Position numbers and translations under genes: made by a program. A DNA stretch of 64,000 nucleotides, taken from positions 1,550,001 to 1,614,000 of the forward strand of contig NZ_LS974202.1 of NCBI RefSeq assembly GCF_900157305.1. Reading direction: 5' to 3'. The stretch comes from Mesotoga infera (lineage in GTDB: Bacteria; Thermotogota; Thermotogae; Petrotogales; Kosmotogaceae). This document shows, one piece after another, positions 1 to 64,000 of this stretch (the first letter of the stretch is position 1; each line of letters opens with the position of its first letter). The notes under the pieces were generated by a model, which worked only from the letters and a program-made list of their open reading frames with translations, was not told where the DNA came from and did not search any database.

Positions 1-75
1 TTGTCAGAGCAAGGGCTTGTGACCGTGAAAAAGATTCACATCGATAACCCACAAGTTGTCATTTCCAGCACTAAA

Positions 76-1005
76 CTATTCGGCAACTATGATCTCGAAA
101 TTCATGGTTGTTGCAGTCACAGGCAGTTGATCCGGTCTGATTCCCAGAATCATGGATTGAGGTGTCGGTTCGGCTCTTGCCTTAATGACATTCTCCACGG
201 TTACATTCCATCCAGCTTCTTCAAGGCCTTCGACGAAGAGATGCGAAACGTGAAGATTCCTTTCCTTAACATATGCTAGATTCGGATCGTCTTCCTCGAA
301 AAAGATGCACAGAGTAATCAGCTTCCTTGAAACTCTTCGGCTCTCCGTAAAGACTTCTCTGGAGTTCTCCATGTTCTGAAATCCCGCCGCACTTACAATT
401 AAGTCCAGAGAATCGTTTTTGAACGGCAGTTTTTCGCCACCGGCGATAATCTGATAAACCCTGTCTCCCCAACCTCTGTATCTCAAATACTGAAGGAGTC
501 CAAAACTGCTCGATGGGCTTATATCCGCTGATAGGTAATCTCGCTCCGTATATGTGAGGAGTTCTTCAAGAAGGCCGCCCATACCTGTGGCGAGATCCAG
601 TACGACACCACTCTCCTTCTTTATGAGTTCGACGGTATGGTGGACGCTTTGAACCATCGCCCTGTTGTATTCCTCTGTGTATATGGCCTCTCTTGAACTT
701 TGCATAAGCCTCTTGAATTCATCGAACTCTCCGCGGTACCACAGGGCGACGGCCTTTATTAGTTGATCGGCGGGAGAAAGCTGCTCTTCGGGGGTCTCAA
801 AGAACCGTTTTTCAATCTCCTCCTGGCCGTTCATGAAGCCCTTTCCGACCATCTCCCACTGGTCCCTTCCTGACAACAAGAAATCATAGACTCCCATTCG
901 CTTATTGAATCTCTTGCCGCAAAAGGAGCACATGAAACCATCTTCTTGCCTTAAAAGAGAAGAGCCACACGAAGGACACTGCAACAAACTCTCTATTTCA
1001 ATCAT
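76..1005 (-). CDS. SAM-dependent methyltransferase with N-terminal zinc ribbon
   Basis: The predicted protein has 309 residues. Its first 35 residues hold two Cys pairs (CPSC and CSFC) that form a probable zinc ribbon, as in RlmA/Trm112-type methyltransferases. A class I SAM-binding motif (DLATGMGG) lies near residue 135, and a motif IV/post-I region (LDLIVSAAGFQNM) follows, so a soluble cytoplasmic methyltransferase is likely. The substrate is not evident; the ribbon allows RNA, protein or small molecules. I start at the ATG preceded by AAGGGAGAAAATC rather than at an ATG eight codons upstream that has no ribosome site. It faces away from the DUF6305 gene across about 230 bases. The fold is clear; the substrate is unknown. 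Confidence 0.85.
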   Translation of the reverse strand: MIEIESLLQCPSCGSSLLRQEDGFMCSFCGKRFNKRMGVYDFLLSGRDQWEMVGKGFMNGQEEIEKRFFETPEEQLSPADQLIKAVALWYRGEFDEFKRLMQSSREAIYTEEYNRAMVQSVHHTVELIKKESGVVLDLATGMGGLLEELLTYTERDYLSADISPSSSFGLLQYLRYRGWGDRVYQIIAGGEKLPFKNDSLDLIVSAAGFQNMENSREVFTESRRVSRKLITLCIFFEEDDPNLAYVKERNLHVSHLFVEGLEEAGWNVTVENVIKARAEPTPQSMILGIRPDQLPVTATTMNFEIIVAE

Positions 1006-1233
1006 GATTTTCTCCCTTCTTATAAGCATCCGGTAAGTATTTTACTATCTTTCCCGACGATTTAAAAAGTTATGCGCACCTTTGGAAAATCAGTCCGTGA
1101 CAAACGAACCAAAAAACGAAAGCGCGGGAATTTCCAATTCTAGCCGGATATTAAAATTCGGCAGGCACAGAGTGGACAAATCTGATAAAATTGGTCATAT
1201 TAAATGAAAAAAATATTATTTGGAGGGGAAAAC

Positions 1234-1848
1234 ATGAAGCGAAAAATTGTGAGTTCTATCATACTGGTCATACTGGTTTTGAGCGCAACAACTGCTCTTT
1301 CAAGCGGGCCTGTACAGATAAAGCCACCGATTCTGGCAACGGCCGTTGGCGATGGAGAAGGCTCGGTAATCTTGAACCTCGTCTGCGGATGGAAGGGAAT
1401 AGAATGCGAGTCGGTTCTCGATCTGACTCCTGCCGCGCTGGAGGAGAGACTGGGTGAAATCGACGGCCCGGGGACGCTTGTTGTCGCCACCGGGGCTATT
1501 GTGGAGGGCGATCTCTATACGATTTGCAATATCGAGAAAATGAGCATAGAAAAGGAGTCGTCGAGAATAGAGGGGTTGATCGACGTCGCGAAATCCAACA
1601 GAATTCCGGTGATCGGTCTTCACATCGACCGGGGAATAACCTCTCCCGACACCGATCCTGGCAAGTCTTTAGATCTTATCATGCCTCACGCCGATGCCAT
1701 AATTCTTGTCACACACATCGGCATGGACGAGTATTTTGAAAAGATCGCCACAGCCGGCACAATACCATTGATCGTGATCGACAACTCAGATAAACTCATA
1801 GAAGCTCTCGAGGTGCTATTCTCTATGAATCTGGGTGAGTGCGAATAA
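1234..1848 (+). CDS. secreted DUF6305 family protein
   Basis: The protein has 204 residues with an N-terminal signal segment (MKRKIVSSIILVILVLSATTALSS). The mature part has the pattern I associate with DUF6305: an SRIEGLIDVAK segment, the strand IPVIGLHI, then PHADAIILV and a closing IPLIVID. It looks like an alpha/beta fold of alternating strands and helices and is probably exported. No catalytic motif is known to me. The ATG chosen has GGAGGGG six bases upstream; an in-frame ATG ten codons earlier lacks a ribosome site. In related organisms such genes often sit near transporters, but here it stands alone between divergent and convergent neighbours. Function unknown. Confidence 0.7.
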   Translation: MKRKIVSSIILVILVLSATTALSSGPVQIKPPILATAVGDGEGSVILNLVCGWKGIECESVLDLTPAALEERLGEIDGPGTLVVATGAIVEGDLYTICNIEKMSIEKESSRIEGLIDVAKSNRIPVIGLHIDRGITSPDTDPGKSLDLIMPHADAIILVTHIGMDEYFEKIATAGTIPLIVIDNSDKLIEALEVLFSMNLGECE

Positions 1849-1957
1849 AGCGCGCCGGTTGAATTTCGCTTCCGGGTTGCTGTAATGTGCAATGGCTTTA
1901 CGGCAATCCAGAAGCTAATAGATTTTTATCCGGGCAGTCGGTATAAGTGATAGAAGA

Positions 1958-2884
1958 TCAGAATTTCTTCAGCCAGGGTACGTTGAGGTCGCAGACTGGA
2001 GAGACCGCCGAATCATACAGAGCGTTTGCGGCCGTGGAGTAGCCCCCCACGAAGACCCTTACCGCACCCATTCTCTTCAATCTGTGGAGTCCTTCGGTCA
2101 TCATGGCCTTCCCCAGACCTCTCTTGTGGTACTCCGGCATAACCCCGACAGGCTCGTAACATGCGGTCCTGGTGACGTCGTCGTACCATATCGTGCAGAA
2201 GCCTGCAATCTCGCCGTCGGGAGCAACAGCGACAATATCCAGATCCCGCCTGTACATGGGCTGTTTCTGGATGTTGAGATACCATTCCCAGCCCTTGTAT
2301 TTTTCATCTGGCTCATCCGGGTGAAAGGCCCTCCATGAAGCCCAGCTTCTGGAAGGGAGTTCTTCTTCAATTCCAAGAGAGCGTATCTCGAAGCCTTCCG
2401 GAATATAGACTTCTGCGATTTGACCGCTCAGGTCTCGTCGATGCTGATGTTCCGGCCAGTCACCTTGCGAATAACCTCTTCTCTTCAAAATCCCTATCCT
2501 TCGTTTGTCCTGGGAGTCGGTGAACACCCAGAGGCTTCTGAGGCCGTCTTTCTCACTGAAAAAATGCCTCTCCGAGATTTCTAACATTTCTTCCTCCAGT
2601 TCCTTGCAGTCGAAAGATGGATGTACCTGTAGATGGGTTTCGCCAGGTCCATCACGGTTGACGGCCGCCACTATCCTGTCATTAGAATCTTCCCAGAAGA
2701 AAATACAGTCATTCAACGAGTCGATTTTCAGACAGTTCTCCATCACATGCCAGCGCCAGTAATCCAGTCTGGCCAGATGCCAGGAGTATTCGCGCAGTCC
2801 GTTGGCTTTGAATACTTCTCTCAAGAACTCTCTCAGCTTCCAGTAATCTTCTTCGCATTCATATCTTCGTATTTTGAATCCCAT
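1958..2884 (-). CDS. GNAT family N-acetyltransferase, probably tandem domain
   Basis: The protein has 308 residues, about twice the length of one GNAT domain. The C-terminal half carries the acetyl-CoA binding motif A (GVMPEYHKRGLGKAM, with the R/K-x-x-G-x-G signature) followed by a motif B-like YDSAV segment. The N-terminal half also looks GNAT-like but lacks a clear motif A, as in tandem GNAT proteins where only one half binds acetyl-CoA. It probably acetylates a small molecule or peptide amine in the cytoplasm; the substrate cannot be told. GGTGATGAG lies just before the chosen ATG. It is downstream of gldA on the same strand but separated from it by a hairpin terminator, so it may have its own promoter. 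Confidence 0.8.
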   Translation of the reverse strand: MGFKIRRYECEEDYWKLREFLREVFKANGLREYSWHLARLDYWRWHVMENCLKIDSLNDCIFFWEDSNDRIVAAVNRDGPGETHLQVHPSFDCKELEEEMLEISERHFFSEKDGLRSLWVFTDSQDKRRIGILKRRGYSQGDWPEHQHRRDLSGQIAEVYIPEGFEIRSLGIEEELPSRSWASWRAFHPDEPDEKYKGWEWYLNIQKQPMYRRDLDIVAVAPDGEIAGFCTIWYDDVTRTACYEPVGVMPEYHKRGLGKAMMTEGLHRLKRMGAVRVFVGGYSTAANALYDSAVSPVCDLNVPWLKKF

Positions 2885-2935
2885 CTCATCACCCACGCTT
2901 CTAATCAATACTGGATTGTCCTATTCTATGATAAA

Positions 2936-2960
2936 GCCGGGCGGATTCCTCACGCCCGGC
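2936..2960 (-). terminator. Rho-independent terminator of gldA
   Basis: GCCGGGCG and CGCCCGGC form an 8-bp GC-rich stem around a 9-base loop, 25 bases past the gldA stop. On the minus strand it is followed by TTTAT, so the U-tract is short but present. Confidence 0.7.
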
Positions 2961-2984
2961 ATGGTTGACTTGCTGGAAAATTAT

Positions 2985-4076
2985 CTATTCTTGCTTGCGG
3001 TATTTTCCGTACGCGTCCGCCGCTTTTATGGCGGAGAACACGGTTTGGGGGGTGATTTCAACCAGTTCGTTGTGAATCGTTTCGCCCTCCGCACAGGAAG
3101 CGCTTGCGACTTTCATCAGCTGCTCATCGGTAACGTTGCCCAGACCGATTTCCGCCAGAGTCGTGGGAAGTCCGACCGTTTCACAGAAGTCGTAAACTTC
3201 ATCGATAACTGCCGGATCCTTCCCCGTCAGGAAAAGCGAAGCGAGAGTTCCCACGGCCACTTTCTCTCCGTGAAAATACCTGTGAGTCTCTTCGAGCACA
3301 GTTAGACCGTTGTGTATAGCGTGGGCCGCTGCGAGTCCACCGCTTTCGAATCCCAGTCCGCTTAATAGAGTGTTGGCCTCTATGACTTTCTCGAGGGCGG
3401 AAGTTACGATATGCGTTTCACAGGCGTTCTTAGCCTGTTCGCCATACCTAAGAAGAGTCTCGTAGCAAAGTCTCGCAAGAGAATATGCCGTCATAGAACC
3501 GGGATTGCCGGTCATGTTATTTGCATTAGCAATTTCACAGGATCTCGCTTCAAACCAGGTTGCAAGGGCATCTCCCATTCCCGATACGAGAAACCTGGCC
3601 GGTGCGTCGGCGATTACTTTCGAATCGAGCAACACAAGATCGGGGTTCTTCGGAAGGAAGAGGTACCTCTTGAATTCTCCTTCGGGAGTGTAAATGACCG
3701 AAAGCGCGCTGCAAGGCGCATCGGTCGAGGCTATCGTCGGAACCACGGCGACTGGTATTTTTAGATTGTGCGCGACGGCTTTGGCCGTATCCAGAGCCTT
3801 TCCTCCCCCAATACCCACGAGAACTTCTGTCTTGCCTTTTGCAATAGCGGAGAGCCTATCGATCTCTTCATCGGAGCATTCGCCACTAAACTCGATTATC
3901 TCGGCGGAAATTTCTTCCAGCAGAGACGCCTTGATAGAAGGTATTATCTTCTCGAACACGAATGGGTCGGCTATAACGAATGCATTATCACCAAATCTCT
4001 TCAGCTCCCTTCCCAAAGCTTTCAGTGCGTCAGGCCCCTGAACGTACCTTCCAGGGAATATCGTGGTTCTTATCAT
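2985..4076 (-). CDS. gldA: glycerol dehydrogenase (iron/zinc-containing alcohol dehydrogenase family)
   Basis: This 363-residue protein matches the usual length of NAD-dependent glycerol dehydrogenase, which oxidises glycerol to dihydroxyacetone. The nucleotide-binding loop GIGGGKALDTAKAVA and the segment VPTIASTDAPCSALSVIY are typical of GldA. The three metal ligands are visible: Asp in SGMGDALATW, His in AAHAIHNGLT and His in RYFHGEKVAVG. The ATG is preceded by AGGAGGTGTTAGCTA, a strong ribosome site. A TATAAT box lies about 25 bases upstream on the minus strand. No dihydroxyacetone kinase gene is adjacent, so the enzyme may act alone in glycerol use or methylglyoxal/redox balance. Confidence 0.93.
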   Translation of the reverse strand: MIRTTIFPGRYVQGPDALKALGRELKRFGDNAFVIADPFVFEKIIPSIKASLLEEISAEIIEFSGECSDEEIDRLSAIAKGKTEVLVGIGGGKALDTAKAVAHNLKIPVAVVPTIASTDAPCSALSVIYTPEGEFKRYLFLPKNPDLVLLDSKVIADAPARFLVSGMGDALATWFEARSCEIANANNMTGNPGSMTAYSLARLCYETLLRYGEQAKNACETHIVTSALEKVIEANTLLSGLGFESGGLAAAHAIHNGLTVLEETHRYFHGEKVAVGTLASLFLTGKDPAVIDEVYDFCETVGLPTTLAEIGLGNVTDEQLMKVASASCAEGETIHNELVEITPQTVFSAIKAADAYGKYRKQE

Positions 4077-4101
4077 TAGCTAACACCTCCTTTTCAACAA
4101 A

Positions 4102-4107
4102 ATTATA
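4102..4107 (-). promoter_or_regulatory. -10 box of gldA promoter
   Basis: A perfect TATAAT on the minus strand about 25 bases upstream of the gldA start. No convincing -35 is visible at normal spacing, so the promoter assignment rests on the -10 alone. Confidence 0.35.
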
Positions 4108-4195
4108 ACCCTAAAATAAACAAAGTTTGTGAAAAAAAGATCAATATATTCCCAGAAGTTTTCAAATCGACGGGAAATGTCTTAAAAAAATAAAT

Positions 4196-4219
4196 GGCCC
4201 GGAGAGAATTCTCCGGGCC
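4196..4219 (-). terminator. terminator of the small membrane protein gene
   Basis: GGCCCGGAGA and TCTCCGGGCC form a perfect 10-bp stem with a GAAT loop. On the minus strand it is followed by ATTTATTTTTTT, a strong U-tract. It lies 20 bases past the stop of the 56-residue ORF, supporting that this ORF is a real transcription unit. Confidence 0.9.
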
Positions 4220-4238
4220 TTTGATAGTCTTAGTTAAG

Positions 4239-4409
4239 TTAAGCTTTCTTGCCCTTGTCCATGTAGGCGACAAGTACCATGATGGCACCGCCGATCCACT
4301 TGAGCACTACGTGCCAAACGGGCTCCACAACCGTTGTAATGTTGAACGAGGCTAACAGAGCCATAACCAGAACTACCACACCGGCGAGCATCAAAACCAT
4401 TCTAGACAT
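4239..4409 (-). CDS. 56-residue membrane protein with two predicted helices
   Basis: This short ORF encodes MSRMVLMLAGVVVLVMALLA, a polar middle containing VVEPVWHVV, then a second hydrophobic stretch (WIGGAIMVLVAYM) and a basic tail DKGKKA. Two transmembrane helices with the basic C-terminus in the cytoplasm are likely. AGAAGGGGTGATCGTC gives a ribosome site before the ATG, and a strong terminator follows the stop, so the gene has its own borders. I do not recognise the family. It could be a small stress or transporter-associated protein; its function is unknown. Read from the sequence directly because it is below usual ORF length cut-offs. Confidence 0.75.
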   Translation of the reverse strand: MSRMVLMLAGVVVLVMALLASFNITTVVEPVWHVVLKWIGGAIMVLVAYMDKGKKA

Positions 4410-4738
4410 GACGATCACCCCTTCTGCTTTTTTAAGGTATCTGGTGCATAGTTGGACTCCATCCGCTAATGTGATTTTATCACAAGTGCAGTCAAACTAG
4501 AACCATATGTCTGTGCCGGTGCAACCCCAAGCAATTTTCGCGCAATTCAAGTAAATATATCGTATGCATGAAATCGATCTGCTTTGATTCTGCTCCATTA
4601 TATAATCGGCTAAACGAGTTGAATAATCTGAATTAAGAATCATATTCGATATATACTAACTCTTTTATTTGTGTACTAAAACCCTTACAAATACTCGCAG
4701 ATGATTTTCAACCCGTCTCTTTTTCGGGGGTGTGGTAT
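4410..4738. other. gene-free divergent intergenic region
   Basis: This 329-base stretch separates the small minus-strand membrane protein gene from the plus-strand secreted protein. It holds a 15-base perfect dyad (listed separately), a TTGACT -35-like box on the minus strand just upstream of that dyad, and an AT-rich part with TATAAT near 4600. I see no ORF with a ribosome site and no RNA gene. Confidence 0.5.
4470..4484. promoter_or_regulatory. perfect dyad TGTGATTTTATCACA, candidate operator
   Basis: TGTGAT and ATCACA are exact inverted repeats around TTT. The half-sites resemble CRP/FNR-family boxes (TGTGA...TCACA), but the spacing is five rather than six bases. A TTGACT box on the minus strand sits directly upstream (4490-4495), so the dyad would fall inside the promoter of the 56-residue gene and could control it. 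Confidence 0.4.
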
Positions 4739-5635
4739 ATGAAATTGAAGAGTGTTTGCTTTCTTCTTTTTCTGTCTGTTTTTGCGAGTTGCATTCTTGC
4801 GCAAGAGAGGGCCGTGTTCCCTATCTATCCGGGAGCAACTATATCCAGCATCTCTCCTATTTTTGATCAAACGATCTACGCTGTGATTTCCACGAACGAC
4901 AAGACGGAAAAAGTCGGTGAATGGTATCTATACAGCCTTAAACAGGCCGGCTGGAAGATCGAAGAAGAGGATGTGGGTGAATATGACGATAGCTGGTTTA
5001 TTAGCGTCAGTCATAAGAGCTACAATCTCAAGGCGGAATTGAATACGAACATAACGGGTAATACTCTCACAGTTATGATTATGCTTCAAGGAGAGGGAGT
5101 GCACAAAGAGATTTTTGGCGGACAGACCCCTACGATCGGGCGAATCGTAGATGAAAAACTAGTTGATGATGAGGGGATTCCTCTCGATGCGACTGTCGCT
5201 CTTCCAGAAGAGCTGGAGAGTTATTTTGCCCTTTCTGACGATCTATTCAGGCTTCTGGACGAGTTTTGTCTCGAACCCTCTCTGGAGAAGGCTCAACAAA
5301 TAGTGGAAAAGATCGATGTTTATATGTCGGCAAGTGAAGTTGCAGGTTATATGCTTAGTGATCGCACCCTTTCTCAGGACAATTCCTTTGCCGCTTCGGC
5401 TTACATATATGGAAGCCAGATGGATTTTCAGATAGGCTTCATCTGCTTCTTTCTGGAAACGGCCATTAATGAACCGGATAGGCTCGATGAACTGGCCGGG
5501 CAGGTCTGCAAAATGAAGAACAGCCTGCAGAACGAACAGATGCCAAGAATGAAAGAACTTGCCCAAGCAGCTGAAGAGCTTTCCAAAGAGCTAGAGAACT
5601 ACGGTTACTGGAATGACTTCGCCGAAGTTGCTTAA
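4739..5635 (+). CDS. secreted protein, N-terminal part of a frame split by a stop codon
   Basis: The 298-residue product starts with a signal peptide (MKLKSVCFLLFLSVFASCILA), cleaved either by signal peptidase I after LAQ or, less likely, lipid-modified at FASC. Residues 25-110 form an alpha/beta segment beginning FPIYPGATI, with the pattern of small domains that sense or bind at the cell surface; the rest is helical and acidic. GGGGGTG five to six bases before the ATG is the ribosome site. The stop TAA is followed immediately by ATG of the next ORF in the same frame with no ribosome site, so the two ORFs are probably one interrupted gene. I do not recognise the family. Confidence 0.7.
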   Translation: MKLKSVCFLLFLSVFASCILAQERAVFPIYPGATISSISPIFDQTIYAVISTNDKTEKVGEWYLYSLKQAGWKIEEEDVGEYDDSWFISVSHKSYNLKAELNTNITGNTLTVMIMLQGEGVHKEIFGGQTPTIGRIVDEKLVDDEGIPLDATVALPEELESYFALSDDLFRLLDEFCLEPSLEKAQQIVEKIDVYMSASEVAGYMLSDRTLSQDNSFAASAYIYGSQMDFQIGFICFFLETAINEPDRLDELAGQVCKMKNSLQNEQMPRMKELAQAAEELSKELENYGYWNDFAEVA

Positions 5636-7357
5636 ATGACCGACGATTTTGCTATTGAGGTAGGAGAGGCGCCACCCGAATACTCGACGAAGCTGACTGT
5701 CACTCGTATCTTCACTCCGAGCAGAGAATTCTGGGCCCAAAGATTGCGAGAAACCTGGATAAATCTTAGGAACTGGAATGCAGGCTGTCCGGAAGGCGAC
5801 CAGAATGTCGATACCGATGGCGATGGCTGGGATGATAATCTCGACTGCAAGGTTTTCGGCCTGATACCATTCGATGATGAAATCCGTCATTGCCTTGGAT
5901 TACCAAGAACCGAAGAACGCGAAATAGAGTTCCTTAGCGACCCGATGACTGTCTATTGCATGGTTGCGCTTGCCGTAGAGGTTGGAAACTACGAGCAGCT
6001 TCTTTCCGATGGAGAGCTTCGCGTATGGGTGAACAACGAACCACTGATGACTGTCGTTCTTCCCGTGGATAATCTCAAGATGGCCTCGGTAAACCCGTGG
6101 GATTACCAGATCAATCTAGAAATTCAGGGATTCTCGAACCCTCTGGGTAATCCCGCAGAACCGTTCCTTAACGGTGTCAGGCTCGTGTATGGCGACGAGG
6201 CGGCCGATTATTACAGGACGGCCTACCGCTATCCTGCGAGTGTTAGTGAAGCTACGGGCGGGGAGTTCAACGGATTCGTTTACTTCCTGCATATAGGCGA
6301 ACCGATCATTCTGCTGGCCGAAGACCCAAACGATGGCGTAATACTACTTTCGGGAAGCAAAGACGACATGGCGACTCAATACCTGAAGTTCATGAACCTC
6401 GCACGAAAAAACCACCCCGCTCTCGAGAAAGTCAACAGAATCAGAATCCAGGCGGTCGTAGGAGGCGTGCCCGGAAACATAGTTGAATTTACAATACCGG
6501 CAGTCTTTTCAAACCTTCCGGAACAGGTGGGAACCTGGGAAGGCTGGCCAAGCGAGCGTCCTGTAAGTGAATGGAACTTTGGCGAAGAACTGGGCGAAAC
6601 ACCGTTGCCGGATGTGGAACCGATAGTCGAAATCACTCCCGGCAGTGGAATGGCGATGCTTGAAGAGAACAAGAGATACGCGGTACTCTGCATGCTTCAC
6701 GTGCTTGAACATTGGATAAAAATGGTGCAGGAGATGACAATCGAGGCCGTTGTCAAGAAAGCGACATCGACCGAAAATATGCCGACGCCGGGAAGCAATG
6801 CCTTCCTAAAGTGTTTTGGCGAAACGAGCGGTGGCAAATACATAACAAGCGTCGTGAACAACTTGAAGAACTGGTATCCTCAACACGCAAGTGCAGCCGT
6901 CTCCGAATACTTCAGCAAGACCTTACTCAACTTTACTGGCGAATACATGGGAAAGACTATTGATGTCGTGACCGGAAAAACTCTCTTCCAGACAGGCAAG
7001 CAACTCGCCCAGCAGATAGACATAATGCAGGACGTCACTTTCAGAGGACTGACAACGGAGGCGAAGATGCGAATAAGCCATCACCGCTATCTGATGTGGA
7101 AGATGTCCAATCTGGCCAATATAGAACTGAAACTCTGGAGAGATATCGACAAACCTTTGAAGGAAGTTCTCGGTGTCTTCGAAGAAATAGTAGGAAAGGA
7201 GGCCGCCGCTTACCTCACACAACCGGTTAACTGGTTCAGGAGGAGCGTCTATGGACTCGATGCAATTCATCATCTATATACCATTTACAAGATACAGGTC
7301 GAACTGTACAACATAGAAAGAATTCTGATGGACATGGGAAGTTGGATTTCAATGTGA
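5636..7357 (+). CDS. C-terminal continuation of the split secreted protein, with calcium-loop motif
   Basis: The 573-residue ORF has no signal peptide and no Shine-Dalgarno sequence before its ATG, which abuts the upstream TAA in the same frame. Residues 59-70 read DTDGDGWDDNLD, a DxDxDGxxD calcium-binding loop of the thrombospondin type 3/dockerin kind, which is normal in exported proteins. The middle is beta-rich; the last 200 residues are mostly helical (many RISHHRYLMWK-like amphipathic stretches). Both facts argue that this is the body of the exported protein whose signal peptide lies in the preceding ORF. Translation would need readthrough or stop-start re-initiation, or the gene is a young pseudogene. 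Family not recognised. Confidence 0.6.
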   Translation: MTDDFAIEVGEAPPEYSTKLTVTRIFTPSREFWAQRLRETWINLRNWNAGCPEGDQNVDTDGDGWDDNLDCKVFGLIPFDDEIRHCLGLPRTEEREIEFLSDPMTVYCMVALAVEVGNYEQLLSDGELRVWVNNEPLMTVVLPVDNLKMASVNPWDYQINLEIQGFSNPLGNPAEPFLNGVRLVYGDEAADYYRTAYRYPASVSEATGGEFNGFVYFLHIGEPIILLAEDPNDGVILLSGSKDDMATQYLKFMNLARKNHPALEKVNRIRIQAVVGGVPGNIVEFTIPAVFSNLPEQVGTWEGWPSERPVSEWNFGEELGETPLPDVEPIVEITPGSGMAMLEENKRYAVLCMLHVLEHWIKMVQEMTIEAVVKKATSTENMPTPGSNAFLKCFGETSGGKYITSVVNNLKNWYPQHASAAVSEYFSKTLLNFTGEYMGKTIDVVTGKTLFQTGKQLAQQIDIMQDVTFRGLTTEAKMRISHHRYLMWKMSNLANIELKLWRDIDKPLKEVLGVFEEIVGKEAAAYLTQPVNWFRRSVYGLDAIHHLYTIYKIQVELYNIERILMDMGSWISM

Positions 7358-7472
7358 AAAGTGCGGTTGTTAGTTCCGACGCTAGGCGTTTGGATTCCTC
7401 ATAAGAGCAAAAAACCGTCCTTGGAAAGAGCGGAACCAGAGGTGAGAGGGTAGAGGTGTGAGGCGAGAAGAG

Positions 7473-7505
7473 CGAGATCCCGTATAGGAGCATTACGGGA
7501 TGACA
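7473..7505. repeat. 33-base repeat, copy 1
   Basis: Begins CGAGATCCCGTATAGGAGCA and ends TTACGGGATGACA; CCCGTA...TACGGG is an internal inverted repeat. The second copy at 7795-7827 differs at one base. Confidence 0.75.
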
Positions 7506-7516
7506 GTCTTACTCCC

Positions 7517-7590
7517 TTCCCGTCATTCTGAGCTTGACTCAGAATCACGGTTTTCTAAGGAGTGGTCCCGGGTCGGAGCCCGGGATGACA
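7517..7590. repeat. 74-base palindromic repeat, copy 1
   Basis: Contains two inverted repeats: ATTCTGAG-cttga-CTCAGAAT and TCCCGGG-tcgga-gCCCGGGA, ending ATGACA. It is almost identical to 7661-7735 (one inserted A). Sequences of the form GTCATTCTGAG...CTCAGAATC are common dispersed intergenic repeats in several bacterial phyla. Confidence 0.85.
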
Positions 7591-7610
7591 ATATAGAAGC
7601 ACTACGAGCC

Positions 7611-7652
7611 CCTTCAGGTCATTTTGACATGTTCCCAGTCAGGATCCCGGTC
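7611..7652. repeat. 42-base repeat, copy 1
   Basis: CCTTCAGGTCATTTTGACAT followed by a part ending CAGGATCCCGGTC. It recurs at 7831-7872 with a few substitutions; the AGGTCAtttTGACAT core is partly self-complementary. Confidence 0.7.
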
Positions 7653-7660
7653 TTTCCTCC

Positions 7661-7735
7661 TTCCCGTCATTCTGAGCTTGACTCAGAATCACGGTTTTCT
7701 AAGGAGTGGATCCCGGGTCGGAGCCCGGGATGACA
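7661..7735. repeat. 75-base palindromic repeat, copy 2
   Basis: Second copy of the 74-base element, with GTGGATCCC where copy 1 has GTGGTCCC. Same two internal inverted repeats. Confidence 0.85.
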
Positions 7736-7747
7736 GCCCCTCCCGTC

Positions 7748-7768
7748 ATGCCGGACCTGATCCGGCAT
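7748..7768. repeat. ATGCCGGA-cctga-TCCGGCAT palindrome
   Basis: Perfect 8-bp inverted repeat with a 5-base loop, preceded by CGTC and following the copy 2 element directly. This GTCATGCCGGA...TCCGGCATC form is a known type of dispersed intergenic palindrome. Confidence 0.75.
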
Positions 7769-7794
7769 CCCTGTACTTCGAAAGAATAAAAGAA

Positions 7795-7827
7795 CGAGAT
7801 CCCATATAGGAGCATTACGGGATGACA
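7795..7827. repeat. 33-base repeat, copy 2
   Basis: Matches 7473-7505 in 32 of 33 positions (CCCATA instead of CCCGTA). Confidence 0.75.
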
Positions 7828-7830
7828 ATC

Positions 7831-7872
7831 CCTTCAGGTCATCCTGACATGCTCCTGGTCAGGATCCCGGTC
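7831..7872. repeat. 42-base repeat, copy 2
   Basis: Copy of 7611-7652 with the same ends (CCTTCAGGTCAT ... AGGATCCCGGTC) and a few internal changes. Confidence 0.7.
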
Positions 7873-7934
7873 CTTGGAGAGAGAGAACTCTCGAAGCTCA
7901 TTCTCTCGTGTTTTACGAATAATGCACTACTTTT

Positions 7935-7949
7935 TTTGCATAATTTGCA
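7935..7949. promoter_or_regulatory. TTTGCATAATTTGCA motif, candidate operator 1
   Basis: This 15-mer recurs with one change at 8115-8129. Its core TGCA-N5-TGCA is dyad-symmetric. The two copies flank the promoter region of the LacI-type regulator gene, as expected for autoregulation with looping, but this is inference. Confidence 0.4.
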
Positions 7950-8089
7950 ATACTTTCTATTTCGTGTCTTACGAAACGAAGCCTTCAGATATGTATAGAT
8001 CCCGCTGAATAATAAGTCTTAATCGGAGATGATTAGCTCAGGTGACACCAGGGGAGGTTCTTTTGGGTTTATTTATTTTCTTTCCGGGT

Positions 8090-8097
8090 GCTACAAT
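8090..8097 (+). promoter_or_regulatory. -10 region of lacI-type regulator promoter
   Basis: TACAAT at 8092-8097 is preceded by GGGTGC, giving TGCTACAAT, an extended -10 (TGnTAnAAT). The -35 region (TTATTT) is weak, which suits an extended -10 promoter. Transcription would begin near 8104, upstream of candidate operator 2. Confidence 0.5.
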
Positions 8098-8114
8098 GTT
8101 TCGGTTGCAGTCTG

Positions 8115-8129
8115 TTTGCACAATTTGCA
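8115..8129. promoter_or_regulatory. TTTGCACAATTTGCA motif, candidate operator 2
   Basis: Near-identical to 7935-7949. It lies between the predicted transcription start and the AAAGGAG ribosome site of the LacI-type regulator, a position where a bound repressor would block elongation or initiation. Confidence 0.45.
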
Positions 8130-8144
8130 TAAAGGAGTTGTGCC

Positions 8145-9149
8145 ATGGAAGTGACCTTGAAGGAGATTTCTACCAGGGCGGGAGTTTCGATCTCCACGGT
8201 TTCACGTGTTCTAAAGAACGATCCAAGGATAAGCGAGAGTACGAAGGAGAAGGTTCTCAGAGTTGCCAAGAAGCTGGGGCATCCAATCGAGCCGGGGAGC
8301 ATATCCAGCAACAGAGTGATCATGTTCTTTGTGAGCAATCCCCACAGATCGATCGAGAGCGACGAATTCTTCTCAGGCGTGCAGAGGGGCATTCTCCAGA
8401 CTTCCAGCGGGGAAGGTCTTCACTGCCTGATTCAATCGATGAGAAGCCGCAGCGCCTTTAACGAGTCGCTTATCCCCGTCGATCTAGTTGAAGGGTTGAT
8501 CGTGGGAGGCATACCGATGCCTGAATCTATGATACATTTTCTCATGTCTCTCAAAATCCCGACCGTTCTCATAGGCAAATACTGCGGCCTCGAGAGTTTC
8601 CCTTCGGTGAACAACGATAACGTCAGGGGCGGCTATCTCGCCGCGTATGAACTGCTTAAAAATAACTATGAAATGATCACCGTAATCACCGGGCCCAGAG
8701 AGGTTTCGACCTTCGCAGACAGGCTCGAAGGCTTTTTCAAGTGTCTGAAGGAAAACAATTATCCAGGAGAAAACGTGAGGATCATCGAGTGTAATTCCTT
8801 CGAAGAGAGGGATGGGAAAAAATTCGTTGAGAGGGAATACATGAGGTCCGAAAGACGCGAAGCTATTTTCTGTACAACCGACTGGCTGGCAAAAGGAGTT
8901 ATGGAAGCCTTCTTTGAACAGGGGGTAGCCATTCCCGGGCAGGTCGGGGTAATCGGTTTCGGCGGACTGGACTTCACCAGGAGAATAAGGCCTAGACTGA
9001 CGACAATCGCGCTCAACCCTTACCTTCTGGGAAAGATCGCCACAGTGATGCTGTCGGAACTGCTCGAGGGAAACGACGAGGCCAGGGGCGTGGTTTTTGT
9101 CGAGCCTTATCTTCTGAAAGGCGAGACGCTGAAAGGGGGCTGGAAATGA
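8145..9149 (+). CDS. LacI family transcriptional regulator
   Basis: The 334-residue length is standard. Residues 3-45 are the LacI helix-turn-helix and hinge helix (TLKEISTRAGVSISTVSRVL, then DPRISESTKEKV). The rest is a periplasmic-binding-protein-like sugar sensor domain, with the dimer segment VGVIGFGGLDFTRRIRPRLT near residue 270. AAAGGAG precedes the ATG. It overlaps the next gene by four bases and heads cluster A, so it most likely represses this sugar operon and is relieved by the imported sugar or a derivative. Two copies of TTTGCAYAATTTGCA flank its promoter and are candidate binding sites. The inducer is unknown. Confidence 0.92.
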   Translation: MEVTLKEISTRAGVSISTVSRVLKNDPRISESTKEKVLRVAKKLGHPIEPGSISSNRVIMFFVSNPHRSIESDEFFSGVQRGILQTSSGEGLHCLIQSMRSRSAFNESLIPVDLVEGLIVGGIPMPESMIHFLMSLKIPTVLIGKYCGLESFPSVNNDNVRGGYLAAYELLKNNYEMITVITGPREVSTFADRLEGFFKCLKENNYPGENVRIIECNSFEERDGKKFVEREYMRSERREAIFCTTDWLAKGVMEAFFEQGVAIPGQVGVIGFGGLDFTRRIRPRLTTIALNPYLLGKIATVMLSELLEGNDEARGVVFVEPYLLKGETLKGGWK

Positions 9150-9823
9150 TTTTTTCGCAGCTGTTGAAATCGGAACGGAAATTGTTGATAGTCAGTCTGC
9201 CGGACAACACATTCGAATTCGCCCGGGCAGCCCTGGAAAACGGAGCCGACGCGGTAAAGCTTCATGTCAACGTTAAACACAGGGTTACCGGCAAACTCCA
9301 CGCTACGTGGGATGGTATAAGAGAAACGGTTGGAAGAATCAAGTCCGAGTTCGATCCATGCATGGGTATAGTGCCGGGAGCCGAAAATATGTCCAGTGCT
9401 GCTGAGATCGAGGAAATGGAGAAATCGGGCATCTCTTTCTTCGACGTTTATGTGGATTACGCGCCGCTCTACCTTCTGAGGAACGGGATGTCGAAGATGC
9501 TGGCGCTGAACTACACTTACGATCCCTCGATGGCCGGCAACTTGAAATCTCTGGGCGCCGATTGTATCGAGGTCTCTACGGTCAATCCCGAGAAGTACGG
9601 CAGCTCTCTCACGCTTATGGATCTTCTGAGATACCGCGAAGTAATAGAGCGGGCCGTTCTTCCCTGTTTCCTGCCCACGCAAAAGAAAGTAAAACCCGAA
9701 GAAGTCAGGGAGCTTTTCGAGATTGGGTTCAGGGGCATCATAATCGGCCCCATTGTCACCGGAACCGATATCGAGAGCTTTTCAAGCGTTGTTAAATCGT
9801 TCAGCGAAGCAATCCGATACTGA
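9146..9823 (+). CDS. TIM-barrel protein of unknown reaction (phosphate-binding barrel type)
   Basis: The 225-residue protein has the size and pattern of ribulose-phosphate-binding barrels such as NanE, KGPDC or TrpF. Strand-ending motifs are seen: ENGADAVKLHVNV, FFDVYVDYAP, GADCIEVSTVNPE, and a C-terminal phosphate-loop-like GFRGIIIGPIVTG. It lacks the signature residues of NanE (SCQA, IDCTxRxRP). The place in cluster A matches that of nanE in cluster B, which suggests a sugar-phosphate epimerase, aldolase or decarboxylase. It overlaps the regulator gene by ATGA, so the two are co-translated. The reaction cannot be named. Confidence 0.7.
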   Translation: MIFSQLLKSERKLLIVSLPDNTFEFARAALENGADAVKLHVNVKHRVTGKLHATWDGIRETVGRIKSEFDPCMGIVPGAENMSSAAEIEEMEKSGISFFDVYVDYAPLYLLRNGMSKMLALNYTYDPSMAGNLKSLGADCIEVSTVNPEKYGSSLTLMDLLRYREVIERAVLPCFLPTQKKVKPEEVRELFEIGFRGIIIGPIVTGTDIESFSSVVKSFSEAIRY

Positions 9824-9838
9824 AGGGGAGGTGTGGAA

Positions 9839-11071
9839 GTGAAAAAGCTTGTACTGGTTATTTCAATTTTGAGTCTGTTAGTCTTTGTAGGGTTGGGCAA
9901 AACAAACGTCACAGTATGGTTCGCGGGCACATCGGACCAGCTAACGATAGCCATGGATGACGAACTGATTCCGGCGTTCGAGAAGGCGAATCCCGATCTG
10001 AAACTCGTTGTCGAGTACATTCCATGGGGAGAGCTCTCCACGAAGCTGACTACGGCCTTTGCTGGCGGTATAGGACCGGATATATTCATGCACGGTCAGG
10101 CCGCCATCGCCGGGTTCGTAGAGAACGGTGTGATAAGGAGCATCGACGATCTCATCGCCAGGCTCGAGGATCCGGCCGATTTCGGTGCCGCTCTCGATGT
10201 GGGTATTTACAAGGGCAAGAACTATTTCGTCCCCGTGTTCGGTTCGGGAAGGCTTCTGGCTTACAGGGCCGACTTCTTCGAGCAGAGCGGACTGGATCCG
10301 AACGAACCCCCAGTAACATGGGAACAGCTGGTGACATTTGCAAAGGCCACCACGGTTTACAATTCCGGGAGAATAGTAAGGGCCGGTCTCGATATTCCCG
10401 TAACCGGCATCGACCTCCAGCAGGTTTGGACGAGTTTCCTTATAGAGAACGGTGGCAAGCTCTTCGACGATGAGCTGAATCCGGTGTTCAACAGCCCAGC
10501 CGGCGTTGAAGCCCTCGAATACTACGTTGGGCTCGTGCGCGAGGCCAAAGTGGCTTCAGAGTTTGGACTGACTCCAGTCGGCAACCTCTCGCCGATCGCC
10601 GCGGGTACGGCCGTCATGGTCTTCATGAATAACGAGTCGCTGGCCGCCCTTAAGGAGTACAGTCCGGAATCTTACTCGAAAATCAGGTTGGCCTTCCCCC
10701 CTGCCAGGTACACCAGGGCCGGATTCTACTCCTTCGCGGGCTTCATGGTTTCCAGCAGCACCAAGAACCTTGAAGCTACCACAAAGGCTCTGGCTTTCCT
10801 GACCTCCAAGGATTCGATCGTGAAGATAAATAAAGCCCTTGGAAGTCTTCCACCCAGGCAGTCGGCCGCCCAGGCTGATTTCATCGCGAACGACCCAGAT
10901 CTCAAGAAGTTCGTCGAAGGAGCAAAATACGCCTACGGCAACCCGAACGTTCCCTTCTGGGTCCAGGCAAGAGATATCATCTCCAAATACCTCGAAAGAG
11001 CCGTCATGGGCGCAATGAATCCGAAAGACGCCCTCGACGAAGCGGCCAAAGAAGTAAGTAAACTCAAGTAA
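9839..11071 (+). CDS. sugar ABC transporter substrate-binding protein (family 1)
   Basis: This 410-residue protein has a signal peptide (MKKLVLVISILSLLVFVGLG) and the family 1 binding-protein pattern: NVTVWFAGT at the mature N-terminus, IPAFEKANPDLKLVVEY, GIGPDIFMHGQAAIAGF, and a Trp/Tyr-rich C-terminal lobe. It would bind an oligosaccharide or sugar derivative outside the membrane and deliver it to the two permeases that follow. The GTG chosen has GGGGAGG seven to nine bases upstream; a GTG two codons earlier overlaps the ribosome site. A GC-rich hairpin follows the stop, a usual device to make more binding protein than permease. Confidence 0.93.
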   Translation: MKKLVLVISILSLLVFVGLGKTNVTVWFAGTSDQLTIAMDDELIPAFEKANPDLKLVVEYIPWGELSTKLTTAFAGGIGPDIFMHGQAAIAGFVENGVIRSIDDLIARLEDPADFGAALDVGIYKGKNYFVPVFGSGRLLAYRADFFEQSGLDPNEPPVTWEQLVTFAKATTVYNSGRIVRAGLDIPVTGIDLQQVWTSFLIENGGKLFDDELNPVFNSPAGVEALEYYVGLVREAKVASEFGLTPVGNLSPIAAGTAVMVFMNNESLAALKEYSPESYSKIRLAFPPARYTRAGFYSFAGFMVSSSTKNLEATTKALAFLTSKDSIVKINKALGSLPPRQSAAQADFIANDPDLKKFVEGAKYAYGNPNVPFWVQARDIISKYLERAVMGAMNPKDALDEAAKEVSKLK

Positions 11072-11076
11072 AGTCC

Positions 11077-11096
11077 TGCCGGCCGAAAGGCCGGCA
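11077..11096 (+). terminator. hairpin between binding protein and permease genes
   Basis: TGCCGGCC-GAAA-GGCCGGCA is a perfect 8-bp stem with a GNRA tetraloop six bases after the stop. The downstream ATATTT is a poor U-tract, so it is more likely an mRNA-stabilising or partial terminator hairpin than a full stop. Confidence 0.7.
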
Positions 11097-11130
11097 ATAT
11101 TTCGATCGCGATAATCTTGCGGGGTGAAAG

Positions 11131-12012
11131 GTGACTAACAGGCTGAAACGGCGGATCATGTTGACCGCGTTCATTTTTATCTCACCGGTACTCGTTTACA
11201 ATATCATCTTCAGGATAGTTCCCATCTTCGTATCGCTTTATTTGAGCTTCACGAAGTTTTCCGGTTTCGGGTCGGCAAAATTGGTCGGCCTTGTCAACTA
11301 TTCGAGAATCTTCGGCGACACGCAATTCTGGAGCGCGGTGCTGAGGACGCTACAGTTTTCTGTCGAAGTTCTTCCGCTGAACATGTTGCTGTCACTCCTG
11401 CTGGCCCTGCTGGTCAATACCGGCCTGAAGGGCATGAGCATTTTCAGGGCTATCTATTATCTGCCCGTAGTGACGCCCATGGTGGCCGCCAGTATGATCT
11501 GGCTATGGCTGTACGATCCCCAGATCGGGATCTTGAATTTTCTGCTTTCTTTGTTCAACATACCTCCACAGAACTTCCTTAGAAGCCCTGCGACTGCGAT
11601 GCATTCGATAGTGGCGATGAGAGTATGGAGAGGAGCCGGCTGGAATATGCTCATATATCTGGCGGGACTCCAGGGAATCTCGAGAAATCTTTATGAAGCG
11701 GCGGCCATAGACGGCGCCTCTGCCTTCAAAAGATTTTTGAAGATTACCCTACCGCTGCTCAGGCCGGTACATATCTACGTTCTCATCGTCGGTCTTATCA
11801 GCACGTTGCAGTCATTCACGGAAATGTACGTTATGACCAGCGGTGGACCTCTGGAGAGTACGACGACCGTCGGCCTACTGATCTACCGCGCCGCTTTCGA
11901 TTACATGGATATGGGTTACGCCAGCGCCATGTCTTTCGTTCTAGGGATAATAATAATGACTCTCTCGGTTGTGAGTTTCACCTGGCGACGCGAAAAGGAG
12001 GTGGCCGAATGA
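11131..12012 (+). CDS. sugar ABC transporter permease (MalF/UgpA-like)
   Basis: This 293-residue membrane protein has six predicted helices and the EAA loop (LYEAAAIDGASAFKRFLKIT), which docks to the ATPase in the cytoplasm. Opening residues with a short basic tail and a long first helix fit the MalF/UgpA class without the large periplasmic insert. The start is GTG, with GGGGTGAAAG upstream. It overlaps the second permease by ATGA. No ATPase gene follows, so the importer must use an ATPase encoded elsewhere, as MsmX-dependent systems do. Confidence 0.93.
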   Translation: MTNRLKRRIMLTAFIFISPVLVYNIIFRIVPIFVSLYLSFTKFSGFGSAKLVGLVNYSRIFGDTQFWSAVLRTLQFSVEVLPLNMLLSLLLALLVNTGLKGMSIFRAIYYLPVVTPMVAASMIWLWLYDPQIGILNFLLSLFNIPPQNFLRSPATAMHSIVAMRVWRGAGWNMLIYLAGLQGISRNLYEAAAIDGASAFKRFLKITLPLLRPVHIYVLIVGLISTLQSFTEMYVMTSGGPLESTTTVGLLIYRAAFDYMDMGYASAMSFVLGIIIMTLSVVSFTWRREKEVAE

Positions 12013-12866
12013 GAAAGTTGAAACGTCTGAGGGTAATCTTCCTCCTTCTGATAGCGGCCATAGTGATGGGATCGCCCTTCTTCTGGATGGCGATTTCCTC
12101 GCTCAAGCCCAACGCCGAGCTTTTCACATGGCCTCCCACGTTCATACCGCACCATCTGACCCTTGACCATTACACGACGGCGCTCACGACGCGCGGATTC
12201 GAGAGGTACTTTCTCAACAGCGCCGTAGTCTCGCTGATCTCTATGGCATTCAATCTCGTCTTTTGTTCGCTGGCAGGCTACGCCTTCGCGAGATTGGACT
12301 TCCCGCTCAAGAACTTTCTCTTTTTACTGCTTTTGAGCACGATGATGATACCGGTTCAGGTAACGCTGATTCCTACCTTCCTGATGGTGAAATCTTTTCC
12401 ACTGGCAGGTGGAAACAACATCTTCGGACAGGGAGGCACAGGTCTTTTGAATACCTACGCCGGCCTTGTGGTACCTCATATAATGAGTGTATTCGGCGTC
12501 TTCATAATGCGGCAATTCTATATGCAATTTCCAAGAGAGCTGTCCGAGGCCGCAAGGATCGACGGTGCAAGAGAGATAAGCATCTTCACGAGGATCTTCC
12601 TGCCATTGGGCAAACCGGCCATGTCGGCGCTGGCGATATTCACCTTCACGCAGGCGTGGGATGATTTCCTCTGGCCGCTGGTAGTAACCAGCGACAGAAA
12701 CATGCGTACTCTTCAACTGGGCCTGGAGGTCTTCAAAAACAGGTACACCGCAGACTGGGGACCACTCATGGCCGCAACTACCGTGTCGATCCTACCGGTC
12801 ATCTTGATCTTCGTAGTTTTTCAACGTTACTTCACCGATACCGCTTTGAGCTCTGGAATAAAATGA
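12009..12866 (+). CDS. sugar ABC transporter permease (MalG/UgpE-like)
   Basis: The 285-residue protein has about six membrane helices and the EAA loop LSEAARIDGAREISIFTRIF. The WMAISSLKPNAELF stretch near residue 30 and the terminal IQGGIK-like tail (SSGIK) are typical of MalG-class permeases. It pairs with the preceding permease to form the channel of cluster A. The ATGA overlap shows co-translation. The gene ends 12 bases before the FAD oxidoreductase gene, which therefore belongs to the same transcript. Confidence 0.93.
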   Translation: MRKLKRLRVIFLLLIAAIVMGSPFFWMAISSLKPNAELFTWPPTFIPHHLTLDHYTTALTTRGFERYFLNSAVVSLISMAFNLVFCSLAGYAFARLDFPLKNFLFLLLLSTMMIPVQVTLIPTFLMVKSFPLAGGNNIFGQGGTGLLNTYAGLVVPHIMSVFGVFIMRQFYMQFPRELSEAARIDGAREISIFTRIFLPLGKPAMSALAIFTFTQAWDDFLWPLVVTSDRNMRTLQLGLEVFKNRYTADWGPLMAATTVSILPVILIFVVFQRYFTDTALSSGIK

Positions 12867-12878
12867 GAGGGTGAAACA

Positions 12879-14207
12879 ATGGAAAGAGTTTACGATGTAA
12901 TCGTCGTGGGTGGTGGCATAGCCGGTGTTTCGGCAGCAGTCGCCGCATCCCGACTCGGCGCCGGGGTTCTTCTCGTTGAGAAAGGTATGTCTTTCGGAGG
13001 AGTTCTGACCGGCTCGCTGGTTAACCCTATGATGACCTTCCACTCCCACCGAAGACAGGTGATCGGGGGAATAGGTCAGGAAATAGTGGAGAGACTGATA
13101 AGGGAGAGAGGCTCTCACGGACATCTGGAAGATCCTATCGGTTTCGTGAAAAGTATTACACCCTTCGATCCAGAGAAAATGAAGAGTGTTTTGATAGACC
13201 TCCTCAGGGAAGCCAAAGTCGATTATCTATTCAATTCGCTGGTCGGCAGGGTCTGGGTGAAAAACGGGTTTTTGCAGCGTATAGAGACCGTGAACGCCAA
13301 TGAGCTCCGCACCTTCATAGGGCGAGCATTTATAGATGCCACCGGAGAGGGAAACCTTTCGATCAAAGCCGGGGCCAGATACATCAACGGTGACGGCGAC
13401 AGGGCCAGCTGTCAACCAATGACGCTTGTGATGAGAATCGGAGGAATAGACAGAGACGAGATCATCTCTTTCATTAACAAGCACGAATCGGATTTCGTGC
13501 TGGGTGAAAGGCGTGATTTCTTCTACCTCGCAGTCGCTGGCTTCTTCAGTTTCATGCCGCTTCTGCGCAATTACAGGGTCAACTTCAGACGGGACAGGTT
13601 GCTCTTTTTCGAAATACCCTTCCATCCCGGAGAGGTTTTCATGAACACGACTCGCTATGCCGGATTCGGCGGCAGTGCCGTTGAACTGACAGCCGCCCAG
13701 AGCGACGGAAATATCGACGCATGGAAGTTCATGGATTTCTTGAAGAGTGAGGTGCCGGGTTTCGCGAATGCGTCTCTCATACAGACAGGATGCAGTATAG
13801 GAGTGAGAGAGACTACCCACGTGACCGGAGAGTACATGATGAAAGTTGACGATCTGCTCGGGCAAAAAGAGTTCGTAGACAAGATCGCCATCGGCTCTTA
13901 TCCGGTCGATCTGCACGTTCCCGAATCGGGAGAGCTGAAAACCATGAAAATACCCTTCCCGGGAGAGTACAGCGTACCCCTCAGGGCTCTCTTTCCGCTT
14001 GGATTGGAAAACGTGGTTCTCGCCGGGAGGGCGCTCAGCGCTGAGCATCTCGCCTTTTCCGCGCTCAGGACCAGTCCGCTGGCCTCGGCCACCGGCATGG
14101 CCGCGGGCATATGCGCCGCGCTATCGAAAGGTTCACATTTCAGGGTGAGAGATGTACCGATAAAGAACATTCAGAATGAGATATCTAGAATGGGGGGAAT
14201 TCTGTGA
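12879..14207 (+). CDS. FAD-dependent oxidoreductase (FAD_oxidored family)
   Basis: The 442-residue protein opens with a Rossmann FAD loop (VIVVGGGIAGVSAAVAASR) and a glutamate-ending strand (LLVEKG). A second FAD motif, FIDATGEGNLSIKAGA, lies near residue 150, and AGRALSAEHLAFSALRTSP near residue 390 closes the FAD site. This is the FAD_oxidored (PF12831) layout often found with glycan-use genes; the physiological reaction is not established. A homologue is present in cluster B (24663-25940). AGAGGGTGAAACA precedes the ATG. It overlaps the DUF4127 gene by four bases. A role in oxidising or isomerising the imported sugar is inference. Confidence 0.85.
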   Translation: MERVYDVIVVGGGIAGVSAAVAASRLGAGVLLVEKGMSFGGVLTGSLVNPMMTFHSHRRQVIGGIGQEIVERLIRERGSHGHLEDPIGFVKSITPFDPEKMKSVLIDLLREAKVDYLFNSLVGRVWVKNGFLQRIETVNANELRTFIGRAFIDATGEGNLSIKAGARYINGDGDRASCQPMTLVMRIGGIDRDEIISFINKHESDFVLGERRDFFYLAVAGFFSFMPLLRNYRVNFRRDRLLFFEIPFHPGEVFMNTTRYAGFGGSAVELTAAQSDGNIDAWKFMDFLKSEVPGFANASLIQTGCSIGVRETTHVTGEYMMKVDDLLGQKEFVDKIAIGSYPVDLHVPESGELKTMKIPFPGEYSVPLRALFPLGLENVVLAGRALSAEHLAFSALRTSPLASATGMAAGICAALSKGSHFRVRDVPIKNIQNEISRMGGIL

Positions 14208-15649
14208 AAGCAGTCGTTCTTCCTATGGACGAAAGACCACCAAATTACAGTATGGTTCAGAAGATCGGAAAAATGCTCGGACTGGAAATCCGCCTCCCCG
14301 GAAGGGAGCTTCTGGGCAGATACATGAGACCGGGAAAGTGCGAAGAGCTTGGTCTATGGCTTATTGAAGAGAGCGGCGACGCTTTCGTGATATCTGTGGA
14401 TATGCTCCTCTTCGGTGGGCTTATCGCCTCCAGAGCCGGAGATGTGAGTGAACCCGAAGCTCTGAAAAGACTGGAACTGATTCGCGAACTCAGAGAGAGA
14501 AATCCCAGCTCCAGGATACTTCTCTCCTCGATAGTAAGGAGAGCCTCGATCTCTGTCTCCTCCGCCGGCTCCAGAGAACTCTGGGAGAGACTCAATCGGT
14601 ATCTTCGCGCTATCGGAAACGGCCAAGATAGCGAGGCTCGCTCGATAGAATCTACTTTTCCGTGGGGCTTTCTGGAGAGTTATTACAGACTCAGAAACAG
14701 GAACCATATTGTCAACAGGGCCTGTGTGGAGCTTGTTAAAGAAAAGGTCGCCGATCTACTCGTGCTTGCCCAAGAAGACACCTTCCCCAACGGTCCACAG
14801 AAGCGCGAGCTGGAAGCGCTCGAAAAACTTTCTCTGGAGAGTGGTGTTGCAGAGAGTGTTTTCATTCACAACGGCGCCGACGAGGTTATCCAGGAGCTGT
14901 TGACTTTTACATCTGCAGACCGGCAACCGCTTTCGGTGGATCTGATCTACGATTCGCCCGAGACGGAAAAGAAAGTGATGGATTTCGAGGACAGGCGATT
15001 CGGGGAAAACGTCAAATCGCACATGAGGCTGGTAGGTTTGACCGTCTCTGAGGAGTCACAAACCTCGATCTTTATAGCCGGTAGCGATGTAGAGAAAGCT
15101 CTGGAAAAGCTCGAGGATTTATCGAAAAAGAAGAAGAGGATCTTTATACTCGACGTTTTCAGGGCCAATGGCTCTAACCGGCAGTTCGTGGAGGCCTTCC
15201 TTAATATGGGTTTGGAAAATATCTGGGGCTACTCGGGGTGGAACACCGCTTCTAACAGTCTGGGGACGCTGCTTGCCGTGGTGGTGGCGGCCTGCAGATC
15301 TACAAACTCCAGCGGCGAGATTGGTTCATTCTATCTCTCCCGTCTCCTCGACGATCACCTCTATCAGGGCGTCTTGAGAGACGAACTCGAGAAGAGAATT
15401 CGGGATGTCGGCGGCGACGAATACAGGGTCAGTGAATCAGGCCGTCTATTCGAGGAATTCCGCGACGACCTATTCATACCTCGGGCAGTCGAATTGATCG
15501 AAAGGTACTTCTACGGCAGGCGTCACGACGTTTTTGGCGGTGTCGTAAAAAAGGGAAGTATTTCCATAGCGGACTTCTTCCTGCCCTGGGACAGAACTTT
15601 CGAATGCGATCTGGAACTGATAGAGGAGGGAAGAGAATGTCGAAGATAA
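14204..15649 (+). CDS. DUF4127 family protein
   Basis: This 481-residue cytoplasmic protein has the features I associate with DUF4127: VVLPMDERPPNYSM at the start, ISVDMLLFGGLIASR near residue 65, IHNGADEVIQEL near 225, and GYSGWNTASNSLGT near 345. Similar blocks occur at the same spacing in the second copy (22433-23929). The conserved Asp/Glu/His/Asn residues in these blocks suggest an enzyme with a metal or acid-base site, but no activity is known to me. It overlaps both neighbours (4 bases upstream, 13 downstream), so it is firmly part of cluster A. A catabolic step on a sugar or sugar acid is the best guess. Confidence 0.85.
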   Translation: MKAVVLPMDERPPNYSMVQKIGKMLGLEIRLPGRELLGRYMRPGKCEELGLWLIEESGDAFVISVDMLLFGGLIASRAGDVSEPEALKRLELIRELRERNPSSRILLSSIVRRASISVSSAGSRELWERLNRYLRAIGNGQDSEARSIESTFPWGFLESYYRLRNRNHIVNRACVELVKEKVADLLVLAQEDTFPNGPQKRELEALEKLSLESGVAESVFIHNGADEVIQELLTFTSADRQPLSVDLIYDSPETEKKVMDFEDRRFGENVKSHMRLVGLTVSEESQTSIFIAGSDVEKALEKLEDLSKKKKRIFILDVFRANGSNRQFVEAFLNMGLENIWGYSGWNTASNSLGTLLAVVVAACRSTNSSGEIGSFYLSRLLDDHLYQGVLRDELEKRIRDVGGDEYRVSESGRLFEEFRDDLFIPRAVELIERYFYGRRHDVFGGVVKKGSISIADFFLPWDRTFECDLELIEEGRECRR

Positions 15650-16683
15650 GAATGGCGATAATTGGGGCCGGCGTCTGGGGGGAGACGCATGCCTTTCTTT
15701 ACAGGGAACATCCGGCCGTAGAGCTGATAGCGATCTGCGACCTCGACCGATCGAGAGCGAAGAGCTTCGCTCAGAAGTTCGAAATACCCCATTTCTTCAC
15801 CGATCACATAGAGATGCTCGAAAGCCTCGATTTCGACGCGGCGGCTATTGTGACCCCGGACTTCGCCCACGGAAGGATCGCCATCGATTGTGCCAACGCC
15901 GGCAAAGATTTGCTGGTTGAGAAGCCGCTGGCAACCACCAGAGAGGATCTCGCGGCAATTGTCGGTTCCGTATCGAAGAACCGGGTGAGGATCATGACCG
16001 ATCTTCACAACAGGTGGAGCCCTCCCTTCGCTGTGGCCAAAGAGATGCTCGACAAAGGAGAGCTGGGTACGCCAGTCAGCGCCTACTTCAGATTGAACGA
16101 TGTGCTCTGGGTGGCCACAGATATGTTGCCGTGGTCGGCCCGCTCGTCGATCCTCTGGTTCCTGGGGAGCCACTCGGTCGATACTCTGAGATGGTTTTTC
16201 AATGATGAGGTGGAAAGCGTTTATTCGGTCAGCAGCAGCGGCGTTCTAAAAAACTTGGGACTGGACACAACCGATATCTATCAGACCCTTCTCAAGTTCA
16301 GAAAGGGCGGTATAGCGACCATGGAGAACAGCTGGATAACACCGAACACCAACCCATGCGTGAACGATATCAAGTTCAACTTCACGGGAAGCCGGGGAAT
16401 GGTGAACCTTGATTTAAGCAACAACCAGATGATCGAAAGCTATACGCAGAGAGAAGCTAAACGGCCCGATGTGCTTGTGAGGCATTTCATTCACGGAAAG
16501 GCAAAGGGATTCGCGTACGAAAGCATAAGGCACTTCATCGATTGCCTGGTGAGCGGCGAAGAGTTCCTGGTGAGCCTCGAAGACGCGGTGAACACCTCTC
16601 TGGTGATACTCTCGATCTTCGAGTCGGTGAGAACCGGAAAACCGGAGAAAGTCGAAACGATAGAGGCACTATCGGCTACCTGA
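15637..16683 (+). CDS. Gfo/Idh/MocA family oxidoreductase
   Basis: The protein has 348 residues from an ATG preceded by GAGGAGGGAAGAGA; a longer start would overlap DUF4127 more and lacks this site. The N-terminal Rossmann loop (MAIIGAGVWGETHAF) binds NAD(P), and the family hallmark EKPLATT lies near residue 95. The C-terminal domain has the DLHNRW and SHSVDTLRWFF segments that include the usual catalytic His region. Members oxidise or epimerise sugar hydroxyls via an NAD-linked ketone. As the last gene of cluster A it probably processes the imported sugar. Substrate unknown. Confidence 0.92.
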   Translation: MSKIRMAIIGAGVWGETHAFLYREHPAVELIAICDLDRSRAKSFAQKFEIPHFFTDHIEMLESLDFDAAAIVTPDFAHGRIAIDCANAGKDLLVEKPLATTREDLAAIVGSVSKNRVRIMTDLHNRWSPPFAVAKEMLDKGELGTPVSAYFRLNDVLWVATDMLPWSARSSILWFLGSHSVDTLRWFFNDEVESVYSVSSSGVLKNLGLDTTDIYQTLLKFRKGGIATMENSWITPNTNPCVNDIKFNFTGSRGMVNLDLSNNQMIESYTQREAKRPDVLVRHFIHGKAKGFAYESIRHFIDCLVSGEEFLVSLEDAVNTSLVILSIFESVRTGKPEKVETIEALSAT

Positions 16684-16859
16684 ATAACCCCGTGGATCTC
16701 ATACAATTAAGAAAATACCGATCGACATCTGCAAGCTGGAAATGTCGTCGATAAACGACTATTTCGGGCTCCATTCATTCTACCCATCCAGATTCAAAGG
16801 GCTGCCAATCAGCTTTTTAGAATTCTTCGCTCGCAGTTGTATATCATCGTTTGTGAGTA

Positions 16860-16891
16860 TTTCTCAAAACTATCTATTAGTTTTGGAGAAA
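16860..16891. promoter_or_regulatory. inverted repeat overlapping the cluster B promoter
   Basis: TTTCTCAAAACTA and TAGTTTTGGAGAAA are inverted repeats (one bulged G) around TCTAT. The right arm contains the -35 box of the promoter below, so this is a plausible operator for cluster B. The sequence is unlike the TTTGCAYAATTTGCA motif of cluster A, suggesting a different regulator. Confidence 0.5.
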
Positions 16892-16911
16892 ATAATAATT
16901 TCTGGTAGAAT
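16883..16911 (+). promoter_or_regulatory. promoter of cluster B
   Basis: TTGGAG (-35) and TAGAAT (-10) are separated by exactly 17 bases, about 40 bases upstream of the first gene of cluster B. This is the clearest sigma-70-type promoter in the window. Confidence 0.6.
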
Positions 16912-16950
16912 ATTCATAAAAGACAGCTAACTTTGAAGGAGGTTGATCGA

Positions 16951-18384
16951 ATGAAGGTAATCGCTATCTTTCTCGCGATAATAGTATCGGGCCTGTCGAC
17001 CTTTGCAGCCAGCGGAGGGGTCAAGAATATAACAGGAGCTTTCATACAGCTAGATGGACAGCTTTCCCAGTTCACTGAGGAACAGTGGAAGAGTGAGCTC
17101 TCTTTAATGAAAGATATAGGTATGGATACAGTGATAATCCAGTACAGCGCTTACGGGGAGAGATTTTATTACCCTTCCAAGTATATGAAAACGGACGAGA
17201 TCTCACCCGATGAAAGTATCGCCGAACTGGTATGGAGGGGTTCTACCAGAACGAGGTTCGTGAAGATAGTCATTGAACCGACCAGTAAGGAGTGGACAAT
17301 GATTCCCGAGATCACAGTCAAGAAGGGAGGAGAGGTTCTCTCGGTCGGAAGAGCCTACACAGTCGATCCACAGGCTAACCCAAGCTATCCTTCCGATGGG
17401 AAATTGACCGACGGTGCGGCCGATTACGCTTGGGGCGCTATGGTGGGCTGGCAGTATCCGGAAAAACCCATCGAGATTGTTATAGATCTGGGAGAGTTGA
17501 CAGCTATAGATTCTATCGCGGTAAAGTTCATGAGATCGGAAATATCGGGTGTCCAGATACCCTCGAAGGGTTACGAAGTAGCCATTTCCAGCGACGGAAA
17601 GGTTTTTATGAGCGCGGGGAAGGTCACCTGGGAAGAGAACAAACAGGAAAAGGTAAACGACACGCTTGGCGAACTCTTGAAGGCCGCCGATTCACTCGAT
17701 ATGAACGTTTTCCTAGGTCTTTCGCTCAATCCGTCTTACTGGTCGGGTGAGTTCGATCCCAAGGAACAGATAAACATGAACCAGAGGATTTTGACGGAGC
17801 TTTTCAATCTTTACGGCGCTCACGCATCTCTGGCCGGCTGGTACCTTCCCGAAGAGATAGACGACAGGAATTTCCTAACGCAGAGCAGGAAAGACGGTAT
17901 CAGAACCTATCTGAAATCGATGGTTACCTATGCAAAGTTCCTCACCAGAAAGCCGGTTATGATCTCTCCATACTTCGGAATCAACCCAAACGGGGAGGCA
18001 TATGCCGAATGGTGGGACTATGTGCTCAGCGAGGCGAAGGTGGATATCATAGCCATGCAGGACGGTGTCGGAACCAGAAGGACTTCGGTCGCCGAGTCGG
18101 CCGGGGTTATAAAGGCTTTGAAACCGATCATGGATAAACACGGAGTGAGGTTCTGGGTAAACGTGGAGGTCTTCAATCAGATCCACGGCTGGCCCGTCGA
18201 TGCCGGAAGCTGGCAGGCCGTCCCGGCCGATATAGAAAGGGTAGTTGACCAGCTTCAGATGCAGTCTCCCTACACCGAGAAAGTCGTCATATTCGATTTC
18301 CCTCACTACATGACTCCGAGGCTGGGAGGAAAGGCCGAAGAGCTTTACAAGGCCTATAAAGAATACACAGGATTGGGGGATTGA
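16951..18384 (+). CDS. secreted DUF4434-like TIM barrel with inserted discoidin-like domain
   Basis: The 477-residue protein has a signal peptide (MKVIAIFLAIIVSGLSTFAA). Residues 25-70 (ITGAFIQLDG, then MGMDTVIIQYS-like) and 230-460 form a TIM barrel of the DUF4434 type, with WYLPEEIDD, ISPYFGINP and VNVEVF holding likely catalytic carboxylates. Between them, about residues 90-215, sits a beta-sandwich stretch (RAYTVDPQA, KLTDGAADYAWG, MVGWQYP, IVIDLGEL) that matches the discoidin-like domains of the protein at 21397. The ATG has AAGGAGGTTGATCGA upstream. It begins cluster B and is probably an extracellular glycoside hydrolase-like enzyme. Substrate unknown. Confidence 0.75.
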   Translation: MKVIAIFLAIIVSGLSTFAASGGVKNITGAFIQLDGQLSQFTEEQWKSELSLMKDIGMDTVIIQYSAYGERFYYPSKYMKTDEISPDESIAELVWRGSTRTRFVKIVIEPTSKEWTMIPEITVKKGGEVLSVGRAYTVDPQANPSYPSDGKLTDGAADYAWGAMVGWQYPEKPIEIVIDLGELTAIDSIAVKFMRSEISGVQIPSKGYEVAISSDGKVFMSAGKVTWEENKQEKVNDTLGELLKAADSLDMNVFLGLSLNPSYWSGEFDPKEQINMNQRILTELFNLYGAHASLAGWYLPEEIDDRNFLTQSRKDGIRTYLKSMVTYAKFLTRKPVMISPYFGINPNGEAYAEWWDYVLSEAKVDIIAMQDGVGTRRTSVAESAGVIKALKPIMDKHGVRFWVNVEVFNQIHGWPVDAGSWQAVPADIERVVDQLQMQSPYTEKVVIFDFPHYMTPRLGGKAEELYKAYKEYTGLGD

Positions 18385-18386
18385 TC

Positions 18387-19640
18387 ATGAGGAAAGTTCT
18401 TGCGATCACGGTGATACTGATTGTTGCTATGGTCGGTCTGGCCAAGACCGAGCTTTCCTTCTGGTACGCCTGGGGAGGGGACGAAGGGAAGGCCCTTCTG
18501 GCTCTGGTAGAGGAATTCAACAAAAGCCAGAGCGAGATAGTTGTGAGGCCGGTCTTCGTTCCAATAGGACAGGGAGAGAAGATAAATACCGCTCTGGCCG
18601 GATCTTCTACGCCTGATATAGTGACGATCTGGGACTGGATGGTAGTTCCGCTGGGCGAGAGCGGCGCTTTGATACCGCTCAACGATTATCTTGACTCGGC
18701 AGGGATCGACGAGTCAGACTATCTTCCCGGTGTATGGTCTTACGGAGCATACAGGGGGATCAAGTACGGCCTTCCCACGACCCTCAACGCCTACGCCTTC
18801 ATGTGGAACAAGACCCTCTTCAAAGAGGTCGGTCTCGACCCGGACAGACCTCCGGAAAACATAAAGGAGCTTGACAGATACGCAGAACTGCTTTTCAAAC
18901 AGGACACCAGGGGCAATATCAGGCGTTTGGGCTTTTTACCAAATGTGAGCCACATTTATTTCTACGTCTTCGGCGGCCAGCTATGGGATCCGGAAACCGA
19001 AGAGATAACGGCCAACCATCCCGGCAATGTCGCGGCGCTCGACTGGGTGGCTTCGTACTACAAGAAGTTCGATCTGCAGAAGATCAGGGTCTTCCAGGCC
19101 ACCTGGGGAGAGATGGCCAGCTCCTACAACCCTTTCTACCGTGGACAGCTGGCGATCCAGGAGGCCGGACAGTGGGAGCTGCTTTTTATAAGGCAGTTCG
19201 CCAAGAGCGACTTCGAATTCGGAGTTTCGCCCTTCCCGGCTCCTGAGGGCGGCAGAGAGAAGGTAGCCTATTTGAATGGCTCCTTCTGGGCGATCCCCAA
19301 AGGTTCGAAGTATCCCGATCAATCCTTCGAGTTTCTGAAATGGTTGACCGACAACGATCAGGCCGCCAGGTTCGCCGCCGAGCTGTCGAACATCCCCCCC
19401 AGGGTCGATTCGATAGAAAACCCGGCCTTCCGGTCAAAAATGCTTCCGAATATGGAGATATATATAGATATGCTGACCAATGGTTATGTGTATTTCTTCC
19501 CCACGCTTCCGATCGGACTGTATTACATGGAGGAACTGAATCAGGCGTTGCAATACGTACAGAGCGGAGCCAAGACGGCCGAGCAGGCTTTGAACGATGT
19601 TCAGCAGGCCGTAATAAGGGAACTGGGGAGGTACGAATAA
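18387..19640 (+). CDS. sugar ABC transporter substrate-binding protein (family 1)
   Basis: This 417-residue protein has a signal peptide (MRKVLAITVILIVAMVGLAK) and the family 1 pattern: LSFWYAWGGDEGKALLAL, SSTPDIVTIWDWMVVPLG, and aromatic residues suited to stacking on sugar rings (YGLPTTLNAYAFMWN). It delivers substrate to the permeases at 19644 and 20540. The ATG follows GGGGGATTGATC; a TTG two codons upstream is unlikely. It almost touches the DUF4434-like gene, so hydrolase and importer are made together, consistent with uptake of the hydrolase product. Confidence 0.93.
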   Translation: MRKVLAITVILIVAMVGLAKTELSFWYAWGGDEGKALLALVEEFNKSQSEIVVRPVFVPIGQGEKINTALAGSSTPDIVTIWDWMVVPLGESGALIPLNDYLDSAGIDESDYLPGVWSYGAYRGIKYGLPTTLNAYAFMWNKTLFKEVGLDPDRPPENIKELDRYAELLFKQDTRGNIRRLGFLPNVSHIYFYVFGGQLWDPETEEITANHPGNVAALDWVASYYKKFDLQKIRVFQATWGEMASSYNPFYRGQLAIQEAGQWELLFIRQFAKSDFEFGVSPFPAPEGGREKVAYLNGSFWAIPKGSKYPDQSFEFLKWLTDNDQAARFAAELSNIPPRVDSIENPAFRSKMLPNMEIYIDMLTNGYVYFFPTLPIGLYYMEELNQALQYVQSGAKTAEQALNDVQQAVIRELGRYE

Positions 19641-19643
19641 TCC

Positions 19644-20543
19644 ATGAGCAAAGTGGCGAAGTCCAGGCTTAGAGAGGCGCGTATCGGTTTACTCTTCCTT
19701 TCTCCCTGGCTGATCGGTCTTGCCATTTTCACGGCCTATCCGATAATCGCATCGCTGTATTTCAGTTTCACGCATTATAGCGGGCTATCTTCGCCACGCT
19801 GGGCCGGATTTGACAATTACATCCAACTCTTCAAAGACCCGCTGTTCTGGAAGTCTATCTATAACACCTTGTATTTGGCGATAATCGGTATCCCCCTCGC
19901 ACAGGTCCTGAGCATCCTTGTGGCCCTCTTGCTGAACACAAAGGTCAAGTTTCTGGGGATATTCAGGACCATGTACTTTTTGCCGAGCATAGTTCCGGCC
20001 GTTGCGACGGCTCTCCTCTGGAAGTGGTTCCTCAATCCGCAGTTCGGACCGGTGAACCTGCTTCTGGAAAGAATAGGTCTTCCCACGCCTGGCTGGTTGA
20101 CCGACCCGGTCTGGTCGAAGCCGGCACTCATCTTAACCAGCGTTTGGGGAGTCGGCGGAGCTATGGTTATATATCTGGCCGGCTTGCAGAACATACCCAT
20201 CGAGCTCTACGAAGCGGCTGAACTGGACGGAGCCGGAAGAATCGCCAAGCTTTTCACGATAACTCTTCCCATGCTCAGCCCGGTTATACTCTTCAACGTG
20301 GTGATGGGTATAATAAACTCCTTCCAGTCTTTCACGAGCGTTTTTATAATGACCGGTGGAGGACCGGAAAACTCTACGCTGGTCTACGCGCTGTCGATCT
20401 ACAGAAATGGCTTCCAGTTCTACAAAATGGGTTACGCCAGCGCCATGGCATGGGTGTTGCTCATAATGACTTCCATTGCGATTGTCTTCGTTTTCAAGTT
20501 TTTCGGAAAATACGGTTACTTCGGGGGAGTAGATAAGCAATGA
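19644..20543 (+). CDS. sugar ABC transporter permease (MalF/UgpA-like)
   Basis: The 299-residue membrane protein has six predicted helices, a basic N-terminus (KVAKSRLREAR) and the EAA loop LYEAAELDGAGRIAKLFTIT. The GLLFLSPWLIGLAIF and GGGPENSTLVYAL segments are typical of this class. Three bases separate it from the binding protein gene, and ATGA links it to the next permease. As in cluster A there is no ATPase gene. Confidence 0.93.
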   Translation: MSKVAKSRLREARIGLLFLSPWLIGLAIFTAYPIIASLYFSFTHYSGLSSPRWAGFDNYIQLFKDPLFWKSIYNTLYLAIIGIPLAQVLSILVALLLNTKVKFLGIFRTMYFLPSIVPAVATALLWKWFLNPQFGPVNLLLERIGLPTPGWLTDPVWSKPALILTSVWGVGGAMVIYLAGLQNIPIELYEAAELDGAGRIAKLFTITLPMLSPVILFNVVMGIINSFQSFTSVFIMTGGGPENSTLVYALSIYRNGFQFYKMGYASAMAWVLLIMTSIAIVFVFKFFGKYGYFGGVDKQ

Positions 20544-21367
20544 ATAAAAGATCGCTCGGTAAAGCATGGATATACCTCTTGCTTATAGCCGGAGCCGTGT
20601 TTTTCATGATACCGTTCTTCTGGATGTTCTCGACGTCTCTCAAGTCCTACGACGATGTTTTCGCCTTCCCACCTGTATGGTGGCCTTCAGAGGTGTTGTG
20701 GTCCAATTACGCCGACCTGCTTGTGGAACTCCCCTTCTTGAGATACACTCTCAACACTATAATAGTGACGGGGATGACTTTGCTTGGTTTCATGCTTTCG
20801 TCTTCATTGGTGGCCTTCGGATTCTCCTATTTCAGGATACCGGGCAAGAAGATTCTCTTCAGGATACTGCTGGTAACTCTGATGATACCGCCGCAAGTCA
20901 CCATGATACCGCAATTCGTTCTCTTCAACAAACTCGGCTGGGTCGGCACGTTCCTGCCGCTAATAGTACCGACTTTCTTCGGTGGTGCCTTCTCGATATT
21001 TCTTCTGAAACAGTTTTTCGACACCGTACCGAGGGAGTTTTCCGATGCGGCGAAACTCGACGGCGCCAACGAGTGGAAGATCTTCCTTAAGGTTTATCTT
21101 CCACTGTCCAAACCGGCTCTGGCGACTTCGGCGCTTTTCATATTCATATGGACCTGGACTGACTTTCTGAATCCGTTGATATATCTTAACGACGATCGAA
21201 TGTACACGCTCTCGATCGGTCTCCAGCAACTGTCGACATCGCGTACGACTGCCTGGCCGCAACTGATGGGAGGGTCCGTGTTGATGACTATTCCCATAAT
21301 CGTTCTTTTCTTCCTGGCACAGAAAACGTTCATTCAAGGGATACAGGTTGGAGGTATCAAATCATAG
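20540..21367 (+). CDS. sugar ABC transporter permease (MalG/UgpE-like)
   Basis: The 275-residue partner permease has about six helices, the FWMFSTSLKSYDDVF segment near the start, the EAA loop FSDAAKLDGANEWKIFLKVY, and the terminal QVGGIKS tail seen in MalG-class proteins. It forms the cluster B channel with the preceding gene. GGGGGAGTAGATAAGCA precedes the ATG. Confidence 0.93.
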   Translation: MNKRSLGKAWIYLLLIAGAVFFMIPFFWMFSTSLKSYDDVFAFPPVWWPSEVLWSNYADLLVELPFLRYTLNTIIVTGMTLLGFMLSSSLVAFGFSYFRIPGKKILFRILLVTLMIPPQVTMIPQFVLFNKLGWVGTFLPLIVPTFFGGAFSIFLLKQFFDTVPREFSDAAKLDGANEWKIFLKVYLPLSKPALATSALFIFIWTWTDFLNPLIYLNDDRMYTLSIGLQQLSTSRTTAWPQLMGGSVLMTIPIIVLFFLAQKTFIQGIQVGGIKS

Positions 21368-21396
21368 AGCACCTTGAAAAAGAAGGAGGAATAAAA

Positions 21397-22428
21397 ATGT
21401 TCAAAAAGGGTATATTGTTGCTTCTCACGTTACTGGTGGTTTCTTTCATGTTCGCCGGCGAGTTCAACGTGTCGGCCGGCAAGACCTATACATTGAGTCC
21501 GGCGCCGAATGCCAATTACGCGGATACTGGAACTAAGCTCACCGATGGCAGCTTCAACTTCAGCTGGGGAGACATGGTGGGCTGGGATAACCCCGTCGCC
21601 AACCCGACGATCGTCGTCGATCTCGGCGCCGTCTTCGAAGAGATATCTTACGTAGCTCTGAAGATTATGTACTCGGCCCCTTCGGCCGTCAACCTGCCGG
21701 AGTATTTCATAGTGTCCATCTCAGAAGATGGCGAGCTCTACGAGGATCTTGGCATGGGGATAACTTACGCAGAGGCTCCAGTTCCAAACGACACTATCGC
21801 CACTCTCTACTGGGCTAACGACGAGTTCGTCGGCTACGGAAGATACGTAAAAATTGAAGTAGTTCCCGGGGGAAATGCCTGGACTATGGTCGCCGAGGTT
21901 ATCGTAGGAGACGGCGCGATACCGGAAGAACTCGGAGCCGTTGTCGGGGGAACCATGGATCTGACAGAGGCAGCCACTGTTTCGGTCGGCAAGCCGTACA
22001 TGCTAATACCACTTTCCTCGGACGCTTATCCGGACACCGATTCGATAGAAGTAACCGATGGCTTCGCGAGGTACTCCTGGGCCGACATGATCGGCTTCGA
22101 CAATCCGGCGATCAATCCGACGATAATAATAGATCTTCTTGAACCCACTTCAATAGTCAGAGTTTCCGGCCATTTCATGCGCTCGTTCGCCTCGGCGGTC
22201 AATTTGCCGAAAAGTCTTTTAATAGGTGTCAGCGACGATGGGATGGAATTCAGGAACGTCGGCCTGGCAACAATTACCAACCCCTATCCGGCGCAGAATG
22301 AATTCATAAACGAGATATACTGGGTGGCCGTTGAACCGGTGGTGGCAAGATATGTGAAGATCGAGATCAGACCCAGGGGCAACGCGTGGACCATGCTGGC
22401 CGAGGCTACAGTCTGGGCAGTGAAGTAA
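21397..22428 (+). CDS. secreted protein with two discoidin (F5/8 type C)-like domains
   Basis: The 343-residue protein has a signal peptide (MFKKGILLLLTLLVVSFMFAG). Two similar domains of about 150 residues follow: each has a GK-x-Y start, a DG-x(4)-SWGDM/SWADM block, a GWDNP/GFDNP block, an I-x-VDL/IIDL strand, SAVNLP, and a closing NAWTM-x-AE motif. This repeats the architecture of the discoidin-like insert at 16951. Such domains usually bind carbohydrate at the cell surface, so it may hold the glycan near the hydrolase and transporter. AAGAAGGAGGAATAAAA precedes the ATG. There is no catalytic domain. Confidence 0.8.
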   Translation: MFKKGILLLLTLLVVSFMFAGEFNVSAGKTYTLSPAPNANYADTGTKLTDGSFNFSWGDMVGWDNPVANPTIVVDLGAVFEEISYVALKIMYSAPSAVNLPEYFIVSISEDGELYEDLGMGITYAEAPVPNDTIATLYWANDEFVGYGRYVKIEVVPGGNAWTMVAEVIVGDGAIPEELGAVVGGTMDLTEAATVSVGKPYMLIPLSSDAYPDTDSIEVTDGFARYSWADMIGFDNPAINPTIIIDLLEPTSIVRVSGHFMRSFASAVNLPKSLLIGVSDDGMEFRNVGLATITNPYPAQNEFINEIYWVAVEPVVARYVKIEIRPRGNAWTMLAEATVWAVK

Positions 22429-22432
22429 AGAT

Positions 22433-23929
22433 ATGTTCGACAAAAGAGTCGTATTTCTCCCTGTAGATGAGCGCTTCTGCACGAGAGACTATTTCTTGCT
22501 ACTGGCAAGAGCGGCGAATATAAACGTTGTGACTCCGCCAAAATCCTATCTGGGGGCAAAGAAAACGCCCCCGGATATTCGGCGACTGCTGAAATGGCTG
22601 GATGAGACAGTCTTACCTGGCGATTATCTCGTCCTCTCGATAGACATGCTCGTGCACGGCGGCTTGATACCCTCACGAATGAGTATAGAGACTCTCGACA
22701 CTCTCAAAGAAAGGCTGGGCTTGCTCGAAAGATTGAAGGATCGCGACGTGAAGATCTACGCGACAACGACCGTTACCAGAACGCCCTTTTACAATTCGGC
22801 CGAAGAGGAACCCGATTACTGGCAGTACTTCGGCCAGGATATGTACGACCTTTCCAGGCTGCTGGCCAGGAGTTTCAGGGGCGAGAGGGTGCATCGGTCA
22901 GTGATCGAGAAGATGGGAAAGATACCGGTTCATTTCGTGAAGGATTATCTCGTGAGACGTGTCAGAAACCGAAAACTGGTCTCGCTCGTGATAGAGCTCG
23001 TCGAGAGGGGCGTGCTGGATTTTTTGAACCTGGTTCTCGATGATAACAGCAAGGAGAGCATCTCTCTGGCCGAAAGCGAGATCCACCAGGCCAGGGTAGA
23101 TTCTCTGGGAATCGGTTCCAAGGTTTCCATACACGCCGGTGCCGACGAGGCGACTCTCAGTCTTCTTTCGAGAGTTTTATCGGAGTCGCTGGGCATCGTT
23201 CCGGCTTTTGAAGTGCGTTACTCCTCTCCAGAATACAAAGAGCTGGTTCCGCCTTACGAAGGCTCTCCCCTGCACCGGGGCATATACAACCATATAGAAG
23301 CGGCCGGGGGTAGAGTGGTGGAGGGCGAGGTTGACATTGTACTTCTGGCAAACAACCCCGAAGAGGGTCTCGACAGTCCTCAGCAGCCGTCCGTTCCGGC
23401 CAATACGGTTCCCTACGAGAGGTTTTTTTCCGATCTTAAGGCCGCTGGCAGAAAGATAAAGGGTATAGCCGACGTGAAATACACCAACGGCGCGGACAAC
23501 TATCTGGTAAAGGAACTTCTGAATAGCGGGCTGGACTGGCTGGAAACGAACTACTCGGCCTGGAACACGGCCGGGAACACGCTCGGCACCGTGTGCGCAC
23601 ACTCGATAGTGCAGTTTCTCGGCCAGAAGGGGTTGCTCAACCTCGACCGGTCGAAGATCAAGGAACTCCAGGCGATCTTCTTCATCGAGCACTGGGCCTT
23701 TCAGTCCAACGTGAGACAAAGGCTGCTGGTCGAAGCCGAAAAGAAGGGTGTTCGGCCGTGGACGGTTATCCCTGTTGAATCGTGGGCCGAGGAATTCGTC
23801 AGGAAGGAACTGGAGGCTTTTGCTCCACCCGTTCGGAGGGCGCTGGAAATGGACTTCGAGATCGAAAGGTTATTCTTTCCCTGGCACAGGTCCTTCGAAC
23901 TGGGCCTATATGTGGTGGCAAAGCGTTGA
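22433..23929 (+). CDS. DUF4127 family protein
   Basis: The 498-residue protein repeats the DUF4127 blocks of the gene at 14204: VVFLPVDERFCTRDY, LSIDMLVHGGLIPSRM, IHAGADEATLSLL and NYSAWNTAGNTLGT, at comparable spacing. Overall identity to the first copy looks modest, so they are paralogues that probably act on different substrates rather than a recent duplication. It lies four bases after the discoidin-like gene and before nanE. There is no signal peptide. The recurring link of DUF4127 with FAD oxidoreductases and sugar importers points to an intracellular sugar-processing step. Confidence 0.85.
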   Translation: MFDKRVVFLPVDERFCTRDYFLLLARAANINVVTPPKSYLGAKKTPPDIRRLLKWLDETVLPGDYLVLSIDMLVHGGLIPSRMSIETLDTLKERLGLLERLKDRDVKIYATTTVTRTPFYNSAEEEPDYWQYFGQDMYDLSRLLARSFRGERVHRSVIEKMGKIPVHFVKDYLVRRVRNRKLVSLVIELVERGVLDFLNLVLDDNSKESISLAESEIHQARVDSLGIGSKVSIHAGADEATLSLLSRVLSESLGIVPAFEVRYSSPEYKELVPPYEGSPLHRGIYNHIEAAGGRVVEGEVDIVLLANNPEEGLDSPQQPSVPANTVPYERFFSDLKAAGRKIKGIADVKYTNGADNYLVKELLNSGLDWLETNYSAWNTAGNTLGTVCAHSIVQFLGQKGLLNLDRSKIKELQAIFFIEHWAFQSNVRQRLLVEAEKKGVRPWTVIPVESWAEEFVRKELEAFAPPVRRALEMDFEIERLFFPWHRSFELGLYVVAKR

Positions 23930-23946
23930 ACTCTGAGGTGATAGTA

Positions 23947-24663
23947 TTGGGTATGGATCTTGGAAAAATCGAAAAGAAGATAATAGTCTCCTGCCAGGCT
24001 TTAGAGGACGAACCTCTCCACGGACGCGGGATCATGGTTTTGATGGCGAAGGCCGCCATCATGGGAGGGGCAAGCGCCATAAGGGCCAATGGCACGCAGG
24101 ACATTGAAGATATAAAAGCCGCCTTCGATATACCTCTTATCGGACTTAACAAGAGAAATATAGAGGGTTACCGTGTCTATATAACTCCCACTTCCGAGGA
24201 TGCCCTCGCGGTTTTGGCGGCCGGTGCCGATGTGGTAGCCATCGACTGCACCTTGAGGAAGAGGCCCGAGCCTCTAGACTCGATTTTTTTCAACATCAGG
24301 AGAGAATTCCCCGACAGACTGATAATGGCCGACATCTCCGACTTGAAGGACGCGAAGGCCGTGCTGGATCTGAGACCGGATTTTCTCGCTACTACGCTTT
24401 CTGGATACACCGATGACAGCAGCGACAAACCTAAGCCCGACATAGAGCTGGTAAAAGTGCTGTCCAGAGAGTTCGATATTCCCGTGGTGGCCGAGGGCAA
24501 TTACTGGGAACCGGAGCAAGTTGTCAGAGCCTTCGAAGCCGGGGCCTTCTCGGTTACCGTGGGGAGCGTCATAACCAGGCCCCAGCTGATAACCAGGAGA
24601 TTCACAAGCTACCTCGAAGAGTGGAAGAAGAACCGGTTCATGTCCCGGGCGGGAGGTCGCTAG
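23947..24663 (+). CDS. nanE: putative N-acetylmannosamine-6-phosphate 2-epimerase
   Basis: The protein of about 236 residues fits NanE, which converts ManNAc-6-P to GlcNAc-6-P. Family blocks are present: VSCQALEDEPLHG, MGGASAIRANGTQDI, PLIGLNKR, VAIDCTLRKRP, VVAEGNYWEPEQV, and the phosphate-binding AFSVTVGSVITRPQLIT. I start at TTG, six bases after GAGGTG; the ATG two codons on (23953) is also possible. A longer reading frame reaching back to 23782 overlaps DUF4127 by 148 bases and is rejected. With the ROK kinase at 26618 it suggests N-acetylated amino sugar catabolism, though no NagA or NagB gene is in the window. Confidence 0.85.
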   Translation: MGMDLGKIEKKIIVSCQALEDEPLHGRGIMVLMAKAAIMGGASAIRANGTQDIEDIKAAFDIPLIGLNKRNIEGYRVYITPTSEDALAVLAAGADVVAIDCTLRKRPEPLDSIFFNIRREFPDRLIMADISDLKDAKAVLDLRPDFLATTLSGYTDDSSDKPKPDIELVKVLSREFDIPVVAEGNYWEPEQVVRAFEAGAFSVTVGSVITRPQLITRRFTSYLEEWKKNRFMSRAGGR

Positions 24664-25940
24664 TGTTGATCGGTTTGAAGAAGGACGTGGTGATAGTCGG
24701 CGCCGGTATTTCCGGCGTGCACGCGGCGATAGCGGCCGGGAGGGCTGGTCTCGACGTTCTTCTAGTCGAGCGCGAGGGCTCTGTCGGAGGCATATCCACC
24801 CTCGGCCTCTGCAACCCTTTCATGAGGTTCTGGCTGGACTCGGGGAGCCTTGTGGGAGGAATCTTCGAGGAGATACTGAAGGATCTTGCAAGGCGCGGAG
24901 GGCTGCTCGCAAACTCCTTCGATTCGGAGATAATGAAGATAATCTATTTCGAAAAACTTAAAAGCGCCGGTGTCTCTCTGGTTCTACATTCTATTCCAAT
25001 CGGAGTCGAAAGCTGCGACCGGCAGATACAATCCGTCAGGTTTTTTTCGTCTCAGGGGAGCGCTTTCGAGGTGGAGGCCAGATACTTCGTGGATGCGACC
25101 GGGGACGCGACGCTCTCATACATGGCCGGAGCCGAGGTTTTCCAGGGTGACGAGAACGGCGCGAACCAGGCCATGACTTTGATGTTCACGGTATCGGGGA
25201 TAGATTACGCTCGAGTACGGGAAGATATAAGAAGTAATAGGGAAAACTTCTTCGCCTGGGTGAACCCGGACTTCGAAATCTTGTCTGTGGCAGGCTATTT
25301 CGAAGAGATAGAGAGAGCCAGGAAGGGCGGGTACGACCGGTTGCACAATTACTTCTTCTTCATAGAACTTCCCGGGAGTGGAAGAGCCACTGTCAATACC
25401 ACCCATTCCTTCGATAAAAGCGCGGTCGATCCCTTCGAACTGTCCGAGGCCGTCACCGACTGCATGGCCCAGACGGACCAGCTGATGACCTTTGCCAGGG
25501 AGTACGTCAGAGGCTTTGAAAAAGCGGAAATAGAGAAAATAGCCACGCTGATGGGCGTGAGGGAAAGCAGAAGGTCGAGAGGGCTGTACGTTTTCAGCGG
25601 CGAGGATGTGAAGGCCCACAGGAAGTTCCCCGACGGGGTTGTAAGGGCCACTTACGGCATAGACGTCCACAACAGGTCAACGCAGCAGGTTAGCGAGGAA
25701 GAGAGAAAGGCTATCCCCCTTTACGACGATTACTACGAAATACCACTGAGATCTCTTATAAGCGCCGATCTGGACAATCTCGCAATCATCGGACGTTGTT
25801 TTTCGAGCGACTTTTCTGGCCAGAGCGCCGCGAGAGTCATGCCGACCGTTGCCGGCATGGGCCAGGCGATCGGCCAGGTGTTGCATCGGGCGATCTCCCG
25901 TGGAGAAAACCTTTCTGAAATCGCCATCGACGGACGCTGA
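24663..25940 (+). CDS. FAD-dependent oxidoreductase (FAD_oxidored family)
   Basis: Starting at GTG, six bases after GGAGG and overlapping the nanE stop by one base, the protein has 425 residues. The FAD-binding loop VVIVGAGISGVHAAIAAGR, the strand LLVEREGSVGGIS and the second motif FVDATGDATLSYMAGAE are present, as is the closing IGRCFSSDFSGQSAARV. It is a homologue of the cluster A enzyme at 12879, with the same block order. It ends cluster B just before a convergent gene. The substrate is unknown; FAD_oxidored proteins often accompany glycan degradation genes. Confidence 0.85.
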   Translation: MLIGLKKDVVIVGAGISGVHAAIAAGRAGLDVLLVEREGSVGGISTLGLCNPFMRFWLDSGSLVGGIFEEILKDLARRGGLLANSFDSEIMKIIYFEKLKSAGVSLVLHSIPIGVESCDRQIQSVRFFSSQGSAFEVEARYFVDATGDATLSYMAGAEVFQGDENGANQAMTLMFTVSGIDYARVREDIRSNRENFFAWVNPDFEILSVAGYFEEIERARKGGYDRLHNYFFFIELPGSGRATVNTTHSFDKSAVDPFELSEAVTDCMAQTDQLMTFAREYVRGFEKAEIEKIATLMGVRESRRSRGLYVFSGEDVKAHRKFPDGVVRATYGIDVHNRSTQQVSEEERKAIPLYDDYYEIPLRSLISADLDNLAIIGRCFSSDFSGQSAARVMPTVAGMGQAIGQVLHRAISRGENLSEIAIDGR

Positions 25941-25947
25941 CCAGTTC

Positions 25948-26466
25948 TTACAGAGATTGGGATCTGGAAAAAACGGCCTGGCTGAACTTCTCCAGTTCGT
26001 CAGGAGAGATCAGGTAATATATGTCTTCGGATTTAAAAACGAAGACCTTCGACCGGGCTGTCATAAGAAAAGCCTTAGAACCGTTTCTCAGCTTGAACCA
26101 GCCAACCTTGTAACTGCCGGTAGATGCGCCGTTCGTCTTCAGAGTCGGTTCGAAGTCGCGACTTTCCTGCCAGTCGATGATTCCGGCTATTTCGGCAGAA
26201 TTGAGAGCGATAGTTTTGTTTCCGAAAGGTAAGGCGTTCAGGATGACTCCGTTGTCGTCAACTCTGATATTGTTGCTCAAGGGAAATATTATGAAGAGAA
26301 AGATGAAGACAACCAGCAGTACACCGGTCAATGTGGTGGAGAAGATTCTCTGCCATCCCCTGGTCTTGAAATAGCCTATGAGGCATATTATGCCTATGAA
26401 TGAAACTATACCTATGTTCAACAACAGAACCGTTGTGGGTAAAGAAAAGCCGAAAGCTTCAGTCAT
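25948..26466 (-). CDS. membrane protein with bacterial PH-like domain
   Basis: The 172-residue protein has two membrane helices near the N-terminus (VLLLNIGIVSFIGIICLIGYF and TTLTGVLLVVFIFLFIIFPL). It then has a beta-rich domain of about 105 residues with the strand pattern of bacterial PH domains (VDDNGVILNALPFGNKTI, then a YLISPDELEKF helix). This architecture is common among small bacterial PH proteins thought to sense or stabilise the envelope. AAGGAGAAGGAA precedes the ATG. It converges with the cluster B oxidoreductase gene with only 7 bases between stops. Function unknown. Confidence 0.65.
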   Translation of the reverse strand: MTEAFGFSLPTTVLLLNIGIVSFIGIICLIGYFKTRGWQRIFSTTLTGVLLVVFIFLFIIFPLSNNIRVDDNGVILNALPFGNKTIALNSAEIAGIIDWQESRDFEPTLKTNGASTGSYKVGWFKLRNGSKAFLMTARSKVFVFKSEDIYYLISPDELEKFSQAVFSRSQSL

Positions 26467-26617
26467 TTCCTTCTCCTTGAAAAAAGAATCTCTATATATT
26501 ATGCCACAGACGGCGGATCCATAAGGAAAATGATGTATGATCTTACAAACGGGGCTTTAGACCGTCTGCGGACAGGCACGGAACGACTTCTGGAGATTTC
26601 TCAAGAGAGGTGTGTTA

Positions 26618-27559
26618 ATGCGTGCTCTCGGTATAGATATCGGTGGAACGATGATCAAGACAGCGATTGTAGATGAAAACGGAGTGATTTCCGAAAAAAA
26701 GCTCTATCCAACGCAGAGAAAGCTCAGAGAGCAGCTCGTGCAGATAGTTAAGGAAGAGCTCGCCGTCAGCAATCCCGAAGCGATCGGCATCGGTACGGCC
26801 GGCAGAGTCGATCCTCTCACGGGCGAGGTGAATCTGGCCACGGACAATTTGACCGGTTGGACAGGAGTACCCTTGAAGAGTTTCATACAGGAGGAGACCG
26901 GTGTCGTTACAGCCGTTTTAAACGATGCCAACGCTGCCGCTCTGGGCGAATGGTTCTCCAACCATCGCCGCACGGAAACGCTGGTCATGCTGACTGTGGG
27001 GACCGGTCTGGGCGGAGGAGTGGTGATAAACGGCGTTCCGCTACTGGGAAAGCGCGGCGAAGCCGCCGAATTCGGACATGTGGTTCTGCATCCCGGTGGA
27101 AGGCGCTGCAACTGCGGAAAGGCCGGGTGTGCCGAGCAATACGTCTCCATGAGACTCATTCACAGGCTGGTGACTGAGGTTACCGGTCGCGAGTTGGACA
27201 GGGTAACGCTTGTCGAGCAGTACATGAGTGGCGATCCGATAGTCGAGAAGGCCGTCGATACGGTCGCCGGCGATCTGGCGATCGTCATAGACTCGATCTT
27301 CCTGAGCTTCGATCCTGAGACTGTCGTTATAGGGGGCGGAATATGCGAGCTCGGCGATCGCTTCCTGCTGTCTCTCAGGGAGAAACTTGTCGCTCCCTCA
27401 CAATTGTCTCTTTATAGCCCCGAGAACGTTGTGCTGTCGCTTTCGCGAAACGACTCCGGAATCATAGGCGCGGCGATCTTCGCGATGAAAAGCGCCTCTA
27501 GAAAACAACTCCGACCGACGCGTAGGGGCAGAAAAAGAGATTATCCAGCGCCGGAGTGA
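26618..27559 (+). CDS. ROK family sugar kinase
   Basis: The 313-residue protein has an ATP-binding DIGGTMIKTAIVD at the start, the catalytic Asp in LNDANAAALGE, GTGLGGGVVING, and the ROK zinc site (His in GHVVLHPGG plus CNCGKAGCAE). There is no DNA-binding domain, so it is a kinase (glucokinase, ManNAc kinase or similar) rather than a NagC/XylR-type repressor. The ATG has GAGAGGT upstream; a GTG two codons earlier overlaps the ribosome site. Being just downstream of cluster B with NanE, ManNAc or another N-acetylhexosamine is a likely substrate. Its 3' end overlaps the convergent gene by 62 bases. Confidence 0.9.
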   Translation: MRALGIDIGGTMIKTAIVDENGVISEKKLYPTQRKLREQLVQIVKEELAVSNPEAIGIGTAGRVDPLTGEVNLATDNLTGWTGVPLKSFIQEETGVVTAVLNDANAAALGEWFSNHRRTETLVMLTVGTGLGGGVVINGVPLLGKRGEAAEFGHVVLHPGGRRCNCGKAGCAEQYVSMRLIHRLVTEVTGRELDRVTLVEQYMSGDPIVEKAVDTVAGDLAIVIDSIFLSFDPETVVIGGGICELGDRFLLSLREKLVAPSQLSLYSPENVVLSLSRNDSGIIGAAIFAMKSASRKQLRPTRRGRKRDYPAPE

Positions 27560-27980
27560 ATCCCAAAGAGACCCCCCCTTCGAGATAAAGTCCCGATTCC
27601 GATACGCCCAGAGCCAGACGCGCTTTGGAAGGGAGATCCCAGCCCTGTATCTTTCCAGCCATAAGATCGATAACACCGGCAGCCTGCACCCCAAGACCGG
27701 CCTTCACATAGAGAATCGTTATGGGAAGCTTGAAATTGAATCCGGCGTATGTCTGAAGAGGATCGACGAATTCGAACTTCCTCTCCGAAGGCCATACCTG
27801 GGAGAAGGGAATGTCGAACTCGAAAACTCCCACGTTTGCCAGTATAGATAACCTGGCGCAGGCCAGCGTCTGTTCAAATACCTGCTTTACCTCGATACTC
27901 ACGCCGAGATCTATTTCGACCGCCATCGAAAGCGAAACGATTACTAGAACCATCACAAAAAGCGTTAAGAACTTTCGCAC
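27498..27980 (-). CDS. small exported beta-rich protein
   Basis: The 160-residue product has a signal peptide (MRKFLTLFVMVLVIVSLSMA) and a mature part of alternating short strands ending in ASVGVVF, a terminal aromatic as in outer-membrane beta-barrel proteins. Thermotogota have an outer toga, so a toga or envelope location is possible. GTG is the chosen start, with GGGGGTG six bases upstream. Family not recognised. The last 62 bases overlap the ROK gene on the other strand, which is unusual but both ORFs look real. Confidence 0.6.
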   Translation of the reverse strand: MRKFLTLFVMVLVIVSLSMAVEIDLGVSIEVKQVFEQTLACARLSILANVGVFEFDIPFSQVWPSERKFEFVDPLQTYAGFNFKLPITILYVKAGLGVQAAGVIDLMAGKIQGWDLPSKARLALGVSESGLYLEGGVSLGFTPALDNLFFCPYASVGVVF

Positions 27981-28039
27981 GAGCAACACCCCCGAATTTG
28001 AATGACGCCATTCTTATGATACATCAATAATCTGTAATA

Positions 28040-29524
28040 TCAAACATATGTGATACTCAGATCGTGAAGCTCCTTACCGTCGAAGACCCTGATCAGGTGG
28101 TTGTTGGTATCGGCGATGTAGAGAAGTCCATCGCGATACTTCACATCGTTCGGTTCAAAAAGCCCCAGGAAGGAACATTCTGAACCGTCGATCCTGCAGG
28201 TGCCCCCTCCGGCCGTTCTTAGAAGCGTTTCTACGCGCCTGGCCTCCAGGGACACCCTCCTTATAGCGTGATTGTAAGTGTCCGCTACGTACAGAAAATC
28301 GCCCTCGCCGTGAATTCCTAAGGGATGCTGAAAGAGAGCGTGACTCAAACTACCGTCCACGTGCCCGAAGGAAAAGAGACCGTTCCCGGCCAGAGTATGG
28401 ACCGTTCCCCTGTCGAGATCTATGAACCTTATGGCAGAAACTTCCGAATCGGCTACATAAAGCCTGCGGCCGCTGAGGAACAACCCGCTCGGCTGGGCAA
28501 AGCTCGCCTCTCTCAGAGAGCCGTCTATTATATTTTCCAGGCTGTTTCCGGCGAAGGCTTCTATGGTATTGCTTCTCATGTTCAGTCTCCAGATCTGATG
28601 GGTTCCGGCCATCGCTATATAGAGATGCACACCGTCTGATTGAAGATCCCACGGCGAGTTCAACCTCGCCCTCGAAGGCTCTCCGCTGTAATTCCAGTTG
28701 TGCCCCTGAAGGCCGTCGCCGGAAACTGTGGTCACCGTCCGTTCTTCAATGGAGGCCTTGCGGATCGCATGGTTTTCCGTGTCGGCGATATATAGATGGC
28801 CGCCGGAATATACGATGCCCTGGGGTTTGTTAAACGTGGCCTTTTCGAAACCACCGTCGGACATGCCCGGAGAGCCGCTGCCAATAATATCGGTAATGGC
28901 CGCATTTAACTTGTCATCCAGCCTGGTTATAAGGATTCTGTTGTTGTTTGAATCGCTTATGAATAGAGTTCCGTCGCTGTCGAAAGAGATCTTCCCCGGA
29001 TAGGAAAGCATCGGTCCGCCGCTGTAAACTGGTGACTTGACTTCCAGTTTTTCCCGGCTCAAGATCCCTCTACTCTCCCCATCTTCCAGCGCCCTGGTGA
29101 TTTCGTTCGAAAGGTAATCGCGTTTTCCCTCGCCGGAGGTTTTGGATAGAATCTTCCCGTCGGGTCCTATCAGAACGAAAGAGGGCCACGCTCTTATTGC
29201 GTAACGGTCCCAGAGGTGGTATTCGTTGTCCACGAATACGGGGTGAGTTATTCCGTATCGCTGTATAGCCGCCTGTATGTTCCTTTCCTGTCGTTCGTTT
29301 TCGAATTTCGCTGAATGTACTCCGACAACAACCAGCGGCTTATCGCTGAACTTCCCCTCCAGCCACTTCAGATCGGCAATAACATGAATACAATTGATGC
29401 AACAGTAAGTCCAGAAGTCAAGAAGAACCACTTTACCCTTGAGCTTTTCCATTGAAAGGGGCTCATCGACATTCAACCAGGTCCCCGAATCGGGAAACTC
29501 TACCGCTCTTCCGTACAAATTCAT
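28040..29524 (-). CDS. thioredoxin-like/NHL-repeat protein (NHLRC2-like)
   Basis: The 494-residue protein joins a TlpA/AhpC-type thioredoxin fold (residues 1-150) to a C-terminal NHL beta-propeller. The redox site reads WTYCCINC, a CxxC with an extra Cys, as in NHLRC2-type proteins; VVVGVHSAKFENERQ and AIRAWPSFVLIGPDGKIL complete the fold. The propeller has repeated blocks such as LYIADTENHAIRKAS and LYVADTYNHAIRRVS. There is no signal peptide, so it is probably cytoplasmic. The ATG is only a few bases from AAGGAG; a TTG two codons later would be better spaced. The partner is unknown; thiol-disulfide exchange on a bound protein is likely. Confidence 0.85.
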   Translation of the reverse strand: MNLYGRAVEFPDSGTWLNVDEPLSMEKLKGKVVLLDFWTYCCINCIHVIADLKWLEGKFSDKPLVVVGVHSAKFENERQERNIQAAIQRYGITHPVFVDNEYHLWDRYAIRAWPSFVLIGPDGKILSKTSGEGKRDYLSNEITRALEDGESRGILSREKLEVKSPVYSGGPMLSYPGKISFDSDGTLFISDSNNNRILITRLDDKLNAAITDIIGSGSPGMSDGGFEKATFNKPQGIVYSGGHLYIADTENHAIRKASIEERTVTTVSGDGLQGHNWNYSGEPSRARLNSPWDLQSDGVHLYIAMAGTHQIWRLNMRSNTIEAFAGNSLENIIDGSLREASFAQPSGLFLSGRRLYVADSEVSAIRFIDLDRGTVHTLAGNGLFSFGHVDGSLSHALFQHPLGIHGEGDFLYVADTYNHAIRRVSLEARRVETLLRTAGGGTCRIDGSECSFLGLFEPNDVKYRDGLLYIADTNNHLIRVFDGKELHDLSITYV

Positions 29525-29683
29525 CACTCCTTTCACTTTATGACTGGAATGACGCAAAAATCGATCAAAGAGCGGAAGAGCGGTTAGTCGTCAATTGTCC
29601 CGGAACGCGGACCCGTCCTACGGGACTGGGTGGCTCTTTATTATAAGATCTGAGTCTTTAATGTGATTATTTAGCATATTAGG

Positions 29684-30955
29684 TTATCTTGGCTTTCTTA
29701 GCACATCTATGCTGCTTTCAAAATTCGCCCGGCTATTTTGAAGAGTACTTCGGTTTAATTTCTCATACAATTCTGGCAGGGCTTTAAAGACCTCCGGGAC
29801 TATCCTCTGATCCAGAGGCATCCGGGTCATCATTTCGGCCGCTTCCGGTAAGGAGTAAGCCTCTCTGTAAGGTCTATCGGCAGTGAGAGCTTCGAAGACG
29901 TCGGCGACGGCGAGAATCTTCGCTTCGAAGGGAATCTCTTCTCCTTTCAGTCCCTGGGGGTATCCTGAACCGTTTTCTCTTTCATGGTGCGCGTATGCAT
30001 ATGGAATGTATTTATCTAGATATTTGAACTGTTCAAGCAGATCTTTTCCGCGTCGAGGGTGATCCATCATTACTTCTCTTTCGATTTCATTCAGCGGTCC
30101 TTTCTTCTTCAGTATGCTCGTAGAGATTCCGAGTTTACCTATGTCATGGAGCTTTGCTCCGTTAACGATTTCTATGAGTTTTTTTCTTTTCAACCCTAAA
30201 CGCTTTCCGAGAATCTCGGCAATTATGGCTACATTTCTCGAGTGATATGTAGTATATGGATCCTGTAATTCCCACATATGAACTATCGTCTGCAGGCCTT
30301 TTGTCTGGTGATATCTGGAAAAAGAGACGGACAAAACTTCCATCATCAAAAGAACGCCTATCAATCCGGAGATGAAGGCGTGAAATACCAGCCAGTTGTA
30401 GAGTCCGTAACCCCTTACGCTGGCATGAAGCCCGTAAGCAAATATCTTTTTGCCTTCGTCTGAAAGGATTACTCTATCGGCCATGGAGAGGCCTTCGAGA
30501 ACCTCGTGTTTGTCGATACCAACCATGACCACCACATCATCTACTGCATTCTGTGAAAGGCTGTCCATTATATTGACATACGCATAAAGCTCCTCGTTTT
30601 TCATAGATACCATGTAGTCCTTTTCCATCGTCATTCCCGAAGGTCTTTCGACTATCATGATCTCTCTCACATAAGGAAAGTCAGTCAGTATCTCCTGGAA
30701 CATGCTATCTATAAACTCCCGGTCTTGTGATATGAATGCGTTGAACATGTCATTCCATTGGAAATAACCTCTAGATATAGACGTAATAAACTGATCGACA
30801 GCTTTCCGGTAGATATCCGAGTAAACTTTGTGGGTGTATTGAATGACTTCCGACTCGAAAATATGAAAAGGCAAAAACATAAGCAAGAACATGATAAGAA
30901 AGACGGCGGAGACTACTCTGGGGCCGGCGAACTTCAGTTCCGAAAATCCTTTCAT
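29684..30955 (-). CDS. membrane HD-GYP domain protein, probable c-di-GMP phosphodiesterase
   Basis: The 423-residue protein has a first helix near residue 15 (VVSAVFLIMFLLMFLPF), an extracellular sensor region of about 150 residues, and a second helix (YNWLVFHAFISGLIGVLLMM). An HD-GYP domain follows. Catalytic motifs are intact: KLHDIGKLGI, DHPRRGKDLL, AHHERENGSGYP and ILAVADVFEAL. The outer region has the size of a CHASE4-like sensor. It would hydrolyse c-di-GMP in response to an outside signal and may oppose the GGDEF protein encoded 4 kb away. AGGAGGAATTCCG precedes the chosen ATG. Confidence 0.88.
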   Translation of the reverse strand: MKGFSELKFAGPRVVSAVFLIMFLLMFLPFHIFESEVIQYTHKVYSDIYRKAVDQFITSISRGYFQWNDMFNAFISQDREFIDSMFQEILTDFPYVREIMIVERPSGMTMEKDYMVSMKNEELYAYVNIMDSLSQNAVDDVVVMVGIDKHEVLEGLSMADRVILSDEGKKIFAYGLHASVRGYGLYNWLVFHAFISGLIGVLLMMEVLSVSFSRYHQTKGLQTIVHMWELQDPYTTYHSRNVAIIAEILGKRLGLKRKKLIEIVNGAKLHDIGKLGISTSILKKKGPLNEIEREVMMDHPRRGKDLLEQFKYLDKYIPYAYAHHERENGSGYPQGLKGEEIPFEAKILAVADVFEALTADRPYREAYSLPEAAEMMTRMPLDQRIVPEVFKALPELYEKLNRSTLQNSRANFESSIDVLRKPR

Positions 30956-31191
30956 CGGAATTCCTCCTATGTTCCACACTCCCAGTTCATTTATGGTTGA
31001 GTCTTTCGAATTAATATAAAGTATCATTCAAATTAATATATCATACGAATATTCACTTCCAATATTTCCGATAGACTCTCTCCAAAAATACTGCAAAGAA
31101 TATCGTAATATCGTAGAGAATCGCTTTGGATTACTGTGTGAAGCGATCAAAAGGCTTTTCACTTTTTGCAGGATATAGTTATTTCAGAGTG

Positions 31192-32874
31192 CTAGACTTT
31201 CAAAAATCTCAGGTACTCTCTGCCGTCCTTATCGTAATCTCTGAAGATAAAAGCTTCGATGATATTGTTATGGTTTCTCAAGAACTCAACACTGAAGTAG
31301 CAGGCGATGTACGGCGGCGCAAAAGTGTAGAAGATATCCTTTATCGCCGGCCGGTATTGGAAATTCATACCATCGTGGTGCGGGTTTATGTTGCGCAAGA
31401 GCAAGCCCCTTTCAGCGACAGAGATATCGTAGCCCGTGTCTATATCCCGGCAGTAATATCTTCCCGCGTACTCCGAGAGTTCGTCTATAGATAGCGGCTC
31501 GATAAAAGGTAGAAATTGCTTCATGCCAACATCGCTGATTAAAGAAAGTCTGATTTCTCCAGACTCCTGTGTGATCTCGCCTCTGAAAGCCCTGCTTCTT
31601 TCTTTGAAACGCAGTCCCTGCAAGGGTGATAGCACCATTACATTTTCGCCGTTCATATCCAGTTTCAGCAAACCTTCTTCAACAAAAAGCCTGCAAATTC
31701 GGGCGCTCTCTCTTTCGGCGAACCATTTATCTCCGTTCTCCATTAGCTCTGACCAGTCTTGTGTAAAGCTTTCTACGGTAGAAACTTCCTTCTTTTGAAT
31801 CAAATACGTCGAATCATTTTCGAGGATTTCATCTGCGATGGCTTCGTATATTTCTATTCCGAGTTTTTCGAGCCTGTTGCAAAGGAAGTCGTTTCGGTTT
31901 GCCAGAATCACAACCGACAGGGATTCATCCGGCATTCTGTATATTACCGAGTTGAACCCAAGGCAACCTCCCTCGTGCATGACGACCGTTCGGCCCTTTC
32001 TCTTCGAGAGAAAGAGACCATAGCCATAATTGCATTCGCTACCGTCATTCAAGATGCCGGGAGAGAGGATTTTTTTCGATATAACCTCCGGGTCTTTGCC
32101 AAGTGTGTTCGAATGAAAGTTTCTCTCCCATATCAGCAGATCGTCGATGGTACTCCAGAGCTGACCGGCGCCGGTGCATTCCATCAGATCCAGGGCATTA
32201 CTGACTTTTACCGGATCGTTGGACGGATCTTTGAAAGACTCCGGATGCAGATATTTGTAGTTGCAGTAACCTGATACTATATTTTTCGTCAGTCTGCTGT
32301 TGTCTTCTCTGAAGAAGGTATCTTTCATCTCGAGGGGGGCGAAGATTTCCCTTGTTGCGAATTCATTCAACGACAGGCCTGCCACTCTCTCTACCAGTCT
32401 TCCTAGCAGAAAGTAACCGGAATTTCCATAACTCCACTTCTCACCGGCTTTAAACTTCAACCAACGAAGCTTTTTCAATAAGGCGTAGGCCTCATTTGAG
32501 GTTATGAAGTCGCTCTCTCTGAACCCCATGATGTACTGGGACATGCCGTAAAAATCGGGAAGGCCGTTTGTCATATGTATCAGGTCTGAGATCTTTATCT
32601 CGCCTGCGTGATCGCCCAGGTCAGGAAAAAAGTCAATAATTCTCTGAGATGGATCAAGCGACTTCTCTTCAAGCAGTGCTATGCACATTGCAGTGAACTG
32701 CTTGCTCACAGAGGCGACATGAAAGACGCTATTTGCTTTCACAGGGATCTCGTGCTCAAGGTTTGCATAGCCAAAGGTCTCCTTGAAAACGACTTCGCCG
32801 TCCTTCAAGACAGCTGCGGCGATTCCTGTATCTGCAAGATCTTCGAACAGAGATTCGATCTTCTTTTCTATCAA
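31192..32874 (-). CDS. serine beta-lactamase-like/penicillin-binding-type hydrolase
   Basis: The 560-residue protein has a class C beta-lactamase/DD-peptidase fold over residues 1-340. The nucleophile motif SVSK lies in FHVASVSKQFTAM, the second motif is YGN in KWSYGNSGYFLLG, and the third is HEGG in VVMHEGGCLGF. The C-terminal 200 residues are beta-rich, as in the extended S12 family. No signal peptide is visible, which argues for a cytoplasmic esterase or peptidase rather than antibiotic resistance. The start codon is TTG with GGAGGGATCTGTC upstream. Substrate unknown. Confidence 0.88.
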   Translation of the reverse strand: MIEKKIESLFEDLADTGIAAAVLKDGEVVFKETFGYANLEHEIPVKANSVFHVASVSKQFTAMCIALLEEKSLDPSQRIIDFFPDLGDHAGEIKISDLIHMTNGLPDFYGMSQYIMGFRESDFITSNEAYALLKKLRWLKFKAGEKWSYGNSGYFLLGRLVERVAGLSLNEFATREIFAPLEMKDTFFREDNSRLTKNIVSGYCNYKYLHPESFKDPSNDPVKVSNALDLMECTGAGQLWSTIDDLLIWERNFHSNTLGKDPEVISKKILSPGILNDGSECNYGYGLFLSKRKGRTVVMHEGGCLGFNSVIYRMPDESLSVVILANRNDFLCNRLEKLGIEIYEAIADEILENDSTYLIQKKEVSTVESFTQDWSELMENGDKWFAERESARICRLFVEEGLLKLDMNGENVMVLSPLQGLRFKERSRAFRGEITQESGEIRLSLISDVGMKQFLPFIEPLSIDELSEYAGRYYCRDIDTGYDISVAERGLLLRNINPHHDGMNFQYRPAIKDIFYTFAPPYIACYFSVEFLRNHNNIIEAFIFRDYDKDGREYLRFLKV

Positions 32875-33035
32875 GACAGATCCCTCCGATCAAAAAAATA
32901 CATAGTAATAGTATAACTCATTGCCTGCCCGATTTTTCCGCGATTAACTCCCTGTTTAAGCACGTGAGTTAGAAAAACAGGTCTAGAATTTTTTAATTAC
33001 TGTCGAGCCGCTTGATAGTATACACATATCGACAG

Positions 33036-33044
33036 TGTTATACT
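33036..33044 (+). promoter_or_regulatory. extended -10 promoter of the 33 kb secreted protein gene
   Basis: TGTTATACT fits the extended -10 form TGnTATAAT at one mismatch. TTGATA lies 21 bases upstream, too far for an ideal -35, which fits an extended -10 promoter. Transcription would start near 33051. Confidence 0.45.
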
Positions 33045-33055
33045 CATACGTATGA
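33044..33055. promoter_or_regulatory. perfect palindrome TCATACGTATGA at the transcription start
   Basis: A 12-base perfect palindrome directly after the -10 box, covering the predicted start of transcription. This is a good place for a repressor; no candidate regulator is adjacent. Confidence 0.4.
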
Positions 33056-33074
33056 ATTGAAAGGAGGTGTGAAC

Positions 33075-34688
33075 ATGTTCAGAAAGATCCTGATTGTGGT
33101 TGTTCTTCTAGCATCGGTACTGGTCTTTTCTACGCAGTTTAAACGATCTGTAGAAGACAAAATCGTGATCGAACCAGGTGGCAACGCGGTCATTACCCGT
33201 ACAGAATATGTCCCTTCCTCTGATCTGGCAAAAGTCTATATTCAGCACAGTGAAGCTCTTTCCGATCGCGAATTGCATGATGAGGTCTTCAATAACTTCT
33301 ATGATGAAATCTCAAAGGGCTACTTCTTTCTCTACTCATCGGTACCTGGTTTCGGAGACAGAGACATAGAAATCTCGGTCGACAAAAGTGGCAATTACAA
33401 GAGTGTTATTACGATGAAAATCAGCGGGCTTATCACAAAATCAAAGGAGTTTCCGGGAAGTTACGAATTCTCGAGTAAGAACTTCTCCGAGGAGAAGGTC
33501 ATGCTAAAGTACTTCGAAGACCTGATAGACGGAAAGGCTTTTGAAACGGCCTTCCTTGGTTCCTCCAAAAACTCGCTCGTTACTACAAAGACAACTACGA
33601 TCGTTCTTCCGGAGGGATCGGAGATCTTCGAGTTATTATCTCCTCATGGCGAAAAACCCCTTAAAGACTGGTCGCTAGATCTGGGTGGAGGTACGAAATT
33701 CAAGGCAAGTCTTAACTATGACAAAAACACGATCTCCCTCAAGGAAGAAATAACTACCGGAGGCGGCTCGCCAGAAAAACTTATGAAATCGGACAACGAA
33801 GAGATCATGGCGAAGCTGAGAGACTATGCCGCCTTCACAGTAGTCTTCAATAGTCCCAAAACCCGTATGTTGACCGAATCGAAACCTTATGTCTTCAAGG
33901 AAGATTACTCAGGTTCCTGGAGCTTCTATGTCTCCCATACTTTCTCGAACGAATTCTCGTATCAGACATTGACGGTCGAACCGGGATTAACCGTCAGCCT
34001 GACATTCGGCGCGTCGCTTCTGTGGGAGCATGAATGGAAGAAAATCAGCTGGTGGAACTACAAATATGTCTTGAAGAGATTCCAGACGACTGTGAGTTTT
34101 AGTCCTTCATTGACCCCGTTCATTGAAGTCTCATCGGGAGCGGCAATCACAAAGAACTGGACAAAAAACATAACAACCAAGACCAAGTGGATAACCTTCT
34201 GGGTATCATGTGTTCCGGTGACGCTCGTTATGGAAGTGAAATTCGACGCGAACGCGGAGGCCAAAATTTACGGTGTAATAGGTTTCAGCGCCTCCACAAC
34301 ACTCTCAGCAAACACGACGCTTACAGTCAAGTATCAAAATGGTTGGAGCAAGAGCGTTTCGTACTCGGCCAACTATTCAGGTCTCCAGTTCGAGGCAAAC
34401 GCGAAAGTCAACGCCTCGGCCAAGGGTTCGCTGCCGCTGACTCTATCGGCCTATGTTTACTATGTGGCGGGGCCTTTCGTCCAATTTGTACCATGGATAA
34501 AAGGAGAAACGATTGCCTCTGCCGGGAGCGCTACACAGGTCGGCTATAAAGTCACGGCAGGCTTCGACGTGAATGGTGGTGTTCACATGGCCGGTTGGCT
34601 CAAAGATCTTTGCGACGGCTTGCCCAGCGTGAGCTACACATTCTGGGAAAAGAACTGGGAAATAGCCAACTCGACTATTACCTTCTAA
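33075..34688 (+). CDS. large secreted beta-rich protein of unknown function
   Basis: The 537-residue product has a signal peptide (MFRKILIVVVLLASVLVFST). The first 270 residues are mixed, with a repeated charge pattern. The last 260 are rich in Ser, Thr, Ala, Trp and Tyr in alternating strands, for example SKSVSYSANYSGLQFEANAK, as in surface or envelope beta proteins. It ends NSTITF with a terminal Phe, again outer-membrane-like. AAAGGAGGTGTGAAC precedes the ATG; longer starts have no ribosome site. It stands alone with its own promoter. No known domain is recognised; a structural toga or surface protein is possible. Confidence 0.7.
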   Translation: MFRKILIVVVLLASVLVFSTQFKRSVEDKIVIEPGGNAVITRTEYVPSSDLAKVYIQHSEALSDRELHDEVFNNFYDEISKGYFFLYSSVPGFGDRDIEISVDKSGNYKSVITMKISGLITKSKEFPGSYEFSSKNFSEEKVMLKYFEDLIDGKAFETAFLGSSKNSLVTTKTTTIVLPEGSEIFELLSPHGEKPLKDWSLDLGGGTKFKASLNYDKNTISLKEEITTGGGSPEKLMKSDNEEIMAKLRDYAAFTVVFNSPKTRMLTESKPYVFKEDYSGSWSFYVSHTFSNEFSYQTLTVEPGLTVSLTFGASLLWEHEWKKISWWNYKYVLKRFQTTVSFSPSLTPFIEVSSGAAITKNWTKNITTKTKWITFWVSCVPVTLVMEVKFDANAEAKIYGVIGFSASTTLSANTTLTVKYQNGWSKSVSYSANYSGLQFEANAKVNASAKGSLPLTLSAYVYYVAGPFVQFVPWIKGETIASAGSATQVGYKVTAGFDVNGGVHMAGWLKDLCDGLPSVSYTFWEKNWEIANSTITF

Positions 34689-34914
34689 AGGACCTGGGCG
34701 TATCGTGAACTGAGGTCATAGGATAGAAGGAAAAGATGCGAGGAGCGATTATTTGTTCCGACACGCTGCGCCTCCAAGTTCTTGGCCAGAAACGGGAAGA
34801 AAAGAGGGCGAAAAGAAGAGAAAGGACTAGAACTCTCGAATGCGCTCTTCTCGGCTCTTATCAACAATCGTTCTTAGAAAGTAGACAGGCTTCCAAAGGC
34901 GACCGATTGTACTA

Positions 34915-35850
34915 TTAGCGTACTACTCTGTTTTTTCCGCCGGACTTCGCGCTGTACAGGGCATCGTCCACACGCTTCAGTATGCTCGCCTTCGTATCTT
35001 CAGGCCTGAAGGTGGCAACTCCGAAGCTGGCCGTTACCTTGAAGCCGAGCTGTTTCTCCGTCTCTCTTTCAAAATTGGTCCTGACTTCTTCGGCAATTTC
35101 GGCAGCCTCTTTTCCATCTGTTTCAGGCAGCATTACTATGAACTCTTCGCCGCCGTACCTTACCGTGGTCCGCCTCGGTGAGATTATCTCGTTGAGTATC
35201 TTGGCAAACAGCTGCAGTACCCTGTCACCTTCGGGGTGACCCCTCGTGTCGTTCACTTTCTTGAAGTCGTCTATATCGGCCATGATTACCGAGAGAGGTT
35301 TGCATGTGGAGCAAAGACTCTCGATCTCCTCATCGAGTTTCTTCATGAAATCGCGTCTGTTCGACAGTCCTGTGAGAGGATCGCAGTTCATGAGTCTCTC
35401 GATTTCGGCATTAGCCGCCTGGAGCTCCTTATTCTTCTTTGCCAGTTCTCTCGTGAGAGAAGCCAGCTCGTCGGTTGTCTTCCACATGTTTTCCATGATA
35501 TCTCCTACTGAGAGACCTATCTTCTCTCCGAAGAACAACCAGCGAGAAGCATCTATCTTTATTACGAAGCCGCTCACAAGATGTATATTGTATCTCGAGT
35601 CGGTCATCCCCAGCCTGACGAGACCCGGCCGCTCATTTGTCATCAACTTGATCCCGTTGTCCAATATATACTTTCCGAAATTCTCTCCGACTAACTCCTT
35701 CTTGCCTCCGATCAAAGCGGAAAGTGATGGACTGTGATCCAGTATTCGACCTTCCGAGTCGAATAGAACAAGAATCGCTCCCGAAAAGTTCTCCAGACTA
35801 TCGAAAAACCTGTCCAGACTGCCCAGGATCGCCTCTCTCAGATCATTCAC
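34915..35850 (-). CDS. diguanylate cyclase (GGDEF) with N-terminal PAS-like domain
   Basis: The 311-residue protein has a PAS-like domain (residues 15-110, GAILVLFDSEGRILDHSPSL), a short coiled coil (LTRELAKKNKELQAANAEIE), and a GGDEF domain with the active site RYGGEEF. The stretch before it reads SPRRTTV, so the RxxD product-inhibition site is missing. It would make c-di-GMP in the cytoplasm. The GTG start overlaps the stop of the upstream B12-binding gene by eight bases, with GGGAAGAG as ribosome site, so the two are co-translated and probably work as one signalling unit. Confidence 0.88.
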   Translation of the reverse strand: MNDLREAILGSLDRFFDSLENFSGAILVLFDSEGRILDHSPSLSALIGGKKELVGENFGKYILDNGIKLMTNERPGLVRLGMTDSRYNIHLVSGFVIKIDASRWLFFGEKIGLSVGDIMENMWKTTDELASLTRELAKKNKELQAANAEIERLMNCDPLTGLSNRRDFMKKLDEEIESLCSTCKPLSVIMADIDDFKKVNDTRGHPEGDRVLQLFAKILNEIISPRRTTVRYGGEEFIVMLPETDGKEAAEIAEEVRTNFERETEKQLGFKVTASFGVATFRPEDTKASILKRVDDALYSAKSGGKNRVVR

Positions 35851-36949
35851 GCTCTTCCCACCAGCATTTTGCCATTTCAACGGCTTCTACCGCAGAGGAA
35901 GCCGTTCCATCGGCTCCCAATATCTTCCACAGATCTTCCGATTCGTTTATCACCAGTCCGCCGACCATGATTTTCATCCCTTTTAAGTCGCTATCGAACC
36001 TCACCGATTGTATCAACTTTTTCGTGTGAACCAGATTGAACGACATAGTAACTGAGACTGCAAGAAGAAAGGGAGTGTTTTTCTTTAGATGATTCAGAAC
36101 TTCCGAAACCGGAGTATTCGCACCCAGATAGCTGACATTCCAGCCATTAAGCTCCAGTAGATCGGCGAGAATTCTAGCTCCAAGCTCATGATACTCGTTT
36201 TGCGAACATATAACTATCGCCTTCCTTCTCGGATGGGCGAGAACGGTGTCTATCATACTGTATGTGCTGGCCATAAGTCTGTTCATGAGCGAGGTGGCAA
36301 GATGCTCCTCCGCAACTGATATCTCGCCCGTTTGCCATAGTGAGCCTATCTCGTACATCGCGGGTTGGACCACTTTGAGGTAGAAATCGGAGAGGGATCT
36401 TGCATCTTTGATAGTGTCGATTGCAATCTCCTGAAGTTCGCGATAGCTGCCCTTTAGTAGCGCGAGAACCACCTTTTGTTCTATTACCTTCCACCGTTCA
36501 TCGACATTCATTCCTATGAGAGCATCTTCCGAACTCTTCACCGATAAATCGTGAGAGGAAAGCATAGCCTCATACACTTTTATAATTTGCTCCGAACTCT
36601 CAGAAGTGAGGTGCTCTCTTATCGCTTCCATCCAGGTCTTCAAGACTTCCGGGAAGAAATCTTCCGAGAAATTTCTGGAGGTGTAAGTCTTGTAAACCCA
36701 GGGGAGCGTTCTGGCAAGCAGGTCATAATCGTTGAGTCTCAAGACGTTTGAGATAAAGCGCAGATGGTTCGAATTGTTGTCGTACATTATATAAAGCGGA
36801 TTCATACCTACAAGCTCAGAAATATCCTCTCTGGCGGACATAAGTTCATTGACTCTCGTCAGCAACCTTTCACCCTGAATCTCAAACTCCAGAGCAGCCT
36901 CAGGTGAAACGCTTAGACCCTTTCCAAAATCATCTGAAACCCGTCGCAC
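35843..36949 (-). CDS. CarH-like cobalamin-binding photoreceptor domain protein without MerR HTH
   Basis: The 368-residue protein has a helical N-terminal region of about 165 residues that is not a DNA-binding domain. A B12-binding cap (about 170-245) follows, then a Rossmann B12-binding domain. The cap contains WQTGEISVAEEH, an exact W-x9-EH match to the light-sensing motif of CarH. The lower domain has E-x-H-x-x-G (EYHELG, His254) supplying the lower axial ligand, in place of the DxHxxG of B12 enzymes. It could sense light or adenosylcobalamin and act on the overlapping GGDEF cyclase. GTG with AGGAGG six bases upstream is the start; an ATG 12 codons earlier is rejected. Confidence 0.88.
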   Translation of the reverse strand: MRRVSDDFGKGLSVSPEAALEFEIQGERLLTRVNELMSAREDISELVGMNPLYIMYDNNSNHLRFISNVLRLNDYDLLARTLPWVYKTYTSRNFSEDFFPEVLKTWMEAIREHLTSESSEQIIKVYEAMLSSHDLSVKSSEDALIGMNVDERWKVIEQKVVLALLKGSYRELQEIAIDTIKDARSLSDFYLKVVQPAMYEIGSLWQTGEISVAEEHLATSLMNRLMASTYSMIDTVLAHPRRKAIVICSQNEYHELGARILADLLELNGWNVSYLGANTPVSEVLNHLKKNTPFLLAVSVTMSFNLVHTKKLIQSVRFDSDLKGMKIMVGGLVINESEDLWKILGADGTASSAVEAVEMAKCWWEERE

Positions 36950-37003
36950 AAAAAACACCTCCTGAAACGGTTCGGTAAGATCCATGCCTTATGCCATATA
37001 ATC

Positions 37004-37009
37004 ATTATA
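37004..37009 (-). promoter_or_regulatory. -10 box of the B12-sensor/GGDEF operon
   Basis: A perfect TATAAT on the minus strand, 55 bases upstream of the chosen GTG. No clear -35 is seen, which may mean activator dependence. Confidence 0.4.
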
Positions 37010-37166
37010 AACTATGAAAAAATATCCTCATGCAATTTGCAGTGATCTCGAGTCGTCGCGAATATTGAACGCAATTATAACTCCCTACCTTTTCGTTGTT
37101 TCTTATCTGTTCGTAAATCTCACCTATGGGGTTCTAAATGCTCTCAGTCCACTCAACTCGAAACGA

Positions 37167-37711
37167 CTAAACTGTTGGTTTTATATTGTAGTCAACGAGT
37201 CGGTCGAAATACTCGCGGTTCTTTTCGTATTCGCGGCGGTAGATGATACTCGATGCATCGATCGCATGATCGATGGCCAGAATACCGTCGAGGTGATCTA
37301 TCTCGTGCTGCAATAGTTCGGATTCTGCATGGCCTAAATTCAGCCATTCATGTTCGATTCCTATCTCGTCTCTGTACTTCAGATCTATTGAACTGTCTCT
37401 TTCGAGACGGACCAGCAGATCGGGAAAGGACATGCAATCGTCCCACATGGTGAATTTAAATCCGCTTACACTTACGATCTGCGGGTTCACGATTACAAAG
37501 CTACCTTTTCCGAGATCGAGTGCGATTATTCTCTTCAGTATTCCGATCTGTGGCGCGGCTATACCACGGCCGAAACCGTTCTCCCGTCTGAATTCATCGA
37601 GAGTCTTCTTGAGCTGGGCAATCTGGCTTAATTTTCTTTGCTATCAAATTCCGTGACTGTAGAAGACCTTTCCCGGAGTAAAGGATTGCCTAGCAACAAA
37701 ATTTCACACAA
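37167..37711 (-). pseudogene. def: peptide deformylase, frameshifted
   Basis: Two frames together spell one deformylase. The first, from TTG (AAGGTGA upstream), reads MCEILLLGNPLLRERSSTV then TEFDSKEN and stops. The second continues one base back with TLDEFRRENGFGRGIAAPQI, the metal-site Cys in DDCMSFPDL, and HEIDH in ELLQHEIDHLDG. All three active-site motifs (GIAAPQIG, C-x-S, HExxH) are kept. The break is at an A-run (37632-37635 on the plus strand); adding one base restores about 181 residues, a normal length. It may be a recent pseudogene, a programmed -1 shift, or a sequencing error. Another def gene would be expected elsewhere in the genome. Confidence 0.8.
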
Positions 37712-37779
37712 TATATTTCACCTTCTCGAGCTTATACAGTTTAATTCTGCACAGAGAATTATTCTTGACATTAACCGTC

Positions 37780-39396
37780 CTATCTAGTCATACGATTCTC
37801 TCTTGATTTTCTTCTAATTGCTTCTCTGGCTGCAAGTTTACCGGTCAATATACACATCGGAACACCGGAAGGGCTGTAGGTCCACTTCCCAGCCTGGAGG
37901 ACACAGGGTATGGGTGTTTTAACAGAGTCAGTGACTTTCATCATGCTAGACACAACAGGTATAGGTTCTTCGAAAGACCAGCCGACGATAGATCCTTCGA
38001 AGCTGCCCACCGCTCTTTCCACTGAAAGAGGACTGCTGGAAAACGCGAAAATGACTTTATCCTTCAACTTTGGATAGATCGAATTTGAAAGAACTCCAAT
38101 GATCTTCTTTTGGAACTCTTCTTTGAACTCGCTGTACCAACCTGTTTCGTGTGCCTTCTTTACGATATCGTATTCAAAAAGAGTGCTGATTATCAGACCC
38201 GTCTTTCCGGGCGGAGCCGAGTTTCGGTCTTTGAGCACTGGTATAGATATCTCGTAGGTGTCCAGTTCACAGAATCTGTCGAGCCAGTCGAGAGCCTCCT
38301 CTTTCGAATTCCCGGACCAGTTCTTCAGAAGGTCTCTCAGTTGGCTTCGATGAATCTCGCCAAGCCCCTTCCTAGAAGGAGTGTAAAAGAAGTGACCGTT
38401 TGAAATTGCCTCAAAAACCTCAGGTGGTTCATCCACTGCGACGAAAACACTGAAAATCGAATCGGTACCATGCTTTTTTGATATCTCGGATCTAAATGTG
38501 TTAACCTTTTCAACCACGGCTTCGGGCAGACCTTCTGTTTCTAAAATGGAGTAGAGCCTCTTGAGATCGGCGGTCCACACCAGTTCATTGTACTTGTAGG
38601 ATCTTCCGCCGTTATCCACGAGTAGTTTTTTCCCTGCATGGATCTCGGTTACTTCCCTGCCTGTCCCGATGTTTCCACCGAATTGAATGATCTTTTCCTT
38701 TACGCGTTCTGCTATAGTTCCAACTCCACCTTTTGGATAGAAATAGTCCTGATAAAGATAGAAATAGCTCATAGCGAAGAAAGTAGGAGTGTTTTTGAAG
38801 AAGTGCTGATCTATGATATCCCTCAAAGACCCGTTTTTAATGATTTTTCCCAGGAATTCTTCTACGGGCATTTTCAATTTCCCTATTCTTCTTAGAGTCA
38901 AGAGAAATTTGAAGAGCCAGGGCAAATATACTTTGACAAAATGAGACTTGTTGTTTTTGAAGTCCATGAAGAGAGGATTATCTACACCATACAGAATCTC
39001 CATATCTTTCATGATTCTCCTGACAAATGAAATCACTCTCTCGATGTCTTTCTCGCTGTTTGGATACATCTTTTTTAAAAGATCGGAGTACTCTTTCACG
39101 CTTTCCTTTGAAGTCACATTTATCACGCTATCTTCTATTCCCACAGATACAGGGTTTTTGACTATTTCAATGTCGATCCCGAGTTCTTTGAGCATCGGCA
39201 GGATAATTCCCGCGCTTTCGAGCGCTTTCACTCCGCCATCAAAGAGAAAACCATCCCTTGAGAAGGAGTTGACGAGGCCGCCACACTTTTCGTTCTTCTC
39301 CAGCAAAAGAACACTGGCTCCAGCCTTTGCAAGATAAGCCGCGCCTGTCAATCCTGCTATTCCTCCACCAACAACAACAGCATCATAGACTTCCAT
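37780..39396 (-). CDS. phytoene desaturase/retinol saturase-like FAD oxidoreductase (CrtI-like)
   Basis: The 538-residue protein begins with the FAD loop DAVVVGGGIAGLTGAAYLAK and LLLEKNEKCGGLVNSF, the CrtI-family pattern. It then has a membrane-associating helical middle and a C-terminal PSGVPMCILTGKLAAREA FAD-closing segment. CrtI-like enzymes desaturate, isomerise or saturate polyenes such as carotenoids. The ATG at MEVYDAVV overlaps the SDR gene by 14 bases; the longer start is rejected. It is the last gene of an operon with the SDR and SnoaL-like genes. No phytoene synthase is in the window, so a carotenoid substrate is not shown. Confidence 0.82.
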   Translation of the reverse strand: MEVYDAVVVGGGIAGLTGAAYLAKAGASVLLLEKNEKCGGLVNSFSRDGFLFDGGVKALESAGIILPMLKELGIDIEIVKNPVSVGIEDSVINVTSKESVKEYSDLLKKMYPNSEKDIERVISFVRRIMKDMEILYGVDNPLFMDFKNNKSHFVKVYLPWLFKFLLTLRRIGKLKMPVEEFLGKIIKNGSLRDIIDQHFFKNTPTFFAMSYFYLYQDYFYPKGGVGTIAERVKEKIIQFGGNIGTGREVTEIHAGKKLLVDNGGRSYKYNELVWTADLKRLYSILETEGLPEAVVEKVNTFRSEISKKHGTDSIFSVFVAVDEPPEVFEAISNGHFFYTPSRKGLGEIHRSQLRDLLKNWSGNSKEEALDWLDRFCELDTYEISIPVLKDRNSAPPGKTGLIISTLFEYDIVKKAHETGWYSEFKEEFQKKIIGVLSNSIYPKLKDKVIFAFSSSPLSVERAVGSFEGSIVGWSFEEPIPVVSSMMKVTDSVKTPIPCVLQAGKWTYSPSGVPMCILTGKLAAREAIRRKSRENRMTR

Positions 39397-40354
39397 CTTT
39401 GAGCGCCCCCATTCGTAAGCTTTCCACCCAGAGTTTTCTAGCGATTTCCATATCAAGAGCAGGTGGAGCAGGAATTTCTTCCGTCGTCAAATTGAAGAAC
39501 TTTCCACTTATACCTTCGAGATCACTCGAAACACCAAGGTAGTAAAGAGCTTCCGCCGAAATCTCAGGCGAGCGGGAGAGTTTATCTACTATCGTTCTCT
39601 TATACCATCTGTAAAATGCGCCGTTTTCCTTCCCGGTTCCAGTTCTCACAGCTCCGGGGTGCATTGCGTTCATCGTAACTCCGCTTTCCTCGAAGTATTC
39701 ATTGAAGATCATCATGCTTAGAAGCTGGGCAGTTTTCGCAGAACCGTAGGCTCGAAGACCGCTGTAACGCCTCTTTTGCCAGTTAAGATCGTCTGGTCTT
39801 ATTCCCCACACTGCAAAACGGTGACCTTCCGAATTCACCATCAACACCCGTGCCTTCTCCTGCGCCTTAAGCTTATCTTTTATAAGATAGTTTATTACGA
39901 AGGAAGAGAGATAATTGACGGCGAATGTCGTTTCAAAACCATCCTCAGTTAATTCCCTGTGCTTCAGGAAAACTCCCGCGTTGTGTATCAGGACATCTAT
40001 CGGCTCTTTCATGGCAGAGAGTTCTTTCCCGACCCTCAAGCTATCTTTTAGGCTGCTGAAATCCGCTATCATGTAAGAGCATTCAACACCAAAATCTCGC
40101 TTGAGCTCATCGCACAGCCTTTTCGATTTCTCTTCGCTTCTGTTAATCGACAGAATCCGCGCACCATGGCTTGCGTACTTCCTGCATGTGTAGTATCCGA
40201 TTCCGGACGTTCCACCTGTGATTACCATGAGTCGATCCTTGAAATCATCTTTGCAGATCCCGGGATTTGCCTTGTTGTTTTTGATCATCGCGAAGATGTT
40301 AGACCATTTGTATTGTTTCCAATATCTGGCAATTGCGCTCTTCTGTTTCTCCAT
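39383..40354 (-). CDS. short-chain dehydrogenase/reductase (retinol dehydrogenase-like)
   Basis: The 323-residue protein has the SDR cofactor motif TGGTSGIGYYTCRKYA, the NAG motif LIHNAGVFLK and the catalytic YGSAK in LRAYGSAKTAQ. The N-terminal extension of about 35 residues and the overall pattern recall retinol dehydrogenase/WWOX-type SDRs. It probably reduces or oxidises a lipophilic alcohol or ketone using NADP(H). AGGTGTTGCCA precedes the ATG. It is ten bases after the SnoaL-like gene and overlaps the CrtI-like gene, so all three act together. Confidence 0.88.
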   Translation of the reverse strand: MEKQKSAIARYWKQYKWSNIFAMIKNNKANPGICKDDFKDRLMVITGGTSGIGYYTCRKYASHGARILSINRSEEKSKRLCDELKRDFGVECSYMIADFSSLKDSLRVGKELSAMKEPIDVLIHNAGVFLKHRELTEDGFETTFAVNYLSSFVINYLIKDKLKAQEKARVLMVNSEGHRFAVWGIRPDDLNWQKRRYSGLRAYGSAKTAQLLSMMIFNEYFEESGVTMNAMHPGAVRTGTGKENGAFYRWYKRTIVDKLSRSPEISAEALYYLGVSSDLEGISGKFFNLTTEEIPAPPALDMEIARKLWVESLRMGALKDGSL

Positions 40355-40363
40355 TGGCAACAC

Positions 40364-40807
40364 CTATCCGAAATGCTTTCTCATGAACTTTCTGTAAGGT
40401 TTTCTGAATGCCGGGATGTTGTCGAAAATGTCGCCCCAGAGGTCGTAATAGTCCCTCTGCTCGATGATCTTGCCTCCTTCATTCAGAGAAAGTCGGCTCG
40501 CGCCATAAATTACCGAAGTCCTAGTTTTCTTGAAGAGAATTGTCATCTCCCATTCCACAAAGACAGTTCTATCTTCCATCACGACTCTCAAGACGGCCAT
40601 TTTCAGCTCTTTAGATCTCTTTGCAAGCCTTTCTGTCATCTTCTTGAATTCCTCAAGCCCTCTGATCTCTTGAATCGTATCTTTAAATATAATATTCTCG
40701 TCGTAATAGGGCAAAATATGCGACCAATCGGGTTTTCCTTCTGTGTTGTATGTCTTTGACCAGAGCTCGCGTATTTGATCTGCACTTTCTATAGAGAATT
40801 CATCCAT
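40364..40807 (-). CDS. SnoaL/NTF2-like protein
   Basis: This 147-residue protein has the cone-shaped NTF2-like pattern: an N-terminal helix (ADQIRELWSKTYN), a WSHILPYYDENIIFKD segment, and a beta sheet ending in EQRDYYDLWGDIF. Members bind or isomerise hydrophobic or polyketide-like ligands. The last residues (PYRKFMRKHFG) are basic. It begins the operon with the SDR and CrtI-like genes, so it may handle the same lipid-like substrate. GAGGTGTTT precedes the ATG. Confidence 0.75.
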   Translation of the reverse strand: MDEFSIESADQIRELWSKTYNTEGKPDWSHILPYYDENIIFKDTIQEIRGLEEFKKMTERLAKRSKELKMAVLRVVMEDRTVFVEWEMTILFKKTRTSVIYGASRLSLNEGGKIIEQRDYYDLWGDIFDNIPAFRKPYRKFMRKHFG

Positions 40808-40908
40808 AAACACCTCGTTATTTGGTTGAAGCTTCTGCCTTTAGACACCGGCAAAAAGCAGTTTGATTATTACATTCATTCATGGAGTTTTGTCAAAATG
40901 GGTTTGAT

Positions 40909-43230
40909 TCAGCCATCATCTGAGTTCCTATTTTTTTCAGTAACATACAGATAGAGTGTTTCAACAGATTCGACATATTTAATGACTTCATCCCTGCTTA
41001 ATGGAGCCGGACGGGTCTCTCCGGTGGCCCAAAGTTCTACCTGATCAAAGAAATGAGGACTTCGTGGGTCTTCGGACACTCCGGGCGGGAGGAATGCGCG
41101 GGAGTTGTTTATATCAGAGAGATCAACCACCTGAGTATATGAATTTCCCAACTGCGACCAAATGGTATTTGCCGATGTTGTAGAGAGATAGGGCATATAT
41201 CGATTCGCATCGGGATATATCGATGGAAAACCTTCAAGATTAGCCTGATAGATCATAACTTGTGGTCCTTTCTGAGGGGCGTTTTTCCGGATGCTAGCTG
41301 CGGCAGTTTCGAGAACCTGGTTGACCCAGATTGTCACCTCTTCTTCGTCTGGCAATGTCCCGGATCTTTCAAACTCGGCAAGGACAGAACGAAGGAGATA
41401 TATATTTCCAGCGTGGCCTCCACCATATTTCGAAGCAAGAAGAGCGGTCGCTGTATTACTCCTGAGGCTACGATGCATAACCTGGACGAGAGTCTCGGCG
41501 AGATCAGAGACCCTGCTGTATTCTACCAGCCGATAATCCCATCCATCGAAGGCGCTTAAAAACCTCGAGGAATTCTGCGAAAGCGAGTTCCTTTCGAGCA
41601 AAATTGCTGCGAGAATTAGAAATTCACGGGCTATTGCCGAAACATTGTCCCGGTGAATCTCCGAAAAGCCTGCAAAAGTGAAGCCATCTTGATTATCAAG
41701 CAACTCGTAAAGCCTCATGCTTCTGGGGTTATGGCCTGTTCCACCGGTGCCAATCGTTAAGGAATGCGGATACCAGTCTCCAACGGGCAGGTGATTTGCG
41801 CTGGCAACGAACCCTGAAGAAGGATTTAGAACATGCGGTAACTCTTCAAATGGCACGTAACCATTCCATTCCTCGTCACCCGTCCAGCCGATCTGGGGAA
41901 GTCCAGGCCTTCCAGAACGGATCGGAATTGCAGCGGCTGTGTAGTATCCGATATTACCCGATACATCGGCGTACACAATATGGATACCAGGGAACATGTA
42001 ATCACTCAATCCACAGGTGAACTCTTTCCAGTTCCTCGATCGCATCATTGATAACATTCCCGTTATAGGCGTATTCATCTCTTCAGCGGCGACATATTTC
42101 AATGAAAAGTGTTCTGTGGGTCTTGCTCCTTCGAGAAACGCATCCACAATGGGTCCGTGAATCGTTCTGTTAATAGTAATTTCAACAGGCTCTTCATCCC
42201 GAATATCGATCACTTCGGTATAAGACTGAACTGGATACCAGTTCTCTTTGAAGAGGAATCTGGATTCATCATCACTGAGTTTCTCTTGAAAAAGATCGCT
42301 GTTATCCGAACCAAGCGCAGTTGCGCCCCACGCTAGATGTTCGTTCCAGCCTATAAGAAATCCCGGTGAGCCTGCGACACAAATCCCTCTTACATTGTAG
42401 TTGCCGCCGCTAAGGTGTATTTCATACCAGAGAGAAGGAAGTGTGACCGCAATTTGTGGATCGCTCTCTAAAAGAGGACCACCTGTAATAGTCTTGCTTC
42501 CTGAGATCGTCCAGGCGTGACTGGCCTTCAATGAATCCCACTCAGGCCAGGCGCTTAGCTCGTTCAGATTTTCGTTTTCCATGATACGACGGTATATATC
42601 GGGATCGGTACTAATAAAATCGGCTTCAGTTACTATTGCAGCGGAATTATCTATAATAACGTTATCTTGAGTCGCTTCACTCCTCAACAGTTGCTCATAG
42701 CTGCGGAGGGCTGTTACTTCGTTTTGCCACGATCTGTCAAATCTCTCTGAGATGCGCATCCACACAGCGATGCTATCGGCAACCGTCCATGGATCCGGAA
42801 CGATTCCGGCTTCATGGAAAGCAGGATTCAGATCGTCGAGATGAGTCTCCAGATAGTAGTTCACTCCCCCGGCGTAAGCTTCGAGTATATTCTTTGTCTC
42901 ACACTGAAGTTGATCGGCAATTTCCTGCGCGTGTTTGTAAAGTCCAAGTGTACGCATGAGTTTGTCCGATTCCAGCCAGTCCTTTCCGTAGATTTCTGCC
43001 AGTCTTCCCTCAACTTTTCGTCGGGAAAGCTCCATTTGAAACATACGGTCCTGGGCAGTGGCATAACCCGCCCCAAAAAAGAGTTCCAAATCTGTTTCTG
43101 CGTATATATGGGCGACTCCCCAATAATCACGGACAATCTCGATCTGATCTCCAAACAACCTGGTTGGAGAAGAGATGAAAGATACCAACATAAAGATCGC
43201 CAGTAACCAGAATATTGTTTGTTTTGCCAT
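40909..43230 (-). CDS. penicillin acylase family N-terminal nucleophile hydrolase
   Basis: The 773-residue precursor has a signal peptide (MAKQTIFWLLAIFMLVSFISS), an alpha chain starting IEIVRDYWGVAHIYAET, a linker, and the beta-chain nucleophile Ser in KASHAWTISGSKTITGGP. The pattern then continues with SDPQIAVTLPSLWYEIHL and GNEHLAWG-like blocks. Maturation would be autocatalytic cleavage before the Ser, outside the cytoplasm. Family members cleave penicillin G, N-acyl homoserine lactones or other N-acyl amides. The usual SN(A/N)W nucleophile motif is SHAW here. AAGGAGTGAAC precedes the ATG. Substrate not determined. Confidence 0.88.
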   Translation of the reverse strand: MAKQTIFWLLAIFMLVSFISSPTRLFGDQIEIVRDYWGVAHIYAETDLELFFGAGYATAQDRMFQMELSRRKVEGRLAEIYGKDWLESDKLMRTLGLYKHAQEIADQLQCETKNILEAYAGGVNYYLETHLDDLNPAFHEAGIVPDPWTVADSIAVWMRISERFDRSWQNEVTALRSYEQLLRSEATQDNVIIDNSAAIVTEADFISTDPDIYRRIMENENLNELSAWPEWDSLKASHAWTISGSKTITGGPLLESDPQIAVTLPSLWYEIHLSGGNYNVRGICVAGSPGFLIGWNEHLAWGATALGSDNSDLFQEKLSDDESRFLFKENWYPVQSYTEVIDIRDEEPVEITINRTIHGPIVDAFLEGARPTEHFSLKYVAAEEMNTPITGMLSMMRSRNWKEFTCGLSDYMFPGIHIVYADVSGNIGYYTAAAIPIRSGRPGLPQIGWTGDEEWNGYVPFEELPHVLNPSSGFVASANHLPVGDWYPHSLTIGTGGTGHNPRSMRLYELLDNQDGFTFAGFSEIHRDNVSAIAREFLILAAILLERNSLSQNSSRFLSAFDGWDYRLVEYSRVSDLAETLVQVMHRSLRSNTATALLASKYGGGHAGNIYLLRSVLAEFERSGTLPDEEEVTIWVNQVLETAAASIRKNAPQKGPQVMIYQANLEGFPSIYPDANRYMPYLSTTSANTIWSQLGNSYTQVVDLSDINNSRAFLPPGVSEDPRSPHFFDQVELWATGETRPAPLSRDEVIKYVESVETLYLYVTEKNRNSDDG

Positions 43231-43474
43231 GTTCACTCCTTGAACTAATCATCTAGATTTACCTTACAATTATAAAGTGCTTTGCTCTGAACCAGATGTT
43301 CTTCAGGGAGACAGTTCTTTTTTTAGTCGAAGTTCATAATTTGAGAATCTCACACCAACGACGGTTCGATTAAGTGAAATTACCCGTGAATCTTTTTCAG
43401 ATGTGTTTGCCCGGGCTCTGATAGAATAATATTGTGGTCACTCTTTTTCTCATAGAGAGATTGGAGGGTTACGG

Positions 43475-44740
43475 ATGAGTCAGCTGGTAGTCACGGGGAA
43501 CACAAAACTGATCGGGGAGATCAGGGCAAGCGGTTCCAAGAATTCGGTTCTTCCAATACTTGCCGCAACGGTGATGATTGAAGAACCCGTTGTGATAAAA
43601 AACGTCCCCGAGCTCAAAGACGTGGAGACCATGATCTCCATACTTCAGCAGATAGGAAAGGTCGTTACTTTCAAGGACGAAACGGTTACGGTAAAACCTG
43701 GCGAGGTACTCATAGGGTCGGTGCCGTACGAGCTGGTCAGGAAGATGAGAGCTTCTTTCAATGTTATAGGCCCGTTGGCCATGATCTGCGGCTGGGCGAG
43801 AGTGGGTAAGCCCGGAGGTTGCAACATAGGCCAAAGGCCCGTTGATTTTCACCTCAAAGGGCTTGAGGCTTTCGGTTTCAAGATCTCGGAGGAACACGGC
43901 GATGTTCTGGCTATGATACCTTCGGAGTTCAAGAAAGAGATAATCTATACGCTTCCCTTCCCGAGTGTCGGAGCCACCGAGCAATTGATGACAACGGCGT
44001 CCCTGATGAGCGGGACACATGTAATAATCGAAAATGCCGCCCGTGAACCGGAGATAACCGATCTCCAGGGTTTTTTAAACTCCTGTGGTGCAAGAGTCAG
44101 CGGAGCTTCAACCCCAACAATAGAGGTGTACGGAGTTTCCAATCTTCACGGATGCGATTATAGCGTGATTCCAGATAGGATCGAAGCAGGGACCTATCTC
44201 CTTGGCGCGTTGACTACAAAGGGAGACATCACCATAAAAGGTGCCAGGTACGATCACATAATCTCCCTGATAAGCGTTCTGGAAGAGATGGGAGCAGGGG
44301 TGGAGAAGGGAAACGACTTTGTAAGAGGATTCTGGAAGGGTCCGTTAAAACCGGTAACCGTTTCTTCAGAACCTTACCCCGGTTTCCCGACGGATCTACA
44401 GCCGCTCCTCACGAGCGTTCTAACTACCGTAGAAGGAACCTCTATTCTAGAAGAGAACGTATTTGAAAACCGGTTCGGCTACGTTGACGAACTCAACAGA
44501 ATGGGAGCGAAGATAAAAGTATCCAGCAGGCAGGCCTTCATAGTTGGTGTACACAGGCTAAGCGGTGCAGAGGTTGTTGCTCCGGACATAAGGGCCGGTG
44601 CGGCTCTGGTCATGGCAGGTCTGGCAGCCGACGGCGAGACTATTATAAACAACGTGACTCACATATTCAGGGGTTACGAACGTTTTCAGGAAAAGTTGAG
44701 CAGACTCGGAGCAAAGATCGCTTATTACGACGACCGGTGA
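43475..44740 (+). CDS. murA: UDP-N-acetylglucosamine 1-carboxyvinyltransferase
   Basis: The 421-residue protein is full length for MurA, which transfers enolpyruvate from PEP to UDP-GlcNAc in the first committed step of peptidoglycan synthesis in the cytoplasm. The Lys-Asn pair in GSKNSVLP (residues 22-23) and the PEP/fosfomycin-reactive Cys116 in GKPGGCNIGQRP are present, so the enzyme should be fosfomycin sensitive. The C-terminal PDIRAGAALVMAGLAA block is also typical. GGAGGGTTACGG precedes the ATG. The gene is followed after about 110 bases by the PflX-like gene. Confidence 0.96.
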   Translation: MSQLVVTGNTKLIGEIRASGSKNSVLPILAATVMIEEPVVIKNVPELKDVETMISILQQIGKVVTFKDETVTVKPGEVLIGSVPYELVRKMRASFNVIGPLAMICGWARVGKPGGCNIGQRPVDFHLKGLEAFGFKISEEHGDVLAMIPSEFKKEIIYTLPFPSVGATEQLMTTASLMSGTHVIIENAAREPEITDLQGFLNSCGARVSGASTPTIEVYGVSNLHGCDYSVIPDRIEAGTYLLGALTTKGDITIKGARYDHIISLISVLEEMGAGVEKGNDFVRGFWKGPLKPVTVSSEPYPGFPTDLQPLLTSVLTTVEGTSILEENVFENRFGYVDELNRMGAKIKVSSRQAFIVGVHRLSGAEVVAPDIRAGAALVMAGLAADGETIINNVTHIFRGYERFQEKLSRLGAKIAYYDDR

Positions 44741-44850
44741 TTGATGAGGTGGTCCTTGCGCATTTTCGGAAACGAACCTGATAAATCTCGAGGGCGTTTG
44801 CTAAAAATTTGTGGGAGTGCAGCAGTTTTGTATATCAGGAAGGTGTTCGA

Positions 44851-45774
44851 TTGAACGGACAACGAATAGAGAAAGTCAGGGAAGCGATTTCAATATTGGG
44901 GGAGCGTATTCTTTCGTGTGATCTCTGCCCGAAGAACTGTAGGGTCAACAGGTTCATGACGGCCGGCTTTTGCAGGCAGTTTTCAGATCCCAGGGTTTCG
45001 GCGATAGTTTTACACTTCGGCGAGGAGCCTCCTCTGGTAAAGAAGGGAGGGGCAGGAGCCGTTTTCTTCAGCGGGTGTACCATGAGCTGTATATACTGTC
45101 AGAACTTCGCCTTCAGCCAGAAAAACAATGGCAGAGAGATTTCCGTTGAACGGCTCGGAGAAGCCTTCTTGAGCGTAGAAAGAGAAGGCGCCGTCTGTCT
45201 GGATTTGGTCACTCCGACGCCGAACCTGTACGGATTTCTCAGGGCTTATGAATATGCTCTCGTAAGAGGCTTTTCGCTTCCGATTGTCTTCAACACCAGC
45301 GGTTACGAAAGACCCGATACCTTGAAACTTCTGGAAGGCATTGTCGACGTTTATCTTGCCGATATAAGATACACAGACGACAAAATAGGAAAGAAATACT
45401 CCGGCGTTGCCGACTACTGGTCGGTCACCAGGAAAGCGATCAGAGAGATGTTTTCCCAGGTCGGCTCTTTCAAAGATGAGGAAATGAGAGGTGTGATAAT
45501 AAGGCATCTCGTTCTTCCTGAAAATTTAGCGGGGACCCGGGAGATGGCAGAATACGTGGCCTTCGAACTTTCGGCCTCCGTTCCCATATCACTAATGTCC
45601 CAGTACAGACCAGTTTACAGGGCTCGTGAATACCCCGAAATATCCAGAAGGATTACGCAGGAAGAATACAACGATGCACTCGAAATAATAGATAATTACG
45701 GTTTGACAGGCTGGATGCAGCATTTCGATCTTGAAGAACCGTTCCGGGCCAGGCCAGTCGGGTGGGATCAATGA
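44851..45774 (+). CDS. radical SAM protein, PflX-like (COG1313)
   Basis: From a TTG with AGGAAGGTGTTCGA upstream the protein has 307 residues. The radical SAM cluster Cys76-x3-Cys80-x2-Cys83 lies in FFSGCTMSCIYCQN. Before it, CDLCPKNCRVNR and GFC suggest a second metal site, as is usual in this family. The TIM-barrel pattern continues with FNTSGYERPDTL and VDVYLADIRYTD. PflX-like proteins resemble glycyl-radical-enzyme activases but have no proven substrate. The stop overlaps the mrpE start (ATGA), so it heads the Mrp operon; a functional link is unexplained. Confidence 0.85.
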   Translation: MNGQRIEKVREAISILGERILSCDLCPKNCRVNRFMTAGFCRQFSDPRVSAIVLHFGEEPPLVKKGGAGAVFFSGCTMSCIYCQNFAFSQKNNGREISVERLGEAFLSVEREGAVCLDLVTPTPNLYGFLRAYEYALVRGFSLPIVFNTSGYERPDTLKLLEGIVDVYLADIRYTDDKIGKKYSGVADYWSVTRKAIREMFSQVGSFKDEEMRGVIIRHLVLPENLAGTREMAEYVAFELSASVPISLMSQYRPVYRAREYPEISRRITQEEYNDALEIIDNYGLTGWMQHFDLEEPFRARPVGWDQ

Positions 45775-46124
45775 TATTCACGATTTCCCTGTTTCTCTGG
45801 ATAACATTTTTTGGAAAGATCACACCGATGGCTCTAATTTCCGGCGTAATCGTTTCGGGTTTTGTCCAATACATTGCATCGAAACTTATCCCGAAGGGTC
45901 CATCTGTAAGAATGGCTTTCAAGATCTTAATGTCGCTACCCCCAGCCATTTTCCAGTCTTTCAGGCTGCTTTTCTCCAGGCCAGTATTCACGGTCAGGTC
46001 TGAAGGAATACCGGAAAATCGGATCGAGGAGTTCGGCAAGATCCTTTCGGTGACCATGACTCCTGAGGAGATAGTCATTTCCAAGGATAGAGAAGGTTTT
46101 CTGATCCACGAGGTGAAACATTGA
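45771..46124 (+). CDS. mrpE: Mrp-type Na+/H+ antiporter subunit E
   Basis: The 117-residue protein has two or three N-terminal membrane helices (IFTISLFLWITFFGKI, ALISGVIVSGFVQYIA) and a cytoplasmic C-terminal domain ending in the MrpE pattern TVRSEGIPENRIEEFGKIL, then LSVTMTPEEIV. It is shorter than some MrpE proteins (about 160) but has the conserved T-P-G/E-T-like segment SVTMTPEE. It is the first antiporter gene and overlaps both neighbours by four bases. Confidence 0.85.
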   Translation: MIFTISLFLWITFFGKITPMALISGVIVSGFVQYIASKLIPKGPSVRMAFKILMSLPPAIFQSFRLLFSRPVFTVRSEGIPENRIEEFGKILSVTMTPEEIVISKDREGFLIHEVKH

Positions 46125-46369
46125 TTTTTTACATAACGATGTTCTCCCTTATGGCTTCAATAGCCATGCTGGTTTGGTTTTCAGCCGGACAGAATCCTTG
46201 GAGATTACTCATTGGATATTCGTCAATTTCCACCAGACTTCTCGTGGGGATAGTCTTTATAGAACTGGTGACGCGGGTCGATTTCATATCCGAGGTTGCC
46301 TTGCTCTTTCTCATATTAAACACCAGCGGCACTATAATTGCGGCATATTATCTGGGGGTGCGCAGATAA
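46121..46369 (+). CDS. mrpF: Mrp-type antiporter subunit F
   Basis: The 82-residue protein has three membrane helices, matching MrpF. The SSISTRLLVGIVFIELV segment corresponds to the conserved D/S-R helix of MrpF. Start is TTG, overlapping the mrpE stop, with GAGGTGAAACA as ribosome site. It is part of the small-subunit set E-F-G. Confidence 0.82.
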   Translation: MIFYITMFSLMASIAMLVWFSAGQNPWRLLIGYSSISTRLLVGIVFIELVTRVDFISEVALLFLILNTSGTIIAAYYLGVRR

Positions 46370-46644
46370 TGGAAATCGTAGGTCACTTTTTTCTCTTCGC
46401 TGGACTGGTTTTCGTAGTTATAGGAACCCTGCGTTCGATAATAGCACACACAGTAATCGCCACTTTGCACTTTTTGACTATTGCCGACACCGTCGGCCTG
46501 ATTTTTATAGTCGTCTCGGCCTTTTTTTTCGGCTGTCTCTCTATAATCGAGACAATAGCTTTCGTGGCTGCCCTGATGGTAACCGGCCCGCTGGTTACCC
46601 ATGTAATCGCCCGTGCTTATATCAACTCGGAGGGAGAGGGATGA
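46369..46644 (+). CDS. mrpG: Mrp-type antiporter subunit G
   Basis: The 91-residue protein has three helices and the MrpG pattern IGTLRSIIAHTVIATLHFLT followed by ADTVGLIFI and ALMVTGPLVTHVIARAY. The start ATG overlaps the mrpF stop by one base (TAATG), with GGGGGTG upstream; longer reading frames are rejected because they overlap mrpF fully. Confidence 0.85.
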   Translation: MEIVGHFFLFAGLVFVVIGTLRSIIAHTVIATLHFLTIADTVGLIFIVVSAFFFGCLSIIETIAFVAALMVTGPLVTHVIARAYINSEGEG

Positions 46645-47330
46645 ATACAGTAGCGATCATGATCGGTGCCCTCTACCTGATCAGCGCAGTAATAGTCGTA
46701 GCATCCAAAAACAGTTTCCAGGCCGTTATCTGGTTCGGAATAATGGGTTCGCTTTCGGCTATCGTCATGCTCTTGGCAGGTGCTCCCGACGTAGCGATGA
46801 CGCAGTTCACCGTTGGCGTCGCTCTAGTTCTAATAGTTTACATTATGGCTTTGAAGCGCCAGAGGAGAGTTCGGCTGGGTTTTGTGAATGTCCCCTCGAT
46901 GATCGAGGCCGGTTCGGGCGGTTTGAAGGGACTGGAATGGGAGATCATGAAGAGAATAGACGAAAAGGAAGGGTACCATATAGAGGCGATGGCCTTTGAG
47001 AGCAGAGAGGCGGCTATCAAAGCGGTAGAAGCGCATGAGATAGATATCCTGTGCGGTGCCTTCACTCAGGAAGAACTTTCTGGAGATACCCGGGGTATCG
47101 CTTATCTTGAAACTTCGATCTTCGATTTTGAAGGGGTCGAAGTTGATTTCGTGAAGCTGAAGCAATTGAGTAGAATGTCGGTTTCACCCCGGCCCGTCTT
47201 TTTGAAGAAGAGCAATTACGTTTTTATCGTCTCCAGGAGTTCCGAAGATCTTGCCAGAATTCTTTCGAACGATATAGAGAATATGGTTAAGGATGGAAGG
47301 ATGGAGAAGATAGTGGGGAGATATCTGTGA
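46641..47330 (+). CDS. DUF4040/MbhD-like antiporter subunit fused to a half solute-binding domain
   Basis: The first 75 residues are three membrane helices (TVAIMIGALYLISAVIVVAS; AVIWFGIMGSLSAIVMLL; APDVAMTQFTVGVALVLIVY), matching DUF4040/MbhD, the equivalent of part of MrpA's C-terminus. A basic stretch KRQRRVR follows, then about 150 residues like the first lobe of a family 3 solute-binding protein: VRLGFVNVPS, LKGLEWEIMKRI, IKAVEAHEIDILCGAFTQEE, and a final LSNDIENMVKDGRMEKIVGR helix. The second lobe is mostly missing. Charge distribution places the domain in the cytoplasm. It may sense a ligand to gate the antiporter. The fusion is unusual; the domain call is by eye. Confidence 0.7.
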   Translation: MNTVAIMIGALYLISAVIVVASKNSFQAVIWFGIMGSLSAIVMLLAGAPDVAMTQFTVGVALVLIVYIMALKRQRRVRLGFVNVPSMIEAGSGGLKGLEWEIMKRIDEKEGYHIEAMAFESREAAIKAVEAHEIDILCGAFTQEELSGDTRGIAYLETSIFDFEGVEVDFVKLKQLSRMSVSPRPVFLKKSNYVFIVSRSSEDLARILSNDIENMVKDGRMEKIVGRYL

Positions 47331-48007
47331 AGGTCGTGAAGATTCTGGGTATTATCGCCGCGTCGATGATTTTCCTGGTTGTGGTTCTTCAGGCGAAAAT
47401 CGACCTCGTCTTTCCAGAAGGGTTGGAAGTGATAATCGGACGTACAAACATTCCAAATGCCGTTACAGCTGTTTATCTGGAGACTCGACTTTACGATACC
47501 ATTTTCGAGGTCATAGTCTTCAGTATTACGGCACTCGGAGTGACGACGCTCTTCAGCTCGCTTCCAAGGAGTGATGAAGGGAGCCAACAGGTCTTCGGTT
47601 CAGTGACAGTTTATAGCGGAGGACTGGCTGCGCTTTCAATAACGCTCTTTCTTTATTTGGTGCTGGAAGGACATATCAGTCCTGGTGGAGGCTTCGTGGG
47701 AGGAGTCGTTCTCGCCACCGGGATAGTTACCTATGGATTGACATCGAACTTCGCAAAAGCCAACTCTCACTACGATAGGTTCAAAATCAAGATGCTGGAA
47801 AACGCAAGCTTGATAATAATCTTCTCTTTGGTCTCTTTCATCATTCTCTTTCCGGAAATGCACGCAAGATTGCTCGCAGGAGGCGAGTTCGGAGAGGTGC
47901 TTAGCGGCGGGTTGATTCCGGTTCTGAATATTCTTATCGGCATAAAAGTCTATGCCGGAGCATGGAAGATGTCGAGCGAATTTATAAACAGACGGGGTAC
48001 ACTATGA
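47327..48007 (+). CDS. mrpB: Mrp-type antiporter subunit B with MbhE-like N-terminal part
   Basis: The 226-residue protein is longer than a plain MrpB (about 140). Residues 1-95 contain an MbhE-like segment (TAVYLETRLYDTIFEVIVFS) with two helices, and residues 100-226 are MrpB, with the hallmark LEGHISPGGGFVGGVVLATG. Together with the DUF4040 part of the previous gene this replaces the C-terminal end of MrpA. Start is GTG overlapping the upstream stop (GTGA). Confidence 0.85.
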   Translation: MKVVKILGIIAASMIFLVVVLQAKIDLVFPEGLEVIIGRTNIPNAVTAVYLETRLYDTIFEVIVFSITALGVTTLFSSLPRSDEGSQQVFGSVTVYSGGLAALSITLFLYLVLEGHISPGGGFVGGVVLATGIVTYGLTSNFAKANSHYDRFKIKMLENASLIIIFSLVSFIILFPEMHARLLAGGEFGEVLSGGLIPVLNILIGIKVYAGAWKMSSEFINRRGTL

Positions 48008-48360
48008 CTGGAAACGTTATCTTTTATATGTCTGTGGCCGGCATGCTCGTGGGAACGATAGGCATGCTCCTTTCCAGAAACATCATAAAGAAGATCCTCT
48101 CTCTGGGAATCGTGGAAACATCTATAAATACACTCTACGCCGGTATCAGTTCAAGAAGGAGTATAATAGCGCCGATCGTAAATGGCGATTTCTCTATCGC
48201 TTACGCCGATCCGATCCCGCAAGCCGTCATAATAACCGGCATTGTAATATCCTTCGCCCTTCTCTGTCTATCGCTGGTCTTCGCGATAATTATCTACAAC
48301 AAATATCACACTATGGATATCGGGACTATCGAATCGAACTTCGAGAGGGAAAAAGAATGA
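48004..48360 (+). CDS. mrpC: Mrp-type antiporter subunit C (NuoK-like)
   Basis: The 118-residue protein has three helices and the NuoK/MrpC pattern: IGMLLSRNIIKKILSLGIVE near residue 20, and DPIPQAVIITGIVISFAL, a highly conserved MrpC segment, near 75. ATGA overlaps with both neighbours. It is assumed to sit between MrpA/D-type subunits in the membrane arm. Confidence 0.9.
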   Translation: MTGNVIFYMSVAGMLVGTIGMLLSRNIIKKILSLGIVETSINTLYAGISSRRSIIAPIVNGDFSIAYADPIPQAVIITGIVISFALLCLSLVFAIIIYNKYHTMDIGTIESNFEREKE

Positions 48361-49796
48361 TTTTCATGATCTTTCTGCCAGTTTTGGGTGGAATAATCTG
48401 TCTTATACTCAGGGAGAGGCGGCAACTCTGTGCCGGTTTGGCGTTACTTGCAACGATAATCAATGGAAGTTTCTTACCCTTCTATCTCTTCGGGAAGCTC
48501 GATGTGAACTTGGGAAACTGGGGAGAACTTGGCATAAGACTGGCTATGGATGACCTCGCCATACCATTCATTCTTTCAACCTTCCTTGTAATGCTGGCGA
48601 TAACTCTTAACTCTTTGAGGAAGAACTACGATGGTTTCTTCTACAGCCTGATCCTCATCATGTACGGCACATTGAATTCGATCTTTCTTTCTAGAGATCT
48701 TTTCAACGTTTTCGTTACCGTGGAGCTGGTATCGATCATCTCCTTCATACTGATCTCCTACGAAAAGAAGGGCCGCCAGGCCTGGGCCAGTCTAAAGTAC
48801 CTTCTACTCTCATCGCTAGGGTTGAATTTCTTTCTGTTGGGGATAGGACTGGTGTACATGGAGACCGGCTCTTTCGCCATGGAAGGATTGAATAGTGTTT
48901 CAAGTATAGCCTCGGTTTTGATATTCGGAGGACTTGCTGTGAAGTCCGGCCTCTTCCTCTTTTCCATGTGGCTTCCCGACGCCCACTCCAACGCGCCGGT
49001 AGAGGTTTCGCCTATTCTCTCGGGTCTGGTCGTGAAGATCGATGTCTATCTCTCTATAAGGTTCGTCCAGTATGAGTCCTTCGGCTGGTTGAAAGACGAG
49101 TTCGTGTACATAGGTATATTCAGCGCAATTGCCGGCATTATCTTCGCCGTGAACTCCAAAGACGCCAAGCGTCTCTTGGCTTACTCCACTATTTCGCAAG
49201 TTGGGTTCATGATGGTTACATGCGACAAGGTCACTTCATGGCACGGTTTCAGTCATGCTGTTTTCAAAACACTCCTCTTTCTAGTTGCCGGAAATGTATC
49301 CACGAGGCTCGGAACTAAAAAGTACAAAGACTGGTCGGGTAGAATAACCCGTATAGAGTACCTTTTCCTTCTGGTTGGTTCGCTGGCAATTTCCGGATTT
49401 CCGTTGACATCCGGTTGCGTTACCAAAGAAGTGATTATACACGGCGCTTGCTGTCCCTGGTTGAAGGTTCTTATGATGCTCTCGTCCATTGGTACAGCCA
49501 TGATTTTTTCTAAATTCATTTTTTTGAAGCCCTCTAAAGAGATGGGGAAACTGCCCATCGGTACGCTCTTGGCATATTCGATTCTCTCGATAACCATAAT
49601 GATTCACGGAATCGTAGGCTTCAAGATCTACATGTTCGAGTCGTTTCTTATGATCATGGTCGGTATTGGCTTGTATTTCCTTTGCAGGAAGTTCATGAGA
49701 CCTCTGCCTGTCTTTTTTGAAAGGATCGACAACTCCCTGGCGGTCTATCTTATCATGTTCCTTTTTTCGATTGGATTCGTAATTCTTTCCACTTGA
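48357..49796 (+). CDS. mrpD: Mrp-type antiporter subunit D (proton-translocating)
   Basis: The 479-residue protein has about 14 helices and the proton_antipo_M core. Key charges are present: Glu in FVTVELVSIISF (helix 5), Lys in GLAVKSGLFLFSMWLPDAH (helix 7), His in FSHAVFKTLLFLV, and Lys in SGCVTKEVIIHG (helix 12). It is the only large antiporter-like subunit in the operon: the MrpA N-terminal part is missing. The last gene of the operon; a tRNA gene starts 34 bases later. Confidence 0.92.
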   Translation: MIFMIFLPVLGGIICLILRERRQLCAGLALLATIINGSFLPFYLFGKLDVNLGNWGELGIRLAMDDLAIPFILSTFLVMLAITLNSLRKNYDGFFYSLILIMYGTLNSIFLSRDLFNVFVTVELVSIISFILISYEKKGRQAWASLKYLLLSSLGLNFFLLGIGLVYMETGSFAMEGLNSVSSIASVLIFGGLAVKSGLFLFSMWLPDAHSNAPVEVSPILSGLVVKIDVYLSIRFVQYESFGWLKDEFVYIGIFSAIAGIIFAVNSKDAKRLLAYSTISQVGFMMVTCDKVTSWHGFSHAVFKTLLFLVAGNVSTRLGTKKYKDWSGRITRIEYLFLLVGSLAISGFPLTSGCVTKEVIIHGACCPWLKVLMMLSSIGTAMIFSKFIFLKPSKEMGKLPIGTLLAYSILSITIMIHGIVGFKIYMFESFLMIMVGIGLYFLCRKFMRPLPVFFERIDNSLAVYLIMFLFSIGFVILST

Positions 49797-49830
49797 AAAG
49801 GGCGGTAGATTCGTCTATAATCGTTCTTGT

Positions 49831-49906
49831 AGGCGAGTAGCTCAATTGGCAGAGCGACGGTCTCCAAAATCGTAGGTCGGGGGTTCGAGGCCCTCCTCGC
49901 CTGCCA
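49831..49906 (+). tRNA. trnW: tRNA-Trp (anticodon CCA)
   Basis: A full cloverleaf can be drawn: acceptor AGGCGAG/CTCGCCT (7 bp), D stem GCTC/GAGC, anticodon stem ACGGT/ATCGT with loop CTCCAAA (anticodon CCA at 49864-49866), T stem GGGGG/CCCTC with loop TTCGAGG. The discriminator is G, followed by an encoded CCA tail. It probably shares a transcript with the mrp operon or has its own promoter in the end of mrpD. Confidence 0.97.
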
Positions 49907-49907
49907 G

Positions 49908-49933
49908 AAAAGAGAGGATTTTTCCTCTCTTTT
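49908..49933 (+). terminator. terminator after tRNA-Trp
   Basis: AAAAGAGAGGA and TCCTCTCTTTT form an 11-bp stem with a TTTT loop directly after the tRNA CCA end, followed by TTCATTTTTG. The A-rich left arm gives a U-rich 3' side. Confidence 0.88.
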
Positions 49934-50099
49934 TCATTTTTGTCGAATTTCACTTCATACCTCCCCATTTACACGGAAAGGGAGCGCCTATATTAGAAAA
50001 AATAAGTTATTACTCTTTAATCGACCAACAGTATCCAGAATTTCGCCAGATTGGTTCTTAAGAGGTTGAGTGATTTATAGAAATCGTGGTACACTTTGC

Positions 50100-50118
50100 A
50101 TGATGTATAATGCATCAT
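50100..50118. promoter_or_regulatory. imperfect dyad overlapping a -10 box upstream of livJ
   Basis: ATGATGTAT-A-ATGCATCAT is a 9-1-9 inverted repeat with one mismatch, and TATAAT (50106-50111) lies in its centre. A factor bound here would cover the -10 region. The GntR regulator encoded in the same operon is a possible binder. Confidence 0.45.
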
Positions 50119-50158
50119 CGTAATGATATTGCAATTATCAATTCTTTCCGTGAAAATA

Positions 50159-50176
50159 GGGGTACAAACTTACCCC
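50159..50176 (+). promoter_or_regulatory. leader hairpin just upstream of the livJ ribosome site
   Basis: GGGGTA and TACCCC pair around CAAACT in the 5' leader, six bases before ATGGAGGTG. It may influence translation or be a second operator. No riboswitch class is recognised. Confidence 0.35.
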
Positions 50177-50194
50177 AAATATGGAGGTGTTTGA

Positions 50195-51313
50195 ATGAAA
50201 CTAAACAAAGTACTTGTACTGGCAATTGTCTTGCTTCTGGGAGTCGCAGCTTTGGGGGCAACGATCAAAATTGCTCTTGTAGCTCCTTTCACAGGGTTGG
50301 GTTCGATTCTGGGCGACTACATCAAAATGGGTGCGCAGCTTGCTCTCGAAGAAATTAACGCCGCCGGCGGCATCAACGGCAATATGCTCGAGATGCTTGT
50401 ATATGACGATGCGGCCAATCCCAGCACCGCCGCAAACGTTGTTAGAAGAGCGCTCTTCCAGGATAATGTTGTTGCGGTATTTGGACCAAACATGAGCAGT
50501 GCGGTTATTGGAGTTCACCCGCTGGCCCAACAGGCGAAAATCCCCATGCTTGTCGGAGCCACTTCACCCTCATTCAGGTACACCAAGATTCCCAACGATT
50601 TCCTTTTCCGCTTGAGAGCGGACGACGAAGTGAAGGTCGTTCAGCTTGTCAAATACGCCGTTGAGGTTCTAGGTATCAAAAAGCCCGGTGTAATTTATGG
50701 CTCGACGGATTACTGTCTCGCGGCTCTGGAAGTGGCGAAGGCGGAGTTCCCCAAGTACGGAGTGGAGATTGTTGCGATGGAACAGATAAAAGAGGGCGAC
50801 AAAGACGCCACAGGCCAGCTTCTTAAACTTAAGAACGCCGGCTTCGACGGTCTTATAGGTCTTACCCACGAATCGGAGGCCGCCGTAACGGTCAATCAAT
50901 TGAGACAACTTCAGATCGATGTGCCTATCATAGGTTTCTCGGCATGGGGAGTTCCAGCCTTCACAGACCTCGCTCCAGAAGCTGCTATCGGTGTTTATTC
51001 TGTCCAGGGTTTCAATCCCGTCGATCCAGATCCGGCAGTTGTCGCTTTTGTTGAGGCTTACAAGGCGAGATGGGACGGTAAAGAACCGAGCGATCCCGCA
51101 CAGGCTTATTACGATGGGATGTACCTCCTGGCCGAAGCGATCAAGAATGTTGGAACAGATGGCACAAAGATCGCTCAGTACCTGGCGACAAAGGCGAATA
51201 TATTCGGTGTCCAGGGTGAATTGAAGTGTGATGAGCATCACAACTTCACCAACGTTTGTTTGATCTCCCAGTTCGACGGAAAAGACTGGAGGATAATCAA
51301 CAAGATGTTCTAG
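50195..51313 (+). CDS. livJ: branched-chain amino acid-type ABC substrate-binding protein
   Basis: The 372-residue protein has a signal peptide (MKLNKVLVLAIVLLLGVAAL, then GA) and the LivJ/family 4 pattern: IKIALVAPFTGLGSILGDYI, the helix-strand EEINAAGGINGNML, and AVFGPNMSSAVIGVHPLAQQ. Family 4 proteins bind Leu/Ile/Val, but also amides, urea and aromatic or hydroxy acids. Given the catabolic genes downstream, an organic acid or acylated amino acid is as likely as an amino acid. GGAGGTGTTTGA precedes the ATG. Confidence 0.92.
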   Translation: MKLNKVLVLAIVLLLGVAALGATIKIALVAPFTGLGSILGDYIKMGAQLALEEINAAGGINGNMLEMLVYDDAANPSTAANVVRRALFQDNVVAVFGPNMSSAVIGVHPLAQQAKIPMLVGATSPSFRYTKIPNDFLFRLRADDEVKVVQLVKYAVEVLGIKKPGVIYGSTDYCLAALEVAKAEFPKYGVEIVAMEQIKEGDKDATGQLLKLKNAGFDGLIGLTHESEAAVTVNQLRQLQIDVPIIGFSAWGVPAFTDLAPEAAIGVYSVQGFNPVDPDPAVVAFVEAYKARWDGKEPSDPAQAYYDGMYLLAEAIKNVGTDGTKIAQYLATKANIFGVQGELKCDEHHNFTNVCLISQFDGKDWRIINKMF

Positions 51314-51321
51314 ACCTCTTG

Positions 51322-51352
51322 GTGAGAGGAAGACAAAGGGTCTTCCTCTCAC
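51322..51352 (+). terminator. partial terminator between livJ and livH
   Basis: GTGAGAGGAAGAC and GTCTTCCTCTCAC form a 13-bp perfect stem with an AAAGG loop followed by TTTTATTT. It probably lets most transcripts stop after livJ so that the binding protein is made in excess. Confidence 0.85.
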
Positions 51353-51379
51353 TTTTATTTATCCAGACAAGGAGTGTGA

Positions 51380-52273
51380 ATGATGCTTCAAGACATTCTC
51401 CAGAATATTGTTTCAGGGGCTTCAATAGGTGCCACATACGGTCTTGTCGGACTGGGCGTCGTTTTCCTCTGGTTGACAATCTCCAGGATCAACTTCGCCA
51501 ATATCTCATCGGCCATGCTGGGAGCCTATCTTTTCTACACATTCTACACGATGGTCAAGCTGGGGTTCTTTCTATCTTTCGTTCTGTCTGTAGGTGTTAT
51601 AGCGCTTTACGGGCTCGGTCTCCGTATTTTCATATATGAACCTATAAGGAAGAGAGGCGGAGGAAGACTGGAATTTGTGGTTGCTACGCTAATGCTTTGC
51701 ACTTTCTGGCTCAATTTGATAATTGTGACCTACGGGGCCCTCCCGAAACCCTTCCCCCCAGTATTTGGCGGTAGTAAAGACTTCATCACGATCGGTAGCA
51801 TCAGGATTCCGACACTTTACCTGAATATTTATCTGGTGATCGCTGCACTGATGGTTCTGATATACTTCATCCTTAACAAAACTCTTATAGGAAAATCATT
51901 CCGCGCGGCGGCTCAAAACAGAGAGGCCGCGGCTCTTATGGGAATAGATGTAAAAGTGACCACTTCGCTTTCATTCGTCATGGCGACATGTGTTGTGGGA
52001 ATCGCAGGTATTCTTCTCGCCCCCATCTACTTCGTATCTCTCGAACTGGGTGGAGGCTCGATCGGGGTAAAGGGCTTCGCTTCGGCCGTTCTCGGCGGAC
52101 TGACCAACCCTTACGGAACGATACTCGGGGGAATCAGCCTGGGGCTTCTCGAGAACTTCTCGACCCTCTATATATCTTCGACCTACAGAGATATAATATC
52201 CTTCTCTGTTCTCGTTGCAGTGCTCATATTGAAGCCTTCCGGGATCTTCAACTGGAAGGGCAAGAAGATATAG
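51380..52273 (+). CDS. livH: branched-chain-type ABC transporter permease
   Basis: The 297-residue protein has about eight helices and the LivH pattern: LVGLGVVFLWLTISRINFAN near residue 20, and the cytoplasmic coupling loop RAAAQNREAAALMGIDVKVT near 180. Also typical is VLGGLTNPYGTILGGISLG. GGAGTGTGA precedes the first of two adjacent ATG codons. It forms the channel with LivM. Confidence 0.93.
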   Translation: MMLQDILQNIVSGASIGATYGLVGLGVVFLWLTISRINFANISSAMLGAYLFYTFYTMVKLGFFLSFVLSVGVIALYGLGLRIFIYEPIRKRGGGRLEFVVATLMLCTFWLNLIIVTYGALPKPFPPVFGGSKDFITIGSIRIPTLYLNIYLVIAALMVLIYFILNKTLIGKSFRAAAQNREAAALMGIDVKVTTSLSFVMATCVVGIAGILLAPIYFVSLELGGGSIGVKGFASAVLGGLTNPYGTILGGISLGLLENFSTLYISSTYRDIISFSVLVAVLILKPSGIFNWKGKKI

Positions 52274-52283
52274 GAGGCGTGAG

Positions 52284-53246
52284 ATGAAGAAGTTGCTTTT
52301 TATCGCGGGAGCAATCCTTGCAATAATACTCTTTCCGATCCTCAACAAGAATATGTATCACCTTTATCTTATGAACAGGGCTTTGATTCATGCCATCCTC
52401 GCGACTGGTCTCGTCTTTCTAACCGGCTTTGCCGGTCAGATTTCCCTCGGTCAGGCCGGATTCTACGCGATCGGCGCATACAGTTCGGCATATTTCACGG
52501 TAAAACTGGGCATGCCCATACCCGTCGGGATTATCATAGGGATCGCCATAAGCGTTCTGGCCGGTTTTTTGTTGAGCATTCCTTCGTTCAAGTTGAAGGC
52601 CTTTTTTCTTTCGCTTGTCACGATCGCCTTCGGGCAGATTGTGTGGATGCTGGTGATAAACCTCACGCCGATCACGGGAGGTCCTTACGGTTTCTTTGGA
52701 ATTCCCTTCTATTCGTTGGGAAACAAGATGCTCTCCTTCGGCCAGGTCTTCTGGATTTTCGGAGCTCTACTCGTCCTCTGTGTTTATATAATGTTCAGAA
52801 TAAAGCATTCTCACTTCGGTAGGGCGATGCTCGCAATGAACGACGATGACGTGGCCACAGAGAGCTGCGGCATTTCGACAAAGAGACTGAAAATCGCCGC
52901 CTTCGGTTTCGCTGCAGGTCTTGCCGGTCTTGCAGGGGCTCTTTACGCCCATCTGGCCGGATTTCTCTCTCCGGAGCCGTTCACGTTTTTCGAATCTTCC
53001 AACTTTGTGGCCATGGCCGTTGTCGGAGGCCTGAGACACATGAGCGGCGGGGTCGTCGGCGGTATAGGTTTAACGCTTCTCCCGGAGTTCCTGAGATTCG
53101 GTGGCTGGGAAAACTATTATCTGATGGTCACATCACTGATTGTCATAGTGATAATCATCTTCATGCCGATGGGACTGGGACCGATACTTGAAAACCTTTT
53201 CAGGAAGACCTTCAGGCTGAAGAGAAGCAACACAAAGACGTTGTAA
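52284..53246 (+). CDS. livM: branched-chain-type ABC transporter permease
   Basis: The 320-residue protein has about nine helices with LTGFAGQISLGQAGFYAIGA near residue 55, the coupling loop RAMLAMNDDDVATESCGIST near 185, and AVVGGLRHMSGGVVGGIGL near 255. These are LivM hallmarks. AGGAGGCGTGAG precedes the ATG. Confidence 0.93.
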   Translation: MKKLLFIAGAILAIILFPILNKNMYHLYLMNRALIHAILATGLVFLTGFAGQISLGQAGFYAIGAYSSAYFTVKLGMPIPVGIIIGIAISVLAGFLLSIPSFKLKAFFLSLVTIAFGQIVWMLVINLTPITGGPYGFFGIPFYSLGNKMLSFGQVFWIFGALLVLCVYIMFRIKHSHFGRAMLAMNDDDVATESCGISTKRLKIAAFGFAAGLAGLAGALYAHLAGFLSPEPFTFFESSNFVAMAVVGGLRHMSGGVVGGIGLTLLPEFLRFGGWENYYLMVTSLIVIVIIIFMPMGLGPILENLFRKTFRLKRSNTKTL

Positions 53247-53258
53247 GGTGGGTTGGAC

Positions 53259-54017
53259 ATGGACATACTTAGAACAGAAAACATGACCAAGAGCTTCGGA
53301 GGGGTGGTCGCGAACAATAACCTTTCTATCGGAATCCCCGAAGGTAAAATAACGGCCCTGATCGGTCCGAACGGTTCCGGCAAGACGACATTTATAAATG
53401 TCGTCACGGGGGTACATCCCATAACCAGCGGAAAGGTCTATTTCAAGGATCGGGATATCTCCGGCCTGGATGTCAATGTGATAAGCAGAATGGGTATTGC
53501 GAGAACTTTCCAGAAGATTCGTCTGTTTGAGAATCTGTCGGTTATCGAAAATGTTCTCGTCGCGAGGAAGCCTTTCTATAAATCAGGTCCTATCAGCGTG
53601 GTTCTCAATACCCCGAAATTCAAGAGAGAGGAGAGGGATAATAGAGAGAAGGCTCTGGAACTTTTGAAACTCGTGGGACTGGAAGACAAAGCATACGATT
53701 CTCCAACGGGTATGGCGTACGGATTGAGACGATGTCTCGAAATAGCAAGAGCCCTGGCACTGGAACCGCAGCTTCTCTTCCTCGACGAACCGGCCGCTGG
53801 AATGACCAGGGATGAGTTCAAAGTGATAATGGATCTGATTATAATACTCAAAGAACGCGGAATTACAACTCTACTGGTGGAACATACCATGGACTTCATA
53901 AAGGCCGTGGCCGACTGGGTGTATGTGTTGAATTTCGGTCAGGTAATTGCACAGGGAAAGTTCGAAGAGATCGAAAGGGATCCGCTGGTCCTGAAAGCCT
54001 ATCTGGGGGAGGAATAA
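53259..54017 (+). CDS. livG: branched-chain-type ABC transporter ATP-binding protein
   Basis: The 252-residue ATPase has Walker A GPNGSGKTT, Walker B LLFLDEPAAGM and an H-loop His in LLVEHTMDF. The signature position reads MAYGLRRCLEIARAL in place of the common LSYGQQRRLEIARAL, a variation seen in LivG-type proteins. The LivG-specific IARTFQKIRLFENLSVIENV is present. The ATG has GGTGGG upstream; a TTG two codons earlier is also possible. Confidence 0.93.
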   Translation: MDILRTENMTKSFGGVVANNNLSIGIPEGKITALIGPNGSGKTTFINVVTGVHPITSGKVYFKDRDISGLDVNVISRMGIARTFQKIRLFENLSVIENVLVARKPFYKSGPISVVLNTPKFKREERDNREKALELLKLVGLEDKAYDSPTGMAYGLRRCLEIARALALEPQLLFLDEPAAGMTRDEFKVIMDLIIILKERGITTLLVEHTMDFIKAVADWVYVLNFGQVIAQGKFEEIERDPLVLKAYLGEE

Positions 54018-54019
54018 GC

Positions 54020-54736
54020 ATGTTTTTACTTGAAACCAGAGACCTATCTGTCTCTTACAACGAAGTTCCCGCTCTCAGAAAAGTTTCCATAAAGGCCGCA
54101 AAGGGCGAGGTCATCTCTGTGCTGGGTCCAAATGGAGCGGGAAAGACTACACTGCTGAAAAGCATCTCTGGACTGGTGCCTTCTGAGCCAGGAAGCAAGG
54201 TCTTCCTCAACGGAGAAGAGATCCAGAATCTCGCCCCGCACAAAATCACGCGGCTGGGTGTCATTCATGTTCCAGAGGGGAGGCAGGTTTTCGCCGAGCT
54301 GACGGTTCAGGAGAACCTCGAAGTTGCCGCGACGAGGATAGGCCTGGCAAAGGCCAGACCAAACATCGAAAGGGTCTATGAACTCTTCTCCGAACTGAAG
54401 CCTAGAAAGGGACAGATGGCAGGAACTCTTTCCGGCGGGGAGCAACAGATGCTCGCCATAGGGAGAGCTATCGTTTCCGAGCCGTTGATAATGATGATCG
54501 ACGAACCATCGATGGGTCTGGCTCCGGTCATTGTGAAGAGGATATTCGAAACCTTGAAGAAATTCGTAAAGGATGCCGGCCTTACTATGCTCATAGTGGA
54601 GCAGAACGCAAAACTTTCCCTTCCGATGAGTGACAGGGTCTATATAGTCTCTCAGGGCCAGATAAAGCTTGAAGGGAGCGTCGAAGAAGTAAAAAGCGAC
54701 GAGAGAATAAGAGAAATGTACTTCGGTGGCAAGTGA
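54020..54736 (+). CDS. livF: branched-chain-type ABC transporter ATP-binding protein
   Basis: The 238-residue ATPase has Walker A GPNGAGKTTLL, signature TLSGGEQQMLAIGRA, Walker B MMIDEPSMGLAP and the switch region LIVEQNAKLSL, all typical of LivF. It pairs with LivG to drive uptake. GAGGAATAAGC precedes the ATG, three bases after the livG stop. Confidence 0.94.
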   Translation: MFLLETRDLSVSYNEVPALRKVSIKAAKGEVISVLGPNGAGKTTLLKSISGLVPSEPGSKVFLNGEEIQNLAPHKITRLGVIHVPEGRQVFAELTVQENLEVAATRIGLAKARPNIERVYELFSELKPRKGQMAGTLSGGEQQMLAIGRAIVSEPLIMMIDEPSMGLAPVIVKRIFETLKKFVKDAGLTMLIVEQNAKLSLPMSDRVYIVSQGQIKLEGSVEEVKSDERIREMYFGGK

Positions 54737-54737
54737 A

Positions 54738-55988
54738 ATGTTTGTGGAACTGGATTATACGACAGGAAAGAAACTCGGTCTGGAGATTACGGCCGGCAGT
54801 CTTCTCGCACCGTTGAAAATCACGACGGAGAATGTTGCTCATAGAGATCTCGAAACCTCTCTTTCGATGGCTGATAACGTAGATTTGTACACTCTGGCTC
54901 GCGAAGCCGGTAGTATAGTCTTCATAGTGGAGGATCATACGAGACACTCACCGGTTCTCGAGACGCTCGAATATCTAAAATTCGAGTTTGGAAGACGGGC
55001 AATTTCGTGGGATAAGGTGAAGCTTCTAGTCGCCACCGGTACTCACAGGAAGATGACTGAAATTGAATTGATCGAGAAGTTCGCCAGCTTCCTGGCCAGT
55101 ACGGAGATAATACAGCACGACGCTGCTGACGGTAGCGAAATGAAGGACTTTGGAAACTACATGAATGTCCCGTTGAGGATCAACAGAAATGTGGAGAGCG
55201 ATCTGCTGGTCGCAATAGGTTCGATAGTACCCCACCGCTTTTCAGGATGGTCGGGCGGCGCAAAAATGGTAGTGCCGGGGGTCGCTTCATACGAGACAGT
55301 CTTCCAGTCTCACAGGATGGCCATTCTAAACAGCTCTGCCGACGTCGGCGTCGTCGAAAACGAGTTTCGAGATCTCATAGACGAGACAGGCTCCAGAGTT
55401 GGTCTGGACTTCATTATCAATTATTACTACGGTAAAGACGGCACCGTAAAAGGGTGTGTTTCGGGTGATCATATAACCGCGCACAGAAGGGGCGTCGAGC
55501 TGGCCAAAGGCGAATTGCTCAGGGTCTTCGATCATAGATCAGACATCACGGTGATATCATCCTATCCGTCAACCACGGATTTCTGGCAGGGCGGAAAGGC
55601 TCTCTACACGGCTGATCTTATAACCAAGGACGGCGGCGATATCATAATGGTATCACCCTTAAATGAAGGATTCGGCGATCATCCGGCATTCGCCAAATTG
55701 CTCAGGCTCAAAAGCGCAGAGATTCTCGAGGAGCTGGACGGACTGACCGCCCAGGATCCGCTGGCCTACGTAGCCGCCTATGCCGTGAAGAATATAATGG
55801 AGAGAAAGCGTGTCCACATCGTGAGTGATACTGCGTACCGGTCAATGTTCGATGAAATAGGTCTATCGGTCCACGATGACCTTCAAAAGACCATAGATAG
55901 TATAAAAGCTAAGGATCGAGAAATAGTCGTGCTAGAAAACTCATACATTCTACCGCAAGTAGAAACGACAATGGAGGTAAAGTTATGA
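54738..55988 (+). CDS. LarA-like nickel-pincer racemase (DUF2088/lactate racemase family)
   Basis: The 416-residue protein is the usual length of LarA. The N-terminal domain has LLVATGTHRKMTEIELIEKF, containing the His that contacts the cofactor. The next block, VPHRFSGWSGGAKMVVPGVA, holds the second His and the Lys that carries the nickel-pincer nucleotide. LarA enzymes racemise or epimerise 2-hydroxy acids such as lactate or malate. No LarB/C/E cofactor genes are in the window, so the cofactor must come from elsewhere. It overlaps the next gene by ATGA. With the Ldh2-type dehydrogenase downstream, an alpha-hydroxy acid substrate is likely. Confidence 0.85.
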   Translation: MFVELDYTTGKKLGLEITAGSLLAPLKITTENVAHRDLETSLSMADNVDLYTLAREAGSIVFIVEDHTRHSPVLETLEYLKFEFGRRAISWDKVKLLVATGTHRKMTEIELIEKFASFLASTEIIQHDAADGSEMKDFGNYMNVPLRINRNVESDLLVAIGSIVPHRFSGWSGGAKMVVPGVASYETVFQSHRMAILNSSADVGVVENEFRDLIDETGSRVGLDFIINYYYGKDGTVKGCVSGDHITAHRRGVELAKGELLRVFDHRSDITVISSYPSTTDFWQGGKALYTADLITKDGGDIIMVSPLNEGFGDHPAFAKLLRLKSAEILEELDGLTAQDPLAYVAAYAVKNIMERKRVHIVSDTAYRSMFDEIGLSVHDDLQKTIDSIKAKDREIVVLENSYILPQVETTMEVKL

Positions 55989-57238
55989 AACCTAAGGATC
56001 TCGATTACATGCCGCTGAACGGCACGGAATATTTCGACGGCTCAAAATGGGTATGCCCCATGAACTTCGAGAAGGCAATCAAAGGTGAAAATGCCAGAGA
56101 TAGTGTATATATACACGATGTCACGCTAAGAGACGGAGAACAAACCTGTGGATTGACCTGGAACGAAGACCAGAGAGTGCGAATAGGTGTAGCTCTCAAC
56201 GAACTCGGAGTTAAATCTATCGAAGTAGGCATGCCGGTGGTCTCCGACGAAAATAAAAGGGCGATCAGAAGGCTCGTGGATATGAACCTCACCTCGGAGA
56301 TAGTGCCCTTCGCAAGGGCTATGAAAAAGGATATCGACGCTTCTTTGGAGTGCGGAGCAAAGAGAGTGGTGGTAGAACACGCCATAAATCCTTACGACAA
56401 CGAATACGTGTACGGAGTATCGGCCGAAAAGGTTATAGATAGAGTCGTCACGGCTATCGGGTATGCGAAAGAACAGGGGATGGTACCTACATTCATGGGC
56501 TGGGACACGACCCGTTCGACTTTCGACTACGTATTTAAGGTTTTTACAGAAGTGGCAAGGCAGGCCAAACCGGAGAGCATAGTCTTCGTCGATAGTTTCG
56601 GCGTGGCCTCACCGTTCACAATAGAGTTCGTCTTTACCGAACTCAGAAAGGCGATACCGGATATTCCTCTGGAATTCCACGTTCACAACGAATTCGGACT
56701 GGCCATGGGCTCGGTTTTTGCCGCCGTAAGGGCCGGAGCTGCGGGTATCCACAGTTCGATCAACGGTTTGGGCGAGAGAACGGGAAATGTCGCAACGGAG
56801 GAAGTGGCTGCCGGTCTGAAATTGCTCATGGGTATCGATACCGGGGTTAACCTTGAAAAGATCGCCTATACTTCGAGACTGGTGGAAGATATCTCGAAAA
56901 TACCCGTCGCCAACAACAAACCTGTAGTCGGCAAGAGGCTCTTCTGGGTCGAGTCCGGCATTGTAGTTGACGCCATAGACAAGTTGAACGAGGCCGGAAT
57001 CGAACCGGCCATGACCCCTTATTTGCCATCTCTTGTCGGTATGGGCGAGATTCAGGTGAAGCTCGGAGCCTTCAGTGGTCAGGCGAGTATCAAGTATTGG
57101 TTGAAGAGACTTGGAATAACCTGTAGTGACGATCAGCTCGAAGAACTTACGGAGATAGTCAGGAAAGAAGGGAGAATTAGAAACGCCGTTCTGGAGATCG
57201 AAGAATTCAAGAAGATTGTGAGTGATTACCTAGGATGA
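55985..57238 (+). CDS. homocitrate/isopropylmalate synthase-like acyltransferase (HMGL-like barrel)
   Basis: The 417-residue protein has a TIM barrel with the DRE-TIM metallolyase marks: HDVTLRDGEQ near residue 45, metal ligands in LEFHVHNEFGLA, and NGLGERTGNVATEEV. It is shorter than LeuA and lacks the regulatory domain, like homocitrate synthase, Re-citrate synthase or citramalate-type enzymes. The reaction is a Claisen condensation of an acyl-CoA with a 2-oxo acid, or its reverse. No leuBCD genes are adjacent, so leucine synthesis is unlikely; a catabolic retro-Claisen feeding Ptb/Buk is possible but unproven. Confidence 0.82.
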   Translation: MKPKDLDYMPLNGTEYFDGSKWVCPMNFEKAIKGENARDSVYIHDVTLRDGEQTCGLTWNEDQRVRIGVALNELGVKSIEVGMPVVSDENKRAIRRLVDMNLTSEIVPFARAMKKDIDASLECGAKRVVVEHAINPYDNEYVYGVSAEKVIDRVVTAIGYAKEQGMVPTFMGWDTTRSTFDYVFKVFTEVARQAKPESIVFVDSFGVASPFTIEFVFTELRKAIPDIPLEFHVHNEFGLAMGSVFAAVRAGAAGIHSSINGLGERTGNVATEEVAAGLKLLMGIDTGVNLEKIAYTSRLVEDISKIPVANNKPVVGKRLFWVESGIVVDAIDKLNEAGIEPAMTPYLPSLVGMGEIQVKLGAFSGQASIKYWLKRLGITCSDDQLEELTEIVRKEGRIRNAVLEIEEFKKIVSDYLG

Positions 57239-58284
57239 GTTGCTATATACTCGTTATCAATCCGGGCTCGACATCGACGAAGATAGCCGTCTTCGACGGT
57301 GAGAGGGAGGTTTTCAGAAAGACGTTGACACTCCAAGAGAATCAACTCGATCTCCCTCTCTTCCCCGAGCAGTATCTCATAAGGAAAGGGCAGATACTCC
57401 GCGCACTGGTCGATTCAGGGATAGAATCAAAACAGTTATGCGCCATTGCGGCCAGAGGTGGAAGACTAAAACCGTTGAGTTCGGGAGTTTACAGAATAAA
57501 CGATCAGATGTTGAAAGACGCGAGGGCTGGTCTTCAGGGTGTTCATCCGGCTAACACCGCAGTTGTAATCGCCTCGGAAATAGCTTTCGAGAACAGTATA
57601 GAGGCTTTCACTGTCGATCCAATAAGCGTCGATGAAATGGCCGACTGGGCAAAGATCACGGGTATCAGGGATATAACGCGCAACTCGCTATCGCACGCTT
57701 TGAACATGAAGGCGATAGCCAGGAGAGCCGCTTCTCAACTTGGAAAAAGTTACGAAGAGGCGAAAATAATAGTGGCCCATCTCGGAGGGGGTTCCTCCGT
57801 GAGCGCCCACCTTCAGGGAAAAATGGTAGATCTATACAACAGCGACAAAGAGGGACCTTTCGCTGTGGAAAGGGCCGGTGCGCTTCCCACGCACGAATTA
57901 GCCGATTTCGCCCGCTCTCACGACGATTATCTTCATCACCTGGCGCATGTCGGTGGGCTCTATTCACATTTTCAGACCAGAGATGTGGAAAAAATCGTGG
58001 AGATGGCTCGCGCAGGTGATAATCGTGCGGTTGTCGTTCTTCAGGCTTATATCTATAATATTGCGAAGTATATTTTCAGTTTACTGGCAGTGTTTGGCGG
58101 GTATCCCGATGCTCTGGCTATCACCGGTGGTGTCGTGAAATCTGAATTCGTAAGGACGGCCCTACTCGAAAAGCTCGGAAAGGGTTTCAGAGTATTTCTC
58201 TTTCCAGGTGAATTCGAAATGGAGAGTCTCGCGTCGGGGGTTTACAGGGTGATAACCGGTAGGGAAAAGGCATTAGAATATTGA
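57235..58284 (+). CDS. buk: butyrate kinase
   Basis: The 349-residue acetokinase-family protein has the phosphate-binding VINPGSTSTKIAVFD at the start, VAHLGGGSSVSAH near residue 180, and AITGGVVKSEFVRTAL near 300, all typical of Buk rather than acetate kinase. It turns an acyl-phosphate and ADP into the acid and ATP. It works with the phosphotransacylase encoded next. Overlaps the preceding gene by ATGA. Confidence 0.92.
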   Translation: MSCYILVINPGSTSTKIAVFDGEREVFRKTLTLQENQLDLPLFPEQYLIRKGQILRALVDSGIESKQLCAIAARGGRLKPLSSGVYRINDQMLKDARAGLQGVHPANTAVVIASEIAFENSIEAFTVDPISVDEMADWAKITGIRDITRNSLSHALNMKAIARRAASQLGKSYEEAKIIVAHLGGGSSVSAHLQGKMVDLYNSDKEGPFAVERAGALPTHELADFARSHDDYLHHLAHVGGLYSHFQTRDVEKIVEMARAGDNRAVVVLQAYIYNIAKYIFSLLAVFGGYPDALAITGGVVKSEFVRTALLEKLGKGFRVFLFPGEFEMESLASGVYRVITGREKALEY

Positions 58285-58293
58285 GGTGGTACA

Positions 58294-59205
58294 GTGCTAA
58301 TTATCTCGCTTTCACAGATAGTATCAAGGGCCAGGCAGAGCAGCGGAAAGGTCGAAGTGCTGTGCGTCCAGCCATACGACGATTCGACCCTTAAGGCACT
58401 CGGTAGTTTGAGATCCTGGAGAGAGGGGATAAAACTCACTCTGTTTGGAAAGAGAGAAAAGATAGAATCCAGCGAGTATTACAGGGGTCTAGAAGATGTC
58501 GAAATAATCGAGGGTGATACCGAGGAGATCAACACCGCCAGAGCGATAGAAACGATAAGGGCGGACAAGCCGTCCGTTCTCATGAAGGGATTGGTGAATA
58601 CCGCCGTCTTTTTGAGAGTTCTTTTCAGAAGCGAAAGCGTGAAGGCGTCGGGTCGTCTCATAAGCCACGTTTCCTGTCTCGAGGTGCCTGGTTTTGAAAG
58701 ACTTCTCTTCATAACCGACGGCACGGTGAATGTGAATCCAGATCTGAAAACGAAGATAGGCATAGTGGAAAACGTTTGCGAGTTCGTCAGATCTCTTGGT
58801 TTTGAAAAGCCAAAGATAGCGGTTATAGGAATAAATGAGAGGATCACCCATTCCAATCAGGATCTGATAGACGGAGCCGTGATCGCCAAAATGTCTGAAA
58901 GAGGTCACTTTGGCAACTGTTACATAGATGGTCCCATGCCTTTAGATACCGCGTTGAGCAAAGAGGCGGCTATCAAGAAGATGATTCTCTCGCCCGTCGG
59001 GGGAGAGGCAGACGTTTTAGTCTGCTCAAACCTCGAGTCGGCTGCGAACCTCATAAAGGGACTGGTTCATCTGGCTCATAGCAAGACAGCCGGTTTACTT
59101 CTCGGTGCCGGATTCCCCGTGGTGCTGACCTCCAGAAGCGATTCAAGCGATTCGAAGGAGATATCACTGGCGATGGCCATCCTGAACGCAACAGGGGGAG
59201 TGTGA
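58294..59205 (+). CDS. ptb: phosphate butyryltransferase
   Basis: The 303-residue protein fits the Ptb/Pta fold: LMKGLVNTAVFLRVLF, SHVSCLEVPGFERLLFITDG, and SPVGGEADVLVCSNLESAANLIKG-like blocks lie in family order. It exchanges CoA for phosphate on a short acyl-CoA. Start is GTG with TTGAGGTGGTACA upstream. Together with Buk it gives substrate-level ATP formation from an acyl-CoA made by the pathway. Confidence 0.9.
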   Translation: MLIISLSQIVSRARQSSGKVEVLCVQPYDDSTLKALGSLRSWREGIKLTLFGKREKIESSEYYRGLEDVEIIEGDTEEINTARAIETIRADKPSVLMKGLVNTAVFLRVLFRSESVKASGRLISHVSCLEVPGFERLLFITDGTVNVNPDLKTKIGIVENVCEFVRSLGFEKPKIAVIGINERITHSNQDLIDGAVIAKMSERGHFGNCYIDGPMPLDTALSKEAAIKKMILSPVGGEADVLVCSNLESAANLIKGLVHLAHSKTAGLLLGAGFPVVLTSRSDSSDSKEISLAMAILNATGGV

Positions 59206-59211
59206 GGTTTT

Positions 59212-60042
59212 ATGAGACTGGCCTTCATGATCGCAAACGAAGATATTCCACCAGGATCCAGAGTTACTGGCCTCACCGGCTCGTTAGAAGAGAACCTAAG
59301 TCAACTCAAGAAAGCGGGCTTCGACTTTTTCGAGCTGATGATATCCGATCCGGCACGTGTAGATGTTGAGAAGATCCACTTTCTGGAGAGAAAAACGGAA
59401 ACTGCTATCTCCTTTCTTTGTACCGGCGAGATGGCAGGAACGATGGGTATGGCCCTTAACAACCCTGATAGTTCGCAAAGAGAACGGGCTCTATCCGGAT
59501 TGATAGATGCGGCTAAGAAGGCGAAGGCACTGGGAGTCAACCTGAATATCGGTAGATTGAGGGGCACTGTGTGGGAAGATGGACCGGAAAAGTCTCTGGA
59601 GCGATTAAAAGGGGCCTTAAGGGTTGTCGATGAATATGTGTCAAATAATCTGCCGGGAATATCTATTCTCATAGAGCCTTTGAAAAGAGAAATCTGTCCT
59701 CTGCTGAACAGTTGCCACGAAACATACGAGTTTATCTCTTCGATTGGATTAAGAAATTTCTCAATACTTCTAGACTCGGATCATTTCGATTACCGATCCG
59801 ACCCGGGATTTATCGGAGAACACATTGAAACCATAAAACACGTTCATATCGCAGATACCATGCACGAACCACCCGGGTATGGAAAGATAGATTTCGAGAA
59901 GTTCCTGGGTTTGCTTTTCGAGGCCGGTTACACGGGAGATATCAGCGTGGAAGTTTTTTGCGGCGCAGAACAGTATGAAACTTTGAGAGATAGCTACAGG
60001 TTTCTGTGCGAGTATTCCCGGTTCTGGGAGGGATTACGATGA
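59212..60042 (+). CDS. sugar phosphate isomerase/epimerase-like TIM barrel
   Basis: The 276-residue protein has the xylose-isomerase-like AP endonuclease-2 fold. Likely metal ligands are Glu in ILIEPLKRE, Asp-x-His in LLDSDHFDY, His in KHVHIADT and Glu in ISVEVFCG. Such enzymes isomerise or epimerise sugars, keto acids or inositols. In a pathway of hydroxy acids it may act on a hydroxypyruvate-like intermediate (Hyi family) rather than a sugar. It overlaps the GntR gene by ATGA. Confidence 0.85.
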   Translation: MRLAFMIANEDIPPGSRVTGLTGSLEENLSQLKKAGFDFFELMISDPARVDVEKIHFLERKTETAISFLCTGEMAGTMGMALNNPDSSQRERALSGLIDAAKKAKALGVNLNIGRLRGTVWEDGPEKSLERLKGALRVVDEYVSNNLPGISILIEPLKREICPLLNSCHETYEFISSIGLRNFSILLDSDHFDYRSDPGFIGEHIETIKHVHIADTMHEPPGYGKIDFEKFLGLLFEAGYTGDISVEVFCGAEQYETLRDSYRFLCEYSRFWEGLR

Positions 60043-60767
60043 CTGGATCCGACGGCAGCCGTTTCCATGGAATTCAACAACAGGTTTATAGATCTATCTT
60101 GAGAAGTATAGTCGAACTTGAAATACCGCCTGGTAAAAAATTGACCATCGGCCGTCTCAAAACCATTTACGGTGTCTCGTCAACACCTGTTCGGGGCGCT
60201 CTCTACAAGCTGAAGGAGGATGGTTTGCTAATACTTGGGCCGTCGAAGAGCTTCTATGTCAAGGAAATAAGCGAAGAAGAAGTTAGGAAGCTTTTCTACG
60301 TAAGAATCGAACTCGAAAAGCTGGCGCTAAGAGAATCCATAGACTCGGTGGATATGTCAGTCATTTCAAATCTGATAATTAGAATGCGGAAACACCTTTC
60401 CAACCGAGAAGAGACCATGGAAAATGTTCCTTATGACATCGACTATAAACTCCACAGGCTAATACTGGAAAATTGTGGCAACAGCTATCTCATAGACATA
60501 ATGCAGAAAATATCGATACTCATAACCAGAATGAGAAACGTTATCAAGTACTATCTGCCTCAGCAACAGAAGGACTGGATCATATGCGAGATGGAGGAAC
60601 ACCTGGAAATAGCTGAGGGAATTCTGGAGAGAAACTTAAGTAGAGCAGAAATGGCTCTAGACAGGCATTTGAAACACTCAATGGATATTATCTGCTCGAT
60701 CCTCGGGTCATCGAAAGTTGATTACAAGACGGCAACCAGCTTTTTAGAATTGGAGGCAAAGGTATGA
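60039..60767 (+). CDS. GntR family transcriptional regulator (FadR/FCD subfamily)
   Basis: The 242-residue protein has an N-terminal winged helix (PPGKKLTIGRLKTIYGVSST, then PVRGALYKLKEDGLL) and a helical FCD domain of about 150 residues, with a likely metal site in DYKLHRLILENCGN and HLEIAEG and a late RHLKHSM. FCD regulators sense organic acids. It is encoded inside the operon, so it probably controls this operon; the dyad at 50100-50118 is a candidate site. GGGAGGGATTACG precedes the ATG. Confidence 0.92.
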   Translation: MTGSDGSRFHGIQQQVYRSILRSIVELEIPPGKKLTIGRLKTIYGVSSTPVRGALYKLKEDGLLILGPSKSFYVKEISEEEVRKLFYVRIELEKLALRESIDSVDMSVISNLIIRMRKHLSNREETMENVPYDIDYKLHRLILENCGNSYLIDIMQKISILITRMRNVIKYYLPQQQKDWIICEMEEHLEIAEGILERNLSRAEMALDRHLKHSMDIICSILGSSKVDYKTATSFLELEAKV

Positions 60768-61063
60768 AGCAAGCGATTTTGCTTTCTCAAAACGACAACG
60801 TGGCAACTCTGCTGGAGAGAGTGGAGCCGGGTGAAACGATTGAGATAAAAGGCACCGGTCAAGCAGAAAAAATCGTTTCCAGAGACTCTATACCTTCCGG
60901 TCACAAAGTGGCCGTGAAAGACATGATACCCGGGGATGCGGTGATAAAGTATAACAATAAGATTGGAATTGCAACCATCGAAATATTTGCAGGACAGCAC
61001 GTTCACGTCCACAATGTAAAAAGTGCCAGAACGGAATCCGGTAAAGGAGGTGAACAGGCTTAA
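60764..61063 (+). CDS. UxaA/SuyA-like small subunit (SAF domain)
   Basis: The 99-residue protein is a SAF domain like the N-terminal part of altronate dehydratase UxaA or the small subunit SuyA of (2R)-sulfolactate sulfo-lyase: ILLSQNDNVATLLERVEPGE, IPSGHKVAVKDMIPGDAVIKY, and the His-rich end GQHVHVHNVKSAR. It joins the large subunit encoded next to form a split dehydratase/lyase. It overlaps the GntR gene by ATGA. An AAAGGAGGTGA sequence lies at its 3' end. Confidence 0.85.
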   Translation: MKQAILLSQNDNVATLLERVEPGETIEIKGTGQAEKIVSRDSIPSGHKVAVKDMIPGDAVIKYNNKIGIATIEIFAGQHVHVHNVKSARTESGKGGEQA

Positions 61064-61074
61064 GCCGTTATTAT

Positions 61075-62253
61075 ATGCACAAAACTATAAAGGGTTACAT
61101 AAGAAAGGATGGAAATGTGGGTTTCCGAAATTACGTGTTGGTACTTCCTAGCGTTATCTGTTCTTCGAAGGTCGCCGAAAGGATAGCCTCGTCGGTGCCG
61201 GGTTGTGCGGTTGCCAGACACAACCAGGGCTGTGCGCAACTGGGAGAGGACTTTCACCAAACCCGAAGGACGTTAATAAATACCGCCCTCAACCCGAACG
61301 TGGCGGCGGTGATAGTTATAGGCCTGGGCTGTGAAAGGGTTTCACCCCACGAGCTCAGAGATCTGATCGCCCAGGCTGGCAAACCGGTCGAGCTCATAAT
61401 GGTACAGGAGGTTGGTAATGGTGAAGCCATAAGATTGGGGAGGGAAAAGGCCAGGGAGTTTGTGATCGAGGCTTCGAAGATAGAGCGACAGAGTGTTCCG
61501 CTTTCAGCGCTCACGATCGGTGTAGAATGCGGTGGTTCGGATTTTTCATCGGGACTATCCGCAAATCCCGTTGTTGGACATGTGGCCGATCTGGTCTGGG
61601 GAAACGGCGGTCGGGTGATTCTCTCGGAAACCACCGAGCTAGTGGGGGCCGAGCATCTCCTTTTCGAGCGTATGAGTGACGATTCTCAGAAGGAAAGATT
61701 CACCCGCATGCTCGAGAGGATGATCAACGAGAGCAGAAATAACAGCCGCGACATGGTCGATAGAGAGAATATTCCAAATAACATATCTCCGGGAAATGTG
61801 AGGGGAGGGCTTACCACTCTCGAAGAAAAATCTCTTGGAGCAATGATAAAAGGCGGCAAAGTACCTATAGTGGGAGTCAAAGAGTATGGAGAGTGTATAG
61901 AAAGGGCTCCCGGTCTTTATCTAATGGACTCTCCCGGATACGATGTTGAGTCCGTAACGGGTATGGTCGCCGGTGGCGCCAGCATCATACTTTTCACTAC
62001 TGGTCAGGGAACGCCTACGGGAAATCCAATCGCTCCGGTGATAAAGATTACCGGTAATCGCGACACGGCAGTAAAAATGAGGGACAGCATCGACTTCGAT
62101 TGCAGCGCTGTAATTTCCGGAGGAGAAACTCTTGAAAAGAGCGGTGAAAGGCTTTTCGATTTGTTAATCGACGTTTCCAACGGAGCGGAAACCAAGTCAG
62201 AACTCCTCGGACAGGACGATTATTCTATATGGAACGTTGGTATAAAGCTATGA
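61075..62253 (+). CDS. UxaA/SuyB-like large subunit of a dehydratase/sulfo-lyase
   Basis: The 392-residue protein matches the UxaA C-terminal family: GNVGFRNYVLVLPSVICSSK at the start, VARHNQGCAQLGEDFHQTRR, IGLGCERVS, GVECGGSDFSSGLSANPVVG, and GQGTPTGNPIAPVIKITGN. Conserved Cys residues fit an iron or iron-sulfur site. Members are altronate, galactarate or related hydroxy-acid dehydratases, or SuyB. No uxaB/uxaC genes are near; with LarA-like and Ldh2-type genes a hydroxy or sulfo acid is likely. The ATG has no close ribosome site: GGAGGTGA is 22 bases upstream, so translation may depend on re-initiation from the preceding gene. Confidence 0.85.
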   Translation: MHKTIKGYIRKDGNVGFRNYVLVLPSVICSSKVAERIASSVPGCAVARHNQGCAQLGEDFHQTRRTLINTALNPNVAAVIVIGLGCERVSPHELRDLIAQAGKPVELIMVQEVGNGEAIRLGREKAREFVIEASKIERQSVPLSALTIGVECGGSDFSSGLSANPVVGHVADLVWGNGGRVILSETTELVGAEHLLFERMSDDSQKERFTRMLERMINESRNNSRDMVDRENIPNNISPGNVRGGLTTLEEKSLGAMIKGGKVPIVGVKEYGECIERAPGLYLMDSPGYDVESVTGMVAGGASIILFTTGQGTPTGNPIAPVIKITGNRDTAVKMRDSIDFDCSAVISGGETLEKSGERLFDLLIDVSNGAETKSELLGQDDYSIWNVGIKL

Positions 62254-63353
62254 TTCCGGGTAAAGACGAGTTGGAAAGAATCTTCCTTGAAATGTGCAAA
62301 TACGATACGACCAACCCTCCAGGCAACGAAGAGTCTCTGGCTCTATATATAAAAGAAACGCTTGAGAGTTACGGTATAGGCTCCACGATTCAGAGAGTTG
62401 ATGTCGGACGGGTAAATCTTCTCGCTAAAATCGACAGGAACGGTAGGCTGCCTTTCTTGCTTTTTACCGGACATATGGACGTGGTGCCGGCTGCCTCGGG
62501 TTGGACGAGCGAGCCCTTCAAACCCGTTGTTGAAAACGGAAGGGTGTATGCCCGCGGATCGGCAGATATGAAGGCCGGGCTCGCCTCCATGTTGGCGGCT
62601 TTCATCGATCTTTCCAGTGATGAACGATTCGGGGGAAATCTTGCCTTTCTGGCAACTTGTGACGAAGAGGTTGGTTGTAGCGGGGTGAAAAGATTCCTCG
62701 AAGAAAATACGCTTGAAATAGCCGGTGCGTTGATCGGTGAGCCCACGTCGATGAGACTTGCGAGCGGAGAAAAAGGGGCCGTCTGGAGCGAACTGAGCTT
62801 CAAGGGAAAATCGGCCCACGGCTCACAGCCTAAAGAGGGGATCAACGCGGTCCTCCTTCTTATAGATGCGTATCGAAAAATCGCCGATGAACTGGGGAGT
62901 ATTGAGGGCCTGACAGTGAGTCTGAACAAGATATCGGGAGGTTCCAAAGAGAACACCGTTCCCGATTCCGCCAGTTGTGTTCTAGATATCCGTTTTATGA
63001 GCAACATCTCGCTTTCGGAAGTCACCGGAATCATAGACAAAATCCTCTCGCGATTCGAAGGCGCCGGTCAGAAGGTTCTACTCGCCCGCAACCCTTTCAG
63101 CTCTTCAGGAAGATTGGTCGATTATACCCGTTCCACTCTCGAAGAGATGGGAATAAAATCGGAACCGCTGACAATGACATACTTCACCGACGGAGCCTTT
63201 ATAGCCCCTGCTGGCATCGAGACCGTGATACTCGGACCGGGGGCGGCCATTATGGCCCACAAGGCCAACGAGTACGTCGAATTGGAAGAGATCCATACCG
63301 CCAGGGAACTCTATGGGAAGATCGCTAGAAATTTCTTTCAAGGATGTGTCTGA
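62250..63353 (+). CDS. M20 family metallopeptidase/deacylase (ArgE/DapE-like)
   Basis: The 367-residue protein has the di-zinc M20 motifs: His in LLFTGHMDVVPAA, Asp in ARGSADMKAG, the catalytic Glu pair in ATCDEEVG, Glu in LIGEPTSMRLA, and His in AIMAHKANEYV. Family members remove acyl groups or cleave small peptides. In this operon it may deacylate an imported N-acyl compound. I choose the ATG overlapping the upstream stop (ATGA); an ATG seven codons earlier is possible, and neither has a strong ribosome site. Confidence 0.87.
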   Translation: MIPGKDELERIFLEMCKYDTTNPPGNEESLALYIKETLESYGIGSTIQRVDVGRVNLLAKIDRNGRLPFLLFTGHMDVVPAASGWTSEPFKPVVENGRVYARGSADMKAGLASMLAAFIDLSSDERFGGNLAFLATCDEEVGCSGVKRFLEENTLEIAGALIGEPTSMRLASGEKGAVWSELSFKGKSAHGSQPKEGINAVLLLIDAYRKIADELGSIEGLTVSLNKISGGSKENTVPDSASCVLDIRFMSNISLSEVTGIIDKILSRFEGAGQKVLLARNPFSSSGRLVDYTRSTLEEMGIKSEPLTMTYFTDGAFIAPAGIETVILGPGAAIMAHKANEYVELEEIHTARELYGKIARNFFQGCV

Positions 63354-63354
63354 A

Positions 63355-64000
63355 ATGGATATGACAGTAATAGACAGTGGGTCGTTGAGAAATCTATGTG
63401 TGGATATTCTGATTGCTGAAGGGTTTGGACAGGATGTTTCGACCGATATCGTCGATGTATTGCTGGAAGCCGACCTAAGGGGAATACCCTCTCATGGAGT
63501 CGCGAGACTCAAGCGATACATAGACGAACGAAACGCCGGCCATATAAAACTGAATAAAACGCCTTCGATAGAGTACGAAACTCCCCTCTCGGCCGTTGTA
63601 GATGGCCGGGGAGGGCCCGGGCAGAGCGTTTCAAAATGGGCTATGAATCTAGCCATAGAGAAGGCTGGGAATAACCTTGTGGGGTTCGTTTCCGTACGAA
63701 ACTCGAACCATTACGGAATTACAGCCTACTATTCCGAGATGGCACTCGAAAAAGATATGATTGGAATTGCCATGACCAACAGCTACCCTCTGGTCGTGCC
63801 GACGTTTGGAAGAGAGGCCGTTCTAGGAACTAATCCCTTTTCCATTGCCATTCCCGGTTCTAGGCATCCCTTCATACTAGATATGGCAACGAGCGTAGTG
63901 ACCAGGGGAAAACTCGAAGTGTACGATAGACTGGCAAAAGTAATTCCCGAAGGATGGGCCGTCGATAGCCTTGGTGTTGATACAAATTCCCCCGGAGAGG
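63355..64000 (+). CDS. Ldh2 family malate/L-lactate/sulfolactate dehydrogenase (3' end cut off)
   Basis: The window contains the first 215 residues; the full family length is about 340. Family blocks are clear: LLEADLRGIPSHGVARLKRY near residue 40, the catalytic His in VRNSNHYGITAYYSE near 120, and GTNPFSIAIPGSRHPFILD near 160. These enzymes use NAD(P) to oxidise 2-hydroxy acids such as malate, lactate, ureidoglycolate or (R)-sulfolactate. ATG follows the M20 stop by one base. AAGGA lies about 12 bases upstream. The operon continues beyond the window. Confidence 0.88.
   Translation, partial: MDMTVIDSGSLRNLCVDILIAEGFGQDVSTDIVDVLLEADLRGIPSHGVARLKRYIDERNAGHIKLNKTPSIEYETPLSAVVDGRGGPGQSVSKWAMNLAIEKAGNNLVGFVSVRNSNHYGITAYYSEMALEKDMIGIAMTNSYPLVVPTFGREAVLGTNPFSIAIPGSRHPFILDMATSVVTRGKLEVYDRLAKVIPEGWAVDSLGVDTNSPGE

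Follow-up and report, generated by a model that had tools for sequence, protein, structure and literature searches.

A probable vitamin B12-based light sensor with a phycobiliprotein-like globin front, encoded with an overlapping diguanylate cyclase gene in Mesotoga infera

Introduction

What does a CarH-like B12 domain that carries no DNA-binding domain sense, and what does it control, in an anaerobe such as Mesotoga infera? The question arises from a preliminary description of a 64,000-nucleotide window (positions 1550001-1614000 of the single-contig genome, 2.97 Mb), which had recognised such a domain behind an N-terminal region of another kind. The gene concerned (35843..36949 of the window and, like every window feature given below, on the minus strand) is an open reading frame with a GTG start and encodes 368 aa. 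An alternative in-frame ATG at 36985 would give 380 aa, but orthologues within the genus begin at the position of the GTG at 36949, which was therefore taken as the start. We find that the product is a probable vitamin B12-based light sensor whose globin front is related to cyanobacterial light-harvesting proteins. The sensor type is already known; the odd feature is a host cell that apparently lacks a route to the second pigment.

Results

Both motifs named in the preliminary description were located. An exact W-x9-EH (W205-QTGEISVAE-E215-H216; 36302..36337) marks the upper-face adenosyl pocket, and an exact E-x-H-x-x-G (E252-Y-H254-E-L-G257; 36179..36196) contains the predicted lower axial ligand, H254. 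The second motif is not specific to light sensors, being common to B12 enzymes too. W-x9-EH by itself arose in 1.6% of shuffles of the sensor protein, and the ordered set GxxW/EH/ExHxxG/GxxxP in none of 20,000. The genome has nine B12-domain matches, and W-x9-EH is absent from all seven loci inspected besides the sensor. Across an alignment of 55 relatives W205, E215, H216 and H254 are invariant, and the ordered motif set persists in relatives as distant as about 21-28% identity. A published signature of light-responsive B12 domains (SignatureFinder) comprises GxxW, EH, GxxH and GxxxP (PMC11796333). Three of these four elements are present in the sensor, including GSLW for GxxW and GANTP for GxxxP (36110..36124); the GxxH element, within NEYHELG, reads NEYH with N in place of G, and NxxH is the form found across the Mesotoga-type clade.

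Residues 157-357 match Pfam B12-binding_2 (4.8e-15) and B12-binding (1.2e-18), and together with the structural model these place a four-helix cap (PF02607) at residues 151-235 (36245..36499) and a Rossmann-type B12-binding domain (PF02310) at residues 241-368 (35846..36229). Among PDB sequences the sensor matches photocobilins best (1.6e-22), with CtMerR and CarH ranking lower. In an AlphaFold2 model of the protein (pLDDT 88.2) the B12 domain superposes best on SasPcob and AbPcob (8j2w/8j2y; Z 25.5, 2.1-2.3 A over 208-212 residues), followed by CtMerR and then by B12 enzymes and CarH (CarH Z 20.1), and a Foldseek search with the full-length model ranked B12-domain proteins alone. The description of this region as a CarH-type light-sensing domain is thus borne out by motifs, sequence matches and fold. 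In the sequence alignment W205 falls on Trp61 of SasPcob, from which W205 is predicted to pack against the upper face of B12 as the preliminary description expected. Q206 occupies the position of the His that forms the bis-His light state of CarH. SasPcob likewise has Gln after its Trp (PMC11796333), and a CarH-style bis-His light state is therefore not expected in the Mesotoga protein, judging from these residues. The genome also encodes another CarH-like B12 protein (217 aa; G000:C1:757787-758389; L052:1489-2142), which has EH and EEYHEIG without W-x9-EH, sits between aldo-keto reductase and ABC permease genes, and occurs in genus genomes where the sensor was not found as well (e.g. L047, L049).

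The N-terminal half gave nothing significant in a Pfam scan, in agreement with the earlier statement that it holds no MerR helix-turn-helix. A profile search of this region had been suggested; with genus sequences only it returned no significant PDB match, and the assignment needed a family alignment of the 55 full-length relatives among 80 loci recovered by a scan of our genome collection. The resulting profile aligns with two separate parts of SasPcob, of which the second lies in the biliverdin globin at its C-terminus (i-E 2e-6), and it also matches allophycocyanins (best 4.6e-6); individually, 22 of the 55 family members match Pfam Phycobilisome (best 4.3e-10). Modelled alone, the domain (residues 13-140; 36530..36913) reaches pLDDT 91.9. 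Its fold matches all belong to the globin superfamily (allophycocyanins, which dominate the top of the Foldseek list, smURFP, the SasPcob globin, RsbR and heme globins), with Foldseek E-values of 4e-3 to 5e-2. VIA-align gave Z 13.8 for smURFP and Z 11.8 for SasPcob globin residues 227-345, where, according to the tool itself, values near 13 are possible for helical domains. Because the independent profile match backs these weak fold scores, the assignment is firm: the N-terminus is a globin of the phycobiliprotein/photoglobin kind. What had been described as a different helical region is indeed helical, and can now be given this identity.

The expectation that the output would be something other than DNA binding is supported by the neighbouring downstream gene. 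A diguanylate cyclase gene (34915..35850), with a likely and conserved GTG start at 35850 that overlaps the end of the sensor gene by 8 bp, encodes a weakly PAS-like N-terminus, a coiled coil and a GGDEF domain (PF00990, 1.5e-42; 34927..35388) with GGEEF; inspection by eye showed no inhibitory RxxD I-site. The sensor was found in only 5/10 genus genomes, and the pair is kept in 5/5 full-length genus members as well as in three genomes of another family in the class; within the genus it stays together while the flanking genes differ between some genomes. Beyond this group the pairing recurs in many phyla: among 64 genes adjoining relatives' sensors, a count that omits about twenty loci without a close neighbour or with short or distant ones and so does not give a frequency for the whole family, motifs identified 30 histidine kinases and 26 GGDEF proteins (56/64 classified), and Pfam 26 GGDEF and 32 HATPase_c. 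When outputs (GGDEF or kinase) are mapped on a quick tree, the label switches at least eight times by parsimony, and the sensor falls in a well-supported clade on a long branch, comprising Mesotoga and one genome each of Halanaerobium and Thermodesulfovibrio, in all of which the partner is GGDEF. The cyclase is most likely the output switched by the sensor. About 4 kb from its gene lies that of a membrane protein with HD_5 (HD-GYP type; 29684-31027), a likely c-di-GMP phosphodiesterase. In another genus (L014, G010:C66) the orthologous sensor is split over several frames, through MAG error or decay, next to an intact downstream GGDEF gene.

Discussion

The sensor has the photocobilin features that sequence and predicted fold can show, namely a CarH-like B12 domain with W-EH and E/DxH, a globin in the same chain and, by profile alignment, equivalents of SasPcob Asp270 and Trp296. 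The earlier label of a CarH-like protein without a DNA-binding domain holds for the domain type and is better replaced, for the whole, by a photocobilin-type protein than by a truncated CarH. SasPcob (8j2w, 8j2x) and AbDPcob (8j2y) share with it the combination of CarH-type AdoCbl domain and phycobiliprotein-like globin, as well as W-EH and the lower His; SasPcob also shares the Gln after Trp, and AbDPcob the diguanylate cyclase output. They differ in that the Mesotoga globin is N-terminal, its cyclase is a separate, overlapping gene, its host has no known biliverdin route, and NEYH stands in place of GxxH. The reversed domain order is already on record, since photocobilins have been grouped, among other ways, by whether the AdoCbl domain is N- or C-terminal (PMC10979010). 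CarH/LitR (5c8a-5c8f) resemble the sensor in their AdoCbl pocket motifs and B12-domain fold (Z about 20), whereas the sensor lacks their MerR-type DNA-binding domain and the His beside Trp. AerR and the AppA SCHIC domain likewise have a B12-type domain with no DNA-binding domain of its own (7te2, Z 20.7), but match weakly in sequence (1.5e-5, 0.085), lack a photoglobin and have other partners. Photoglobin-B12 proteins, which Schneider et al. in 2022 (cited in PMC10151467 and PMC10979010) reportedly described as joining a globin to a B12 domain and lying close to signalling genes, have the same composition and setting and differ in that the Mesotoga clade lacks the Cys of CXQD.

From the computed domains, motifs, predicted fold and conserved gene pair we infer a mode of AdoCbl binding and of light switching, and consider it reasonably likely that a standalone photocobilin-type receptor, globin first and CarH-type AdoCbl domain second, controls the diguanylate cyclase of the overlapping gene in trans. 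Imported corrinoid would be adenosylated by the PduO-type corrinoid adenosyltransferase that the genome encodes and bound base-off, H254 lying on the lower face and the adenosyl group packing on W205 and E215-H216. The globin would shield the edge of the corrin; it may carry a scavenged linear tetrapyrrole or nothing at all. In the dark AdoCbl would keep the sensor as a head-to-tail dimer. Green light would break the Co-C bond, the adenosyl group would depart and, with Q206 replacing the CarH His as in SasPcob, aquo- or hydroxocobalamin would be left; the oligomer state or shape of the lit sensor would then be altered, changing its contact with the coiled coil or PAS-like part of the cyclase and hence the c-di-GMP output. 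Photocobilins provide the precedent, with an AdoCbl dark state, light cleavage, quaternary change and changed cyclase activity, also in trans (PMC10979010). In AbDPcob, conversion to the light state increases cyclase kcat by a factor of more than 10, and photocobilins that stand alone change the activity of a cyclase supplied in trans; with SasPcob lacking biliverdin, the cyclase was activated in the dark and seemingly inhibited in the light (PMC10979010). From this precedent the direction of the light effect on the Mesotoga cyclase would not be predictable. Several points weigh against the mechanism. Since the branch leading to the Mesotoga-type clade is long, SasPcob behaviour may not carry over, and NxxH for GxxH, the recovery of the sensor from only half of the genus genomes and the failure to find a PilZ receptor in the genome may also count against it. 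TtCarH is reported to require oxygen for effective monomerisation (PMC11796333), which would be awkward in an anaerobe.

Light, B12 supply and oxygen are indistinguishable by sequence as the input of the sensor. One alternative is accordingly a sensor of B12 status, or of redox state or oxygen, in which apo, AdoCbl and oxidised cobalamin forms, rather than light, set cyclase activity. The genome has only one TP_methylase and no ALAD, and no corrin pathway was found in it, which argues against de novo synthesis of corrin, heme or bilin by known routes; corrinoid must then be imported, and a cell could profit from monitoring how much of it is available. The cyclase activity of AbDPcob falls below that of the apo form on AdoCbl binding alone (PMC10979010), and light is rarely met by strict anaerobes. 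Against this stand the retained adenosyl-pocket W and EH residues, which have been linked to light responsiveness, and a DNA photolyase in the same genome, as in 10/17 family genomes overall. A heliorhodopsin has also been reported from Mesotoga infera (PMC7807009), and the view that a light sensor would be unexpected in such a bacterium is weakened by these two findings. We regard the B12-status reading as unlikely.

Less likely again is a full dual-chromophore photocobilin, whose globin would carry biliverdin or some other bilin and so widen the sensing range to red light. In the profile alignment only, D57 (36779..36781) and W84 (36698..36700) correspond to SasPcob Asp270, a key biliverdin contact, and Trp296 (numbering per PMC10979010, registered via W61/E71/H72); W84 is invariant in 53/53 relatives, and the nearest folds include those of smURFP and allophycocyanins. 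The photoglobin CXQD motif has a Cys (PMC10151467), however, which is Ile or Val within the genus, leaving the sensor globin without the bilin-site Cys in the alignment. Heme oxygenase (PF01126) was found in none of 17 family genomes and, with ALAD missing from the sensor's own genome too, a bilin would need scavenging or some route other than those searched. Finally, a role as corrinoid shuttle of the MtbC/MtaC type, serving a methyltransferase system, is very improbable: NCBIfam scores to such proteins are moderate, and six URO-D-family proteins, a family that can include such partners, are encoded in the genome, but the score is 52.1 bits against a curated cut-off of 215.3, no methyltransferase gene is adjacent, and the globin domain, W-x9-EH and the GGDEF or kinase partner are foreign to shuttle proteins.

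The function of standalone photocobilins was called less clear in the 2024 photocobilin study (PMC10979010). Here the 8-bp gene overlap indicates a natural partner for one of them, and such pairs turn up across many phyla with either of two interchangeable outputs, so that function becomes testable with a cognate pair. A recognisable heme oxygenase scored above cut-off in only 5/51 genomes with sensor relatives, a count that covers PF01126 only and includes many MAGs of uncertain completeness, and this raises the question of the globin's purpose. Tentatively, a large class of two-gene light modules, each a globin-B12 sensor with a separate cyclase or histidine kinase, might work without biliverdin, including in anaerobes unable to make tetrapyrroles, with the globin as an apo structural lid or a binder of another ligand and B12 alone reporting light under anoxia.

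Control of carotenoid genes, as by CarH, was considered and rejected: an upstream CrtI-like oxidoreductase scores far below CrtI cut-offs, and phytoene synthase has no match in the genome. Riboswitch control was likewise discounted, no riboswitch being found in the window. Between the CrtI-like gene and the sensor, a peptide deformylase frame (37167-37739) is broken by a frameshift or sequence error, with 107 aa open against an intact 182-aa orthologue in another genome (G003). The CrtI-like FAD oxidoreductase itself belongs to a run (37780-40813) with a short-chain dehydrogenase and a SnoaL-like protein, which we take to be reminiscent of proteobacterial light-induced operons.
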